A stretch of 64,000 nt of DNA from assembly GCF_001645125.1 (NCBI RefSeq), contig NZ_LXKA01000022.1:124001-188000 (forward strand), given 5' to 3'. The translations under genes and the position numbers were made by a program. The DNA is from Paraburkholderia ginsengiterrae (GTDB lineage Bacteria > Pseudomonadota > Gammaproteobacteria > Burkholderiales > Burkholderiaceae). The first letter of the stretch is position 1. Each line of letters starts with the position of its first letter. The notes beneath the pieces were generated by a model. The model saw only the letters and a program-made list of their open reading frames with translations. It searched no databases and was not told the origin of the DNA. Shown here one piece after another: positions 1 through 64,000 of this stretch.

Positions 1-1
1 A

Positions 2-1216
2 AAAGCGCAGGAGAAAGTCTTCTCCGACCTCGGCCGCGTGCGCGAACTGAAGGAAGCCAATCCGGATCTGATTATCGGCGTGGGCGGTTGCGTGGCTAGC
101 CAGGAAGGCGCCTCGATCGTCTCGCGCGCACCGTACGTCGACCTGGTGTTCGGTCCGCAAACGCTGCATCGTCTGCCGGAAATGATCGACAGGCGCCGCG
201 CCAGCGGCCGCGCGCAAGTGGACATCTCGTTTCCGGAAATCGAAAAGTTCGATCACCTGCCGCCGGCGCGCGTCGACGGTCCGAGCGCTTTCGTCTCGAT
301 CATGGAAGGCTGCAGCAAGTACTGCAGCTACTGCGTCGTGCCGTACACGCGCGGCGAAGAAGTATCGCGCCCGCTCGACGACGTGCTGACCGAAATCGCC
401 GGCCTCGCCGACCAGGGCGTGCGCGAAGTTACGCTGCTCGGCCAGAACGTGAACGCCTACCGCGCCGGCCTGACGCTCGGTTCGACGGAAATCGCCGACT
501 TCGCGACGCTGATCGAATACGTCGCGGATATTCCGGGCATCGAACGGATTCGCTACACCACGTCGCATCCGAAAGAATTCACGCAGCGCCTGATCGACAC
601 CTACGCGAAGGTGCCGAAGCTCGTCAGCCACCTGCATCTGCCGGTGCAGCACGGCTCCGACCGCATCCTGATGGCCATGAAGCGCGGCTACACGGTGCTC
701 GAATACAAGTCGGTGATCCGCAAGCTGCGCGCGATTCGCCCTGACCTGTCGCTCTCCACGGACATGATCGTCGGTTTCCCCGGCGAGACGGACGAAGACT
801 TCGACAAGATGATGGCGCTCGTGCACGAGATGAAGTACGACACCAGCTTCTCGTTCATCTACAGCCCACGTCCCGGCACGCCCGCCGCGAATCTGCACGA
901 CGACACGCCGCGCGAAGTGAAGCTCAAGCGCCTGCAACATTTGCAGGCCACCATCGAGGAAAACGTCCAGCGCATCAGCGATTCGATGGTCGGCAAGATC
1001 GAGCGCATTCTGGTCGAGCGCCCGGCGCGCAAGGACCCGAACGAACTCGCCGGCCGCACGGAGAACAACCGCGTGGTGAATTTCCCGGCGCCGGTGGCCT
1101 CGCACGCCCGGCTGATCGGCCAGATGGTCGACGTGAAAATCGTCCATGCGTACCCCCATTCGCTGCGTGGCGAGCTCGTGCTGGTGCATGACGACACCGC
1201 TGCCACCACGCATTAA
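2..1216 (+). CDS. miaB: tRNA-2-methylthio-N6-dimethylallyladenosine synthase MiaB (5' end outside window)
   Basis: Radical SAM methylthiotransferase that adds the 2-methylthio group to i6A37 of tRNAs reading UNN codons. The frame is open from the left edge, so the N-terminus and the first cysteines of the auxiliary cluster are missing; a third one (GVGGCVAS) is visible. The radical SAM motif CSKYCSYC lies at about 311-334, followed by the SAM-binding barrel and a C-terminal TRAM-like segment (NRVVNFPAP onward). About 404 residues are visible of a family length near 450-480. It leads directly into ybeZ and ybeY, the usual proteobacterial order. An internal GTG at 38 should not be taken as the start. 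Confidence 0.96.
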
Positions 1217-1261
1217 GCGGCATCACCCGCGTATCGAAACCGACAGGATCGACCCACCGCC

Positions 1262-2341
1262 TTGAAGACCACTCAGCAGCATCTGGAATTCACCGCACCG
1301 CGCGAAGACAACGCGCGGCTTGCCAACCTCTGCGGACCGCTCGACGAAAATCTGCGCCAGATCGAGCAGGCGCTCGACGTGACGTTGCAACGCCGTGGCC
1401 ACCGCATCACGATTCGCGGGCGCGGCGCGAAACTCGCGCTCACCGCGCTCGAAAACTTCTACAACAACGCGCGCGAGCCGCTGTCGGTCGACGACATCCA
1501 GCTCGCGCTGGTGGAAGTGCGCCATCCGGCGCGCCATCGCACGAACGGCAACGGCAATGGTCATGGCGATGAAGCGGGCGACCCGCGCTTCCCGGGCAAT
1601 CCCGATCATCCGTTCGACCAGCCCGCCGACGCCGGCGACGACGACCTCCAGGAACTCGGCCCGAAGCTGTACACGCGCCGCGCGGACCTGCGCGGACGCA
1701 CGCCGGCGCAGCGCGAGTACCTGAAGCAGATCGTCTCGCATGACGTGACCCTCGGTGTCGGCCCGGCCGGTACCGGCAAAACCTATCTCGCGGTGGCGTG
1801 CGCGGTGGACGCGCTGGAGCGCGACCAGGTAAAGCGCATCGTGCTGACGCGTCCCGCGGTCGAAGCGGGCGAGCGGCTCGGCTTCCTGCCGGGCGATCTG
1901 GCGCAGAAGGTCGATCCGTATCTGCGTCCGCTGTACGACGCGCTGTATGACCTGCTCGGCTTCGACAAGACGGCGAAAATGTTCGAGCGGCAGATGATCG
2001 AAATCGCGCCGCTCGCCTACATGCGCGGCCGCACGCTGAACCACGCGTTCATCATTCTCGACGAGGCGCAGAACACCACGCCCGAGCAGATGAAGATGTT
2101 CCTCACGCGGATCGGCTTTGGCTCGAAGGCGGTGGTCACCGGGGACACGACCCAGATCGACTTGCCGCGCGGCCACAAGAGCGGGCTGATCGAAGCCCAG
2201 CAGGTGCTCGCCGACGTGCGCGGCATTGCGCTCACGCGTTTCACCAGCGCAGACGTGGTGCGGCATCCGCTGGTCGCGCGAATTGTGGAGGCGTACGATG
2301 CGCATTCGCAGAAAACCGCCGGTCCGGTGGATTCGCGCTGA
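1262..2341 (+). CDS. ybeZ: PhoH-like ATPase YbeZ
   Basis: Predicted cytoplasmic P-loop ATPase of the PhoH family, thought to work with YbeY in RNA and ribosome metabolism. Walker A GPAGTGKT is at residues 167-174 and the Walker B-like ILDEAQ at 265-270. An N-terminal region of about 80 residues precedes a polar, Gly/Asn/His-rich linker (residues 95-128) that varies in the family. The chosen start is TTG at 1262, with a weak AGGA 14 nt upstream; no ATG or GTG fits the conserved N-terminus better, so the start is tentative. It lies 45 nt after miaB and 36 nt before ybeY, so co-transcription is likely. Confidence 0.94.
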
Positions 2342-2377
2342 ACCACGCTCCATGATTGTGCAACCCATCGAAACCGC

Positions 2378-2839
2378 ATGAGCCGCGCCCCGAAACTGAC
2401 GTTGAATCTGCAATTTCCCGCCGCCAAGGCCTGGCCGGAACACAAGGCGCTTCTGCCGCGCGCAACGGTGGCCGGCTGGATCAAAGCGGCGCTGTTCGCG
2501 GACGGCGAACTGACGGTGCGTTTCGTCGACGCCGAAGAAGGCCGCACGCTGAACCGCACCTATCGCGGCAAGGACTATTCGACCAACGTGCTGACCTTCG
2601 CGTACGCCGAATCGGAAGACGATCCGGTGACGGGCGACCTGATCCTGTGCTGCCCGGTGGTCGAGAAAGAAGCCGCTGAGCAGGGCAAGCCGCTCGTCGC
2701 GCACTACGCCCATCTGCTGGTGCACGGCACGCTTCACGCTCAAGGCTACGACCACGAAGACGAGGAAGAAGCCGAGGAAATGGAAGCGATCGAAACGGAA
2801 ATCCTCGGCAAGCTGGGCTTTCCCGACCCTTATCAATAA
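2378..2839 (+). CDS. ybeY: Endoribonuclease YbeY (rRNA maturation factor)
   Basis: Single-strand-specific metallo-endoribonuclease for 16S rRNA 3'-end maturation and 70S ribosome quality control. The zinc signature H-x3-H-x5-H is intact at His116, His120 and His126 ([11 protein letters not shown]), and the conserved [19 protein letters not shown] block precedes it. The length of 153 residues is normal. It starts with ATG 36 nt after ybeZ; the functional pairing with YbeZ is known from other proteobacteria. Confidence 0.96.
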
Positions 2840-2910
2840 GCCGGCGCTTCTAGCCCTCGTCTAGCCATCTTCTGGCGCGCCGCCAACCGCAACCCCGATT
2901 CAAACTGACC

Positions 2911-3576
2911 GTGAGCACCTCGTCCCCTGAAGCCGATACCCGAACGCCCTGCCCGGATTACCCGCCGGTGCTCGGCGAATCACGGCTCCTGACGGACGAG
3001 GAATTGCGCGCGTCGCTCGAATGCACGCTGCGCGGCTGGGACCGCAAGAGCGATCTGTGGCTGTTCGGCTATGGATCGCTGATCTGGAACCCCGGCCTGC
3101 CCACTGTCGAGGCAACGCGCTCGAAGGTGCACGGCTATCACCGCGGACTGTACCTGTGGTCGCGCGTGAACCGCGGCACGCCCGAACAGCCGGGCCTCGT
3201 GCTCGCGCTCGACCGCGGCGGTTCGTGCAGCGGCATCGCGTTCCGACTGGCTGCCGAGGGCTCGATGCCGCATCTCGAAGCGCTCTGGCGCCGCGAAATG
3301 CCGATGGGCTCGTATCGTCCGGCATGGCTGCCTTGCGTGCTCGCCGACGGCCGGCGGGTCGACGCGCTCGCGTTCGTGATGCGCCGCGACGCGCCGAGCT
3401 ACACCGGCAAGCTGCGCGACGACATCGTCAAGACCGTGCTCGGCTGCGCGAGCGGGCGCTACGGCACCACGCTCGACTACGTCAGCCGCACCGTGCATGC
3501 GCTGCGCGAAAGCGGCATGCCCGACCGCGCGCTCGAAGCGCTGCTCGAACGGTGCCGCGAGACGAGCCTCAAGTAA
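2911..3576 (+). CDS. chaC: ChaC-like gamma-glutamylcyclotransferase
   Basis: Predicted glutathione-specific gamma-glutamylcyclotransferase, which cleaves glutathione to 5-oxoproline and Cys-Gly. The substrate-binding loop YGSLIW is at residues 54-59, inside the typical WLFGYGSLIWNP context. An acidic residue in the EALWRREM segment is the probable catalytic glutamate. Length of 221 residues fits the family. The start is GTG at 2911, 71 nt after ybeY. It sits between ybeY and corC, where the E. coli-type cluster has no such gene, so it is an insertion into an otherwise conserved neighbourhood. Confidence 0.9.
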   Translation: MSTSSPEADTRTPCPDYPPVLGESRLLTDEELRASLECTLRGWDRKSDLWLFGYGSLIWNPGLPTVEATRSKVHGYHRGLYLWSRVNRGTPEQPGLVLALDRGGSCSGIAFRLAAEGSMPHLEALWRREMPMGSYRPAWLPCVLADGRRVDALAFVMRRDAPSYTGKLRDDIVKTVLGCASGRYGTTLDYVSRTVHALRESGMPDRALEALLERCRETSLK

Positions 3577-3753
3577 CGCTTTTTTGCTCCAGAACGCTTT
3601 TCCGCGCGTAATCAGTTAGGATTGACCTACGCACCGCCGCCGCGGCGGAGCCGCTTCACCATCGCCCAGCCGGGCGGGACACGGTCCCGCCATGTGGCTG
3701 GTGTATCCTTAATGCTCTGCAACAGCGCGCCCAGTCTTGCCGGGCGCACTACC

Positions 3754-4647
3754 ATGAACGACACGTATCCCAGTCGACGACAAACCGACAAACCGCAGGA
3801 AAAGCGCTCGCTCCTCGAGCGTCTGACCGACTTCATCTCGCCCGAGCCCGACTCGCGTGCCGAACTTCTGGAAATTCTGCAGGACGCTCACGAGCGCAAC
3901 CTGATCGACGCCGACTCGCTGTCGATGATCGAAGGCGTGTTCCAGGTGTCCGAACTGAGCGCCCGGGACATCATGGTGCCGCGCGCACAAATGGACGCGA
4001 TCAACATCGCGGACAATCCCGCCGAGTTCATCCCTTACGTGCTGGAAAAAGCGCACTCGCGCTATCCGGTCTTCGAAGGCAACCGCGACAACATCATCGG
4101 CGTGCTGCTGGCCAAAGACCTGCTGCGCTACTACGCCGAAGAAGAATTCGACGTGCGCGGCATGCTGCGCCCCGCCGTGTTCATCCCCGAATCGAAGCGC
4201 CTGAACGTGCTGCTGCATGACTTCCGTGTGAATCGCAATCACCTCGCGGTGGTGGTCGACGAATACGGCGGCGTGGCCGGTTTGATCACGATTGAAGACG
4301 TGCTGGAACAGATCGTCGGCGATATCGAAGACGAATACGATTTCGACGAGGAAAGCGGCAATATCATCGCCTCGCCCGACGGACGTTTCCGCGTGCGCGC
4401 GCTGACCGAGATCGAGCAGTTCAACGAGGCCTTCGGCACGCACTACTCCGACGAGGAAGTCGATACGATCGGCGGACTCGTCACGCATCATTTCGGGCGC
4501 GTGCCGCATCGCGGAGAAAAAGTCCGCCTCGACGACCTGATCTTCGAGATTCTGCGCGGCGACGCTCGCCAGGTTCATATGCTGCTGGTGCGCCGCGATC
4601 CGCTGGCCGGCCAGCGCGAACGCGAAGCGCAGCACGTGCAGAGCTAG
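3754..4647 (+). CDS. corC: CorC/HlyC-type CBS-domain protein
   Basis: Cytosolic CorC family protein linked to magnesium/cobalt efflux and membrane homeostasis. After a charged N-terminus it has a pair of CBS domains (about residues 65-185, including ARDIMVPRAQMDAI and NHLAVVVDEYGGVAGLITIED) and a C-terminal CorC_HlyC domain (about 205-290). The start chosen is ATG at 3754, giving 297 residues, normal for the family. The frame is open upstream to a TTG at 3622, but that extension is non-conserved in character. It precedes lnt by 60 nt, the usual order. Confidence 0.94.
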   Translation: MNDTYPSRRQTDKPQEKRSLLERLTDFISPEPDSRAELLEILQDAHERNLIDADSLSMIEGVFQVSELSARDIMVPRAQMDAINIADNPAEFIPYVLEKAHSRYPVFEGNRDNIIGVLLAKDLLRYYAEEEFDVRGMLRPAVFIPESKRLNVLLHDFRVNRNHLAVVVDEYGGVAGLITIEDVLEQIVGDIEDEYDFDEESGNIIASPDGRFRVRALTEIEQFNEAFGTHYSDEEVDTIGGLVTHHFGRVPHRGEKVRLDDLIFEILRGDARQVHMLLVRRDPLAGQREREAQHVQS

Positions 4648-4707
4648 GCCGGCCTCGCGCCGGTTCGCTTCTTTGCCTCCTCAACCTCTCACGCCGACCA
4701 CGCAACA

Positions 4708-6411
4708 ATGGCCGACCCGATTACTTCCCGTTCGCCTCGCGGCGTGAGCGCGTCTGCCGCCCCGGACACGCGTGGCCGCGTACTGCCCCGCTGGCATTAC
4801 CTCGTCGCGCTGGCCGCGGGCGCCGCCAACACCCTGTCGTTTGCGCCGACACCGCACGGCGGCTGGCTGGAGCTCGCGATCTTCGTGTTCTTCTTCGCCT
4901 GGCTCACGCGTACCACCGGCTGGAAAAGCGCCGCGCTGACGGGAGGTGCATTTGGTTTCGGCAATTTCGTGAGCGGCGTGTGGTGGCTGTACGTCAGCAT
5001 GCATTTTTACGGCGGCATGGCCGCGCCGCTCGCCGGCGCGGCTGTCGTGCTGTTCTCGCTCTATCTGGCTATCTATCCGGCATTGGCCGCCGCCATCTGG
5101 TCGTTCTGTGCCGGCCACGCGCGCAAAGGCAATGCGGTTGACGACACGCCGTTCTCGCCGACCTGGCACGGCGCGCTGGCATTCGCGAGCGCTTGGGCGA
5201 TCGGCGAATGGCTGCGCGGCACGGTGTTTACCGGCTTTCCGTGGCTGGCGAGCGGCTATGCGCAGGTGGACGGCCCGTTTGCCGGATTCGCGCCGGTGGC
5301 GGGCGTGTACGGCGTCGGCTGGATGCTGGCGCTCGTGGCCGCGCTGATCGTGCAGGCACTCCTGCCGCTCATGCCTGCCAGACAATCCGGCCAGGGCGAC
5401 GCCAGAAACGGCAACGGCGCGAAACCCGGCATGTCGCGCACCGTGGTGCCGGGCGCCGTAGCGCTGGCGCTCATCGTGGCCGGCCTGCTGCTGCCGCTCG
5501 CGCAGTGGACCGTACCGGCCAACGCGCCGCTGACCGTGAGGCTTCTGCAAGGCAACGTCAAGCAGGACATGAAGTTCGAGGAATCCGGCATGCGCGCCGC
5601 GATCGCCGAGTATCAGCAGATGATTACCTCGAAGCCGGCCGATCTGATCGTCACGCCGGAAACCGCCATTCCGGTCCTCGCGCAGCAATTGCCGGCGCCG
5701 TTCGCCTCGGCGGTACGCAATTTCGCGGATTCGACCGGCAGCGCGATCCTGTTCGGCGCGATCGGCGGCACGATCACGCCGGAAGGCCAGGTGATCGACT
5801 ACACGAACAGCCTGTTCGGCGTAACGCCCGGCACACGCAATGTGTACCGCTACGACAAGCACCACCTTGTCCCGTTCGGCGAATTCGTGCCGTGGGGCTT
5901 TCGCTGGTTCGTCAATCTGATGAGCATTCCGCTCGGCGACTTCTTCCGCGGCGCTCCGGTGCAGAAGCCGTTCATGGTCCACAACCAGCCGGTCGCGGTC
6001 GACATCTGCTACGAGGATATTTTTGGCGAGGAGATTGCGCGCAGCATCCGCGAAAACGAGACGCCCGCCGGCGTGCTGGTCAATTCGACCAATCTCGCGT
6101 GGTTCGGCGACACGATCGCGCTCGACCAGCATCTGCAGATCGCGCGCATGCGGTCGCTGGAAACCGGCCGGCCGATGCTGCGCGCGACCAACACCGGAAT
6201 GACAGCCGCCATCGACGCGAATGGCAAGGTGCTCGGACGCCTGACGCCGTACACGGTCGGCTCGCTCGACGTCACGGTGCAAGGCACCTCGGGCAACACC
6301 CCTTACGTCACGAGCGGCAACAACACGGTGCTGGCGGTTTCATTACTGCTGCTGGCATTCGGCTTTGCGTTCGGGCCGGGTATCCGGCGGCGTGGAAACG
6401 GCGGGCAATAA
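4708..6411 (+). CDS. lnt: Apolipoprotein N-acyltransferase
   Basis: Inner-membrane enzyme that adds the third acyl chain to the N-terminal cysteine of lipoproteins, required for Lol-dependent sorting. Several membrane helices occupy residues 30-270, followed by the nitrilase-type periplasmic domain. The catalytic triad is visible as Glu318 (VTPETAIP), Lys384 (RYDKHHLVPFGE) and Cys434 (DICYEDIFG). Length of 567 residues is slightly long because of polar inserts near residues 137-150 and 224-245. ATG start at 4708. Its substrates probably include LptE, BamE and LoiP, encoded elsewhere in this window. Confidence 0.97.
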   Translation: MADPITSRSPRGVSASAAPDTRGRVLPRWHYLVALAAGAANTLSFAPTPHGGWLELAIFVFFFAWLTRTTGWKSAALTGGAFGFGNFVSGVWWLYVSMHFYGGMAAPLAGAAVVLFSLYLAIYPALAAAIWSFCAGHARKGNAVDDTPFSPTWHGALAFASAWAIGEWLRGTVFTGFPWLASGYAQVDGPFAGFAPVAGVYGVGWMLALVAALIVQALLPLMPARQSGQGDARNGNGAKPGMSRTVVPGAVALALIVAGLLLPLAQWTVPANAPLTVRLLQGNVKQDMKFEESGMRAAIAEYQQMITSKPADLIVTPETAIPVLAQQLPAPFASAVRNFADSTGSAILFGAIGGTITPEGQVIDYTNSLFGVTPGTRNVYRYDKHHLVPFGEFVPWGFRWFVNLMSIPLGDFFRGAPVQKPFMVHNQPVAVDICYEDIFGEEIARSIRENETPAGVLVNSTNLAWFGDTIALDQHLQIARMRSLETGRPMLRATNTGMTAAIDANGKVLGRLTPYTVGSLDVTVQGTSGNTPYVTSGNNTVLAVSLLLLAFGFAFGPGIRRRGNGGQ

Positions 6412-6497
6412 GTAACGACAATGCGCATTCATTTGCACACGCCGTTTGTCGCGAATGCGGCGCGGTGAAATGCGCGCCCCAAGCCCAATTAGAAAAT

Positions 6498-6530
6498 ACG
6501 CGCGCCGCTCAATACCGTCGGCGCGCGTTT
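6498..6530. terminator. Hairpin between convergent lnt and loiP
   Basis: Inverted repeat ACGCGCGCC / GGCGCGCGT, 9 bp stem with a 13 nt loop (6498-6506 and 6520-6528). It is followed by only a short T run on either strand, so it is a modest intrinsic terminator candidate serving lnt on plus and loiP on minus. Confidence 0.5.
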
Positions 6531-6546
6531 CAGAACGAATCCGGCC

Positions 6547-7305
6547 TTACTGATTCGAAGCGATACGCTGCTGAATATGCTGCGCGCGCGCCGGCGACGA
6601 CGGATGCGAACTCAACATACTCGATTTACCGCCATCCACTTGCGCGAGTTTGTTGAATGCCGTCACCAATCCCGAAGGATCGAGATGCTTCTTTTTCTGC
6701 AGGTCGAATGAATAATCGTCCGCTGCGCTTTCCTGCGCTTGCGAGAATTGCGCGTTAATCAGTTTCTCGGAGAAGTCGCCCAACTGCGAGCCCGAAAGCG
6801 CGCCTGCCACGCCACCTGCCGACGACGCCACCGAACGCATCGCCGAAGTCGCGTACGCGACCTGCATGGCTTTCTTCGTATGACCGAGTGCCACGTGGCC
6901 CATTTCATGGCCGACCACGCCGCGCACTTCCGAATCGTTCATCATGTCCATCAGACCGCTGTAGACGCGCACGCAACCATTGGCCATGGCCCATGCATTG
7001 ATGTCCTTGGTGACGTACACCTTGTAGTTCACCGGCGTGCCGTTGATGTTGTCGCCCAGTTGCGCGGCAATGGTGTTCAGGCGCTTCTGATACTTGCTGT
7101 TCGCGGCGGCGATCTGGTTTTCGCTATCCAGTTGCGCGCACGATTTGTCGCTCAGTGCACGCACGTCAGTCTCGCTTAGCGTGGCGGCTTGCGTGGCCAG
7201 CTGGCCGGATTTGATCAACGCGGACGAATCGATATTGCCGACGTTCGAGCACGCGGCAAATAAGGCACAGACGGAAGCAGCAAAGGCAACGCGATAGTGT
7301 TTCAT
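6547..7305 (-). CDS. loiP: M48 family metalloprotease, LoiP-type outer-membrane lipoprotein
   Basis: Zinc endopeptidase resembling E. coli LoiP (YggG) along its length. A signal peptide ends in a lipobox (ALFAAC, Cys19), so the mature protein should be a lipoprotein facing the periplasm. The zinc motif HEMGH is at residues 133-137, and the third ligand probably lies in the QESAADDYS segment. Cys56 and Cys111 could form the disulfide known for LoiP. The start is ATG at 7305, giving 252 residues; the frame runs on upstream to 7386, but that part overlaps the terminator hairpin at 7351-7381 and does not look like a signal peptide. Monocistronic. Confidence 0.93.
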   Translation of the reverse strand: MKHYRVAFAASVCALFAACSNVGNIDSSALIKSGQLATQAATLSETDVRALSDKSCAQLDSENQIAAANSKYQKRLNTIAAQLGDNINGTPVNYKVYVTKDINAWAMANGCVRVYSGLMDMMNDSEVRGVVGHEMGHVALGHTKKAMQVAYATSAMRSVASSAGGVAGALSGSQLGDFSEKLINAQFSQAQESAADDYSFDLQKKKHLDPSGLVTAFNKLAQVDGGKSSMLSSHPSSPARAQHIQQRIASNQ

Positions 7306-7350
7306 GATGGAAATCTCTGCGATGTTATTCACTTCGGTGGCAGGCCCAAA

Positions 7351-7381
7351 AAAAATGCGCCTGACGAGCAGGCGCATTTTT
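7351..7381 (-). terminator. Intrinsic terminator downstream of the GST gene
   Basis: Perfect 13 bp stem (AAAAATGCGCCTG / CAGGCGCATTTTT) with a 5 nt loop and A/T runs on both sides. It lies between the GST gene and loiP, both on minus, so it should end the GST transcript and insulate loiP. Confidence 0.85.
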
Positions 7382-7505
7382 ACCACGATCGAAAGCTTTA
7401 ATTCATGCTTTTGAAAGAATGAATGACATCATTTTGCAAACTTGCCGACATTGCAGGCAACGCTAATCAACTCGCTGACCTCGTGCCATCCAATCAGCCG
7501 TCCAC

Positions 7506-8117
7506 TCAGTCGGACGGCACCGTATCAATGAACGACTGGCGCAGCGAAAGCTTCTGGAAATGCTTGTCCAGATTCGGATACGGCTCGCGCCAGTTCAGTT
7601 CGGGCATGCGGAAGTCCAGATAAGCCAACGCGCAACCCACCGCGATGTCCGCCAGCGTGTAGTGATTGCTCGCGCACCACGGCTTGCTGCCCAATCCTTG
7701 CGACATCGCGATCAGACCTTCGTCGATCTTGCGCTGCTGCCGCGCGACCCACGCGTCCACACGATGCTCCGGCGACCGCTGCGTGCTTTCGAGGCGAATC
7801 AGCACGGCCGCGTCCAGCACGCCGTCGGCCAGCGCTTCCCAGCAGCGCACCTCGAGGCGCTCGCGCCCCGACTGGGGAATCAGCTTGCCGACCGGCGACA
7901 GCGTGTCCACGTATTCGCAGATCACCCGCGAGTCGAACACCGCTTCGCCGTCTTCCATCACGAGGCACGGCACCTTGCCGATCGGATTGAAGGTGTGAAT
8001 CTTGGTGTCCGGCGCCCAGACGTTCTCGGGCACCAGTTCGTAGTCGATCTTCTTGTCGGCCAGCACGACCCGCGCTTTACGCACGAAGGGGCTGGCGAGC
8101 GAACCGATGAGTTTCAT
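7506..8117 (-). CDS. Glutathione S-transferase family protein (YibF-like)
   Basis: Cytosolic GST-fold protein. The thioredoxin-like N-terminal domain starts MKLIGSLASPFVRKARVVL, and the conserved cis-Pro and Ser/Asp positions follow in GKVPCL and FDSRVI. An all-helical C-terminal domain follows. It most resembles YibF-type GSTs, whose substrates are not established. The start used is ATG 8117, matching the YibF N-terminus; two nearby upstream candidates (8120, 8126) are possible, with an AAGG just before them. Monocistronic, ended by the hairpin at 7351-7381. Confidence 0.88.
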   Translation of the reverse strand: MKLIGSLASPFVRKARVVLADKKIDYELVPENVWAPDTKIHTFNPIGKVPCLVMEDGEAVFDSRVICEYVDTLSPVGKLIPQSGRERLEVRCWEALADGVLDAAVLIRLESTQRSPEHRVDAWVARQQRKIDEGLIAMSQGLGSKPWCASNHYTLADIAVGCALAYLDFRMPELNWREPYPNLDKHFQKLSLRQSFIDTVPSD

Positions 8118-8338
8118 CATGACCATCTGCCTTTTCTTGAATCCGGCGAAAGTATAAGTGTTTGGCGGCGTGCGCGACCACTCAGTCGCGCCTTCCGGGC
8201 GCTCCGAAAGCCTTATGCAGACTCGCTGTGGACGGATTGCAACGTTGCAGCGTGCGCCTTCGCCATGACTTGCGCAGACATCCCATGCAAAATAACCCGG
8301 CGCATTGGCGCAATACCATTGGACGCTACAATCGCACG

Positions 8339-9745
8339 ATGAACCAGCCGACCGAACCCACCATCGCCATCGACGTCTACCGCACGCGCCGCGAGCGCGT
8401 ACTCGCCGCGCTGCGTGCGGCGGGTGGCGGCGTCGCCATCGTCCCGACCGCGCCGGAAGTGCTGCGCAACCGTGACGCCGATTATCCGTACCGGCACGAC
8501 AGCTACTTCTACTACCTGACCGGCTTCACCGAGCCCGATGCGCTGCTGGTGCTCGATGCCAGCGCCGCGCCCGGCGAGCCGGCTTCAGTGCTGTTCTGCC
8601 GCGAGAAAAATGTCGAGCGCGAGACGTGGGAAGGTTTTCGCTTCGGCCCGGAAGGCGCACGCACGGCATTCGGCTTCGACGCCGCGTTCGCCATCGGCGA
8701 AGCGGATACGCAGCTGCCGCGGCTGCTCGCGGACAAACCGTCGCTGCACTACGCGCTCGGCACGTCGGCGAAGCTGGACGAACAGGTGCGCGGCTGGCTC
8801 GACGCCGTGCGCGCCCAGGGCCGCGGCGGCGTCGCCGCGCCGGCCACGGCACGCGATCTGGTGCCGTTGCTCGACGACATGCGGCTCACCAAGGACGACC
8901 ACGAACTCGCCATCATGCGCCGCGCCGGGCAGATTTCCGCCGAGGCGCATCGCCGCGCCATGGCCGCCTGCCATCCCGGCGTGCGCGAGTACGAACTCGA
9001 AGCGGAGCTGCTGTACACATTCCGCAAGTTCGGCGCACAGGCGCCGGCGTACACGTCCATCGTCGCGGCAGGCGCCAACGCCTGCGTGCTGCACTACCCG
9101 GCCGGCAACGCGATCGCCCAGGACGGCGACCTGATCCTGATCGACGCGGCCTGCGAACTCGACGGCTACGCCTCCGACATCACCCGCACGTTCCCCGCGA
9201 ACGGCCGCTTCACGCCTGCGCAGCGCGAGCTGTACGACATCGTGCTGGCCGCGCAGCAGGCCGCCATCGCCGCCACCCGCGCCGGCGCGACCTTCGACGA
9301 GCCGCACCAGGCCGCCGTGCGCGTGCTGTCGCAAGGCCTGCTCGACACGGGCATCATCGAGCGGACCAAGTTCGCCTCGGTTGACGACGTGATCGCCGAG
9401 CGCGCCTACGCCCCCTTCTATATGCACCGTACCGGCCATTGGATCGGCATGGACGTGCACGATGTCGGCGACTACCGCGAGCGCGGCGCGCCGCGCGACG
9501 AGGCGGGCGTCCTGCCATGGCGCACGCTGCAAGCCTCGATGACGCTGACCATCGAGCCGGGTCTGTACATCCGGCCGGCTGAAGGCGTCCCCGAGCGTTA
9601 CTGGAACATCGGCATCCGCATCGAGGACGACGCCATCGTCACGCCGACCGGCTGTGAACTGATCACGCGCGAGGTGCCGGTGGCCGCCGCCGAGATCGAG
9701 GCGCTGATGCAGGAAGCCCGCGCGGCCCACGAAACAAGGAAGTAA
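8339..9745 (+). CDS. pepP: Xaa-Pro aminopeptidase P
   Basis: Metallo-exopeptidase removing N-terminal residues that precede proline. It has an N-terminal aminopeptidase-P domain (about residues 10-150) and a C-terminal pita-bread domain. The dinuclear metal ligands are visible: two Asp in LIDAACELDGYASDITR, His in HRTGHWIGMDVHD, and Glu in TIEPGLY and IRIEDD. ATG 8339 gives 468 residues; the frame is open further upstream but without homology-like sequence. It stops 6 nt before ubiH, the usual pepP-ubiH order. The 220 bp upstream holds nothing I recognise beyond the divergent leader to the GST gene. Confidence 0.95.
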   Translation: MNQPTEPTIAIDVYRTRRERVLAALRAAGGGVAIVPTAPEVLRNRDADYPYRHDSYFYYLTGFTEPDALLVLDASAAPGEPASVLFCREKNVERETWEGFRFGPEGARTAFGFDAAFAIGEADTQLPRLLADKPSLHYALGTSAKLDEQVRGWLDAVRAQGRGGVAAPATARDLVPLLDDMRLTKDDHELAIMRRAGQISAEAHRRAMAACHPGVREYELEAELLYTFRKFGAQAPAYTSIVAAGANACVLHYPAGNAIAQDGDLILIDAACELDGYASDITRTFPANGRFTPAQRELYDIVLAAQQAAIAATRAGATFDEPHQAAVRVLSQGLLDTGIIERTKFASVDDVIAERAYAPFYMHRTGHWIGMDVHDVGDYRERGAPRDEAGVLPWRTLQASMTLTIEPGLYIRPAEGVPERYWNIGIRIEDDAIVTPTGCELITREVPVAAAEIEALMQEARAAHETRK

Positions 9746-9751
9746 TTCGCG

Positions 9752-11074
9752 ATGAACGACGTTTCACAGTCGGCGGTGATCCTGAAGCCCGCAGCGGCCG
9801 ATCATTCCTTCGATTTCGACGTGACGATCGTCGGCGCCGGTCCGGTCGGGCTCGCGCTGGCCGGCTGGCTGGCGCGCCGCAGCGCGACGCAGGCGCTGAA
9901 AATCGCGCTCGTCGATGCGCGCGAACCGGAAGATTCGATCGCCGACCCGCGCGCCATCGCCGTTTCACACGGCAGCCGGATGATCCTGGAGCCGCTGCGC
10001 TGGCCCGCCAGCGCCACCGCGATCCAGAGAATTCACGTATCGCAGCGCGGCCACTTCGGCCGCACGCTGATCGACCACAGCGAACACGGCTTGCCGGCAC
10101 TGGGTTACGTGCTGCGTTACGGCTCGATCGTGCACGGTCTCGCCGAGGCGGTGCATGCCACCTCCGTGCACTGGTTCCGTTCCACCTCCGCCGCGGCGCC
10201 GATTCAGGATTCCGACGGCGTCACGCTGCCGATCGAAACCGCGGGCGTCACGCGCCAATTGCGTACGCGGGTTCTCGTGAGCGCGGAAGGCGGCCTGTTC
10301 GGCGACCAGAAAGTCGACAAGCGCACCGACCAACGCGCGGACAAGCAGGCAGGCGATGGCACCGGCGAGACCGCGGGCTCACCGGCCGGCAAGCACACCG
10401 GTGGGTCATCCCGCAAACGCCCCGCCACGAACGGGACGCGCGACTACGGCCAGACCGCGCTGGTCGGCACGGTAACCGTGTCCGCCCCGCAGCCGCACGT
10501 GGCGTGGGAACGCTTCACGTCGCAAGGTCCGATCGCGCTGCTGCCCATGGGCGGCGTGCGCGGAGCGGACTACGCACTGGTCTGGTGCTGCGCGCCCGAG
10601 GAAGCCGCGCGCCGCGCGCAACTGTCCGACGAAGCGTTCCTGCGAGAACTCGACGCCGCGTTCGGCGACCGCATGGGCCGCTTCACGCAAATCGTCGGAC
10701 GTGCGTCGTTCCCGCTGGGGTTGAACACGGTGGAGACGCTCGTGAAAGGCCGCGTGGTGGCGATCGGCAATGCGGCGCAAACGCTGCATCCGGTCGCGGG
10801 CCAAGGCCTGAACCTCGGTCTGCGCGACGCTCACGCGCTGGCGGACGCCCTGGCAACGGAGGGCCCCACCCCGTTTGCGCTGGCCACGTTCGCGCAACGC
10901 CGCGCGCTCGACCGGCGCATGACGATTGGCGCTACCGACACGCTCGCGCGCCTGTTCACCGTCGACTTCGCGCCGCTCGCGGTCATGCGCGGCCTCGCGC
11001 TCACGGCACTCGAATTCTTGCCGCCGGTAAAAACGGCGCTGGCCCGGCAAATGATGTTCGGACAGCGCCGCTGA
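9752..11074 (+). CDS. ubiH: UbiH/VisC family FAD-dependent monooxygenase
   Basis: Flavoprotein hydroxylase of ubiquinone biosynthesis. The FAD-binding GxGxxG is IVGAGPVGLALAG (residues 26-38); the second FAD motif is GNAAQTLHPVAGQGLNLGLRD. Between the AEGGLFG and DYGQTALV blocks lies an unusual polar segment of roughly 45 residues (about 185-229, nt 10304-10438), rich in Lys, Asp, Gln, Gly and Thr, where E. coli UbiH has about 20 residues in total. The frame is intact through it. Probably co-transcribed with pepP. It could be another UbiH/UbiF/VisC member, but the pepP linkage favours UbiH. Confidence 0.9.
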   Translation: MNDVSQSAVILKPAAADHSFDFDVTIVGAGPVGLALAGWLARRSATQALKIALVDAREPEDSIADPRAIAVSHGSRMILEPLRWPASATAIQRIHVSQRGHFGRTLIDHSEHGLPALGYVLRYGSIVHGLAEAVHATSVHWFRSTSAAAPIQDSDGVTLPIETAGVTRQLRTRVLVSAEGGLFGDQKVDKRTDQRADKQAGDGTGETAGSPAGKHTGGSSRKRPATNGTRDYGQTALVGTVTVSAPQPHVAWERFTSQGPIALLPMGGVRGADYALVWCCAPEEAARRAQLSDEAFLRELDAAFGDRMGRFTQIVGRASFPLGLNTVETLVKGRVVAIGNAAQTLHPVAGQGLNLGLRDAHALADALATEGPTPFALATFAQRRALDRRMTIGATDTLARLFTVDFAPLAVMRGLALTALEFLPPVKTALARQMMFGQRR

Positions 11075-11302
11075 GCGCACCGCACGCTCACTCCGCACTC
11101 CCCCTCTGCCCGATCTGAACAACACCGGGCGAGGGGCGCCGGCTCTATGATCCGGCACACTTTCATAGAAGATTTAATGAGTTACGACAGCCACATGTCG
11201 GGTACCGGCTAGCCGTTAACGCTAAAATGGTGGTTTTCCTTGCATTTCGCGACCACTCCGATTGACAGAAACTGAGCAATCGGCCGCGCGCACGTCCACG
11301 CC

Positions 11303-12364
11303 ATGCCCACTCTCGGCTCTCACAATCTGCGTAATAACCTGTTCGTCGCACCCATGGCGGGTGTGACCGACCGGCCGTTCCGGCAACTGTGCAAACGGCT
11401 GGGCGCGGGCTATGCGGTGTCGGAAATGGTCGCGTCGAACGCGCAGCTGTGGAAAAGCGAGAAGACCATGCGTCGCGCCAACCACGCGGGCGAGGTCGAG
11501 CCAATCGCCGTGCAGATCGCCGGCGCCGATCCGGCCATGATGGCCGAGGCGGCCCGCTACAACGTGGCGAACGGCGCGCAGATCATCGACATCAACATGG
11601 GCTGCCCGGCCAAGAAGGTGTGCAACGTCGCGGCGGGTTCCGCCCTGTTGCAGAACGAACCGCTGGTGCAGCGCATCGTCGAGGCGGTGGTGGGCGCGGT
11701 GGGCGTCGGGCCCGACGCGGTGCCCGTCACGCTCAAGATCCGCACCGGCTGGAATCGCGACAACAAGAATGCGTTGACCATCGCGCGCCTCGCCGAAGCC
11801 GCCGGCATCTCCATGCTGACCGTGCATGGCCGCACGCGCGCCGACCTGTATCACGGCGAGGCCGAATACGAGACCATCGCCGCGGTGAAAGCGGCGGTGC
11901 GCATTCCGGTCGTGGCGAACGGCGACATCACGTCGCCGCACAAAGCGCGCGAGGTGCTTGCCGCCACCGGCGCCGACGCGATCATGATCGGCCGCGCCGC
12001 GCAGGGGCGCCCGTGGCTGTTCCGCGAGATCGAGTATTTCCTGCAAACGGGCGAGTTGCTGCCGCCGCCGCGCATCGACGAAATCCAGCAGGTGATGAAC
12101 GAGCATCTCGAGGATCACTACGCCTTCTACGGCGAGTTCACGGGTGTCCGCACTGCGCGCAAGCACATCGGCTGGTACACTCGCGGCCTTTCCGGCGCCA
12201 ACGTGTTCCGGCATCGCATGAATACGCTGGACACCACGCGCGAACAACTCCTCGCCGTCAACGAATTCTTCGACGCACAAAAGGCGATCTCCGACCGCCT
12301 CGTCTACGTCGATGAAACGCTCGACAACACGGGCGAGGACCCTACCGACCGACTAGCAGCATGA
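11303..12364 (+). CDS. dusB: tRNA-dihydrouridine synthase B
   Basis: FMN-dependent reductase making dihydrouridine in the tRNA D-loop. Visible family features are the N-terminal VAPMAGVTDRPFR, the catalytic cysteine segment INMGCPAKKVCN, and the FMN-binding NGDITS and IGRAAQGRPWLF. 353 residues, ATG start. Its stop overlaps the fis start by 4 nt (ATGA), the classic dusB-fis operon. The 228 bp upstream of it, after ubiH, contains no gene I can support and probably carries the promoter. Confidence 0.96.
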   Translation: MPTLGSHNLRNNLFVAPMAGVTDRPFRQLCKRLGAGYAVSEMVASNAQLWKSEKTMRRANHAGEVEPIAVQIAGADPAMMAEAARYNVANGAQIIDINMGCPAKKVCNVAAGSALLQNEPLVQRIVEAVVGAVGVGPDAVPVTLKIRTGWNRDNKNALTIARLAEAAGISMLTVHGRTRADLYHGEAEYETIAAVKAAVRIPVVANGDITSPHKAREVLAATGADAIMIGRAAQGRPWLFREIEYFLQTGELLPPPRIDEIQQVMNEHLEDHYAFYGEFTGVRTARKHIGWYTRGLSGANVFRHRMNTLDTTREQLLAVNEFFDAQKAISDRLVYVDETLDNTGEDPTDRLAA

Positions 12365-12594
12365 GCAAGAACAATATCGAACAATCTGTCCGCGACAGCC
12401 TGGGCATGTATTTCCAGGATCTCGACGGCTCCAATCCGCACGATGTCTATGACATGGTGATTTCGTGCGTGGAAAAACCCTTGCTCGAAGTGGTGCTCGA
12501 GCAGGCAGGCGGCAATCAGTCGCTGGCCGCCGAGTATCTCGGCATTAACCGCAATACGCTGCGCAAGAAGCTGCAACAGCACGGTTTGTTGTAG
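12361..12594 (+). CDS. fis: Fis family nucleoid-associated DNA-binding protein
   Basis: Small DNA-bending protein that in enterics controls rRNA promoters, recombination and chromosome structure. The C-terminal helix-turn-helix is clear ([20 protein letters not shown], residues 51-70). 77 residues is shorter than the 98 of E. coli Fis but usual for betaproteobacteria. Translationally coupled to dusB by a 4 nt overlap; purH follows after 47 nt. Confidence 0.93.
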
Positions 12595-12641
12595 TTTTTG
12601 GGCGCTCCTGCCACGTTTCCCTTCGGCTTTTCGTCTTCATC

Positions 12642-14207
12642 ATGATCAAGCAAGCGCTCATCTCCGTTTCCGACAAGTCCGGCATCGTCGACTTCGCCAA
12701 GTCGCTGTCGGACCTCGGCGTCAAGATCCTGTCGACCGGCGGCACCGCGAAACTGCTCGCGGACGCGGGTCTGTCCGTCACCGAAGTCGCCGATTACACG
12801 GGCTTCCCGGAAATGCTGGACGGGCGCGTGAAAACGCTGCATCCGAAGGTGCACGGCGGCATTCTGGCGCGCCGCGACCTGCCGGAACACATGGCCGCGC
12901 TTGAAAAGCACGACATTCCGACCATCGACCTGCTGGTCGTGAATCTGTACCCGTTCGTGCAGACCGTGTCGAAAGAAGAGTGCTCGCTGGAAGACGCGAT
13001 CGAGAATATCGACATTGGCGGCCCGACCATGCTGCGCTCGGCCGCGAAGAATCACCGCGACGTGACGGTGGTGGTCGATCCGGCGGACTACGCGGTCGTG
13101 CTCGAAGAAATGCGCGCGAACAGCAACGCTGTGTCGTACAAGACGAATTTCCGTCTCGCCACCAAGGTGTTCGCGCACACCGCGCAGTATGACGGCGCGA
13201 TCACGAACTACCTGACGAGCCTGACCGACGAGTTGCAACACTCGTCGCGCAACACCTACCCGGCTACGTTCAACCTCGCGTTCAGCAAGGTGCAGGATCT
13301 GCGCTACGGCGAAAACCCGCATCAAAGCGCGGCGTTCTACCGCGACCTGGTGGTGCAGCCGGGTGCGCTGGCGAACTATAGCCAGTTGCAGGGCAAGGAA
13401 CTGTCGTACAACAACATCGCCGATTCCGACGCAGCGTGGGAATGCGTGAAGACCTTCGACGTGCCGGCCTGCGTGATCGTCAAGCACGCGAACCCGTGCG
13501 GCGTGGCGGTGGGCGCGGACGCAAACGAAGCGTATGCCAAGGCGTTCCAGACCGATCCGACCTCGGCGTTCGGCGGCATCATCGCGTTCAACCGCGAAGT
13601 GGATGAAGCCACGGCGCAAGCTGTGGCCAAGCAGTTCGTCGAAGTGCTGATCGCGCCGTCGTTCAGCGCGGCCGCGCGCCAGGTGTTCGCGGCCAAGCAG
13701 AACGTGCGTCTGCTGGAAATCGCCTTGGGTGAAGGCCATAACGCGTTCGACCTGAAGCGCGTGGGCGGTGGTCTGCTGGTGCAATCGCTCGATTCGAAGA
13801 ACGTGCAGCCGCGCGAATTGCGTGTGGTCACGAAGCGTCACCCGACGCCGAAGGAAATGGACGACCTGCTGTTTGCCTGGCGCGTGGCGAAGTACGTGAA
13901 GTCGAACGCGATCGTGTTCTGCGGCAACGGCATGACGCTCGGCGTCGGCGCGGGCCAGATGAGCCGCGTGGACTCGGCGCGCATCGCCAGCATCAAGGCG
14001 CAGAACGCCGGCTTGACGCTGACGGGTTCGGCGGTGGCGTCGGATGCGTTCTTCCCGTTCCGCGACGGCCTGGATGTGGTGGTCGCGGCTGGCGCGACCT
14101 GCGTGATTCAACCGGGCGGCTCGATGCGTGACGACGAAGTGGTCGGCGCAGCGGACGAGCACAACATCGCCATGGTGTTGACCGGCGTGCGTCACTTCCG
14201 TCATTGA
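12642..14207 (+). CDS. purH: Bifunctional AICAR transformylase / IMP cyclohydrolase
   Basis: Catalyses the last two steps of purine synthesis, AICAR to FAICAR to IMP. The N-terminal MGS-like cyclohydrolase domain (about 1-140, [10 protein letters not shown] and ILSTGGTAK) is followed by the transformylase domain, with the catalytic Lys-His in [10 protein letters not shown] and the C-terminal GDxxFPFRDG-like segment ([10 protein letters not shown]). 521 residues, full length. ATG at 12642. It ends at a strong terminator (14277-14312). Confidence 0.97.
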
Positions 14208-14276
14208 TTCGCGTTGGACTGGCGGCGCCGGCTTCCTTGTGAAGCAGAGGTTACCGCCGGCGCTTCAAGCTTCGAC

Positions 14277-14312
14277 AAAACGGCCCGGCGGCATTGTCCG
14301 CCGGGCCGTTTT
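14277..14312 (+). terminator. Intrinsic terminator after purH
   Basis: GC-rich stem CGGCCCGGCGG / CCGCCGGGCCG with a short loop, flanked by AAAA and TTTTC. It lies 70 nt after purH and upstream of the ruvC start. Confidence 0.85.
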
Positions 14313-14382
14313 CTTTGGGACCACACGGCGTGCGTGCGGTAGTATCGCAAGCAACTGGTTTTCACCGCATCTGCGGCACCTC

Positions 14383-14925
14383 ATGAGAATTCTTGGCATC
14401 GACCCCGGCTTGCGCGTCACCGGCTTTGGCGTCATCGATCAAACCGGACACACGCTCAGCTACGTCGCGAGCGGCGTAATCAAAACCGCCGACGCCGATC
14501 TGCCATCGCGCCTCGGTACCATTTTCGAAGGCATCTCGACACTGATCCGTCAGCACTCGCCGGATCAGTCGGCGATCGAAAAGGTGTTCGTCAACGTCAA
14601 CCCGCAATCCACCTTGCTGCTCGGCCAGGCGCGCGGCGCGGCGATCTGCGGACTGGTCGCGGGCGGTGTACCGGTCGCCGAATACACCGCGCTGCAATTG
14701 AAGCAGGCCGTGGTGGGCTACGGCCGCGCGACCAAGGAGCAGATGCAGCAGATGGTGGTGCGCCTGCTCAATCTCTCCGGTGTACCCAGCACCGACGCCG
14801 CCGACGCGCTCGGCATGGCGATCTGCCACGCGCACGGCGGCACGACGCTGAGTACGCTCGGCGGCATTGCGCCTTCACTGGCGAAGAAAGGGCTGCGTGT
14901 GAGGCGCGGACGCCTGGTCGGGTAG
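14383..14925 (+). CDS. ruvC: Holliday junction endonuclease RuvC
   Basis: Dimeric RNase H-fold nuclease that resolves Holliday junctions. Acidic active-site residues are visible: Asp7 ([16 protein letters not shown]), Glu in SAIEKVFVN and the Asp pair in [14 protein letters not shown]. 180 residues from ATG 14383; the frame is open upstream through the purH terminator, so longer starts are unlikely. Unlike the tight ruvCAB arrangement of some relatives, an opposite-strand transporter gene separates it from ruvA. Confidence 0.96.
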
Positions 14926-14933
14926 CGCAGCAG

Positions 14934-15566
14934 TCAGTTCCGGCTAGCCAGCGCGAGACGGCAGGCCAGGCCGGCAAACACCGTCCCGAGCAGATACTGC
15001 GGCAAGCGTGACGGCCGGCGCCCCGCCGACAACCCGCGGCTCAACTTGCTCGCCATCAGGATCACCGCGCCGTTGACGCAAAACCCGATCGCGTTGAGCA
15101 CCGTTGCGAGCACCATGATCTGCAACGCCACCGAGCCCGCTTCAGGCCGCACGAATTGCGGGAACAAGGCGAGCACGAAAAGCGCCATTTTCGGATTCAG
15201 CAGATTCGTGAAGAGGCCCTGGCGGAAAATGCGGCCGACCGGATAGCGGATCATCGAGGCATTCGGCGAGAGCACCGTGCCTTGCGCGCGAAATGTTTTC
15301 CAGGCGAGGTACAGCAGATACGCAGCGCCCGCGAAACGCACGACGTCGTATGCGATGGGTACGGCCAGAAAGAGCTGCGACAGGCCAAACGCCGCTGCCA
15401 ATGCATGGCAATACGTGCCGACCAGAATACCCGCTAGCGAAGCAAAGCCCGCGGAACGTCCCTGACTGACGCTGCGCGAGGCTATCAGCAACATGTCCGG
15501 CCCGGGGGTAGCGGTCAACGCGAGGCACGCGCCGGCAAACAGCGCGAGGGTGGTGAGGCTCAGCAT
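14934..15566 (-). CDS. LysE/RhtB family amino-acid exporter
   Basis: Inner-membrane exporter of the LysE superfamily with about six hydrophobic segments over 210 residues. The N-terminal signature LALTATPGPDMLLIASRSVS is typical of the RhtB branch, which exports amino acids such as homoserine or threonine; the substrate here is unknown. ATG at 15566 has a strong upstream AAGGAG on the minus strand. The gene lies between ruvC and ruvA on the opposite strand, with 8 nt to the ruvC stop. Confidence 0.9.
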   Translation of the reverse strand: MLSLTTLALFAGACLALTATPGPDMLLIASRSVSQGRSAGFASLAGILVGTYCHALAAAFGLSQLFLAVPIAYDVVRFAGAAYLLYLAWKTFRAQGTVLSPNASMIRYPVGRIFRQGLFTNLLNPKMALFVLALFPQFVRPEAGSVALQIMVLATVLNAIGFCVNGAVILMASKLSRGLSAGRRPSRLPQYLLGTVFAGLACRLALASRN

Positions 15567-15715
15567 GAAAACTCCTTCTGGGTGAGTGGGACGAGAACTC
15601 GCCAAAAGGGATTGCAGTTTATGGGGCGGCCTCGCGCGGGTCAACTGAGATGCGGCATAACTCCCCGCTCACGCGCTGCGCTACACTCGCCCTTTCTCAC
15701 AAGATTGAATCCGCC

Positions 15716-16297
15716 ATGATCGGTCGCATTGCCGGCGTTCTGCTGGAAAAAAACCCGCCGCATCTGCTCGTTGACTGCAACGGCGTCGGTTACGAAGTCG
15801 ATGTGCCGATGAGCACGTTCTACAACTTGCCCTCGACCGGCGAGCGCGTCGTCTTGCTCACGCAGATGATCGTTCGCGAAGACGCGCATCTACTCTATGG
15901 CTTCGGCACCGCCGAGGAACGTTCGACCTTCCGCGAATTGCTGAAGATCACCGGCATCGGCGCGCGCATGGCACTCGCCGTGCTCTCCGGCATGAGCGTG
16001 CATGAACTCGCGCAAACCGTGACGATGCAGGACGCGGCGCGCCTCACGCGCGTGCCGGGCATCGGCAAGAAGACGGCGGAGCGGCTGCTCCTCGAACTGA
16101 AGGGCAAGATCGGCGCCGACCTGGGCACGCTGGCTGGCGCGGCGTCCGCATCCGACCACGCTTCGGACATCCTGAACGCACTGATCGCCTTGGGTTACTC
16201 CGAGAAGGAAGCGTTGGCGGCCGTCAAGAACGTGCCGGCCGGCACCGGCGTGTCCGAGGGTATCAAGCTCGCGCTGAAGGCCCTCTCCAAGGCCTGA
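15716..16297 (+). CDS. ruvA: Holliday junction branch-migration protein RuvA
   Basis: Tetrameric junction-binding subunit of the RuvAB motor. N-terminal OB-fold ([12 protein letters not shown]), tandem helix-hairpin-helix motifs ([16 protein letters not shown] and [20 protein letters not shown]), flexible linker and a RuvB-binding C-terminal domain ([16 protein letters not shown]). 193 residues from ATG 15716. Followed by ruvB after 97 nt. Confidence 0.97.
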
Positions 16298-16394
16298 GGC
16301 CGGGCCTTCGGGCCCGCCGCCATGCGCGCGCGCCAGGTGGCCCGTGGCAGTCAGGTAAGGCGCCGCCCGCACCCGCGCGCGGTACAATGGCCGC

Positions 16395-17459
16395 ATGATC
16401 GAAACCGACAAACTCGCCACCGAGCGCATCATCGCGGCCACGCCCGTCTCGTCGAACGAAGAAGCGTTCGAGCGCGCGTTGCGCCCGCGCCAGCTCGACG
16501 AATATGTCGGGCAGGAAAAAGTCCGCGGCCAGCTGGAAATCTTCATCGAGGCCGCCAAGCGCCGCTCCGAATCGCTCGATCACGTCTTGCTGTTCGGCCC
16601 GCCGGGTCTGGGCAAAACAACGCTCGCGCATATCATCGCGCGGGAAATGGGTGTCAATCTGCGGCAAACCTCCGGGCCGGTGCTCGAACGCGCGGGCGAC
16701 CTCGCCGCGCTGCTCACCAACCTCGAAGCCAACGACGTACTGTTCATCGACGAAATCCATCGGCTCTCACCGGTCGTCGAGGAGATTCTGTACCCGGCGC
16801 TAGAGGATTATCAGATCGACATCATGATCGGCGAAGGGCCGGCCGCGCGCAGCGTGAAGCTGGACCTGCAACCGTTCACGCTGGTCGGGGCGACCACGCG
16901 CGCGGGCATGCTGACCAATCCGCTGCGCGACCGTTTCGGCATCGTGGCACGGCTCGAGTTTTACAACGCCGAGGAACTGGCGCGCATTGTCACGCGTTCG
17001 GCGTCGCTACTGCATGCGCAGATTCACCCGGACGGCGCATTTGAAATCGCCAAACGCGCGCGCGGCACGCCGCGGATCGCCAATCGCTTGCTGCGGCGCG
17101 TGCGCGACTTCGCCGAAGTGAAAGCCGACGGCAACATCACCGCGCAAGTGGCCGACGCCGCGCTCAGAATGCTCGACGTGGACGCAGTGGGTTTCGATCT
17201 GATGGACCGCAAGCTGCTCGAAGCGATTCTGCACAAGTTCGACGGCGGCCCGGTCGGCGTCGACAATCTGGCGGCGGCCATCGGCGAAGAGCGCGACACG
17301 ATCGAAGACGTGCTCGAGCCGTATCTGATCCAGCAAGGCTTCCTGCAGCGCACGCCGCGCGGCCGGGTCGCCACGCTGCTGACCTACCGGCATTTCGGTC
17401 TCGCCGCGCCGGAATCGTCGAGCGGACTGCCTGGTTTGTGGGATTCGGCCGCGAGCTGA
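16395..17459 (+). CDS. ruvB: Holliday junction branch-migration helicase RuvB
   Basis: Hexameric AAA+ motor that drives branch migration with RuvA. Walker A GPPGLGKT is at residues 68-75, Walker [11 protein letters not shown] near 115-124, and sensor/arginine-finger region [19 protein letters not shown] follows. C-terminal winged helix ends [14 protein letters not shown]. 354 residues, ATG at 16395. It faces a minus-strand phosphatase gene 74 nt away. Confidence 0.97.
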
Positions 17460-17533
17460 GCCGAGACACGTCGCGCGAGCAAACCCAACCCCGCCGCCCT
17501 GCTGACGCTGGCGGCGCGGCGTAGCTGAGCCGA

Positions 17534-18205
17534 TTAACGTCCCGGTTCCGGCACCTTCTTGAAACTATCGTCGGCGCTCGGCGCGTCGAGATGTGAAATG
17601 TCCGCCCAGGACACGACCGTCGCCTTGCCGTCGTTGAAATCCACCACATTCACGCTCGTGTTCAGCAATGCGTAATCACGCGGCGCATCGAGCGACAAAC
17701 CGCAGGCGAACCGCCGCACGCAATCCAGCACGCCGCCATGCGCAACGCAGGCAATCCGCCCGCCGGGATGCGCGGCGACCAACGGCTCAATGGCATGCAG
17801 CACGCGATGGTAAAGCGTGCGCTGCGACTCGCCTTCCGGCGGCGCAAAGCCCGGATCGCGAGTTTGCCAGTGCGCGTACTCGTCGGGAAAACGCAGCGCG
17901 ATCTCGTCGCTGTCGTGGCCCTGGAATGCACCGTATGAGCGCTCGCGCAGACCTTCGCGAAGCTGCAACGGCAAGCCCAGCGCATCGGCGATCGGCTGCG
18001 CGGTTTGCTGCGCGCGTTGCAGGTCGCTCGAATAGATCGCGTCGAGCCGTGCGCCCTGCTTCGCCTCGTCGGCCATGCGGCGCGCAAGACGTTGCGCCTG
18101 GGCAAGGCCCGTCGTTGCGAGCGGAATATCAATGTGACCCTGGATGCGTTTGATGCGGTTCCAGTCGGTCTCGCCGTGACGGATGAACAAAATCTGCGTA
18201 GTCAT
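17534..18205 (-). CDS. Histidine phosphatase family protein (phosphoglycerate mutase-like)
   Basis: Cytosolic member of the histidine phosphatase superfamily. The catalytic RHGE lies at residues 9-12 (ILFIRHGETDWN) and the second catalytic histidine in CVAHGGVLDCV. Similar proteins are annotated as GpmB or as broad-specificity phosphatases, and the substrate cannot be read from sequence. ATG at 18205 gives 223 residues; the frame continues upstream across the 3' end of dtd in a different frame, so longer starts are rejected. Last gene of the tyrS-dtd run. Confidence 0.88.
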   Translation of the reverse strand: MTTQILFIRHGETDWNRIKRIQGHIDIPLATTGLAQAQRLARRMADEAKQGARLDAIYSSDLQRAQQTAQPIADALGLPLQLREGLRERSYGAFQGHDSDEIALRFPDEYAHWQTRDPGFAPPEGESQRTLYHRVLHAIEPLVAAHPGGRIACVAHGGVLDCVRRFACGLSLDAPRDYALLNTSVNVVDFNDGKATVVSWADISHLDAPSADDSFKKVPEPGR

Positions 18206-18314
18206 GGGATGAAGTAAGCGCCAAGGGCCCGGAAATGCCGAGCCGCTATTGTCGCAAAAAGCGGCTGGAGGGGAGATGCGCGCCGTGACGCGCATTTGGA
18301 ACGACCGTTGTCGC

Positions 18315-18773
18315 TCAGGCGTTCGTTTGCAGCCAGAACGTGACCGGCCCGTCATTGACGAGCGACACCTGCATATCGGCGCCGAATTCGCCGGTCTCGA
18401 CAATCGAATGCTTCGCACGCGCCGCCGCGACGAAGTAGTCGAACAGACGCTTGCCTTCATCCGGCGGCGCGGCCGGCGTAAAGCTCGGGCGCAGGCCGCT
18501 ATTGGTGTCCGCCGCCAGCGTGAATTGCGACACGAGCAGCAAACCGCCGGCACGCCCGGCGCCGTCGAGATTCTGCACGGAAAGATTCATCTTGCCGGCC
18601 GCATCGCTGAAAACACGGTAGCCGAGCACCTTGGCGAGCAGGCGGTCGGCCGCCGCCTCGGTGTCGCCGCGCTCGGCGCACACAAGCGCGAGCAGCCCCG
18701 CCTCGATCGCGCCGGTCACCCGGTCGGCCACGCGCACTTCCGCGCGGCGCACGCGCTGGATCAGCGCGATCAT
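18315..18773 (-). CDS. dtd: D-aminoacyl-tRNA deacylase
   Basis: Removes D-amino acids (for example D-Tyr) mischarged on tRNA. The SQFTL motif ([12 protein letters not shown]) and the C-terminal NDGPVTFWL form the chiral proofreading site. 152 residues, usual length. It starts 31 nt after the tyrS stop, a functionally apt pairing because tyrosyl-tRNA synthetase is a known source of D-aminoacyl-tRNA. Confidence 0.95.
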
Positions 18774-18804
18774 CGGCTCGGCTCCAACTGCAACGTTCTG
18801 CCCA

Positions 18805-20055
18805 TCAGGCCGTCAGCGTAACGCGTGCGAAGCGGCGCTTGCCGACCTGCACGGTGTACTCGCCCGCTTCGACCTTCAGCCCCTTGTCGGACACGGTCGC
18901 GCCGTCGATCTTCACGCCGCCCTGCTCGATGTTGCGCAGCGCTTCGCTCGTCGACGGCACGAGGTTGGCCTGCTTGAGCAACTGACCGATGGCGAGCGGC
19001 GCGCCCGCGAGCGTCACGGCCGGAATATCGTCGGGCACGCCGCCCTTCGCGCGATGGTTGAAATCTTCGAGCGCGCGCTCGGCGTCGGCTTGCGAGTGGA
19101 AGCGCGCGACGATTTCCTGGCCGAGCATCACCTTGAAGTCGCGCGGGTTGCGGCCCGCTTCGATCTCTTTTTTGAAGCCGGCGATCTCGTCCATGGGACG
19201 GAACGACAGCAGTTCGAAGTAACGCCACATCAGCACGTCGGAAATGCTCATCAGCTTGCCGAACATGTCATTCGGCTTTTCGCTGATGCCGATGTAGTTG
19301 TTCTTCGACTTCGACATCTTCTCGACGCCATCGAGCCCTTCGAGCAACGGCATCGTCAAAATGCACTGCTGCTCCTGGCCGTACTGCTTCTGCAACTCAC
19401 GGCCTACCAGCAGGTTGAACTTCTGGTCCGTGCCGCCGAGTTCGAGGTCCGCGTTCAGCGCGACCGAGTCGTAGCCTTGCATCAGCGGATACAGGAATTC
19501 GTGGATCGAGATCGGCACGCCGCCCTGGAAACGCTTGGTGAAATCCTCGCGCTCGAGAATCCGCGCCACCGTGTAGCGCGACGCGAGCTTGATCATGCCG
19601 TCGGCGCCGAGCGGCATCGACCATTCGCTGTTGTAGCGGATTTCGGTCTTCTCACGGTCGAGCACGAGCGCGGCCTGCTCGAAATACGTTTTCGCGTTCG
19701 ATTCGATCTGCTCGCGCGTGAGCGGCGGGCGCGTGGCGTTGCGGCCCGACGGATCGCCGATCAGCGAGGTGAAATCGCCGATCAGGAAGATCACCGTGTG
19801 GCCGAGATCCTGCAACTGGCGCATCTTGTTCAGCACGACCGTATGGCCGATGTGGATGTCAGGCGCGGTCGGATCGAGCCCGAGCTTGATGCGCAGAGGC
19901 ACACCGGTGGCCGCGCTCTTCGCGAGTTTTTGCGCGAACTCCTCTTCGATCAGCAGTTCGTCGACACCGCGCTTGGTGACGGCGAGCGCGTGACGGACTT
20001 CGTCGGTGATCGGAAAGGCGGAGGCGGAATTGGGCTTGGTGGACTCGGTGCTCAT
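18805..20055 (-). CDS. tyrS: Tyrosyl-tRNA synthetase
   Basis: Class I aminoacyl-tRNA synthetase charging tRNA-Tyr. The HIGH motif is at residues 68-71 ([10 protein letters not shown]), the class signature KMSKS appears in [10 protein letters not shown], and an S4 RNA-binding domain ends the protein (about 355-416). 416 residues from ATG 20055. First gene of a minus-strand run tyrS-dtd-histidine phosphatase, diverging from anmK across 206 bp. Confidence 0.97.
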
Positions 20056-20261
20056 GCTGGAAACTTGAAGTCGCGATAAAAGGAGATTGTCCCATAGATG
20101 CGCGCCGCCGCGCCCACTCACGCCGCCGCAAACGCGCTGCCGGCACACGATTTCCGCGCCGCGAGTCGCGCTGGCACCGTCGCAGCGCTTTATATCCGAC
20201 CGCGTTTAGGCCAATAATCTGCTACAACGAATCGCAACGAACCCTAGAGAGGAGCAGCAAC

Positions 20262-21392
20262 GTGGCGCAAGACCCCGCAGACGGCGTCTACTTTGGATTG
20301 ATGTCCGGCACCAGCATGGACGGCGTGGACGGCGTGGCCGTCCGGTTCACCCAAGGGAAGCCGCCGGAGGTGCTGGCCGAAGCGTTTGTGGGTTTCGCGG
20401 ACAGCCTGCGCGACGCCCTGTTCGCGCTGCAGCAGCCCGGCGACAACGAGATCGAGCGCGAAGCGCTGGCCGCCAATGCGCTCGCCACCCGCTACACGGT
20501 GTGCTGCCACGAACTGCTATGCAGCAGCCACGTGTCCGCCGCGGAGGTCCGGGCGATCGGGGTGCACGGGCAGACCGTGCGGCATCGGCCGGAAAAGGGC
20601 TTTACGCGGCAGATCAACAACCCCGCGCTGCTCGCCGAAATGACGCAGATCGACGTGATCGCCGACTTCCGCAGCCGCGACGTCGCGGCCGGCGGCCAGG
20701 GCGCGCCGCTGGTGCCGGCTTTTCACGCCACCGTGTTCGGCGCGAAAAACGAAACGCGGGTGGTCTGCAATCTGGGCGGCATCAGCAACATCACGATTCT
20801 GAGCGCGACCGGCAGCGTGCGCGGCTTTGATTGCGGGCCAGCCAATGCGCTGCTCGACGAGTGGGCGCATCGCCATCTTGGCAAGCCGTTCGACGAAAAC
20901 GGCCATTTCGCGGCGAGCGGCCAGGTGGATCGCACGCTCCTGAACGCCTTGCTCGACGAACCGTTTTTCACCCAGCAGCCGCCAAAGAGCACCGGCCGCG
21001 ATCTGTTCAATTCCGAATGGATGGACGCGAAGCTGCAGCCGTTCACCGGGCTGAACCCGGCCGACGTGCAAGCGACGCTGGTCGCCCTGACGGCGGTGAC
21101 CGTTGCCCGCGAAATCGAGCGGCACGCGCCGGATGTTGAAGCGGTTTATGTGTGCGGCGGCGGCGCGCGCAATCCGGAGATTATGAAGGCGCTTCAGCAG
21201 GCGCTGGAAGATAGCGGCGTGAGTGGCGTGCCCGTCATGACCACCGATGCGCTCGGCGTGCCGCCAAGCCAGGTGGAACCGCTGGCGTTCGCATGGCTGG
21301 CGATGCGCTGTATGGCGCGCCTGCCGGGCAATTTGCCGGCTGTGACGGGTGCCGCCGCCGAACGGGTGCTTGGCGCGATCTACCCGCGCTGA
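20262..21392 (+). CDS. anmK: Anhydro-N-acetylmuramic acid kinase
   Basis: Peptidoglycan recycling enzyme that cleaves and phosphorylates 1,6-anhydro-MurNAc to MurNAc-6-phosphate. The N-terminal phosphate loop [12 protein letters not shown] and the internal [14 protein letters not shown] and NLGGISNIT blocks are characteristic. 376 residues. The GTG start at 20262 is supported by a GAGAGGAG ribosome site about 10 nt upstream. It converges on erpA with a shared terminator. Confidence 0.95.
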
Positions 21393-21423
21393 TCGCCGCG
21401 TCTGATTTCGGTGCATACAACGA

Positions 21424-21447
21424 AAAACGGGGCCGAAGCCCCGTTTT
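21424..21447. terminator. Bidirectional terminator between anmK and erpA
   Basis: Perfect 10 bp stem AAAACGGGGC / GCCCCGTTTT with a CGAA tetraloop. A and T runs flank both sides, so it can stop anmK on plus and erpA on minus. Confidence 0.88.
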
Positions 21448-21474
21448 CCATACAACCAGTCGCTTAACCGGCGA

Positions 21475-21840
21475 TCAGACCGAGAACGACGAGCCGCAAC
21501 CACAGGTGGTCGTGGCGTTCGGGTTCTTGATAACGAATTGCGCGCCGTTGATGTCGTCCTTGTAGTCGATCTCAGCGCCAACCAGATACTGGTAGCTCAT
21601 CGAATCGATCAGCAGCTGGACGCCGCTCTTGTTCATAACCGTATCGTCTTCGTTGACGGCTTCGTCGAACGTAAAGCCGTACTGAAAGCCCGAGCAGCCG
21701 CCGCCCTGCACGAAAACGCGCAGTTTGAGGTCCGCATTGCCTTCTTCTTCGATCAGTTGCTTGACCTTGTCAGCCGCTGCGTCGGTAAAAACGAAGGGGG
21801 CGGGCATCTCGGTCACGGGTGTATCGGTGACTGCGTTCAT
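21475..21840 (-). CDS. erpA: Iron-sulfur cluster insertion protein ErpA
   Basis: A-type carrier that delivers [4Fe-4S] clusters to apoproteins. The three ligand cysteines are Cys49 ([12 protein letters not shown]), Cys113 and Cys115 (TTCGCGSS). 121 residues; the N-terminal tail of about 17 residues is variable in the family. The ATG has a GGAGAG ribosome site. A minus-strand TACAAT at 21870-21875 is a possible -10 box, but I see no good -35. It follows the rpsI terminator, so it probably has its own promoter in the 278 bp gap. Confidence 0.94.
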
Positions 21841-22044
21841 TCGAACTCTCCAAAAAGCTTCTAGCCGCTATTGTAGGGCTGATCTCGATATCGTGCTGAA
21901 GCCCACAAAATCAATAGGTTCTTACAGGATTTGATGGTCAGCGCGTGGGTGGCGCGGGTGGCGCCGACGCGGCCCTGCACCGGGCCGGGGCCGCCGTGAG
22001 GCCTCGTCGGCCCAAAACCCCGCAAACTGTTGCCCCACAATGAA

Positions 22045-22078
22045 AAAAGCCGCCTTCGCGACAGCGTTGGCGGCTTTT
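22045..22078 (-). terminator. Terminator of the rplM-rpsI operon
   Basis: Stem AAAAGCCGCC / GGCGGCTTTT (10 bp) with a 14 nt loop, followed by T residues on the minus strand, 41 nt after the rpsI stop. Confidence 0.8.
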
Positions 22079-22118
22079 GCAGCGCTCCGGCCCGAAGACC
22101 GGCTCGCACCCGAAACGA

Positions 22119-22511
22119 TTAACGCTTCGAGAATTGCTTCCGGCGACGTGCCTTGTGGAAGCCGACCTTCTTACGTTCGACTTCACGAGCGTCACGCGTA
22201 ACGAAGCCTGCTTTCGACAGTTCCGGCTTCAGCGTTGCGTCGTAGTCCATCAGCGCGCGGGTGATGCCGTGGCGAACCGCACCGGCTTGACCCGTTTCAC
22301 CGCCACCCGTCACGTTGACCTTGATGTCGAACGTAACGCCGTGGTTCGTGAGTTCCAGCGGCTGACGCACGATCATCAGCGACGTTTCGCGCGAGAAGTA
22401 ATCGGCGATAGGCTTGCCGTTCACAACGATATCGCCCTTGCCTGCCTTGATGAACACACGTGCGACGGCGCTCTTGCGGCGGCCCGTGCCGTAATTCCAG
22501 TTACCGATCAT
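22119..22511 (-). CDS. rpsI: 30S ribosomal protein S9
   Basis: Small-subunit head protein whose basic C-terminal tail reaches the P-site tRNA. Visible features are the N-terminal [19 protein letters not shown], the [18 protein letters not shown] block and the terminal [18 protein letters not shown]. 130 residues. It begins 11 nt after rplM, the standard operon. Confidence 0.98.
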
Positions 22512-22522
22512 GTGGGCTCCCC

Positions 22523-22951
22523 TTAGATCTCGAGCGCTTTCGGCTGTTGTGCCGAATGCGGATGCGTTGCTTCAGCGTAGACCTTCAGCTTCTTGATCAT
22601 CGCGTAGCCGAGCGGGCCCTTCGGCAGCATGCCCTTGACCGCTTTCTCGAGCGCACGGCCCGGGAAGCGTTCTTGCATCTTGCCGAACGTCGTTTCATAG
22701 ATACCGCCCGGGTAGCCCGAATGGCGATAGTACTTCTTGTCAGTCGTCTTGTTGCCCGTGACCTTCAGCTTGCCGGCGTTGATAACGATGATGAAATCAC
22801 CGGTGTCGACGTGGGGAGTGAATTCAGGCTTGTGCTTGCCGCGAAGACGGTGTGCCACTTCGCTGGCGACACGCCCGAGAACCTTATCCGTCGCGTCAAT
22901 CACGTACCATTCGCGCGTCACCTCATGGGCTTTTGCGGAAAACGTCTTCAT
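22523..22951 (-). CDS. rplM: 50S ribosomal protein L13
   Basis: Early-assembly large-subunit protein. The family blocks [26 protein letters not shown] and [20 protein letters not shown]-like (ending [14 protein letters not shown]) are all present. 142 residues, ATG at 22951. First gene of rplM-rpsI. The candidate small RNA ends about 270 nt upstream on the same strand. Confidence 0.98.
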
Positions 22952-23218
22952 GATCGATCCAAAAAAATTGCTGCGCCCAATGTGTTTTTTCCTGCTTGTA
23001 GTGTGCGCATCGAGGCGCGTGCAGGCTCTCCCTGGTTCTTCCTCCGCGGGCGCGGATGCGGAAAAGCCCTGAATTATAAAGGAATTTGCGACGCCAAGTC
23101 AAAACGTACGGGACTTTTGCGCGAATTTCCCGGCCATCGACCGTCCAGCAGCGCCATTTGCCACCCTGGCAGGCTCGAAACCGGCGTGGCCGCGGGGCCT
23201 AAAGGCGGGCTCGCTGGC

Positions 23219-23308
23219 GAAAAAAAACCCGAACGAGCGGTTCGGGTTTAATCCACCAAAGGAGGAGGTGGAGGAGACAGCGGAGGTTGCACACTTGCTG
23301 CAACCGAT
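23219..23308 (-). ncRNA. Candidate CU-rich anti-Shine-Dalgarno small RNA
   Basis: Predicted minus-strand transcript of about 90 nt. Read 5'-3' it contains a 7 bp hairpin (23285-23305, GGTTGCA / TGCAACC, 7 nt loop), then a CU-rich linker. A small hairpin follows with stem CCACC / GGTGG (23253-23271) whose 9 nt loop is UCCUCCUUU, complementary to a strong Shine-Dalgarno. Last comes an intrinsic terminator (stem 23225-23234 with 23240-23249, then 8 U). A TATAAT -10 box lies 7-8 nt before the predicted 5' end. No credible ORF is present. CU-rich small RNAs that bind ribosome sites are known in alphaproteobacteria and, as I recall, in Burkholderia (NcS27); membership in such a family was not tested. 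Confidence 0.7.
23225..23249 (-). terminator. Terminator of the candidate small RNA
   Basis: Stem AAACCCGAAC / GTTCGGGTTT (10 bp) with a 5 nt loop. On the minus strand the U tract overlaps and extends the end of the stem (8 U, 23227 down to 23220). Confidence 0.88.
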
Positions 23309-23315
23309 GGATCAG

Positions 23316-23344
23316 ATTATATGAGTCCACCTTGTGCGGCGCAA
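23316..23344 (-). promoter_or_regulatory. Sigma-70-like promoter of the candidate small RNA
   Basis: On the minus strand TTGCGC (23344-23339), a 17 nt spacer and a perfect TATAAT (23321-23316) lie just before the first hairpin. The surrounding 23310-23450 stretch is AT-richer than its neighbours. The rest of the gap to 23641 shows no gene I can support. Confidence 0.6.
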
Positions 23345-23641
23345 GAAGATTTGCATCGCGAAATACAATCTCATAATGTGAGAACCGCATTTCTCAGCCT
23401 CATTACACTAAATTTCCTTTTAAATCAGATACTAAAAGTATCCAGCACGACCGCCTCACCAATCATCTTCTAGAGTAAAACCCCTAAACCCCTGCGGGCA
23501 TTCCCGAATCGGCCGAACATGCGGCGGCGCAACACGCAAGCCGTCATTCCGCATAATTTCCAGCAAAAGTCGCCTCGGGCGGATACTCAAACACCGGGCT
23601 ACAATGCCGTCTCGATATAGCGAAGCGCGGTGGAGCACAGC

Positions 23642-24064
23642 ATGGAATGCAAAGTGAGCTGGATGGGGCAAGACGGAATGGCATTTGCGGCCGAGACGGG
23701 CAGCGGCCATCTGGTTGCGATGGACGGCGCGCCTGAAGGCGGCGGCCGCAATCTCGCGCCGCGTCCAATGGAAATGGTGCTGCTCGGCACGGGCGGCTGC
23801 ACGGCCTACGACGTCGTGATGATCCTGAAGAAGAGCCGGCAGGAAATTTCTGACTGCTCGGTGACGCTGAAGGCCGAACGCGCCAGCGAAGACCCGAAAG
23901 TGTTCACCAAGATCCACTTTCACTTCACCGTGACGGGCAAGAATCTGAATCCGGCCACTGTGGAGCGCGCGATCAACTTGTCGCACGACAAATACTGCTC
24001 GGCTTCGATCATGATCGCGAAAACCGCTGAGCTGACGCACTCGTTCGACATCGTCGCGGGCTGA
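23642..24064 (+). CDS. OsmC/YhfA family protein
   Basis: Small OsmC-fold protein, a family of cysteine-based peroxide-detoxifying or sulfur-handling enzymes. The two conserved cysteines are in GTGGCTAYDVV and DKYCSASIM. The form is the short YhfA-like type (140 residues), whose physiological substrate is not firmly known. The ATG at 23642 is preferred over the in-frame GTG at 23630 because the GGTGGAG between them is a suitably spaced ribosome site. Monocistronic, ended by the hairpin at 24126-24161. Confidence 0.9.
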   Translation: MECKVSWMGQDGMAFAAETGSGHLVAMDGAPEGGGRNLAPRPMEMVLLGTGGCTAYDVVMILKKSRQEISDCSVTLKAERASEDPKVFTKIHFHFTVTGKNLNPATVERAINLSHDKYCSASIMIAKTAELTHSFDIVAG

Positions 24065-24125
24065 GCGCGGCCTGACGGCTGCGACGCGGGCCGCAGCGCC
24101 CGTCACCGAACATCAGCACAAAAAG

Positions 24126-24161
24126 AAAATGCCGGCGTCCGTTGGGACGCCGGCATTTTTT
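24126..24161. terminator. Bidirectional terminator between osmC-like gene and rnpB
   Basis: Perfect 15 bp stem AAAATGCCGGCGTCC / GGACGCCGGCATTTT with a GTTG loop. T runs follow on both strands, so it can end the OsmC gene on plus and rnpB on minus. Confidence 0.88.
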
Positions 24162-24169
24162 GTTGGGTG

Positions 24170-24584
<415 letters not shown>

Positions 24585-24683
24585 GGGGCGGATTTTAACA
24601 TCTGCGGGACCCACAGGCCGGTTCGGAAGCAGAATTGGCCGAATGGCCGAGGGTCGCCAAGCCAAGAGACGACGTGAGCGCAC

Positions 24684-25511
24684 CTAGCGGGTGCGCCGCC
24701 CCGTGCGAAATACCGCGGCATCATCGTAAAACGAAGGCGACTCGTTCTCAGGCCACCAGCCAGGAATGCCCAGCACGGGAAGCGGCGCGAACATGCGGCT
24801 CGTCAATGCTTCGGTGTTCAGCAGCGCCGCGCTGACGGCCTCGTCAAGCCATGCGTCGCGCGTCGCGGCGTCCCAGTCGAAGTAGGCTGGCGGCACCTCG
24901 ACGACCCACGCATGCCCCGTGCAAGCCTTGAACGGCGCAATCAGCTTTTCCAGCAACGCGTGGCCGAAGCAGCGCACTTCGCACTGCGTGCCCCATGCGC
25001 CGCGCCCGGTGACCAGTAACGTCTGCCAGTCAAATCCGCGCAAGGCTGCGCTCAAAGCCGGATCCGCGCATGCGAACAACAGCGCGTTCTCATCGAACAG
25101 AGTCAGCGTATCGCGCACGCCGCCGCGGGTCGGACCCACGCCCAGCACGTCGATGGCCGCCGACTGCCGCGCGTTCAATGCCGCCTTGATGCGTGGAAAT
25201 GCAAACCACATCGACCCGTTGAAGAAGTCGTGCAGATTGTGGCGGGTCGGCACGCAGCCCGTCGACGCGATATGCGCCTCGTAAGCCGCACCGGGCGGCA
25301 GATCGTCCTGCGCGATAAACGCAAGGCGCTGGCCCCGCCCGGTGGTTCGACGCATCTCGCGGGCGTCGGCGTTCATCTGCGCGAGCAGCGCCGCGTAGCT
25401 CGTCAGCGCGGCCTGCTGCCAGCGCCGGCCGCGCCCGGCAAACTGCGCGAACCATGGTTTCGACCAGTCGATACCGGCGAAACCCGCTTGGTCCGCTTCA
25501 TGCACCTGCAT
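24684..25511 (-). CDS. DUF3025 domain-containing protein
   Basis: Protein of unknown function. The DUF3025 hallmark block CVPTRHNLHDFFNGSMWFAF is at about residues 86-105, followed by FPRIKAALNARQ. No signal peptide or membrane helix, so probably cytosolic. 275 residues, with conserved Trp/Asp-rich N-terminus (IDWSKPWFAQF). It lies 11 nt downstream of pyrC and is probably co-transcribed with it; I recall the same neighbour pair in other Burkholderiales, but that gives no function. Confidence 0.85.
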   Translation of the reverse strand: MQVHEADQAGFAGIDWSKPWFAQFAGRGRRWQQAALTSYAALLAQMNADAREMRRTTGRGQRLAFIAQDDLPPGAAYEAHIASTGCVPTRHNLHDFFNGSMWFAFPRIKAALNARQSAAIDVLGVGPTRGGVRDTLTLFDENALLFACADPALSAALRGFDWQTLLVTGRGAWGTQCEVRCFGHALLEKLIAPFKACTGHAWVVEVPPAYFDWDAATRDAWLDEAVSAALLNTEALTSRMFAPLPVLGIPGWWPENESPSFYDDAAVFRTGRRTR

Positions 25512-25522
25512 CTAGCGCGACC

Positions 25523-26584
25523 TCAAACCATGCGCCAGCCGATCGACTCGCCGCCGCGCAGCGGCACGACCGGGGTATCGCCGACCGGCAGTTCCGCCGG
25601 CAGCGTCCATTCCTCGCGACGCAGCGTGACCTTCTCCTCGCTACGCGGCAAACCATAGAAATCCGCGCCGAAGAAGCTCGCGAAACCTTCGAGCTTGTCG
25701 AGCGCGCCAGCTTTGTCGAAGGCCTCGGTGTAAAGCTCGAGCGCGTGCAGCGCCGTATAACAGCCCGCGCAACCGCAGGCGTGCTCTTTCAACCCCTTCG
25801 GATGCGGCGCGCTGTCGGTGCCGAGGAAGAAGCGCGGATTGCCCGACGTCGCCGCCTCGACCAGCGCCACGCGATGCGTCTCGCGCTTCAACACCGGCAG
25901 GCAGTAGTAATGCGGACGAATGCCGCCCTGGAAGATCGCGTTGCGGTTGTACAGCAGATGGTGCGCCGTGACGGTCGCGCCCAGCAGCCCCGGCGCCACG
26001 CCGGCTTCACGGATATAGTCGACCGCGTCTTTCGTGGTGATGTGCTCGAACACCACCTTCAGCGCCGGAAAGTCACGGCGCAGCGGCGTCATGACCCGGT
26101 CGATGAACACCTTCTCGCGATCGAACAGATCGATCGACGAATCCGTCACTTCGCCGTGCACGAGCAGCGGCATGCCCACTTCCTGCATCACCTCGAGCGT
26201 TTTGGCGCACTTCATGATGTCGGTCACGCCCGCGTCCGAGTTGGTCGTGGCGCCCGCCGGATACAGTTTCACGCCATGCACGAAGCCGCTTTCGCGCGCG
26301 CGGCGGATTTCGTCGGGCGGCGTGTTGTCGGTCAGGTACAACGTCATCAGCGGCTCGAACTTCGCGCCTGCCGGGATGGCGGCGACGATGCGCTCGCGGT
26401 ACGCCGCGGCCATTGCAGTAGTCGTGACCGGTGGCTTCAGGTTCGGCATGATGATCGCGCGGCCGAACTGGCGCGCGGTGTCCGGCAGCACGGCGGCCAG
26501 CATTTCGCCGTCGCGGACGTGCAGGTGCCAGTCGTCCGGGCGGGCAAGCGTGATGGAGTCGAGGGAAGCGTTGGAGGCAGTCAT
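25523..26584 (-). CDS. pyrC: Dihydroorotase
   Basis: Zinc amidohydrolase of pyrimidine synthesis interconverting carbamoyl-aspartate and dihydroorotate. Metal ligands His20 and His22 lie in [10 protein letters not shown]; the carbamylated lysine is probably in [17 protein letters not shown], and later ligands in LLVHGEV and FEHITT. The length of 353 residues matches the class II E. coli type. ATG at 26584; an upstream in-frame extension to 26644 looks non-coding. It diverges from the amidotransferase gene across 200 bp. Confidence 0.96.
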
Positions 26585-26784
26585 GGCGAGAGGGCAGCGA
26601 GTTTCAGCGACTAAAAACCAGAACGAGACCAGAACGAGTCCCAAAGGAAGCCAATTCAGTGGTCAAACCGTCGTGTTGCGGCCTGAACACACGTCAATTT
26701 TGCTATTTGGCGCTTCTAGCTCGGTGATATGCTTGGAAAATCATCATTGTAACGGCTCGCCCCGTTAACAGGCTTACCAGCAAC

Positions 26785-27720
26785 ATGTGCCAACTTCTTG
26801 GAATGAACTGCGCCGCACCAACGGACGTCACGTTCTCGTTCACCGGCTTTGCGGCGCGCGGCGGCGTCACCGATCACCATGCCGACGGCTGGGGCATCGC
26901 CTTCTTCGAAGATAAAGCCTGCCGCCTGTTCATCGACCACCAATCGTCGGCCACCTCGCCGATCGCCGAGATGGTCAAGCGCTATCCGATCAAATCGAAG
27001 AACACGATCGCGCATATCCGCAAGGCGACGCAAGGGCACATCCTGCTGGAAAATTGCCACCCGTTCATGCGTGAACTGTGGGGGCGTCACTGGATCTTCG
27101 CGCACAACGGCGACCTGAAAGACTATTCGCCCGTGCTCAACGGCATTTATCAGCCGGTCGGCACAACGGACAGCGAACTCGCTTTCTGTGCGCTGCTCGA
27201 AGGTTTGCGCAAGGCCTTTCCCGGTGCGCAGCAGCCGCCGCTCGACGAACTGTTCGCCGCGCTCGAAACGCTCACGCGCGAGATCACGCAGTTCGGCGTG
27301 TTCAATTTCCTGATGTCGAATGGCCAAGCCCAGTTCGCGCATTGCTCGACGCATCTGCACTACATCGTGCGGCGCTGGCCGTTTTCCACCGCGCATCTGG
27401 TCGACGCGGACGTCTCGATCGATTTCGCCAAGTACACCACGCCGGAAGACCGCGTCGCGGTGATCGCGACCAAGCCGCTGACCGACAACGAGGTGTGGAC
27501 CGCGTTCAAGCCGGGCGATCTGATGATGTTCCAGTGCGGCGAAGTGATCGGCCGCGTCAACGTGCCCGTGCCGGCCTCGGTGCTGGAGAAGCTGCGCAAT
27601 CCGGCTCTGGATGCATCGGCTTCGGCAAGCACGATTGCGGCTTCGTCGGCGGCCGTCCCAGTGGCCGAGACCGAAGTCGACCTCGAAGCGGCCGACGACG
27701 CCGCCGCATTCGAATCCTGA
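26785..27720 (+). CDS. Class II glutamine amidotransferase (YafJ-like)
   Basis: N-terminal nucleophile amidotransferase fold. The sequence begins Met-Cys (MCQLLGMNC), so Cys2 would be the catalytic nucleophile after Met removal. The conserved DHHADGWGIAFF, RKATQG and FAHNGDL blocks follow. No synthase domain is attached, as in YafJ proteins, whose acceptor substrate is unknown. 311 residues, with an Ala-rich C-terminal tail. It ends at a strong terminator. Confidence 0.9.
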   Translation: MCQLLGMNCAAPTDVTFSFTGFAARGGVTDHHADGWGIAFFEDKACRLFIDHQSSATSPIAEMVKRYPIKSKNTIAHIRKATQGHILLENCHPFMRELWGRHWIFAHNGDLKDYSPVLNGIYQPVGTTDSELAFCALLEGLRKAFPGAQQPPLDELFAALETLTREITQFGVFNFLMSNGQAQFAHCSTHLHYIVRRWPFSTAHLVDADVSIDFAKYTTPEDRVAVIATKPLTDNEVWTAFKPGDLMMFQCGEVIGRVNVPVPASVLEKLRNPALDASASASTIAASSAAVPVAETEVDLEAADDAAAFES

Positions 27721-27780
27721 CCGCTTGCCTAAACGTAACAGCGCTCGTCCACCTGATTCAGGACGGGTCAGCAGAAACGA

Positions 27781-27813
27781 AAAAGCCGCTTCTAACCAGA
27801 AGCGGCTTTTTTT
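27781..27813. terminator. Intrinsic terminator between YafJ-like gene and gltL
   Basis: Perfect 13 bp stem AAAAGCCGCTTCT / AGAAGCGGCTTTT with AACC loop and seven T on plus. The A run on the other side lets it serve gltL on minus too. Confidence 0.88.
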
Positions 27814-27862
27814 CTGCCTTCGGGCCGCGCCGGTGGAACGGCGCAGCGCCCGATAACGACGC

Positions 27863-28588
27863 TCAGTGCAGGATCTTCGCGAGGAAGTCCTTCGCGCGGT
27901 CCGACTTCGGGTTGGCGAAGAAGTCTTCCTTGCGGTCGTCTTCGACGATCAAGCCCTTGTCCATGAAGATCACGCGGTGCGCGACCTTCTTCGCGAAGCC
28001 CATTTCGTGCGTGACGCACATCATGGTCATGCCTTCCTGCGCGAGTTCGACCATCACGTCGAGCACTTCGTTGATCATTTCCGGGTCGAGCGCCGAGGTC
28101 GGCTCGTCGAACAGCATGGCGATCGGGTCCATGGACAGCGCGCGCGCAATCGCCACGCGCTGTTGCTGACCACCCGACAACTGCCCCGGGAACTTGTCCG
28201 CATGAGCGCGCAGACCCACGCGATCGAGCAGCTTGAGGCCCTTCGCGGTCGCTTCGTCGCTCGAGCGGCCGAGCACCTTGACCTGCGCGAGCGTCAGGTT
28301 CTGCACGATCGACAGATGCGGAAACAGCTCGAAGTGCTGGAACACCATGCCGACCTTCGAACGCAGCTTCGACAGATTGGTTTTCTTGTCGGTGAGCGAC
28401 TGGCCGTTGATGACGATCTCGCCCTTCTGGAACGGCTCGAGGCCGTTGACGGTTTTGATCAGCGTGGACTTGCCCGAGCCCGACGGCCCGCACACCACCA
28501 CCACTTCACCCTTTTTGACTTCCGTCGTGCAGTCGGTCAGCACCTGAAACTGACCGTACCACTTCGAAACGTTCTTGATAGAAATCAT
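27863..28588 (-). CDS. gltL: Glutamate/aspartate ABC transporter ATP-binding protein
   Basis: ATPase of the GltIJKL uptake system. Walker [10 protein letters not shown] (residues 34-42), signature [15 protein letters not shown], Walker [12 protein letters not shown] and the H-loop CVTHEMGFA are all present. 241 residues from ATG 28588, which overlaps the gltK stop by 4 nt. The frame extends upstream to 28654 only inside gltK. Confidence 0.96.
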
Positions 28589-29262
28589 CTTGCGACCTTT
28601 TTCTGAAGACCTTTGACGAGGCTCGACGCGATCACGCAGATCACGAAATAACACGCGCCCGCGAACAGTACCATTTCGACGTTCGTACCGTCACGGTCGC
28701 CAATATTCGTGGCAGTGCGGAAGAAGTCGGCGAGGCTGATCACGTAGACGAGCGACGTGTCCTGAAAGAGCACGATGCCTTGCGTCAGCAGCAGCGGCAC
28801 CATGGCGCGAAATGCCTGCGGCAACACGATCAGGCGCATGGCCTGCGGGTAGCTCATGCCGAGCGCGAACGCCGCGTTGACCTGCCCGCGCGGCACCGCC
28901 TGAATGCCGGCACGGATGATCTCCGAATAGTACGCCGCCTCGAACAGCGAGAAAGCGACCATGGCCGACGCGAGGCGAATGTCAATATCCGGCGACAGAC
29001 CCAGCACGTTCTGCAGCACTTGCGGCACGATCAGGAAGAACCACAGCAGCACCATCACCAGCGGGATCGAACGGAAGATCGTCACGTAGCCCTTCGCGAA
29101 CCACTCGAAGGGTTTGAACGACGACAGACGCAAGATTGCCAGAACAGTGCCCCAGACGATGCCGATCACGATCGCAATCAGCGTGATCTTGATGGTAATG
29201 AGGGCGCCGGTCCACAGCGTAGGCATTGCGCCCGGAATACCGCTCCAGTCGAAATGGTGCAT
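28585..29262 (-). CDS. gltK: Glutamate/aspartate ABC transporter permease GltK
   Basis: Inner-membrane permease of the HisMQ type, with about five hydrophobic helices and the cytoplasmic EAA loop near [18 protein letters not shown]. 225 residues closely matching E. coli GltK in pattern ([21 protein letters not shown]). The ATG at 29262 overlaps the gltJ stop by one base; a GTG 3 nt earlier is possible. Confidence 0.95.
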
Positions 29263-30002
29263 CACTTGCCTCCGATATAGCCGGGCAACCGGGACTTGTG
29301 TTCGACCCAGCGCATCAGTTGCATCACGACCAGATTGATCAGCACGTACGCGAGCGTGACCGCGATAAACGACTCATACGTCTGCGACGTGTAGTCGACC
29401 AGCTGACGCGCCTGAGCGGACAAGTCGAGCAGACCGATCGTCGACGCGACCGCCGAGTTCTTGAAGATATTCAGAAACTCGGACGTGAGCGGCGGCACGA
29501 TGATCCGGTACGCGACCGGCAACAGCACGTAGCGATACGTCTGCCATTGCGTGAAGCCCATGGCCAGACCCGCGGCGCGCTGGCCCTTCGGCAACGCGTT
29601 GATGCCCGAGCGCACCTGCTCGCACACGCGCGCGGCGGTGAAGAGCCCGAGACAGAGGATCGACGACGAAAAGAACTGCGCGCTCGGCGGCAATTGTTTG
29701 AACCAGTTGCCGATGGAGACGGGCAGCAGCTCCGGTATCACCAGATACCAGATGAAGAACTGCACGATCAGCGGAATATTCCGGAAAATCGCGACATAGA
29801 GCGTGCCGATACGCGACGCCCATTGGTTCGGCACCGTGCGCAGCACGCCAAAGAGCGACCCGACGATCAGCGCGATCACCCATGCCGACAGCGACACGGT
29901 AATCGTCACCCAGAAGCCCGACAGTAGCCAGCCCAGATAGGTGGTCGGCTCGCCCGTGGAGACCGGACTTAGCAGAATGCCCCAGTTCCAGTGATATGAC
30001 AT
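29262..30002 (-). CDS. gltJ: Glutamate/aspartate ABC transporter permease GltJ
   Basis: Partner permease of GltK. It begins [11 protein letters not shown] like E. coli GltJ (MSIDWNWGIF) and keeps [26 protein letters not shown] and the EAA loop [16 protein letters not shown]. 246 residues from ATG 30002; a TTG two codons earlier is less likely. It follows gltI after 82 nt that contain a stable hairpin. Confidence 0.95.
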
Positions 30003-30022
30003 GACCAAGACTCCAGCAAAAA

Positions 30023-30055
30023 GAAACGGAAGAAGCGCGTAGCCCCTTCCGTTTC
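30023..30055 (-). other. Stem-loop between gltI and gltJ
   Basis: Inverted repeat GAAACGGAAG / CTTCCGTTTC, 10 bp stem with a 13 nt loop and no long U tract. It probably stabilises the gltI message or attenuates the membrane genes, a common pattern in binding-protein operons; this role is inferred. Confidence 0.55.
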
Positions 30056-30084
30056 GTTCAGCGTTTCAAAAAAACAGCTAAGGT

Positions 30085-30978
30085 TTAATCGATTGCCTTG
30101 TCATTCGGGCTCTTGAAGAGCGCCTTCATGTCGTCGCTTTCCGGGAAGGCCAGGTTCAGGCCCTTCGGCGGAATCGGCGATTCGAACCACTTCTTGTAGA
30201 TCGCGTCGGCTTCGCCCGAGGTTTCGACCTTGGCGATCGCGTCGTCGACGACCTTCTTGAATTCCGCATCGTTCTTGCGAATCATGCAACCGTAGGCCTC
30301 GTGCGATAGCGGCGTGCCCACGATCACGAAATCGCCCGGGTTGTTCGACTTCGCGCGCTCGCCCGCGAGCAGCGCGTCGTCCATCATAAAGGCAGCGGCG
30401 CGGCCCGTGGAGAGCGTCAGGAACGACTCGCCGTGGTCCTTCGCGCTGATGATGTTCATGCCCATGCTCTTGTCCTGGTTCATCTTGCGAAGGATGCGCT
30501 CGGAGGTCGTGCCGGCGGTCGTGACGACCGTCTTGCCCTTCAGGTCGGCCCAGTCCTTGATGCCGGAGTCTTTCTTGGTCATCAGGCGTGTGCCGATCAC
30601 GAAGATCGTGTTCGAGAAGGCTGCCTGTTGCTGGCGCTCGGCATTATTGGTGGTCGAGCCGCACTCCATGTCGACGGTGCCGTTCTGCACCAGCGGAATA
30701 CGGTTTTGCGACGTGACCGGCGTGAGCTTCACCTTCAGGTTAGGCATATTCAGCTTCTGCTTCACGGCCTCCACCACTTTCAGGGCGAATTCCTGCGAGT
30801 AGCCGATCACGTTCTGTTTGTCGTCGTAATACGAAAACGGAATCGACGATTCGCGATGGCCCAGCGAAATGACGCCCGTATCCTTGATTTTTTTCAGCGT
30901 GCCAGCGTCTTGCGCATGCGCGCCAACCGTAAACAGTCCGAGAGTCGCGAGCAGCAGCGCAGCTTTTTTAACCTTCAT
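30085..30978 (-). CDS. gltI: Glutamate/aspartate periplasmic binding protein
   Basis: Solute-binding protein for the GltJKL importer. A signal peptide (KKAALLLATLGLFTVGAHAQ) should be cleaved after AHA. SBP family 3 features follow, such as GVISLGHRESSIPFSYYDD, VDMECGSTTN and the hinge LKGKTVVTTAGTT. 297 residues from ATG 30978; the frame continues upstream to 31050 without signal-like sequence. First gene of gltIJKL, 262 bp downstream of gdhA on the same strand. Confidence 0.96.
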   Translation of the reverse strand: MKVKKAALLLATLGLFTVGAHAQDAGTLKKIKDTGVISLGHRESSIPFSYYDDKQNVIGYSQEFALKVVEAVKQKLNMPNLKVKLTPVTSQNRIPLVQNGTVDMECGSTTNNAERQQQAAFSNTIFVIGTRLMTKKDSGIKDWADLKGKTVVTTAGTTSERILRKMNQDKSMGMNIISAKDHGESFLTLSTGRAAAFMMDDALLAGERAKSNNPGDFVIVGTPLSHEAYGCMIRKNDAEFKKVVDDAIAKVETSGEADAIYKKWFESPIPPKGLNLAFPESDDMKALFKSPNDKAID

Positions 30979-31089
30979 GTGTGATCTCCTTGGCAAGAAC
31001 CGGCGCCAGTTTAGCAAAGTAATTATTCTGAAAGTATGGCTATAAACCATGTTGTTGCGTGTCCACAGCGACGTTTTCGCAGCGCTTCG

Positions 31090-31151
31090 AAAAGGTTAGT
31101 CAACCTTTGCGGACATGCAAAGGCGGGCGGCATCGATATGATGCCGCCCGC
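31090..31151 (-). terminator. Tandem hairpins after gdhA
   Basis: Two inverted repeats downstream of gdhA on minus: GCGGGCGGCAT / ATGCCGCCCGC (11 bp, 31123-31133 with 31141-31151) and AAAGGTT / AACCTTT (31091-31097 with 31102-31108), the latter followed by four U on minus. They are moderate terminator candidates separating gdhA from gltI. Confidence 0.5.
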
Positions 31152-31240
31152 CGGGTCAAATACGCAGTCTTGTGGACCGCGTTAAAGCAGGGATTGTGGC
31201 GGCCCCGCAGATAGCGGAACCGCCGTGCGACCAGAAAAGA

Positions 31241-32554
<1,314 letters not shown>

Positions 32555-32692
32555 GAACGCTCCGGCGTTGATCGAGTTGCAGCATTGTCGAAAAACGCCG
32601 TATCGAAATCCAATGCCGTTTCCTTATCCGATTATGTTTTTTTTGCATAACCTGCGGGAAGCCGCAATTTCACGTCGTAGCGAGGCAGGATT

Positions 32693-33649
32693 TCAGGCCG
32701 CGCCTTGCGCCAGCTCCTCCGACACCACGTCCCACAACTGACGCACGAGAATCTGCCGCGCATCGTCGCTCTTCGCCGCGAGCTTGTCGCGATAGAGACG
32801 GATCTCCATGGTCAGCGTGAGTTGTCCCTCGGGCGTGCCACGCGTGGCGCGATCAAGGCGGATCAGCTTGCCGGTGGCCACGGCATCTTCCACCGCGCTG
32901 TGCGGCAGGAACGCGATGCCGTGGCCGGCCAGCGCCATCGCCTTGAGCCCCTCGGCCATATCGGTTTCATAGAGGCGGTCCAGGTGCAGGCGCTCCGACG
33001 CGTTGGCAAGGATGACCTCAGTCATGCGCCCCAGATACGCATTCGGCGTGTACGACAGATACGGCGTGGGCGCGTCGCTCGCACCCGGCAGCGTATGACG
33101 CGGCCGGCCCGCGCGGCCGGGCGCCGAGAACGGGCTGATCGGCTCGTTGCCGAGCGTCAGCATGTCGTAGCGGCCGGGATCGAGCGCGATCGGATGGCTG
33201 GGGTGGTGATACCCCATCATCAGATCGCAGCCGCCTTCCACCAGAGAGAGCGCCGCATCGTGCACGTTCAACGCGCGCAGCCGCGTGTGAATCGGGCCCA
33301 TCTGCGCTTCGATCCGCTGCAGCCAGCGTGGGAAGTAGGTCAGCGACAGCGTGTGGGGCACCGCGAACTCGATGGTCGCTTGCGGCGTCGCCGTGTGGCC
33401 GCGCAGCAGCGCACGCGCTTCGTGGAATTGCGACAGCATCGCGAGCGCCTGCTCGTTGAACACCTGGCCGGCCGCCGTGAGCCGCGTCGGATAAACCGAA
33501 CGGTCGATCAGTTCCGTGCCGAGCCACGCTTCGAGCGCCTGAATCCGTCGGGAGAACGCCGGCTGGGTGACGTGGCGCAGTTCAGCCGAGCGGCTGAAAC
33601 TGCGCGTCTCAGCGAGCGAAACGAAGTCTTCGAGCCATTTCAGTTCCAT
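32693..33649 (-). CDS. LysR family transcriptional regulator
   Basis: LysR-type regulator with an N-terminal winged helix (LKWLEDFVSLAETRSFSRSA, then VTQPAFSRRIQALEAWLG) and a C-terminal periplasmic-binding-like effector domain. 318 residues from ATG 33649; an upstream in-frame ATG at 33688 adds a non-conserved leader. It lies upstream of gdhA on the same strand (138 bp gap) and diverges from purB. Either could be a target, but nothing in the sequence decides this. Confidence 0.9.
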   Translation of the reverse strand: MELKWLEDFVSLAETRSFSRSAELRHVTQPAFSRRIQALEAWLGTELIDRSVYPTRLTAAGQVFNEQALAMLSQFHEARALLRGHTATPQATIEFAVPHTLSLTYFPRWLQRIEAQMGPIHTRLRALNVHDAALSLVEGGCDLMMGYHHPSHPIALDPGRYDMLTLGNEPISPFSAPGRAGRPRHTLPGASDAPTPYLSYTPNAYLGRMTEVILANASERLHLDRLYETDMAEGLKAMALAGHGIAFLPHSAVEDAVATGKLIRLDRATRGTPEGQLTLTMEIRLYRDKLAAKSDDARQILVRQLWDVVSEELAQGAA

Positions 33650-33693
33650 GCAGGGGCCTGCTGCCAACGGTAGGGAGGAAGTCAGCATTCTAG

Positions 33694-35259
<1,566 letters not shown>

Positions 35260-35301
35260 GCGACTCTGCTTGCCTGTGGATCGCCTCGTGATTCGGGGCG
35301 T

Positions 35302-35332
35302 AAAAAAACCGCTCCGAGGAGCGGTTTTTTTT
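35302..35332. terminator. Intrinsic terminator after purB
   Basis: Stem AAAACCGCTC / GAGCGGTTTT (10 bp) with a 4 nt loop; seven A before and eight T after. It can also end gntK on minus. Almost identical to the terminator at 57917-57945. Confidence 0.88.
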
Positions 35333-35354
35333 CATCTGCAACGACGCGGCAAAC

Positions 35355-35852
35355 TCACTTGCGCTGCTCAACCTGCCTGAGCACTTCGTCGACGATCTCA
35401 TCCGGCGACAACTCGATGCTCACCGTGATCGCTTCATCCGGGCCCGGTTCCTCGAGCGTGTCGAGCTGGCTTTGCAGCAGCGACGGATCGAAGAAATGGC
35501 CCGTACGGGTGGTCAATCGCTGCTCCAGTACTTCACGCGAACCCTTCAGGTAAACGAAGCACACGTCCTTGTCATCGTTACGCAAAATGTCGCGATACGA
35601 GCGTTTCAGCGACGAACACGTGAACACCGCCGTCTCGCCCGCATTCTGTTTTTCTTCGATCGCGGCACGAATGGTTTTCAGCCAGGGCCAGCGGTCTTCG
35701 TCGGTGAGCGGAATGCCATGATGCATTTTCTCCTTGTTAGCGGCGCTGTGAAACGCGTCGCCGTCAGTGAACGTGCATTGCAAGCGTTCCGCCAGTAATT
35801 CGCCAATTCTCGACTTGCCGGCACCCGACACGCCCATTGCGATCAGAATCAT
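35355..35852 (-). CDS. gntK: Gluconokinase
   Basis: Phosphorylates gluconate to 6-phosphogluconate. P-loop GVSGAGKS at residues 7-14, then the substrate region FTDGDAFHSAANKEKMHHG and DRWPWL. 165 residues, usual for the shikimate-kinase-like GntK family. It lies 10 nt downstream of the gluconate permease and feeds the Edd/Eda pathway encoded next to it. Confidence 0.96.
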   Translation of the reverse strand: MILIAMGVSGAGKSRIGELLAERLQCTFTDGDAFHSAANKEKMHHGIPLTDEDRWPWLKTIRAAIEEKQNAGETAVFTCSSLKRSYRDILRNDDKDVCFVYLKGSREVLEQRLTTRTGHFFDPSLLQSQLDTLEEPGPDEAITVSIELSPDEIVDEVLRQVEQRK

Positions 35853-35862
35853 CTAAAACTCC

Positions 35863-37248
35863 TTACACGACCGCCGCGAGTGCGAAGGTCAAACCCAAGC
35901 CCATCAGTGAAATGATGGTTTCGAGGAGCGACCATGTCTTGAAGGTCTGCCCCACCGTCATACCGAAGTATTCCTTGATCAGCCAGAAACCGCCGTCGTT
36001 CACGTGCGAAAAGATCAGCGAGCCCGAGCCGGTGGCGAGCACCAGCAGTTCCGGCTTGACCTGCACGCCGCTCGCCGCCGCGATCGGCGCGACGATCCCG
36101 CACGCGGTCGTCATCGCAACGGTTGCCGAGCCGGTCGCAAGACGGATCATTGCCGCGACCATCCAGCCGAACAGCAGCGGCGACAGATGCGCCGCGGTCG
36201 CCACGTTGACGATTTCCTTCGAAATGCCGCTATCCATCAGCACGCGCCCGAAACCGCCGCCCGCGCCGACGATCAGCGTAATGCCCGCGATCGGCGCGAG
36301 ACATTCGCCGCAGAACTTCTGGATCTGCTCGCGATTGAAACCGCGGCTCGCACCGAAGGTCCAGAAGCTGACCAGCACGGCGATCAGCAGCGCGACGTCC
36401 GAATTGCCGACGAAGTGCAGCAGGTCGTTCGGCAAGGTTTTCGGCGTGGAGACGAGATCGGCCCAGCTTCCGACCAGCATCAGGATCACCGGCAACAGAA
36501 TCGTGACCAGCGTCACGCCGAAGCTCGGCAGTTCGCGCTTCGGCGCTACGTTCTGCGCGCCGTTCTTAGCGGCATCATCGTGACCGAGGAATTGCGCGGC
36601 GAGCGCGTTTTCCTTCGGCAGCTTGATATAGCGGCTGATCAGCAGCGCGAACAGCGGACCGGCGACGATCGCGGTCGGCACGCCGACGATCAAGCCATAC
36701 GCGATGGTTTTGCCGATATCCGCGTGATACGCCTGCACGGCGAGCATCGCGGCCGGGTGCGGCGGAAGCAGCCCGTGCACGACGGACAGACCCGCAACCA
36801 TCGGCAAGCCGACCAGCAGCAGCGATTTGTTGGTGCGCTTCGCGACGTTGAAAGCGATCGGAACCAGCAGCACGAAACCGACTTCGAAGAACACCGGCAA
36901 GCCGACGATGATCGCGACGACCACCATTGCCCAGTGGATGTTCTTCTCGCCAAAGAAGTTGATCAGCGTGGTGGCGATGCGCTCGGCACCGCCGGACTCG
37001 GCCATCATCTTGCCGAGCATGGTGCCCAGGCCGACCACGATGGCAATGTGCCCAAGCGTGTTGCCGTTACCGGTTTCGAACGATTTGACGATGGTCGCCA
37101 TCGGCATGCCGGCTGCAAGACCCAGCAGCAGCGACACGATGATCAGGACAAGGAACGGATACACCTTGTAGCGCGTGATCATCAAGATCAGCAAGGCGAT
37201 GGCGATCACCGCGTAGACCAGCAGCATACTGCCGTGGACAGCTTCCAT
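35863..37248 (-). CDS. gntT: Gluconate permease, GntP family
   Basis: Inner-membrane proton symporter for gluconate with about twelve hydrophobic segments across 461 residues. Family features include GNGNTLGHIAIVVGLGTMLGK and PHPAAMLAVQAYHADIG. ATG at 37248 with an AAGGAGG-like site upstream. It heads gntT-gntK; the 252 bp to eda carry a long inverted repeat (37408-37456). The exact paralog (gntP, gntT or gntU) cannot be fixed. Confidence 0.92.
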   Translation of the reverse strand: MEAVHGSMLLVYAVIAIALLILMITRYKVYPFLVLIIVSLLLGLAAGMPMATIVKSFETGNGNTLGHIAIVVGLGTMLGKMMAESGGAERIATTLINFFGEKNIHWAMVVVAIIVGLPVFFEVGFVLLVPIAFNVAKRTNKSLLLVGLPMVAGLSVVHGLLPPHPAAMLAVQAYHADIGKTIAYGLIVGVPTAIVAGPLFALLISRYIKLPKENALAAQFLGHDDAAKNGAQNVAPKRELPSFGVTLVTILLPVILMLVGSWADLVSTPKTLPNDLLHFVGNSDVALLIAVLVSFWTFGASRGFNREQIQKFCGECLAPIAGITLIVGAGGGFGRVLMDSGISKEIVNVATAAHLSPLLFGWMVAAMIRLATGSATVAMTTACGIVAPIAAASGVQVKPELLVLATGSGSLIFSHVNDGGFWLIKEYFGMTVGQTFKTWSLLETIISLMGLGLTFALAAVV

Positions 37249-37407
37249 GAAGCTCCTCCTTTTGCGTTATTGATTGTGTGCCGGACACGAACCGGCATCT
37301 TGTCTCACGGCGACCTGTGCGGAGCCAGAAAACCGGGCGAGCCGCGCGGACGCTGAATTTTACTGTTTGCTGTCTGAAAAGTACGCCCTTACCACGCACC
37401 TATTACA

Positions 37408-37456
37408 AAGGAGCCTCGCCGCGACAGCCTGACCGGCTGCATCGACGAGGCTCCTT
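37408..37456. terminator. Long nested inverted repeat between eda and gntT
   Basis: Outer stem AAGGAGCCTCG / CGAGGCTCCTT (11 bp) encloses an inner stem CAGCC / GGCTG (37425-37429 with 37435-37439). It has only a short T run on minus (TTTG), so it may be a terminator for edd-eda or a processing or regulatory structure. Confidence 0.55.
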
Positions 37457-37500
37457 AACGTCGGACCTTGATAATGGGCTAACGCATACGCTGCTGCAAC

Positions 37501-38142
37501 TTAATGCGCCGCCGCGACCAGTTGGCTGGCGGCACGCGCAAGACGCGTGACCTCGTCCCAGTTCTGTGCGGCTAGCGCGGCCTTCGGCGTCAGCCACGAG
37601 CCACCGACGCACACCACGTTTGGCTGCGACAGGAAATGCGTGGCCGTCTCGGCGGTGATACCGCCGGTCGGGCAGAACTTCAGGGTCGGGAACGGCCCGT
37701 GAAAAGCTTGCAGCATCGGCACACCACCCGCCTGCTGCGCCGGGAAAAACTTCACGATCTCGTAACCGAGTTCGAGCGCGGCGATGATGTCGCTGGGCGT
37801 CATCACGCCCGGCAGCAGCGGCAAACCGGCATCCTGCGCGGCCTTGTGCATGTCTTTCGTCAGGCCCGGCGACACGCCGAACTGCGCGCCGGCCTTCTTC
37901 GCCTGAGCGCAGTGCTCGGGCTTCGTGATCGTGCCGACGCCGACCACGATGTCGTCGGCCAACTGGCTCGCACGTTCGATTGCTGCGAGGCCCGCTGCGG
38001 TGCGCAACGTGATTTCAAGCACCTTCACGCCGCCCGCATGCAGCGCGCGCGACACGTGCTCGCCCTGTTCCGCCGAGTCGAACGCGAGCACCGGAATCAC
38101 CGGGCCCAGGCGCACGATTTCGCTTACTGTTTTCGAGGTCAT
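37501..38142 (-). CDS. eda: KDPG/KHG aldolase
   Basis: Splits 2-keto-3-deoxy-6-phosphogluconate into pyruvate and glyceraldehyde-3-phosphate, the last Entner-Doudoroff step. The Schiff-base lysine is Lys131 (EIVKFFPAQ), with the catalytic glutamate in VLEITLR (Glu43). 213 residues. It starts 26 nt after edd. Confidence 0.96.
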   Translation of the reverse strand: MTSKTVSEIVRLGPVIPVLAFDSAEQGEHVSRALHAGGVKVLEITLRTAAGLAAIERASQLADDIVVGVGTITKPEHCAQAKKAGAQFGVSPGLTKDMHKAAQDAGLPLLPGVMTPSDIIAALELGYEIVKFFPAQQAGGVPMLQAFHGPFPTLKFCPTGGITAETATHFLSQPNVVCVGGSWLTPKAALAAQNWDEVTRLARAASQLVAAAH

Positions 38143-38168
38143 AGTCAGACTCCTTGTTTGTGCGGCAC

Positions 38169-40082
<1,914 letters not shown>

Positions 40083-40179
40083 CGGAGCTCCTTCGTCGCT
40101 GGCCAAGAGACGGGCGGGCAGGCGCGCACTATGCCAGGTAAGTATCGCGGGAATGTCAGATCAGCTGACGTTGCCATCT

Positions 40180-40195
40180 TAGTAGAAAAACTACA
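40180..40195. promoter_or_regulatory. Putative HexR operator upstream of edd
   Basis: On minus it reads TGTAGTTTTTCTACTA, with perfect half-sites GTAG-N5-CTAC. It matches 13 of 15 positions of the TGTARTNNNAYTACA shape reported for HexR in gammaproteobacteria. It lies 98 nt upstream of the edd start. Confidence 0.6.
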
Positions 40196-40312
40196 TGATC
40201 GCAACGACAACTCCTGCTGCGCCGCCGCATCCCAAATCCGGCCGCACGGCCCTACTGGCCTTGCTTCGGCCTGCAATACAGGCGACCTAGGGATTACACC
40301 TAGAACATAAAA

Positions 40313-40327
40313 TGTAGTTTTTGTACC
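40313..40327. promoter_or_regulatory. Putative second HexR operator upstream of hexR
   Basis: TGTAGTTTTTGTACC on plus, sharing the left arm and centre of the edd site but with an imperfect right arm (11 of 15). It lies 56 nt upstream of hexR and suggests autoregulation. Confidence 0.45.
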
Positions 40328-40382
40328 TTCTTCTGCAATCGGCTATAGTCCAGCCATTCTTCAGCATAGTGCGAGTTTTCCG

Positions 40383-41228
40383 ATGATGCTGTCCCAAGTG
40401 GAAGAGATGCGCGACCAGTTGCGGCCGTCCGAGCGCAAGCTGGCCGACTACGTGATCGAGGCGCCGCGCGAAGTGCTCGATCTGTCGATGACGGAAGTGG
40501 CCGCCCGCGCCGGCGTGAGCCAGCCGACCATTGCGCGGTTCTGTCATGCGCTCGGGTTTTCGGGCTTTCGTGAGTTCAAGATCCGGCTCGCGCAAGGGAT
40601 TGCGTCGGGCGTGCCGACCGTCTATCGGGACGTGCGGCCGGATGAGGGCGCGCCCGGACTGATCGCCAAAGTATTCGACCGGACCATCGGCACGCTGATC
40701 GAGGTGCGCAACAGCCTGTCGCCGGATAGCGTCGAAGCAGCAGTCGAACTGCTGGCGAACGCGGCGCGTATCGAGTTCTACGGTGCGGGCGGTTCGGGCA
40801 TTGCCGCGCAGGATATCCAGCACAAGTTCTTCCGGTTGGGCATGCCGAGCGTCGCGTACTCCGATCCGCATACTTATTCGATGTCGGCGGCGCTGCTCGA
40901 ACCCGGCGACGTGGTAGTGGCGGTGTCCAACACGGGCCGCACCCGCGACATCATCGAAGCAGCGCGCTCGGCGCTCGCTCGCGGCGCGAAGGTGATCGCG
41001 ATTACGCATGGCAGTTCGCCGCTTGCGCGGGTCGCGACAATCTGTCTGTTCTCGAACGTCGTGGAGGAAAACGACGTGTTTTCGCCGATGACTTCGCGCA
41101 TGTCGCATCTGGCGATCGGCGACATTCTGGCGGTCGGCGTAGCGCTCAAGCGTGGGCCAGAATTGGTGGAGCGGTTGGGCCAGGCGAAAGGGGTGATCGG
41201 CCGGTTGAGGATCGACGGCGAGGGTTGA
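40383..41228 (+). CDS. hexR: HexR-type transcriptional regulator (RpiR family)
   Basis: Predicted repressor of Entner-Doudoroff and glucose genes that responds to KDPG. An RpiR-type helix-turn-helix domain (residues 1-75, TEVAARAGVSQPTIARFC) precedes a sugar-isomerase (SIS) domain (about 115-250, IEFYGAGGSGIAAQDI and VVAVSNTGRTRDI). 281 residues, standalone: no glucokinase domain is fused to it, as I recall happens in some Burkholderia. It diverges from edd across 300 bp with HexR-like sites at both ends. No terminator is visible after it; the adhesin remnant abuts its 3' end. Confidence 0.92.
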   Translation: MMLSQVEEMRDQLRPSERKLADYVIEAPREVLDLSMTEVAARAGVSQPTIARFCHALGFSGFREFKIRLAQGIASGVPTVYRDVRPDEGAPGLIAKVFDRTIGTLIEVRNSLSPDSVEAAVELLANAARIEFYGAGGSGIAAQDIQHKFFRLGMPSVAYSDPHTYSMSAALLEPGDVVVAVSNTGRTRDIIEAARSALARGAKVIAITHGSSPLARVATICLFSNVVEENDVFSPMTSRMSHLAIGDILAVGVALKRGPELVERLGQAKGVIGRLRIDGEG

Positions 41229-41231
41229 GAA

Positions 41232-41996
41232 ACTAATGAAATTGAAAAAGGCCTGCGCGATGACGTTATTTACCTTTGCGTCTTCCGACATCAACTGGCT
41301 CACGTTCACCGCGTCCGTGCCGCTCAGGCCCGCCGCCACGTTCGTGATACGGCGCTCTGCGCCTGCCGAGCCCACCGACACTTCACCACCGGCTGCCGTC
41401 GCTGCCGAGATCGCCGTGCCGCCGGTCGGCGTGAAGCCCGCCGTCGTCAGCGTCGTCGAGTTCGCCACTGACCTTGAGCCCAGTGCCACAGAGTTGGTTG
41501 TCGTTGCGCTTGCAAGAGCGCCAATTGCCAGGCTTTCTCTGCCTGACGCCGTCGCCTCCTCACCCATCGCTTGTGCAGCAAACCCTGTCGCAACCGAATA
41601 GTAACCAAACGCCTGACCGAAAGTCCCACTGGCGGTTGCACCGCTGCCTACGGCAGTGCTTGAGTCGCCCGAAGCAGTGGCGGACGCTCCGACAGCCAGT
41701 GCTAAGCTTCCCGACGAGAGCGCCTGCGTGCCGATGGCGACACCCTTGCCGCCATCATTGCCGTTGTACGTCACCCTTGCCCCAGTGCCAATTGCTTCCT
41801 GCGACGACGCGACCACTGAGCCGCCGTCCAGGGCACCTGCAGACACATCCATCGACACGCCCGCCCCTGCCGCCAACAGCGCGGTCGTAAGCAGCACCTT
41901 GCTCCTGCTCTTCTTCCCTCGACTTTTCGCCGTTTCCGATGCAGCGACGTAAGTGCCGGTGGTTTCATTCCAGACAGTTTTGTAAGACTTATTCAC
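41232..41996 (-). pseudogene. 3'-truncated trimeric autotransporter adhesin (YadA-like head only)
   Basis: A GTG at 41996, with AAGGGA upstream, begins NKSYKTVWNETTGTYVAASE, the extended signal-peptide region (ESPR) of trimeric autotransporters. A hydrophobic signal follows (VLLTTALLAAGAG). Residues 85-180 are YadA-type head repeats (for example GVAIGTQALSSGSLALAVG), then the neck-like RITNVAAGLSGTDAVNVSQL (216-235). There is no stalk or C-terminal membrane anchor. From about residue 257 the frame is simply the antisense of hexR and stays open to 40287, so an automatic call would make a false 569-residue protein from this start. Probably a remnant that cannot be surface-anchored. Confidence 0.85.
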
Positions 41997-42232
41997 GGAT
42001 TCATTCCCTTCGAACATGTTAAAAATGTTTCCGATTTGCAGCGGACTAATTTGAGTGCCGCACGCAGACCAGGTAGTTATCGAAGGAATGAAAAGCCGAT
42101 TACCAAAGGAAACTTGCAACCAATCTCATTAAACCTTCGATCGATGATTCGAATATAAAATCGGCCACCATATACCTCCATGGGAAAATTCTTAAAACCA
42201 TGCGAAGACATCTTAAAATAGTAGAGCTTACA

Positions 42233-42244
42233 TAGGATTAGTCT
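42233..42244 (+). repeat. Direct repeat copy 1 (TAGGATTAGTCT)
   Basis: Exact 12 bp repeat shared with 42345-42356, start-to-start distance 112 bp, in the AT-rich gap 42000-42687. No transposase or terminal inverted repeat is seen. It may be a regulator site for the adhesin promoter (inference). Confidence 0.5.
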
Positions 42245-42344
42245 TAATTACGGTCCGCGATGCCTCCCCTTCTGATCAGAGTGCTTGACAAAAAAATACA
42301 ATCAATAAAAGAGTCAGCGATTTTTTTGGCTACGCCGCGACCAC

Positions 42345-42356
42345 TAGGATTAGTCT
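42345..42356 (+). repeat. Direct repeat copy 2 (TAGGATTAGTCT)
   Basis: Second copy of the 12 bp repeat. The rest of the AT-rich gap (42000-42687) holds no coding frame I can support; it includes A/T tracts such as AAATATAATAATTT near 42440. Confidence 0.5.
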
Positions 42357-42687
42357 GAAAGACTGGATACTGAGTATCAACTTTCCTGATGAATCGTTCG
42401 CCATGAATTTATTGGCTTAATCGTCGAAATTTTCTCAGTTAAATATAATAATTTCTAAGAATTGCCTTATTTAAAAATTCGGCGGCCATCTACAAAATCG
42501 AATTCATTGTTTCTGACAAAGTCCGTATCACCGGGACGGTCGCAAAAAAGGGCGCAATCAAACTAGCCAGTGCGATTTTCATGTGGAATTCGCAAGCAAC
42601 CTTAAGCGCTCAGCCCCATTCATTCACACCCGCGGACGATCAACCAATTCGGCATCCTCCCAGGGAAAGCTTCCACAAGGAATCCTC

Positions 42688-43122
42688 ATGAAACTCGCCG
42701 CCATTCTGACCACTGTTGGCCTGCTGCTTGCGTCGACCGCATCGCCTGCATCCGCCGCGACGCAAGACGAAGTCGCTCTGATCGCGCTCGAGCAATCCTG
42801 GGCGAAGGCCGCCTCCAGTCACGACGAAGCCGCGCTCGACAAATTGCTTGACGATTCGTATGTCGAGGTCACGGCCAACGGCACGCATCGCAGGAAAGCA
42901 GATGCGCTCGCCGCGCCTGGTCTGCCTGCGGGTTCGTCCCAGTCGCTAGACGAACTCAAGGCGCAGGTAAGCGGTGATATTGGTGTCGTCACCGGCGTCA
43001 ACTACTATTCCCCAGCGCCTGGCTCTGTAGCGACGAAATATGTATTCACCGATGTTTATGCAAGACGCCCAGATGGCTGGCATGTCATTTCGTCTCGCAT
43101 GTCGCTCAGGCCCTTGCGCTAA
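42688..43122 (+). CDS. Secreted NTF2-like (DUF4440-type) protein
   Basis: Small exported protein of unknown function. A signal peptide (KLAAILTTVGLLLASTASPA, cleavage probably after ASA) precedes an NTF2-like fold. The characteristic pattern is a helix with EQSWAKAASSHDEAALDKLL, then DDSYVEVTANGTHRRKAD, and the C-terminal strands YVFTDVYARRPDGWHVISSR. 144 residues from ATG 42688, with AAGGAA upstream; the frame extends to 42583 without sense. NTF2-like folds serve in enzymes, immunity and binding, so no activity is assigned. A broken paralog follows 84 nt downstream. Confidence 0.8.
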   Translation: MKLAAILTTVGLLLASTASPASAATQDEVALIALEQSWAKAASSHDEAALDKLLDDSYVEVTANGTHRRKADALAAPGLPAGSSQSLDELKAQVSGDIGVVTGVNYYSPAPGSVATKYVFTDVYARRPDGWHVISSRMSLRPLR

Positions 43123-43206
43123 GGCTATATAGCGGCGGCTCAACGTAATCTTGACGCCGCGGCCAGCACGGCACGGCGCGGTCCGCCAGTTCATCAGAGG
43201 GAAGTC

Positions 43207-43511
43207 ATGAAACACCTAAGCTTCTTGGCGTCATAGGCCTATCAGCCGGCGTGCTAGCACTTGGGCTTCATACCGAGATGCAAGCCGACGCCACCTTTGC
43301 CTCGATTGAGCAGGCGTGGGTCGATGCCGCGATCCGCGGTGACCGCGCAACCCTTGACCAACTGCTCGACGACTCGTTCGCCGAGACGATGCCTAACGGT
43401 GCGCGTCGCACGAACGCCGACGTCCTGTTCGCGCTGACGTGGAGAGTCATGGCATATTGTGTCGTCAAGTACGACGTGTGGTGCCAGCGCATAGGTGTTC
43501 GGACAACGTAA
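43207..43511 (+). pseudogene. Degraded paralog of the NTF2-like secreted protein
   Basis: ATG at 43207 with GAGGGAAG upstream opens MKHLSFL and then stops at 43236. Two bases later (from 43230) another frame continues the signal peptide (VIGLSAGVLALG) and the NTF2-like region (SIEQAWVDAAIRGDRATLDQ, LLDDSFAETMPNGARR), so one frameshift broke the gene. Resemblance ends near 43437, after which the frame runs to 43511 with unrelated sequence, so the C-terminal half is also missing. Likely a decayed tandem duplicate of the upstream gene. Confidence 0.75.
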
Positions 43512-43540
43512 TCAGAGCGTCCAACACCGGCACCAACAAT

Positions 43541-43580
43541 AAAAAAGGCGGCTTACCGAATCCGGCAAGCCGCCCTTTCA
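43541..43580 (-). terminator. Terminator of hemJ
   Basis: Stem GGCGGCTT / AAGCCGCC with a 12 nt loop, and six T on the minus strand, about 50 nt after the hemJ stop. Confidence 0.75.
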
Positions 43581-43629
43581 CAAATCGAAGCCTGCAACTT
43601 GCAGCACCCAATCAAAAACCGCCCACGTC

Positions 43630-44046
43630 CTAAAACGGCTTGATCACCACCAACGCCACCGCCGCCAGCATCCCCAGCACCGGCAGCTCGTTGAACATCC
43701 GATACCACTTATCCGAGCGACGATTCTCGCCGCGCTCGAAGGTCCGCAGCAGCACGCCGCAATACGCGTGATAGATGATCAGCAGCACCACCACGCCCAC
43801 CTTCGCGTGAATCCAGCCCTGCCCGCTGCCAATTCCCACCGCGAGCCACAGCCACAATCCGCACGCCAGCGCCGGCACCGCGATAAACGTCATGAAGCGG
43901 AACAGCTTGCGCGCCATGATCAACAGTCGCGCCACCGCGGCGGGTTCCGTCTCCATCGCCAGATTGACGAAGATGCGCGGCAGATAGAAGAGGCCCGCGA
44001 ACCAGGAAGCAATCAGGACGATGTGAAACGTTTTTACCCAAAGCAT
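43630..44046 (-). CDS. hemJ: Protoporphyrinogen oxidase HemJ (CopD-like)
   Basis: Integral membrane enzyme oxidising protoporphyrinogen IX, used where HemG/HemY are absent. About four membrane helices over 138 residues. The N-terminal KTFHIVLIASWFAGLFYLPR carries the conserved heme-ligand histidine, and the arginine/lysine-rich segment ARKLFRFMTF and NELPVLGMLAAV close follow. Monocistronic, diverging from nothing nearby; proA lies 89 bp upstream on the same strand. Confidence 0.92.
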   Translation of the reverse strand: MLWVKTFHIVLIASWFAGLFYLPRIFVNLAMETEPAAVARLLIMARKLFRFMTFIAVPALACGLWLWLAVGIGSGQGWIHAKVGVVVLLIIYHAYCGVLLRTFERGENRRSDKWYRMFNELPVLGMLAAVALVVIKPF

Positions 44047-44135
44047 CAGCGATCCTTGTGCATGTAGTGGCGCAAAGCGGCGCGCGCGGGCCGGCGCGCC
44101 TTTGCGAAAACGAGGTGGCGAGAGGCCCTGATGGC

Positions 44136-45407
44136 TTATTGCCGCCCTTCGCCGTGCCCCAGCACGATGTATTTGAGCGACGTCAGCCCGTCCAGCCCCA
44201 CCGGGCCGCGCGCGTGCAGCTTGTCGTTCGAAATGCCGATTTCCGCGCCGAGGCCAAATTCAAAGCCGTCGGCAAATCGCGTCGACGCGTTGACCATCAC
44301 GCTCGCGGAATCCACTTCCCGCAGGAAACGCATCGCACGGTCGTGGTCTTCGGTGACGATCGCGTCGGTGTGCTGCGAGCTGTACTCGTTGATGTGTTCG
44401 ATCGCCGCATCAAGGCCGTCGACCACCTTGATCGCCAGCACCGGCGCCAGATACTCGGTGCGCCAGTCTTCCTCGGTGACATCGACGAGCGGGCCAACGC
44501 CGGCTGCCGACAACACCGCGCGCGCCGCGGGGTCCACGCGCAATTCGACTTCCTTCTCGCAATACAGCTTGCCCAACGGCGGGAGCACCTCTGCCGCGAT
44601 ACCACGCGCGACCAGCAGCGTTTCCATCGTGTTGCACGTGCCGTAGCGGTGCGTCTTCGCGTTATCGCAAACGGTCAGCGCCTTGGCCAGATCCGCGCGA
44701 TCGTCCACGTACACGTGGCAGATGCCGTCCAGGTGCTTGATCATCGGCACGCGCGCTTCGTTCATCAGGCGTTCGATCAGGCTCTTGCCGCCGCGCGGCA
44801 CGATCACGTCGACGTATTCGGTCATCGTAATCAGCTTGCCGACTGCGGCACGGTCGGACGTAGCCACCACTTGCACGGCGTCCTGCGGCAAACCCGCTGC
44901 TTCCAACCCTTCGCCGATCAACTTTGCCAGCGCCGTATTGCATTCGAGCGCTTCAGAACCGCCGCGCAGAATCGTCGCGTTGCCCGACTTCAGGCACAGC
45001 GCGGCGGCGTCGATCGTCACGTTCGGACGCGATTCGTAGATGATGCCGATCACACCCAGCGGCACACGCATCTGGCCCACCTGGATGCCGCTCGGGCGAT
45101 ATTTAAGATTGCTGATCTCGCCGATCGGATCGGCCAGCGCAGCAACTTGCCTCAGCCCTTCCACCATCGTCTTCAGCGCTTTATCCGACAGCGTCAGACG
45201 GTCGATGAAAGCCGCGTCGAGGCCTTTTTCACGGGCCCGCGCGACGTCACGCGCGTTGGCGTCCTTCAGTAACGCGGCATCGCGTTCGATGGCTTGCGCA
45301 ACAGCCGCAAGCGCGGCGTTCTTGTCAGCAGTCGACGCCCGTGCCATCGCCCGCGAAGCTTGGCGGGCGCGGCGGCCGAGGTCGGTCATGTACTGGTCGA
45401 TATCCAT
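44136..45407 (-). CDS. proA: Gamma-glutamyl phosphate reductase
   Basis: NADPH-dependent reductase of proline synthesis. The catalytic cysteine lies in [12 protein letters not shown]; other family blocks are [21 protein letters not shown]-type ([16 protein letters not shown]) and the C-terminal [15 protein letters not shown]. 423 residues from ATG 45407; the upstream open frame to 45560 is not conserved in look. The 230 bp gap to holA contains no gene I can support. Confidence 0.96.
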
Positions 45408-45637
45408 GGTGATTCTCGTGTTGCCGCGCACGTCGACGTGCGGCGGACAGGCAGAATTAGCGAAAGATGAAGCGATTGTAAGTCGGGTGAAGGCGCTTTG
45501 CTCGCGGCTGCGGCCGGTGCTGTCCAGGCAGCCTGAGCCGTCACAAGGCAAACGATGCACGCTTGAGCGGCACTGGAGACACTAGCGTCAGCGCTTCAGC
45601 GCTCGCCTGGCGGACACATCAGGCCTGCCGTTGCGTT

Positions 45638-46756
45638 TCAGGCTGGCCTTCGAGCCGGCGCCGGTGCCGCGCTTCGAGGTCGTGGCGGCGGCACTGGCGC
45701 CGTTTTCGGCGCGGCCACCGTCATGGCGAGTTCGAACAAGCCATCCCACGGATCCGGCGGCGGGTCGTTGCGATGATTCCCCGGCGTGCCGCCGGACAGA
45801 CCTTTAACCTGCCGGTCCAACCGCGCCGCCAAAGCGAGCGCCTTTTCCAGCGCGCCTTCGCTCACGCGTGACAACGCCGGTCCGATCAGCCGTTCGCGCG
45901 GACCCCACACGCGGTTTTCGCGCACCAGCATCGCAAGCGGCTTGCCGGCCGCGACGCCGCGCTTGATCCGCAGCAGCGTGCGCACTTCTTCGACCACTGC
46001 CCACAGCACCAGCACAGCGGCCTCGCCTTCGCCGCGCAGTCCGTCGAGCATGCGCGACAAACGGCCAACGTCGCCGGCCAGCATCGCTTCGTTCAACTTG
46101 AAAACGTCATAACGGGCGACATTCAGCACGGCATCCTGAACCTGTTCGAAGCTCAGCGAGCCAGCCGGATACAGCAGCCCGAGCTTCTGAATTTCCTGAT
46201 GCGCCGCGAGCAGATTGCCTTCCACCCGCTCGGCGATGAAGGCCAGCGCGCGCCGCCCCTCTTCACCTGCGGCCACCCGCTGGCCCTGCGCCGCGAGCCG
46301 CTGGCCGACCCAATTCGGCAACTGCGCGCGCTCGACCGGATCGATCTTCAACGCCACGCCCGCATCGGACAACGCCGTAAACCACGCCGACTTCTGCGTG
46401 GCCGCATCGAGCCGCGGCAGCGTGATCATGGTCAGCACGTCGTCATTGACGGCCGCAGCAAGCGCTTTCAGCGCGTCGGCGCCTTCCTTGCCGGGCTTGC
46501 CCGACGGAATGCGCAATTCGACCAGTTGACGGTCGCCGAACAGCGACATCGACTGGCTCGCGCCCAGCAGCGAACTCCAGTCGAAGCCACGCTCGACCGT
46601 AAACACCGAGCGATCGGTGAAGCCGGCCGCGCGCGCGGTGCCGCGAATGCGGTCGCACGCTTCCTGCGCGAGCAGGTGCTCGTCGCCGTACACGACGTAC
46701 AGTCCGGCGAGACCCTTGGCGAGATGCGCTTCGAGCGCGTCAAGTCGCAGTTGCAT
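45638..46756 (-). CDS. holA: DNA polymerase III delta subunit
   Basis: Clamp-loader subunit that opens the beta sliding clamp. The N-terminal LYVVYGDEHLLAQEACDRIR and the central GNLLAAHQEIQKLGLLYP segments are typical of HolA. 372 residues including a Pro/Ala-rich C-terminal tail (from about 350) that follows the usual end of the fold. It comes 36 nt after lptE and leuS, the classic leuS-lptE-holA order. Confidence 0.94.
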   Translation of the reverse strand: MQLRLDALEAHLAKGLAGLYVVYGDEHLLAQEACDRIRGTARAAGFTDRSVFTVERGFDWSSLLGASQSMSLFGDRQLVELRIPSGKPGKEGADALKALAAAVNDDVLTMITLPRLDAATQKSAWFTALSDAGVALKIDPVERAQLPNWVGQRLAAQGQRVAAGEEGRRALAFIAERVEGNLLAAHQEIQKLGLLYPAGSLSFEQVQDAVLNVARYDVFKLNEAMLAGDVGRLSRMLDGLRGEGEAAVLVLWAVVEEVRTLLRIKRGVAAGKPLAMLVRENRVWGPRERLIGPALSRVSEGALEKALALAARLDRQVKGLSGGTPGNHRNDPPPDPWDGLFELAMTVAAPKTAPVPPPRPRSAAPAPARRPA

Positions 46757-46792
46757 GGCTACCGATCGGCGAAGTTGAACAAAGACAGCAAA

Positions 46793-47344
46793 TCAAAGCG
46801 GCGGCGGCGGCAACGGCGCACGCGGCGCGACGGCCGGCACCGCTTCAGCCGGCGTCGGATGGAGCGACTTCACAATCGCGAGACGCCGCGTCAGCTGGTC
46901 GATCGCATCGTTTTCCATGTCGGCATAAAGAATGTCGCTTTCGGCGACCTTCGCTTGCGAATACTGGTCGCTATAGGTCATCGCGCGGTTCAGCGCGATG
47001 ATGCTCGGCGGAATCAGGATGGTGCCGTCCTTGCCGGTCAGCGAGTACGTCATCGAGAAATTCAATTGATACTCTTCGACCACGCCCAGCGTGTTCAGCG
47101 TCAGCGTGCTGATGTCGCGGCCTTCGGCGATGTGCAGCGTCGCGTCGGCGTTGGCGGGCGAGCTGACCACCACCGTGTCGCTGCCGCCTTGCACCATGCG
47201 CGCGAGGCGCGCACCGGCCGACGGGGATCCGCCCGCAACAAAGAGGCGTTTGAACGCGTAGTCCTGCTGACCGCGCAGCTGGAAGCCGCAGGCGGACAAC
47301 ATCAACACGCTGCAAGCCAGCGTCAATAACGATCTGCGAGTCAC
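46793..47344 (-). CDS. lptE: LPS-assembly lipoprotein LptE
   Basis: Outer-membrane lipoprotein that plugs and assembles LptD for LPS transport. A lipobox (LMLSAC) is followed by GFQLRGQ, the LptE N-terminal hallmark, with DILYADMENDAIDQLTRRL near the end. The start chosen is GTG at 47344, because AGGAG lies just upstream and the signal (RRSLLTLACSVLML) then begins at once; an upstream GTG at 47395 is possible. 183 residues with a Pro/Ala-rich tail. Confidence 0.93.
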   Translation of the reverse strand: MTRRSLLTLACSVLMLSACGFQLRGQQDYAFKRLFVAGGSPSAGARLARMVQGGSDTVVVSSPANADATLHIAEGRDISTLTLNTLGVVEEYQLNFSMTYSLTGKDGTILIPPSIIALNRAMTYSDQYSQAKVAESDILYADMENDAIDQLTRRLAIVKSLHPTPAEAVPAVAPRAPLPPPPL

Positions 47345-47455
47345 ATTGGCTCCTGGGTTCGCAGTAGATTCCTCAGCGGGAGACAGGCGCCGCACGCGGC
47401 GGCGTCCTGGCTGCTGTCATGTTTTCGTGGACCGTCCAGCAAACGCCGCGGGCGC

Positions 47456-50149
<2,694 letters not shown>

Positions 50150-50235
50150 TTATACCGTCCGCGGACGGGTACGCCGCGCGGCGGGATGTTCGGACCCGAT
50201 ACGGGCGGTGTGACGATGAGTTCGCGGCAGGTTCG

Positions 50236-50667
50236 CTACGGGGTCGCTTTCGGTGGCGGCGGGTCCGTCACGAAACCAAGCCGTTCGAGCCCGGCCTGCT
50301 GCGCCGCGCCCATGACCTGCGCGATCACCTCATAGCGCGTGGAGCGTTCAGCGCGCAGCTGGATCTCCGGCTGGTCGGCCTGCTTGCCCGCCTGCGCGAA
50401 GCGCGCGCGCATCTGCTCGAGCGTGATGACGCTGCCGTCCCAGTAAAGTTTGCCGGCGGCGTCGATGGAAAGGGAAATGGTTTGCGGCGTCTGGCGCGCG
50501 GGCGCGGACGCGACTTTCGGCAAATCGAGCCGGATCGCGTGCGTGAATAAAGGCGCGGTAATAATAAAAATCACCAGCAGCACCAGCATCACGTCGATCA
50601 ACGGCGTCATGTTGATCTCGGCCATGGGCGCAGACGTCTGCTTCTTTTCGAGTCCGCCGAATGCCAT
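50236..50667 (-). CDS. exbD: ExbD/TolR family biopolymer transport protein
   Basis: Single-span inner-membrane partner of ExbB that harnesses the proton motive force. The N-terminal MAEINMTPLIDVMLVLLVIF gives the conserved membrane helix with its proton-binding aspartate; a periplasmic domain of about 90 residues follows. 143 residues from ATG 50667 with GGGAGG upstream. It lies 26 nt after exbB. No tonB or tolA is adjacent, so TonB versus Tol assignment is open. Confidence 0.9.
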   Translation of the reverse strand: MAFGGLEKKQTSAPMAEINMTPLIDVMLVLLVIFIITAPLFTHAIRLDLPKVASAPARQTPQTISLSIDAAGKLYWDGSVITLEQMRARFAQAGKQADQPEIQLRAERSTRYEVIAQVMGAAQQAGLERLGFVTDPPPPKATP

Positions 50668-50693
50668 GCTGCCTCCCTCTGCCCGAGCCGCGC

Positions 50694-51404
50694 TTAATGA
50701 GTCGAGGCCGGCCGTGGGCGCGCCGCGACAGGAGCCGGCTCCACCGGCGCACACACGTAGGCGTGCAGGTCATGCGCGAAGCCGTCGAGATCGTCCGACA
50801 ATTGCCGCGCCAGACGGCCGAGCACGTTGTACGCCAACACCGCCGGAATCGCGACCACAAGGCCGAAGGCGGTCATGATGAGCGCTTCGCCGACCGGTCC
50901 GGCGACATTTTCGATCTGCGCCTGACCGCTCGCGGCAATGCTGCCGAGCGCGTGATAGATGCCCCACACGGTGCCGAGCAAGCCGACGAACGGCGCCGTG
51001 CTGCCTACCGAGGCCAGCAGCACCTGGCCAAATTCGAGCCGCCGCTGCGACGCATTGAGCGCCTGCCGCAGCGCGCGCAGAACCCGCTCGCCGCGCTCGA
51101 CGCGGGCGAGCAGCGCGCCGGGAATGTCCACTTCCGAGGCATGGAGCGCCGCTTCCGCGAGCGGCGTGAAGACACGCTCGCGGTCCACCCGTTTCAGCAC
51201 CGCGACGCCTTCGGACAGCGTGGGCGCCTGCCAGAACTGAGCGATCGCACGGGTAGCCTGACGTTTGGCGCGCGCGAGGATCCAGCTCTTGACGACCAGA
51301 AAGCACCAGCTCGCGATCGACATGGCCAGCAGTACGTACGCGACGCCGTGCGTGACCGCGTCGCTGGTTTGCAGGTAATGGATGATGCCGCTGCTGCCTG
51401 CCAT
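50694..51404 (-). CDS. exbB: MotA/TolQ/ExbB proton channel family protein
   Basis: Three-span inner-membrane proton channel subunit. The first helix is VAYVLLAMSIASWCFLVVKS, and the conserved MotA_ExbB block is STAPFVGLLGTVWGIYHAL with the later GEALIMTAFGLVVAIPAVLAYN. 236 residues from ATG 51404; the frame is open upstream to 51650 inside dapB and is rejected there. Coupled with exbD. dapB lies 76 bp upstream on the same strand. Confidence 0.9.
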   Translation of the reverse strand: MAGSSGIIHYLQTSDAVTHGVAYVLLAMSIASWCFLVVKSWILARAKRQATRAIAQFWQAPTLSEGVAVLKRVDRERVFTPLAEAALHASEVDIPGALLARVERGERVLRALRQALNASQRRLEFGQVLLASVGSTAPFVGLLGTVWGIYHALGSIAASGQAQIENVAGPVGEALIMTAFGLVVAIPAVLAYNVLGRLARQLSDDLDGFAHDLHAYVCAPVEPAPVAARPRPASTH

Positions 51405-51480
51405 CTGACCTCGCCTTGGAAAAGTGATTTCAGGGCGCAAACAGGGGATACGAGGCCCCTGCGATTCGCTCGAGCCGGCT

Positions 51481-52278
51481 TCAACGCAGGCCGAGCACGT
51501 CCTGCATGTCGAAGAAGCCGGTTTGGCGGTCTTCGAGGAAACGCACGGCACGCAGCGCGCCTTGCGCATAAGACAAACGGCTTGCCGATTTGTGCGTGAT
51601 CTCGATGCGCTCGCCGATACCCGCAAACAGCACCGTATGGTCGCCGACAATGTCGCCGCCGCGAATCGCCGAGAAGCCGATCGTGGACGGGTCGCGCTCG
51701 CCGGTCACGCCTTCGCGGCTGTAGACCGCGCAGTCGTCGAGATTGCGGCCGAGCGCGTTGGCGATCACTTCGCCCATGGTCAACGCCGTGCCGGACGGCG
51801 CGTCGACCTTGTGGCGGTGATGCGCCTCGATGATCTCGATGTCGTAGCCCGTGGCGAAATGTTTCGCCGCGTACTCGAGCAGCTTGAGCGTCACGTTCAC
51901 GCCGACGCTCATGTTCGACGCGAACATGATGGCGACTTTCTCCGCCGCGGCGCGCAGCTGCGCCTTCTGCGCGTTGTCGAAGCCGGTCGTGCCGATCACC
52001 ATTTTCACGTTGTGGCGCTGTGCGGCTTCGAGATGCATCAGCGTGCCTTCAGGGCGCGTGAAGTCGATCAGGTAGTCGGATTCGGCGAATACGCGCTCGA
52101 TGTCGTCGGTGAGCGTCACGCCCGTCTGTTTGCCGAGAAACGCGCCAGCATCCTGACCGAGCTGCGGGGCGCCCGCGCGGTCGAGCGCACCGGACAGCGT
52201 GGCGTCGGGATCGTTGAGGACGGTTTCGATGAGCATGCGGCCCATACGGCCCGATGCGCCAGCAATGGCAATTTTCAT
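51481..52278 (-). CDS. dapB: 4-hydroxy-tetrahydrodipicolinate reductase
   Basis: NAD(P)H-dependent reductase of the lysine/diaminopimelate pathway. The nucleotide-binding start is [16 protein letters not shown], and the catalytic [16 protein letters not shown] is characteristic. 265 residues from ATG 52278. Followed by exbB-exbD and preceded by bamE on the same strand (179 bp). Confidence 0.96.
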
Positions 52279-52457
52279 GGCTACGAGGGTTCGCGAGGGT
52301 TCGAAAAATGCACACCCGGCAAGGGCGGGCAAAGGCGGCGGCGGGCAGCAAGCCCCGGCGCCGCGCATCACTGACCAGCAGTGAACCGGACGGGTGCCGC
52401 GCGCGGTGCGGTTACTCACTCGCGCGCAGCTCCCATCTTAAAACACGGACAGCTCGA

Positions 52458-53348
52458 TCAGCCGCCCGTTCCCGAAGTCGACGGAACAGCGGTCAGCGGC
52501 GTGTTGTGCGTCGGGCCGCCATTACTGCTTTGCGGCCCCGTCGGCCCAACCGGATTGCTGTTGTCCGTGCCCGGCACCTGCGGCGGCGGCGGACGGTGGA
52601 ACTGGAACTGCGGCTGACCCGCGGCCGTGGGGCCCTGCGACGGGATGCCGCCACCGTTGGCGGTTGGTGCGGAAGGCACGGCTGCCCGCGTACTACGCGG
52701 CGCCAATTGCACCGCACCGGTCGCACGATTGGCGGCTTGCGCGGCTTCCGCGTTGGCGTCCGTGGACGGCACAGCGGCTGCCGCGGCGTCGGCGGACGGC
52801 GAACGCGCGGTATCCGGCACAGTCGGCGTGGTCGGCACGGCTGCGGCGGTGGCTGCCGGCGCGCTCGCGCCGCCCGCACCGCTCGCCACGACAGGCGCCG
52901 CGGCCCTCTTCTTGCCCGCCTTGTCGCCGTCGATTTCAGCCAGCAGCTCGAGGTTGGACGGCAGATCGTCACCACCCGACCAGCTCGCGACGCGGTCGCC
53001 CGCGAACAGAACGACGAAGTCGCGCTGCTGCACGACGGCCGTCGAGCCGCGCTTGAAGTAGAACACGTAATCCCAGCGGTCCGCGTGGAACATGTCGGTC
53101 AGGAGCGGCGTGCCAAGCAGCTGCTTCACCTGCGCCCGGGACATGCCGACCTGCATTTGCGAGGCCGCTTCCTGCGAGACGAAATTGCCTTGCACCACCG
53201 TGATCCGGTACGGCGTGATGCTTTGGGCGATACGTTGCGTCAGGCTGTCGTAAGTGGAACATCCGGCAAGAACCGCAACCGTGGCAACTGCGATCAAGGT
53301 ACCCCGCACGCGGCTCCCCCGGTAAATCAATTGAGATTTAGAAATCAT
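52458..53348 (-). CDS. bamE: Outer-membrane assembly factor BamE with long C-terminal extension
   Basis: Lipoprotein of the BAM complex. The lipobox is AVLAGC (Cys about 30), followed by the SmpA/OmlA domain with YRITVVQGNFVSQE, MSRAQVKQLLGTPLL and FHADRWDYVFYF. After about residue 150 comes a low-complexity tail rich in Ala, Pro, Thr, Gly and Asn to residue 296, more than doubling the usual length of 110-180. ATG 53348 is preferred over upstream starts because the signal peptide follows it. It diverges from fur, as is common in betaproteobacteria. Confidence 0.94.
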   Translation of the reverse strand: MISKSQLIYRGSRVRGTLIAVATVAVLAGCSTYDSLTQRIAQSITPYRITVVQGNFVSQEAASQMQVGMSRAQVKQLLGTPLLTDMFHADRWDYVFYFKRGSTAVVQQRDFVVLFAGDRVASWSGGDDLPSNLELLAEIDGDKAGKKRAAAPVVASGAGGASAPAATAAAVPTTPTVPDTARSPSADAAAAAVPSTDANAEAAQAANRATGAVQLAPRSTRAAVPSAPTANGGGIPSQGPTAAGQPQFQFHRPPPPQVPGTDNSNPVGPTGPQSSNGGPTHNTPLTAVPSTSGTGG

Positions 53349-53467
53349 TTCACTCACCGTGCGGGCCCGCTGACGAGCCGCGCGAGTTTCATTCCATCGA
53401 AGATGACCAGAACGGCAAAAACACATTACTATGAGAGCCCAGCATTGTACTCTAGGGATCCCTTGTC

Positions 53468-53896
53468 ATGACCAATCCAACCGATCTCAAGAATATCGGA
53501 CTCAAGGCGACCCTTCCGCGCCTCAAAATCCTTGAGATTTTTCAGCACAGCCCGGTGCGTCATCTGACCGCCGAAGATGTGTACCGCAACCTGTTGCACG
53601 AAGAACTCGATATCGGTCTTGCCACCGTTTATCGCGTGCTGACGCAATTCGAGCAGGCCGGCCTGCTCTCGCGCAGCAACTTCGAATCGGGCAAGGCGGT
53701 GTTCGAATTGAACGAAGGGTCGCATCACGACCACCTCGTGTGTATCGATTGCGGTCTCGTCGAAGAGTTTTTCGACTCCGAGATCGAGAGCCGTCAGCAG
53801 TCTATCGCGAAGGAACGCGGCTTCAAGCTGCAGGAACACGCGTTGGCGCTGTATGGTGCGTGCACCAAGGAGAATTGCCCGCATCGCAAGCATTGA
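53468..53896 (+). CDS. fur: Ferric uptake regulator Fur
   Basis: Iron-responsive repressor. N-terminal winged helix ([15 protein letters not shown] and [17 protein letters not shown]), metal-binding [11 protein letters not shown] and the C-terminal cysteine site [11 protein letters not shown]. 142 residues. A weak promoter candidate lies at 53403-53432 (ATGACC, 18 nt, TACTAT). It diverges from bamE across 119 bp and ends at a strong terminator. Confidence 0.97.
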
Positions 53897-53945
53897 TGCG
53901 CGTATGACTGCTGCCGGGCCGCGTTGGGGTGCGCGGTCCGGCGGG

Positions 53946-53986
53946 AAAAAAAGACCCGGCCGATTCGCATCGGCCGGGTCTTTTTT
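53946..53986. terminator. Bidirectional terminator between fur and allA
   Basis: Perfect 14 bp stem AAGACCCGGCCGAT / ATCGGCCGGGTCTT with a TCGC loop; A run before and T run after. It serves fur on plus and allA on minus. Confidence 0.9.
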
Positions 53987-54022
53987 CTTCTGCGGCGTGG
54001 CCGCCGCACGCGGCGAGACGCG

Positions 54023-54535
54023 CTATCCCACCAGCGCAGCGCTCGTTTCGAACGCGAGCCGCCACGGCTCGGCCAAGGACACCTCATCGCAATTGGGCTG
54101 CTCGCCGCCGCGGTCGACCACCACGAAATCGCTCACCCGGTCGAGCGCGAGCAACGGATGGTGCCAGACCCCTTTCGCGTAATTCACGCCCTGCCAGGCG
54201 TCGGTCCAGAAAGCGCGCATCTGCGCCGGATCTAACTCGCCGGCCGGCGCGACGACGACCAGATAGCGGCCGGCCGTCAACGGAATGAACGCCTGGCTGC
54301 CCAGCGGATGCCGCTCCATCATCGTGATCTCGACCGGCAGCGCACGAGGCTGCGCGCGAAACAGGTTGATCAGCGGCCGGCCGCCGCTCTCCGTCACGTC
54401 GACGCTGGCGAGGTCGTGATAACGCTCGGTCGTGCCGCCGTTGATGGGGAAATGGCGTGCGCCATCCAGTTCGATCACGTCGCCGAACGGCGCGAACGCC
54501 GCGCGCGTGAGCCGTTCCATCTGCAATGTTTTCAT
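54023..54535 (-). CDS. allA: Ureidoglycolate lyase
   Basis: Cleaves ureidoglycolate to glyoxylate and urea in purine (allantoin) catabolism. Family blocks [24 protein letters not shown] and [14 protein letters not shown] are visible, the last with metal-coordinating histidines. 170 residues from ATG 54535. It follows allantoicase after 13 nt, so the two enzymes act in sequence. Confidence 0.94.
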
Positions 54536-54548
54536 CGACGTAGCTCCG

Positions 54549-55559
54549 TCATACGATTTCTCCCCACAGGCGCAGGCGCGATACGCCGCCGTCCGGAAAG
54601 ATATTGAAACGCACATGCGTGACCGGCCCCAGCGCAGCGATGCCGTCCGCGAAGGTATGCACGTGGTCCATCTGCAGTTTCTGTTCGCCGAGCAGAACGG
54701 GCCAGAACATCGCTTGCGTGACGAGGGAATCGTCGGTGCCGCCCGTCACCGAGGCCGCCTGCAGCGAGCAGCGGTCCGGGAAGTTGCCCTTGAAGTGCGC
54801 CGTATCCACTTCGATCTTGCGAATCACGCCCGGCCGCGCCAGCGCGACGATCGCCCAATCGTTGCCGGGCTCGCGGCGGCGCCGGGTTTCCCAGCCATCG
54901 CCCATGTTGACGCCGCGGCCAGGCATCAGCATCTGCGAGGCCGGCCCGAAATGCTGGTTGTTCGCCGCGACCAGGTACGCACCGTTCTCGACAGCGGCCA
55001 GATCCAGCAGCGTGCCGCGCTCCACCCGTTCCCAGTCGCGCTTCGGCTGGCCGTACACGCGCAGGCGCGCGAGGCCGCCGTCCGGATACAGATTCACCCG
55101 CAAATGGGTGAAGGCGCGCGCATCGTTCACCTCGACGTAGTGGTGCTGGTTGCCCTGCAGCGTGGTGGCCGGCACGAGCGTTTGCCAGTCGGCGTTATCG
55201 GGCGGCACGTCGCCGTCCACGTAGCAGGCGTCGATCGAGGCGGCCGGCGGGAAATTTCCGGTGAAGTGGCTCGTGTCCAGATCCACGCCGTACACGACGC
55301 CGGGGCGCGCGAGGCGGATCACGCAGTAGTCGTGGCCCGTGGTGCGCTTGCGGCGGGTTTCCCAGCCGTCCATCCACTTGCCGTGGTCATCGTATTTACC
55401 GGGGATGAACACCGCCGGCTGCGGTTCGAGCATGCGTTCTTTCGGCGCGAAGAATTCGTCGCTGGCGAACAGCGCCTGCGCGCCCAGACGCGGGTCGGCG
55501 AGGTTCATGTAGCGGCGGGTGAAAGCGGGAGCGTTGGGGTCGAGGATCGGATTAGCCAT
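54549..55559 (-). CDS. alc: Allantoicase
   Basis: Hydrolyses allantoate to ureidoglycolate and urea. The protein has two related halves, each with the WETRR(K/R) block ([12 protein letters not shown] and [14 protein letters not shown]) and with [14 protein letters not shown]- and [18 protein letters not shown]-type ends. 336 residues, ATG at 55559. Probably co-transcribed with the upstream DctA-family carrier. Confidence 0.95.
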
Positions 55560-55660
55560 AGTCTCGGTCAGGCAGCGAAAAGAGAAAGAGAGCCGGCATT
55601 CACAGCGTCTGCCGGCGCAGTAAGCGCGCTGCGTGGGCGCGCGGATTCGGAAGACAATCC

Positions 55661-56983
55661 TCAGACAGCCGGTGCGTGCTGGCCTTCGGCAGGCTCGGCG
55701 ATGTCACCGGCCGGCACGTAGCGCAATGCCGCATCGCGGTTCAACACGCGACGCGCACGCGCCCGGTCGATATCGTTTTCCCACACGGCGACCACCACCG
55801 TCGCGACGCAGTTGCCGATCAGGTTGGTCAGGGCGCGAGCAATGCCGACAAACCAGTCGACCGGCAGAATCAGCACGAGGCCCAGCACGGGAATCGCCGG
55901 AATCGCGGACAGCGTGGCGGCCAGAATGACGATGGCCGAGCCGGGAATGCCGTGTGCGCCCTTCGACGTCACCAGCGAGACCAGCACTACCACGATCAGG
56001 TCATGCATGGACAGCGGCGTGTTGGTGGCCTGAGCGATGAAGATCACCGCAAGCGTGAGGTAGATGGAGAAGCCGTCGAGATTGAACGAGTAGCCGGTCG
56101 GAATAACGAGCCCGACGGTCGAATCCTTGACGCCCATCCATTCGAGCTTGCGCATGATCTGCGGCAGCACGGCGTCGGACGAAGCGGTGCCGAGCACGAT
56201 CGACAGCTCTTCGCGCAGGTAGCGCATCAGCTTGAAGATGCTGAAGCCGGCGAGGCGCATGACGATGCCCAGCACCACCACCACGAACACGATGCAGCTC
56301 GCGTAGAACACGAGCACCAGCATGCCGAGTTGCTTGAGCGATTCGACGCCGTAGGTGCCGGTGGTGAAGGCAATCGCGCCAAGCACGCCGAGCGGCGCGA
56401 GCTTGATGATGAAGCTCATCACGCGGAAAAACACCTGCGAGAGCTCGTCGATCAGGCTGCTCACGCGCTGCGCCTTGTTACCGAGCAGCGACAGCGCCGA
56501 ACCGAACAGCACCGAAAACACCAGAATCTGCAGGATGTCGCCCGTGGCGAACGCATTGATCGCCGTGTCGGGAATGATCTTCAGAAGAAAGCCGGCCGTG
56601 TCCTTGAGGCTTTTCGCATGCTCGGTGTAGGTCGCGAGCGAGGCGGGATCCAGCGAGTGCAGGTCGATATTCATGCCGACGCCCGGACGCGTGGCATACG
56701 CCAGCACCGCGCCGATCACGAGCGCGATGGTCGTCATGATCTCGAAGTAGACCACCGCCTTTAGGCCGACGCGCCCCACTTTGCGCAGATCACCCGCATG
56801 CGCCATGCCGCTGACCACCACACAAAACACGATCGGGCCGATCACCATCTTGATCAGCTTGAGAAAACCGTCGCCGAGCGGGCGTAGCGATTGGGCGAAA
56901 TGCGGGAAGACGGCGCCGATCACAATACCCGCGACTAGCGCTATGACGACCCGGCCAAACAGCGAATTGAAAAATTTCAACAC
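55661..56983 (-). CDS. DctA-family cation:carboxylate symporter, variant
   Basis: Inner-membrane dicarboxylate/amino-acid:cation symporter (DAACS), 440 residues with about eight helices and two hairpin loops. The overall pattern follows DctA (KPLGDGFVKLIKM-like [32 protein letters not shown]). Key substrate and ion loops differ: GTSSSES is GTASSDA, NLDGT is NLDGF, and SKGAAGVTGS is [10 protein letters not shown]. The start is GTG at 56983 with AGGAGG nearby. Placed with alc and allA, it may carry a ureide-pathway anion rather than malate or succinate. I therefore do not assign dctA. Confidence 0.82.
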
Positions 56984-57017
56984 GGCTTCCTCCTGGTTAC
57001 GATACACCTCTGTTCAG

Positions 57018-57032
57018 ACTGGTCCGACCAGT
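57018..57032. promoter_or_regulatory. Palindromic FadR-type operator upstream of the carrier
   Basis: Perfect 15 bp palindrome ACTGGTCCGACCAGT, with the core TGGTCCGACCA fitting the TNGTNNNACNA shape bound by FadR-subfamily GntR regulators. Its near edge lies 35 nt upstream of the carrier GTG, so binding would affect that promoter. Confidence 0.7.
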
Positions 57033-57178
57033 GCTGTTATGGTGAATAGTAGGAAGCCGATATACTGACGTCAAGGATTCATCGAACAGTGTTTACCCGC
57101 TGTTTTTTCAGCGCTTTCGGGCCGGATCGGCAACCTCAAAAAGTGAGCCGCACGAGCGTTCGGGCCGCGTATTAGAAT

Positions 57179-57191
57179 ACTGGTCAGACCG
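57179..57191. promoter_or_regulatory. Second FadR-type operator upstream of the regulator
   Basis: ACTGGTCAGACCG keeps TGGTC-N-GACC of the first site with one arm base changed. It lies about 21 nt before the regulator ATG, which suggests autoregulation. The two sites are 161 bp apart in the 228 bp divergent region. Confidence 0.6.
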
Positions 57192-57211
57192 CGCTTATAA
57201 GTGAGCCAACC

Positions 57212-57904
57212 ATGAAGAACGCCCCGCATACCGTTACCGATGCCGCCATCGCGACCATCCGCGAACGGATCGAAGCGGGCGTCTATCCGGTAGGCAGTTT
57301 GCTGCCGGCGCAACGTCAACTTTCCGAAGAACTGGCGATCAGCCGTGCGTCGTTGCGCGAGGCGCTCTCCACGCTCGAGGCGCTGGGTCTGCTGGTGATA
57401 CGGCCCGGCAAGGGGGTGTATGTGGAGAGCGCGCAGGCCACCGCGGCACGCTCGTGGCGCTTCGCGGAGCAGTCTTCGCTGCCGGACACCTATCAGATGC
57501 GCTTCGCGCTGGAAGGCTTTATTGCACGCATGGCCGCGCTCGCCGTCAGCGATGCCGATCTCGCCTGGCTCGAAGAGAACATCGCCGCCATGCAAACGGC
57601 GCTCGCCTGCGACGAACTCGACGAAGCCGCCCGCCTCGACTTCGACTTCCACATGCGGATCGTGAGTATTGCCGGCAACGCGGCGATCGAATCGATTCTG
57701 AGCAGCAGCGCGGAGGTCATGAAAGAAAGCCAGCGCATGCCGTTCTACCGGCGCGAGCTGGTGCTCTCCACGTACAACGAGCATCGCCTGATTCTGGATG
57801 CCCTCAAGGCCCGCGATTCCGCCGCGGCCGGCAAAGCCATCGAGGCGCATATCTCGAACGCCGCGCAGCGCGCCGGCGTCTATTTCCCGATTCCACAGGC
57901 GTAA
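57212..57904 (+). CDS. FadR-type GntR family transcriptional regulator
   Basis: GntR regulator with an N-terminal winged helix (PAQRQLSEELAISRASLREA, then LVIRPGKGVYV) and an all-helical FCD effector domain (about residues 90-220). Probable metal-binding residues lie in DFDFHMRIV and YNEHRLIL. 230 residues from ATG 57212. Divergent from the carrier and ureide genes, with two matching operators between, so it probably controls both; the effector is unknown, a ureide-pathway acid such as allantoate or glyoxylate being likely. Confidence 0.9.
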   Translation: MKNAPHTVTDAAIATIRERIEAGVYPVGSLLPAQRQLSEELAISRASLREALSTLEALGLLVIRPGKGVYVESAQATAARSWRFAEQSSLPDTYQMRFALEGFIARMAALAVSDADLAWLEENIAAMQTALACDELDEAARLDFDFHMRIVSIAGNAAIESILSSSAEVMKESQRMPFYRRELVLSTYNEHRLILDALKARDSAAAGKAIEAHISNAAQRAGVYFPIPQA

Positions 57905-57916
57905 ACACAGGCGTAA

Positions 57917-57945
57917 AAAAACCGCTCCGAAGAGCGGTTTTTTTT
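57917..57945. terminator. Bidirectional terminator between the GntR gene and gapA
   Basis: Stem AAAACCGCTC / GAGCGGTTTT (10 bp) with a CGAA loop, seven A before and eight T after. It is nearly identical to the purB terminator at 35302-35332. Confidence 0.88.
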
Positions 57946-57965
57946 GCTGCGAAGCGCTGCAGAGC

Positions 57966-58976
57966 TTACTTCGCGTTGGCGAGCGCCACAGCCGTGTCCA
58001 GCATGCGGTTCGAGAAGCCCCACTCGTTGTCGTACCAGCTCGACACCTTCACCAGACGGCCCGACACCTTGGTCAGCGTCGCGTCGAACGTCGACGAAGC
58101 CGGGTTGTGGTTGAAGTCGACCGACACCAGCGGTGCGTCGTTGTAACCGAGGATGCCCTTCAGCGCGCCTTCCGATGCTTCCTTCATGATCGCGTTGACT
58201 TCCTCAACCGTCGTGTCGCGCGCGGCGATGAACGACAGGTCGACGACCGACACGTTGATCGTCGGGACGCGAATAGCGTAGCCGTCCAGCTTGCCGTTCA
58301 GTTCCGGCAGCACCAGGCCAACAGCCGAAGCCGCGCCGGTCTTGGTCGGGATCTGGCTGTGCGTGGCCGAGCGCGCGCGGCGCAGGTCTTCGTGGTACAC
58401 GTCCGTCAGCACCTGGTCGTTCGTGTACGCGTGGATCGTGGTCATCAGACCGTTCACGAGGCCGATCTTGTCGTTCAGCGGCTTGACGAGCGGCGCGAGG
58501 CAGTTCGTCGTGCACGATGCGTTCGAGATCACCGTGTCCGATGCCTTCAGCACGTTGTGGTTCACGCCGTAGACGATCGTTGCGTCGACGTCCTTACCGC
58601 CCGGCGCCGAGATGATGACCTTCTTCGCGCCGCCCTTGATGTGCGCGCTGGCCTTTTCCTTGGTGGTGAAAAAGCCCGTGCATTCCATCACGACGTCGAC
58701 GTTCAGCTCGCCCCACGGCAGTTCTGCCGGGTTGCGGTTGGCCAGCACGCGGATCTTGTCGCCGTTCACAACCAGGTAGTCGCCGTCCACCGACACTTCG
58801 CCCGGGAACTTGCCGTGCGCCGTGTCGTATTGCGTCAGGTGAGCGTTGGTCTTGGCATCGCCGAGGTCGTTAATGGCGACGATCTCGATATCGTGCTTCT
58901 TGCCGTTTTCATAGAAGGCGCGCAGCGTGTTGCGGCCGATCCGGCCGTAGCCGTTGATTGCGACGCGAATCGTCAT
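57966..58976 (-). CDS. gapA: Glyceraldehyde-3-phosphate dehydrogenase
   Basis: NAD-dependent glycolytic enzyme. The NAD-binding start is [16 protein letters not shown] and the active-site cysteine lies in [12 protein letters not shown] (about residues 149-160). 336 residues. It follows tkt by 96 bp on the same strand and may share its transcript; in E. coli-like order this is the tkt-gap cluster. Confidence 0.97.
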
Positions 58977-59072
58977 GGTCTATCTCCTGATGGCTAAAAA
59001 AATTCTTCCAGGCTCGTCTGACCGGCAACGTTGCCACGCGTTCAAACGCAAGCGGCAACGTCTTGCCCAGGA

Positions 59073-61094
59073 TCAGCCGAGTGCCGCTTTGGCCGTCTCT
59101 ACCACGTGCTCGACGGTAAAGCCGAAATGCTTGAACAGCACGCCCGCCGGGGCCGATTCGCCGAACGTGTCGATCCCGACCACGCCGCCTTCCAGACCCA
59201 CGTACTTGCGCCAGAAATCCGTCACGCCCGCTTCGATCGCGACGCGGCGCACGCCATGCGGCAGCACGCGTTCGCGGTACTCGGCGTCCTGCTTGTCGAA
59301 CACCGTGGTGGACGGCATGGACACGACACGTGCCGCGATGCCTTCGCGTGCGAGCGACTCGACCGCCTTGAGCGCCAGTTCGACTTCCGAACCGGTGGCG
59401 ATCAGGATGATCTTGCGTGCGACGATCTCGTCGTTCCAGTCGCGCAGCACATAGCCGCCCTTCGCAATGTTGGCGATCTGCGCGTCGGTACGCTCGGTGA
59501 ACGGCAGATTCTGACGGCTGAAGATCAGGCACGACGGGCCATGATGTTCGACCGCGTGGGTCCACGACACCGCGGTTTCGACCGTGTCGGCCGGGCGCCA
59601 TACGTGCAGATGCGGGATCAGACGCAGGCTCGCCACGTGTTCGATCGACTGGTGGGTCGGGCCGTCTTCGCCCAGACCGATCGAGTCGTGCGTGAACACG
59701 AAAATCGACGGCGCTTTCATCAGCGCGGCGACGCGCAGCGCGTTGCGGCTGTAGTCCGAGAACGTCAGGAACGTGCCGCCGAAGGCCTTGAAGCCGCCGT
59801 GCAGCGCGACGCCGTTGATTGCGGCGCTCATGCCGAACTCACGCACGCCATAGTTCACGTAATTGCCGGCCGCGCGGCCTTCCGCATTCACGCGCACCGC
59901 CTTGGCGGCCTTCCAGTTGGTCAGGTTCGAGCCGGTCAGGTCGGCGGAGCCGCCGAGCAGTTCCGGCAGCACGGCCGACAGACCTTCAATCGCCTGTTGC
60001 GATGCCTTGCGCGTCGCCACCGTTTCAGCGCGTTCGTTCGCGCCGGCGATGATCGCCTGGGCCTTTTCCTTCCAGTCGGCCGGCAGTTGCTTCGCGTCGC
60101 GGCGCTTGAATTCGGCCGCCTCTTGCGGGTACTTCGCCGCATAGGCCGCGAACGCCTTGTCCCAATCGGACTCGATACGTGCGCCGGCTTCCTTCGCGTC
60201 CCACGCCGCGTAGACTTCCTGCGGGATCACGAACGGCTCCCACTTCCAGCCGATGGCTTCGCGGGTCGCCGCGATTTCCTTGTCGCCGAGCGGCGCGCCG
60301 TGCGAGTCGTGGCTGCCGGCCTTGGTCGGCGCGCCTTCACCGATCACGGTCTTGCAGCAGATCAGCGTGGGCTTGTCCGCTTGCTTGGCTTGTTTGATCG
60401 CCGCGTCCACCGCTTCGACGTCGTGGCCGTTCACGCCCGGAATCACATTCCAGCCGTAGGCTTCGAAACGCTTCGGCGTGTCGTCGTGGAACCAGTGCAC
60501 CACTTCGCCGTCGATCGAGATGCCGTTGTCGTCGTAGAACGCGATCAGCTTGTTCAGCTTCAGCACCCCCGCCAGCGAGCAGGCTTCGTGCGAGATGCCT
60601 TCCATCAGGCAGCCGTCGCCGACGAACACGTACGTGTGGTGGTCGACGATCTTCGCGTCAGGCTTGTTGAATTCGGTGGCGAGCAGCGACTCGGCGAGCG
60701 CCATGCCGACTGCATTCGCCAGACCCTGTCCGAGCGGGCCGGTGGTCGTTTCGACACCCGGCGTGATGCCGTATTCCGGGTGGCCCGGCGTCTTCGAATG
60801 CATCTGGCGGAAGTTCTTCAGCTCTTCGATCGGCAGATCGTAGCCGGTCAGGTGCAGCAGCCAGTACAGCAGCATCGAGCCGTGGCCGTTCGACAGCACG
60901 AAACGGTCGCGATCGGCCCATTGCGGGTTCTTCGGGTTGTGGCGCAGATGACGCGACCACAAAGCCACGCCGATTTCCGCCATGCCCATCGGCATGCCGG
61001 GGTGGCCGGAATTCGCTTGTTGAACGGCGTCCATGGACAACGCGCGGATTGCGTTAGCCATCAAGGAGGTGGGTGCGGGAGACGGGGTCGTCAT
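59073..61094 (-). CDS. tkt: Transketolase
   Basis: Thiamine diphosphate enzyme of the pentose phosphate pathway. The N-terminal [19 protein letters not shown], the ThDP-binding [18 protein letters not shown] and the pyrimidine-domain [15 protein letters not shown]-type block ([17 protein letters not shown]) are present. 673 residues from ATG 61094, typical. The in-frame leader up to 61289 is unlike a coding N-terminus. It diverges from speE across 279 bp. Confidence 0.97.
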
Positions 61095-61373
61095 GTCGAG
61101 TCCGGAGACAAAGTCAGAAAGCGGGGCGTGCTGGAGGCCCGGGAGCTCGGCTGACAGTTCGCTTCGGCGCGCGGTGCGGCGCCGGGAGACGCGAAACGAG
61201 CAGAGCAAACGGACAAGGCTGAAAGCGTGACATTCTAACAGAATGCCGCCCCTCCTCCTCCCCGAACGGCGCCAGGCCATGTCACCCAAGGCATCCGCCG
61301 AACCCGCGCCGCGCTTCGCCCTTTACAATTGGGCAACCTATACCCCTCGTGCTCCGGACGGAGCCCGCCAGCC

Positions 61374-62258
61374 GTGAGCGCTCCCTTGTTGTTTCATCCC
61401 AGTCCCGACGCCGTCTACGGATTTCCGCACGCGAAGCTCGTTGCGCGCGTCGATTCACCTTACCAGCGGATCGAGGTCTGGGACACGCATCAGCTCGGCC
61501 GGCTCTTCACGCTCGACGGCCGCCCGATGACCTCCACCGGCGACGAGTTCATCTACCACGAATGCATGGTGCACCCGGCCGCGCTCGCCCACCCTGCACC
61601 GAAGACGGCACTGGTGCTCGGCGGCGGCGACGGCGGCGCCGCGCGGCAGCTGCTGCGGCACGCGAGCATTGAACGGATCGTGGTGGCGGAGCTCGACGCC
61701 CAAGTCGTGCGCCTGACGCGCGAGCATCTGCCCGAAGTGCACGGCGGCGCTTTCGATGACCCGCGCGTCGAACTGGTGATCGGCGACGCCGCGCATTACG
61801 TCGCCGCAGCCGCCCAAGCCACGGCGCCCGCGCAGTTCGACGTAGTCGTATTCGACCTGACGCCACCGGATTCACCCGCCGCCGGTCTGTACACGCAAGC
61901 CTTCTACCGGCAACTCAAGCAGGTGATGAGCCCGCATGCCGCGCTCTCGGTCCACCTCGGCTCGCCGTATTTCCACGCCGAGCGCATCGCCGCCCTGCTC
62001 GACGATCTGCACGCAACGTTCGCCGTCGTGCGTGCAATGAACACGTTCATTCCGCTCTACGGCTCGCTGTGGATGATGGCGACCGCGAGCGACACGCTCG
62101 ACCCCGCCGCGCTCACTGTCGATACGCTCACGGAGCGCCTCGCCTCGCGGCAAATCGACGCCTTGCAACACTACGGCGCGGCTATGCATGCCGGACTGTT
62201 CTCGGCATCCCAGTCAGTGCGCGATAAACTAAGTCAATTCTTAAAGCCATCCCGCTAA
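61374..62258 (+). CDS. speE: Polyamine aminopropyltransferase (spermidine synthase)
   Basis: Transfers aminopropyl from decarboxylated SAM to putrescine. Visible blocks are SPYQRIEV, the cofactor-binding ALVLGGGDGGAARQLLRH and the acceptor loop FDLTPPDSPA, where the aspartates should bind the amine. The start is GTG at 61374, with GGAG about 10 nt upstream; a TTG at 61329 opens the frame but overlaps a TACAAT promoter-like box at 61324-61329. 294 residues, normal. No speD is present in the window. Confidence 0.92.
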   Translation: MSAPLLFHPSPDAVYGFPHAKLVARVDSPYQRIEVWDTHQLGRLFTLDGRPMTSTGDEFIYHECMVHPAALAHPAPKTALVLGGGDGGAARQLLRHASIERIVVAELDAQVVRLTREHLPEVHGGAFDDPRVELVIGDAAHYVAAAAQATAPAQFDVVVFDLTPPDSPAAGLYTQAFYRQLKQVMSPHAALSVHLGSPYFHAERIAALLDDLHATFAVVRAMNTFIPLYGSLWMMATASDTLDPAALTVDTLTERLASRQIDALQHYGAAMHAGLFSASQSVRDKLSQFLKPSR

Positions 62259-62377
62259 TGCGTGGGCAAAATGCACGTTTTCCGTCGGACTGCGCTATCC
62301 GTATCGATATGCGGCCGTCCGCCTGGCCCTGACCGCGTAGCACGTGCCCCGCTAACCCCATCGATACGGAGAATTCC

Positions 62378-62791
62378 ATGACCGCCCCCCGCCCCGCCGG
62401 TGTGCCCTGGTTGACCCCCTATCTGACGGTGCGCGACGCACGTGCCACGTCTGCGTTCTTCGAGGCGGCGTTTGGTTTCGAAGTTCGTGACAGTGTCCAG
62501 GACGACGGTGTCGTCATGCATGTTGAGATGACGTATCAAGGCCAGTTGATTGTGATGTTCGCACCGGAAGGCGCGTTCGGCTCGGCTGCGAAAACACCCA
62601 GGAGCGCGGGCGCAATCGCACCGCAATCGTTCTATGTCTATGTCGACGATGTCGACGCGGTTTATGCGCGGGCGCTTGCCGCCGGTGCAAAATCGCTGAG
62701 CGAGCCACAGGATCAGTTCTGGGGCGACCGGTTCGCCCAGGTCGAAGATCTGGACGGCTACCGCTGGGCGCTCGCTCGCCACCTTTCGTAA
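62378..62791 (+). CDS. VOC superfamily protein (glyoxalase/PhnB-like)
   Basis: Small vicinal-oxygen-chelate protein, 137 residues. The beta-alpha-beta-beta-beta pattern is clear: PYLTVRDARATSAFFEAAFG, then YVYVDDVDAVYARALAAGA and FWGDRFAQVEDLDGYRW. Such PhnB/glyoxalase-like proteins vary in substrate (metabolite isomers, antibiotics), and this one has no assignable reaction. It stops 4 nt before the rsmE frame. The gap from speE (119 bp) holds nothing recognised. Confidence 0.85.
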   Translation: MTAPRPAGVPWLTPYLTVRDARATSAFFEAAFGFEVRDSVQDDGVVMHVEMTYQGQLIVMFAPEGAFGSAAKTPRSAGAIAPQSFYVYVDDVDAVYARALAAGAKSLSEPQDQFWGDRFAQVEDLDGYRWALARHLS

Positions 62792-62795
62792 AACA

Positions 62796-63551
62796 ATGAG
62801 TATTTTTCTGATGCCTCGCTTCTTCGTCGGTGCGCCTCTTCAACCCGACGACATCATGCAGCTTCCCGATGACGTCGTTCGGCACGTGCTCGTGCTGCGT
62901 TTGCAGCCCGGTGATTCAATTGTCCTGTTCAACGGCGAAGGCGGCGAGTACAGCGCCGAGCTCGTCGAGGTCGAACGCCGCTCCGCCACAGTAAAAATTC
63001 GCGAATTTCGCGATATCGAAGTCGAGGCGCCGTATCGGCTCACGCTCGCGCAAGGGATTGCCGGTGGCGACAAAATGGACTGGCTGATCGAAAAGGCCGT
63101 CGAACTCGGCGCGTCCAGTTTCGTGCCGCTGACCACCACGCGCAGTGTCGTGCGCCTCAGCGGCGAGCGCGCACAGCGGCGGCACGCTCACTGGCAAGGC
63201 ATTGTGCGCGCGTCATGCGAACAGTGCGGGCGCAATCGCCTGCCGGAAGTCATGCCGGTGCGCGAGATCGCCACCTGGCTCAGCTCGATGCCCCGCACGC
63301 CGGAAGAGGGCGAGCTGCGCATCCTGTTGTCGCCGCGCGCCAGCATCAGCTTCTCGGCCTTGCCCGCCGATCCGCCGCAAGGGCGCGTCATTGTGCTGGT
63401 GGGCCCGGAAGGCGGCTTTTCCGCTACCGAGGAAGCGGCCGCGACCGCACACGGGTTCACCGCCGTCGGTCTCGGACCTCGCGTGCTGCGCACTGAAACC
63501 GCCGGCATTGCCGTTCTCTCGGCATTGGCCGCGGGCTGGGGCGCCTGGTAA
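62796..63551 (+). CDS. rsmE: 16S rRNA (uracil-1498-N3)-methyltransferase
   Basis: SPOUT methyltransferase acting on U1498 of 16S rRNA. An N-terminal PUA-like domain (RHVLVLRLQPGDSIVLFNGEG) is followed by the knotted domain with MDWLIEKAVELGA and the SAM-binding knot IVLVGPEGGFS plus LGPRVLRTETA. 251 residues from ATG 62796. An internal ATG at 62811 (MPRFFVG) fits family N-termini as I recall, so the true start may be there; neither has a clear ribosome site. Confidence 0.94.
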   Translation: MSIFLMPRFFVGAPLQPDDIMQLPDDVVRHVLVLRLQPGDSIVLFNGEGGEYSAELVEVERRSATVKIREFRDIEVEAPYRLTLAQGIAGGDKMDWLIEKAVELGASSFVPLTTTRSVVRLSGERAQRRHAHWQGIVRASCEQCGRNRLPEVMPVREIATWLSSMPRTPEEGELRILLSPRASISFSALPADPPQGRVIVLVGPEGGFSATEEAAATAHGFTAVGLGPRVLRTETAGIAVLSALAAGWGAW

Positions 63552-63627
63552 ATTCGGCCCACGCGCCGCCGTGGCCTGATCCGGTAATCGGAGCGAGACG
63601 GCGGATCGCCCCCAAGCACCAAAAAAC

Positions 63628-63653
63628 AAAGGCCCGCTCATTGGCGGGCCTTT
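63628..63653. terminator. Bidirectional terminator between rsmE and the barstar-like gene
   Basis: Perfect 10 bp stem AAAGGCCCGC / GCGGGCCTTT with a 6 nt loop and A/T runs on both sides, between convergent genes. Confidence 0.9.
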
Positions 63654-63687
63654 TTGTTAGCTGAAGCAGGCGACAGTCAGGCAAAAC

Positions 63688-63999
63688 TCAGGCAAACGAG
63701 TAAAACACCCGGAACGCGACCTTGCGCTCTGCCCAGAATTCGGACGCCTCACGGAACACGTCCAGCAGCGTCTCACGCCCTTCCTTGTCGAACTTCTGGG
63801 CGACCGGCAAGTGCTCGAGCACGATCACGAAGCCCGGCTGCGTACCCGCCTTGTGGACCAGATCGGTCAGGCAATCGTAGAGCGCGTCGTAATTCTTGCC
63901 GAAATGCTTCGGAAACAGGAACGAGGTCGCGATGGTTTCGAGCACTTCCTGCTTGGACTGCGCATTCGCGCAGTACGCATACAGAAAATGCTGCCCAAG
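63688..63999 (-). CDS. Barstar family protein (N-terminus outside window)
   Basis: The visible 103 residues fit the barstar (barnase inhibitor) fold: helix FLFPKHFGKNYDALYDCLTD, where the acidic-aromatic face would contact an RNase, then strand FVIVLEHL and the C-terminal RKVAFRVFYSF. The frame is open to the right edge (starting LGQHFLYAYC in the part visible), so the N-terminal part is missing; an internal GTG at 63945 is not the start. No cognate barnase-like RNase lies in the window. Many genomes carry lone barstar-like genes, so toxin inhibition is not proven. Confidence 0.85.
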   Translation of the reverse strand, partial: LGQHFLYAYCANAQSKQEVLETIATSFLFPKHFGKNYDALYDCLTDLVHKAGTQPGFVIVLEHLPVAQKFDKEGRETLLDVFREASEFWAERKVAFRVFYSFA

Positions 64000-64000
64000 C

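Follow-up and report, generated by a model that had tools for sequence, protein, structure and literature searches.

Four homologs of the Rfam family RF02278 ("Betaproteobacteria toxic small RNA") have been mapped in Burkholderia cenocepacia J2315 (PMC4603805, PMC5688073), and the family owes its name to the toxicity in E. coli reported for cloned relatives (PMC4603805). NcS27/bdhR1 of J2315, a member of this family, is described as a 92-nt RNA with CU-rich unpaired segments, encoded on the complement between BCAL3348a and BCAL3349 (PMC4603805 Table 3, PMC5688073), and BCAL3348 is named among the ribosomal protein genes (PMC4603805, PMC5688073). According to PMC5688073, the levels of ncS03, ncS05 and ncS27 increase in glucose medium and upon starvation, an upstream motif is common to three of the four homologs, 55–80% of their predicted interactions fall around gene starts, overexpression of NcS27 slows growth with silencing having the opposite effect, and the regulator of accumulation of the homologs is stated as unknown. 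NcS27 is also reported to affect growth and carbon-source use (PMC10987360, summarising Sass 2019). For PhaR of R. eutropha, a repressor that senses the storage polymer PHB, the palindrome YTKNTGCRNYGCANMAR has been deduced, with positions 1–4 and 7 from the centre almost perfectly conserved (PMC12849132), and PhaR is described to leave the DNA upon PHB production (PMC12849132, PMC4873508). Control of RF02278 RNAs by PhaR was not found in the available text of the literature searched, Sass 2019 and Kimelman 2012 lying outside that scope.

The window analysed here is a stretch of 64,000 nucleotides from Paraburkholderia ginsengiterrae (contig NZ_LXKA01000022.1, positions 124,001 to 188,000, forward strand). 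It contains an RNA of this family with the following features and neighbors:

22523..22951, minus strand: rplM (L13), downstream neighbour (NCBIfam TIGR01066, 206.5 bits)
23073–23102, minus strand: near-consensus promoter-like site of rplM-rpsI, TTGACT-18-TATAAT, between the small RNA terminator and rplM (promoter scan)
23219..23310, minus strand: RF02278 small RNA (cmscan 71.7 bits, fold z −5.2), transcript approximately 23308–23220, with the start predicted from the promoter
23220..23249, minus strand: intrinsic terminator hairpin followed by eight U (T at 23227–23220; fold and terminator scan)
23252..23272, minus strand: stem-loop 2 (fold), with the loop UCCUCCUUU (23266–23258) as second anti-SD segment
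23270..23279, minus strand: first anti-SD segment UGUCUCCUCC, the final three bases of which enter stem-loop 2
23285..23305, minus strand: stem-loop 1 (GGUUGCA/UGCAACC; fold), outside the Rfam model and with weak covariation support
23316..23344, minus strand: sigma70-type promoter, TTGCGC at 23344–23339, 17-nt spacer at 23338–23322, TATAAT at 23321–23316
23331..23347, minus strand: putative PhaR operator TTCTTGCGCCGCACAAG, one mismatch to YTKNTGCRNYGCANMAR, the left half doubling as −35 element
23630..24064, plus strand: OsmC-family gene, divergent upstream neighbour (NCBIfam NF008009, 154.2 bits)

The match to RF02278 was obtained with cmscan against Rfam at window positions 23219–23279 (−), with 71.7 bits at a gathering score of 50 and a complete alignment (model positions 1–64 of 64). 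Two hairpins, CU-rich unpaired segments and a terminator, which are traits of the family, were found in the fold and the alignment. Among the arguments against a chance origin of the RNA, this covariance-model match, obtained by a search that an earlier note on this DNA had proposed, and the recurrence of the RNA upstream of rplM (see below) are the strongest. The order in the window is OsmC-family gene (+), small RNA (−), rplM (−), and since the RNA is located between rplM and the divergent OsmC-family gene, orthology to NcS27 is very probable, the J2315 locus being compared by its published description. The RNA is not new, as its Rfam family is curated and has members that have been published, are expressed and have in part been characterised, and the novelty given to it in the earlier note was overstated. 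A 63-aa ORF at 23199–23390 (−) was rejected as a coding function of the RNA, because it traverses both the −10 element and the terminator. Three RF02278 copies above threshold were present in the own genome, together with a diverged fourth copy at 41.3 bits (L004, 121–188), which has no PhaR-like site. At least one copy above threshold was found in 59 of 59 genus genomes searched, the own genome included. Three genomes of one family (G064, G113 and G280 of f7) contained 5–9 RF02278 matches each, some of them a few hundred bases apart and several with a PhaR-like site of their own.

What is new here is the PhaR-like operator at RF02278 promoters; blocking of ribosome binding sites, attenuation of growth and the likeness to the NmsR RNAs are already in print. 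We consider it likely, and hold with good confidence, that the rplM-linked RF02278 RNA, the NcS27 ortholog, acts in a circuit with PhaR and PHB. In this circuit, two CUCC segments of the RNA would imitate the 16S 3′ tail, cover the SD sequences of target mRNAs and lower their translation, and PhaR would repress transcription of the RNA by occupying the palindrome that spans the −35 element and the spacer. PHB synthesis would titrate PhaR onto the polymer and leave the small RNA promoter free, and the freed RNA would then, at carbon excess and nutrient limitation, throttle the genes by which carbon and nitrogen sources are taken up and catabolised. The induction reported for glucose medium and starvation fits such a circuit. 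Family membership, predicted fold, conservation, operator match and the distribution of the operator in the order, where it accompanies PhaR and is nearly missing from genomes that lack PhaR, were computed in this analysis; binding and repression by PhaR at the window promoter are putative and are inferred from sequence.

The operator-like palindrome of the window deviates from the published PhaR consensus at 1 of 17 positions with the core intact, and TTGCRNYGCACAA is retained at −35 in many sequences upstream of the small RNA. All three above-threshold copies of the own genome have a palindrome one mismatch away from the consensus, again with an intact core, and it is unlikely that the site stands at 3/3 of these promoters by chance. 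PhaR is encoded once in this genome (PF07879, 108 bits). Ten perfect consensus sites were counted, of which one each lies upstream of a phasin gene (together with a one-mismatch site), a PHB depolymerase gene and an acetoacetate decarboxylase gene, and the remainder inside ORFs or beside other ORFs. At L140 (1501–2145), a perfect consensus site precedes by 44 nt an ORF of 194 aa to which no NCBIfam family matched. Sites at the start were found in only one of the seven phasin-family loci, and no PhaR-like site was found near phaR of the own genome. Genome-wide, sites with at most one mismatch numbered 137, compared with 104 for the reversed pattern, and single sites therefore mean little; a first, shorter motif had given 14 matches against 7 for its control.

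The operator was subsequently compared with the presence of PhaR across the order. A site was counted on core positions only, with at most one mismatch and within 140 nt upstream of a small RNA copy, and this criterion was fixed after the first sample and before validation on newly drawn genomes. In the first sample (70 genomes of the order; all 70 listed copies used), the site was present in 37 of 54 copies with PhaR encoded versus 1 of 16 without PhaR, the latter with a one-mismatch core. An RF02278 match was found in 86 new genomes, 74 of which entered the validation, the other 12 having only matches below the listing cut. Here, the site preceded 65/77 copies with PhaR versus 0/23 without, or, counted as genomes, 51/55 versus 0/19; the exact core was present in 38/77 versus 0/23 copies. 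From dinucleotide shuffles, 2.95 of 77 and 0.47 of 23 were expected, the reversed pattern was found in 2/77 and 1/23 copies, and the downstream region gave 13/77 and 0/23. A control region 160–300 nt upstream was high, with 21/77 versus 1/23 (exact core: 12 versus 0), which could be explained by longer leaders or additional operators. When both samples were pooled, the real palindrome was found in 102/131 versus 1/39 copies, and the best discriminating of 200 random palindromes in 25/131 versus 1/39. Fisher values on this co-occurrence ignore phylogeny, and relatedness was controlled only roughly, with about seven changes of PhaR state on a weak two-ribosomal-protein tree of 30 genomes. The site was missing from four of the 55 PhaR-encoding validation genomes, two of which (G144, G191) adjoin PhaR-less relatives.

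With this incomplete control of phylogeny, the palindrome might be bound by another regulator of the TGC-N3-GCA type and the co-occurrence with PhaR be a by-product of shared ancestry; the four PhaR-encoding genomes lacking the site, the many near-consensus sites elsewhere in the own genome and the single phasin-family locus of seven with a site also point in this direction. We nevertheless regard another regulator as unlikely, as the same consensus precedes the phasin, PHB depolymerase and acetoacetate decarboxylase genes of the own genome, none of the 19 PhaR-less validation genomes has the site, and the consensus comes from earlier work by others on published PhaR sites, with no fitting to the present data.

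The promoter claimed in the earlier note (TTGCGC, 17-nt spacer and TATAAT on the minus strand) is present, and it was not listed by the consensus promoter scan because TTGCGC shares 3 of 6 bases with TTGACA, the scan demanding four. Of 103 site-bearing copies, 33 have a −10-like hexamer beginning at +18 from the site centre and 20 have one beginning at +6, and with a start at +18 the left half-site is the −35 element with a 17-nt spacer. The control for this phasing was noisy, with a −10-like hexamer on the downstream side in 74/103 copies and on the mirrored upstream side in 57/103, 18 of these at one distance. Both positions of the site would predict exclusion of RNA polymerase, as it was proposed for phaP1 (PMC12849132). 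In the largest phasing class, the left half-site overlaps the −35 element, which could also mean that the conserved block is merely a strong −35 element (TTGC) and no repressor is involved. This is very improbable: the right half GCANNA sits in the spacer, where sigma70 requires no sequence, several PhaR-less promoters retain a TTGCA-like −35 element without the right half (seen by eye, uncounted), and the second phasing class puts the site at the −10 element. Just upstream of the putative operator, a second, partly palindromic block CATTATGA...TATTTCGCGATGCAAAT was observed at 23349–23378 (−), which can also be made out in part of the Paraburkholderia, Caballeronia, Burkholderia and Ralstonia copies.

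Conservation upstream of rplM, for which the earlier note had suggested an alignment, was assessed with a covariance model for which 56 copies from the order were used. In 44 of the 80 named rplM loci, it found the same RNA upstream of the gene, each time on the rplM strand and 204–994 nt from the rplM start; the 80 loci include two (L045, L065) with just 323 and 61 nt upstream of rplM. Records of Paraburkholderia, Burkholderia, Caballeronia, Ralstonia, Cupriavidus, Pandoraea, Herbaspirillum, Undibacterium and Polynucleobacter contain the rplM-linked RNA, and with this model no rplM-upstream match was found in the Massilia, Duganella and Janthinobacterium records of the set. At the Paraburkholderia fungorum locus (L043), no rplM-linked RNA was found, and the place upstream of rplM is taken by a response-regulator-like ORF. 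In the window, RNase P RNA was also identified, at 24168–24581 (−) (RF00010, 296.9 bits).

The shared strand and the conserved position in 44/80 loci would likewise be expected of a cis-acting leader or attenuator of rplM-rpsI. However, the small RNA ends in a terminator of its own, is separated from rplM by a consensus promoter for that gene and has paralogous copies elsewhere, and the distance to rplM is variable, so that a leader is barely credible. Given the promoter-like site that rplM itself has between terminator and gene, the neighbourhood is read as synteny. A functional tie to rplM, as the mention of the adjacent ribosomal protein operon in the earlier note might suggest, was not supported, in view of this site (23102–23073) and of a weak predicted duplex with the rplM start (−11.6 kcal/mol).

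Of the 44 named rplM-linked copies, 34 carry a site no farther than 140 nt upstream, and in 24 of these the core is exact. Those ten without a site in this range are from Burkholderia (L048, L050, L051) and Cupriavidus (L059, L060, L062), in addition to L053, L055, L092 and L104, and include a leaf-nodule symbiont. Cupriavidus L059 has an exact core at −156, outside the 140-nt range, and in Ralstonia L057 and L058 the counted site is downstream of the −10 element. The copy upstream of rplM in B. aenigmatica L050 and those of Burkholderia sp. L048 and L051, which share its type of promoter, have no PhaR-like palindrome, whereas the window copy has one. In view of these rplM-linked copies of the B. 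aenigmatica type, the NcS27 copy in the species where it was studied may have escaped PhaR.

Folding of the window RNA gave three hairpins (23305–23285, 23272–23252 and the terminator stem 23249–23225, minus strand) with a minimum free energy of −33.7 kcal/mol and z −5.2, and 0 of 200 dinucleotide shuffles folded as well. The terminator scan lists the terminator of the small RNA, with shuffles giving 1.2 on average. Fold and scan hence agree with the three hairpins and the terminator with eight U that had been described from the letters alone. The first hairpin is the least supported, with 81.7% of cells paired in 20 sequences and one cell showing a two-sided change, and by eye it is absent from some Caballeronia copies (L046, L054). 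For stem-loop 2, pairing at the four counted stem pairs was 100% across 55 distinct sequences, and one of these pairs shows two-sided changes. In the MAFFT alignment A1, the register of the terminator helix was wrong in many rows (47.4% paired), and a one-column shift of all partners raised the covariation score from 0.126 to 0.427; the terminator was therefore assessed by per-copy folding of 169 of the 170 copies, one being dropped because it has no T run. The covariance model R1 still contains the uncorrected register. In the per-copy folds, 169/169 copies kept a 3′ hairpin of 5 bp or more, with 46 different 6-nt 5′ arms.

The loop of the middle hairpin and the further CUCC stretch 5′ of it, both pointed out in the earlier note, correspond to the loop at 23266–23258 and the segment at 23270–23279. 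These anti-SD segments are the most conserved part of the RF02278 RNA, with TCTCCTCC inside the first 14 nt in 148 of 170 copies of the order. In 146 of 169 folded copies, most of the first segment is predicted to be unpaired, and the same applies to the second in 77 of the 132 copies that have it. CCUCC is described as the anti-SD core of the 16S tail, and the anti-SD tail extends beyond this core. Titration of the 16S rRNA tail by the RNA, as the earlier note had also suggested, deserves practically no credence because the loop, although it contains CCUCCUUU, repeats the anti-SD sequence of the tail and is not its complement, and can thus compete for SD sequences only.

The idea that a CU-rich small RNA could occupy many ribosome binding sites agrees with the published view of RF02278 (PMC5688073), and since the papers on the J2315 RNAs, S17 and the NmsR RNAs describe action at ribosome binding sites, the main idea of the earlier note was already in print. 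Target prediction, which had also been proposed, was not discriminating: for the 52 window ORFs, duplex energies were similar at gene starts and in gene interiors (median −16.5 versus −17.15 kcal/mol), and this prediction was not used as evidence for targets of the RNA.

Beyond the window, we think it probable that RF02278 RNAs are part of the core PhaR regulon across the order wherever PhaR exists, that PHB is in this way wired to a global translation brake on uptake and catabolic genes, that PhaR is the missing regulator of most of these double-hairpin RNAs and a candidate repressor of S17, and that the PhaR–small RNA circuit is either ancient or repeatedly evolved. If true, stored carbon would set the strength with which the cell throttles other genes. 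A PhaR operator at the small RNA would offer a single hypothesis for the regulation of the J2315 RNAs, the postulated repression of the S17 promoter and the riboregulation of PHB synthesis in Cupriavidus necator, the role of which is called undeciphered in PMC8401924. In PHB engineering, titration of PhaR would, as a side effect, release a growth-slowing RNA.

Besides NcS27, four described systems are close to the window RNA. Anti-hemB (RF02837) is likewise a Burkholderia RNA with a CU-rich hairpin and a terminator, and the window reaches 27.9 bits with this model, below its threshold of 49.5. S17 of Bordetella pertussis resembles RF02278 RNAs in a homologous 5′ end, the targeting of ribosome binding sites and Hfq dependence; its promoter is described with a −35 element TTGCAT, and repression of this promoter in the Bvg− mode has been postulated (PMC11722255). 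S17 is a 190-nt precursor cut by RNase E, whereas the window RNA is predicted to be of approximately 90 nt from its own start. The Neisseria RNAs NmsRA and NmsRB (RcoF, RF02877) have, as the window RNA, three stem-loops with anti-SD segments between SL1 and SL2 and in the SL2 loop, and mutation of either α-SD segment of NmsRA abolished regulation of all tested targets except GltA (PMC5362039). Unlike the window RNA, they are tandem siblings. With the NmsRb model (RF02877), the window aligns end to end at 28.3 bits, below the gathering score of 52. Five NmsR-like loci (L218, L219, L203, L319, L215) match both RF02278 and NmsRb and are candidates for an Rfam clan. Four of the five exceed the NmsRb threshold (best 64.6–106.7 bits) and reach 34–48.5 bits with RF02278, short of the 50 required there. 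L215, the fifth, stays under both thresholds, with 41.2 bits for NmsRb and 35.5 for RF02278. RF02278 and RF02877 are probably homologous, and Rfam lists no clan for either.

MmgR (alpha-r8, RF00519) of S. meliloti belongs to an alphaproteobacterial family, unlike RF02278: no RF00519 match was found in the window up to E = 1, and among nine loci scanned one (L215) reached 27.5 bits at a threshold of 41. Like the RNA proposed here, MmgR is a small, Hfq-dependent RNA that is repressed by PhaR (AniA) and tied to PHB, and it limits phasins (PMC12542648, PMC8401924). As PhaR represses MmgR in S. meliloti, the betaproteobacterial circuit proposed here would parallel a known one.
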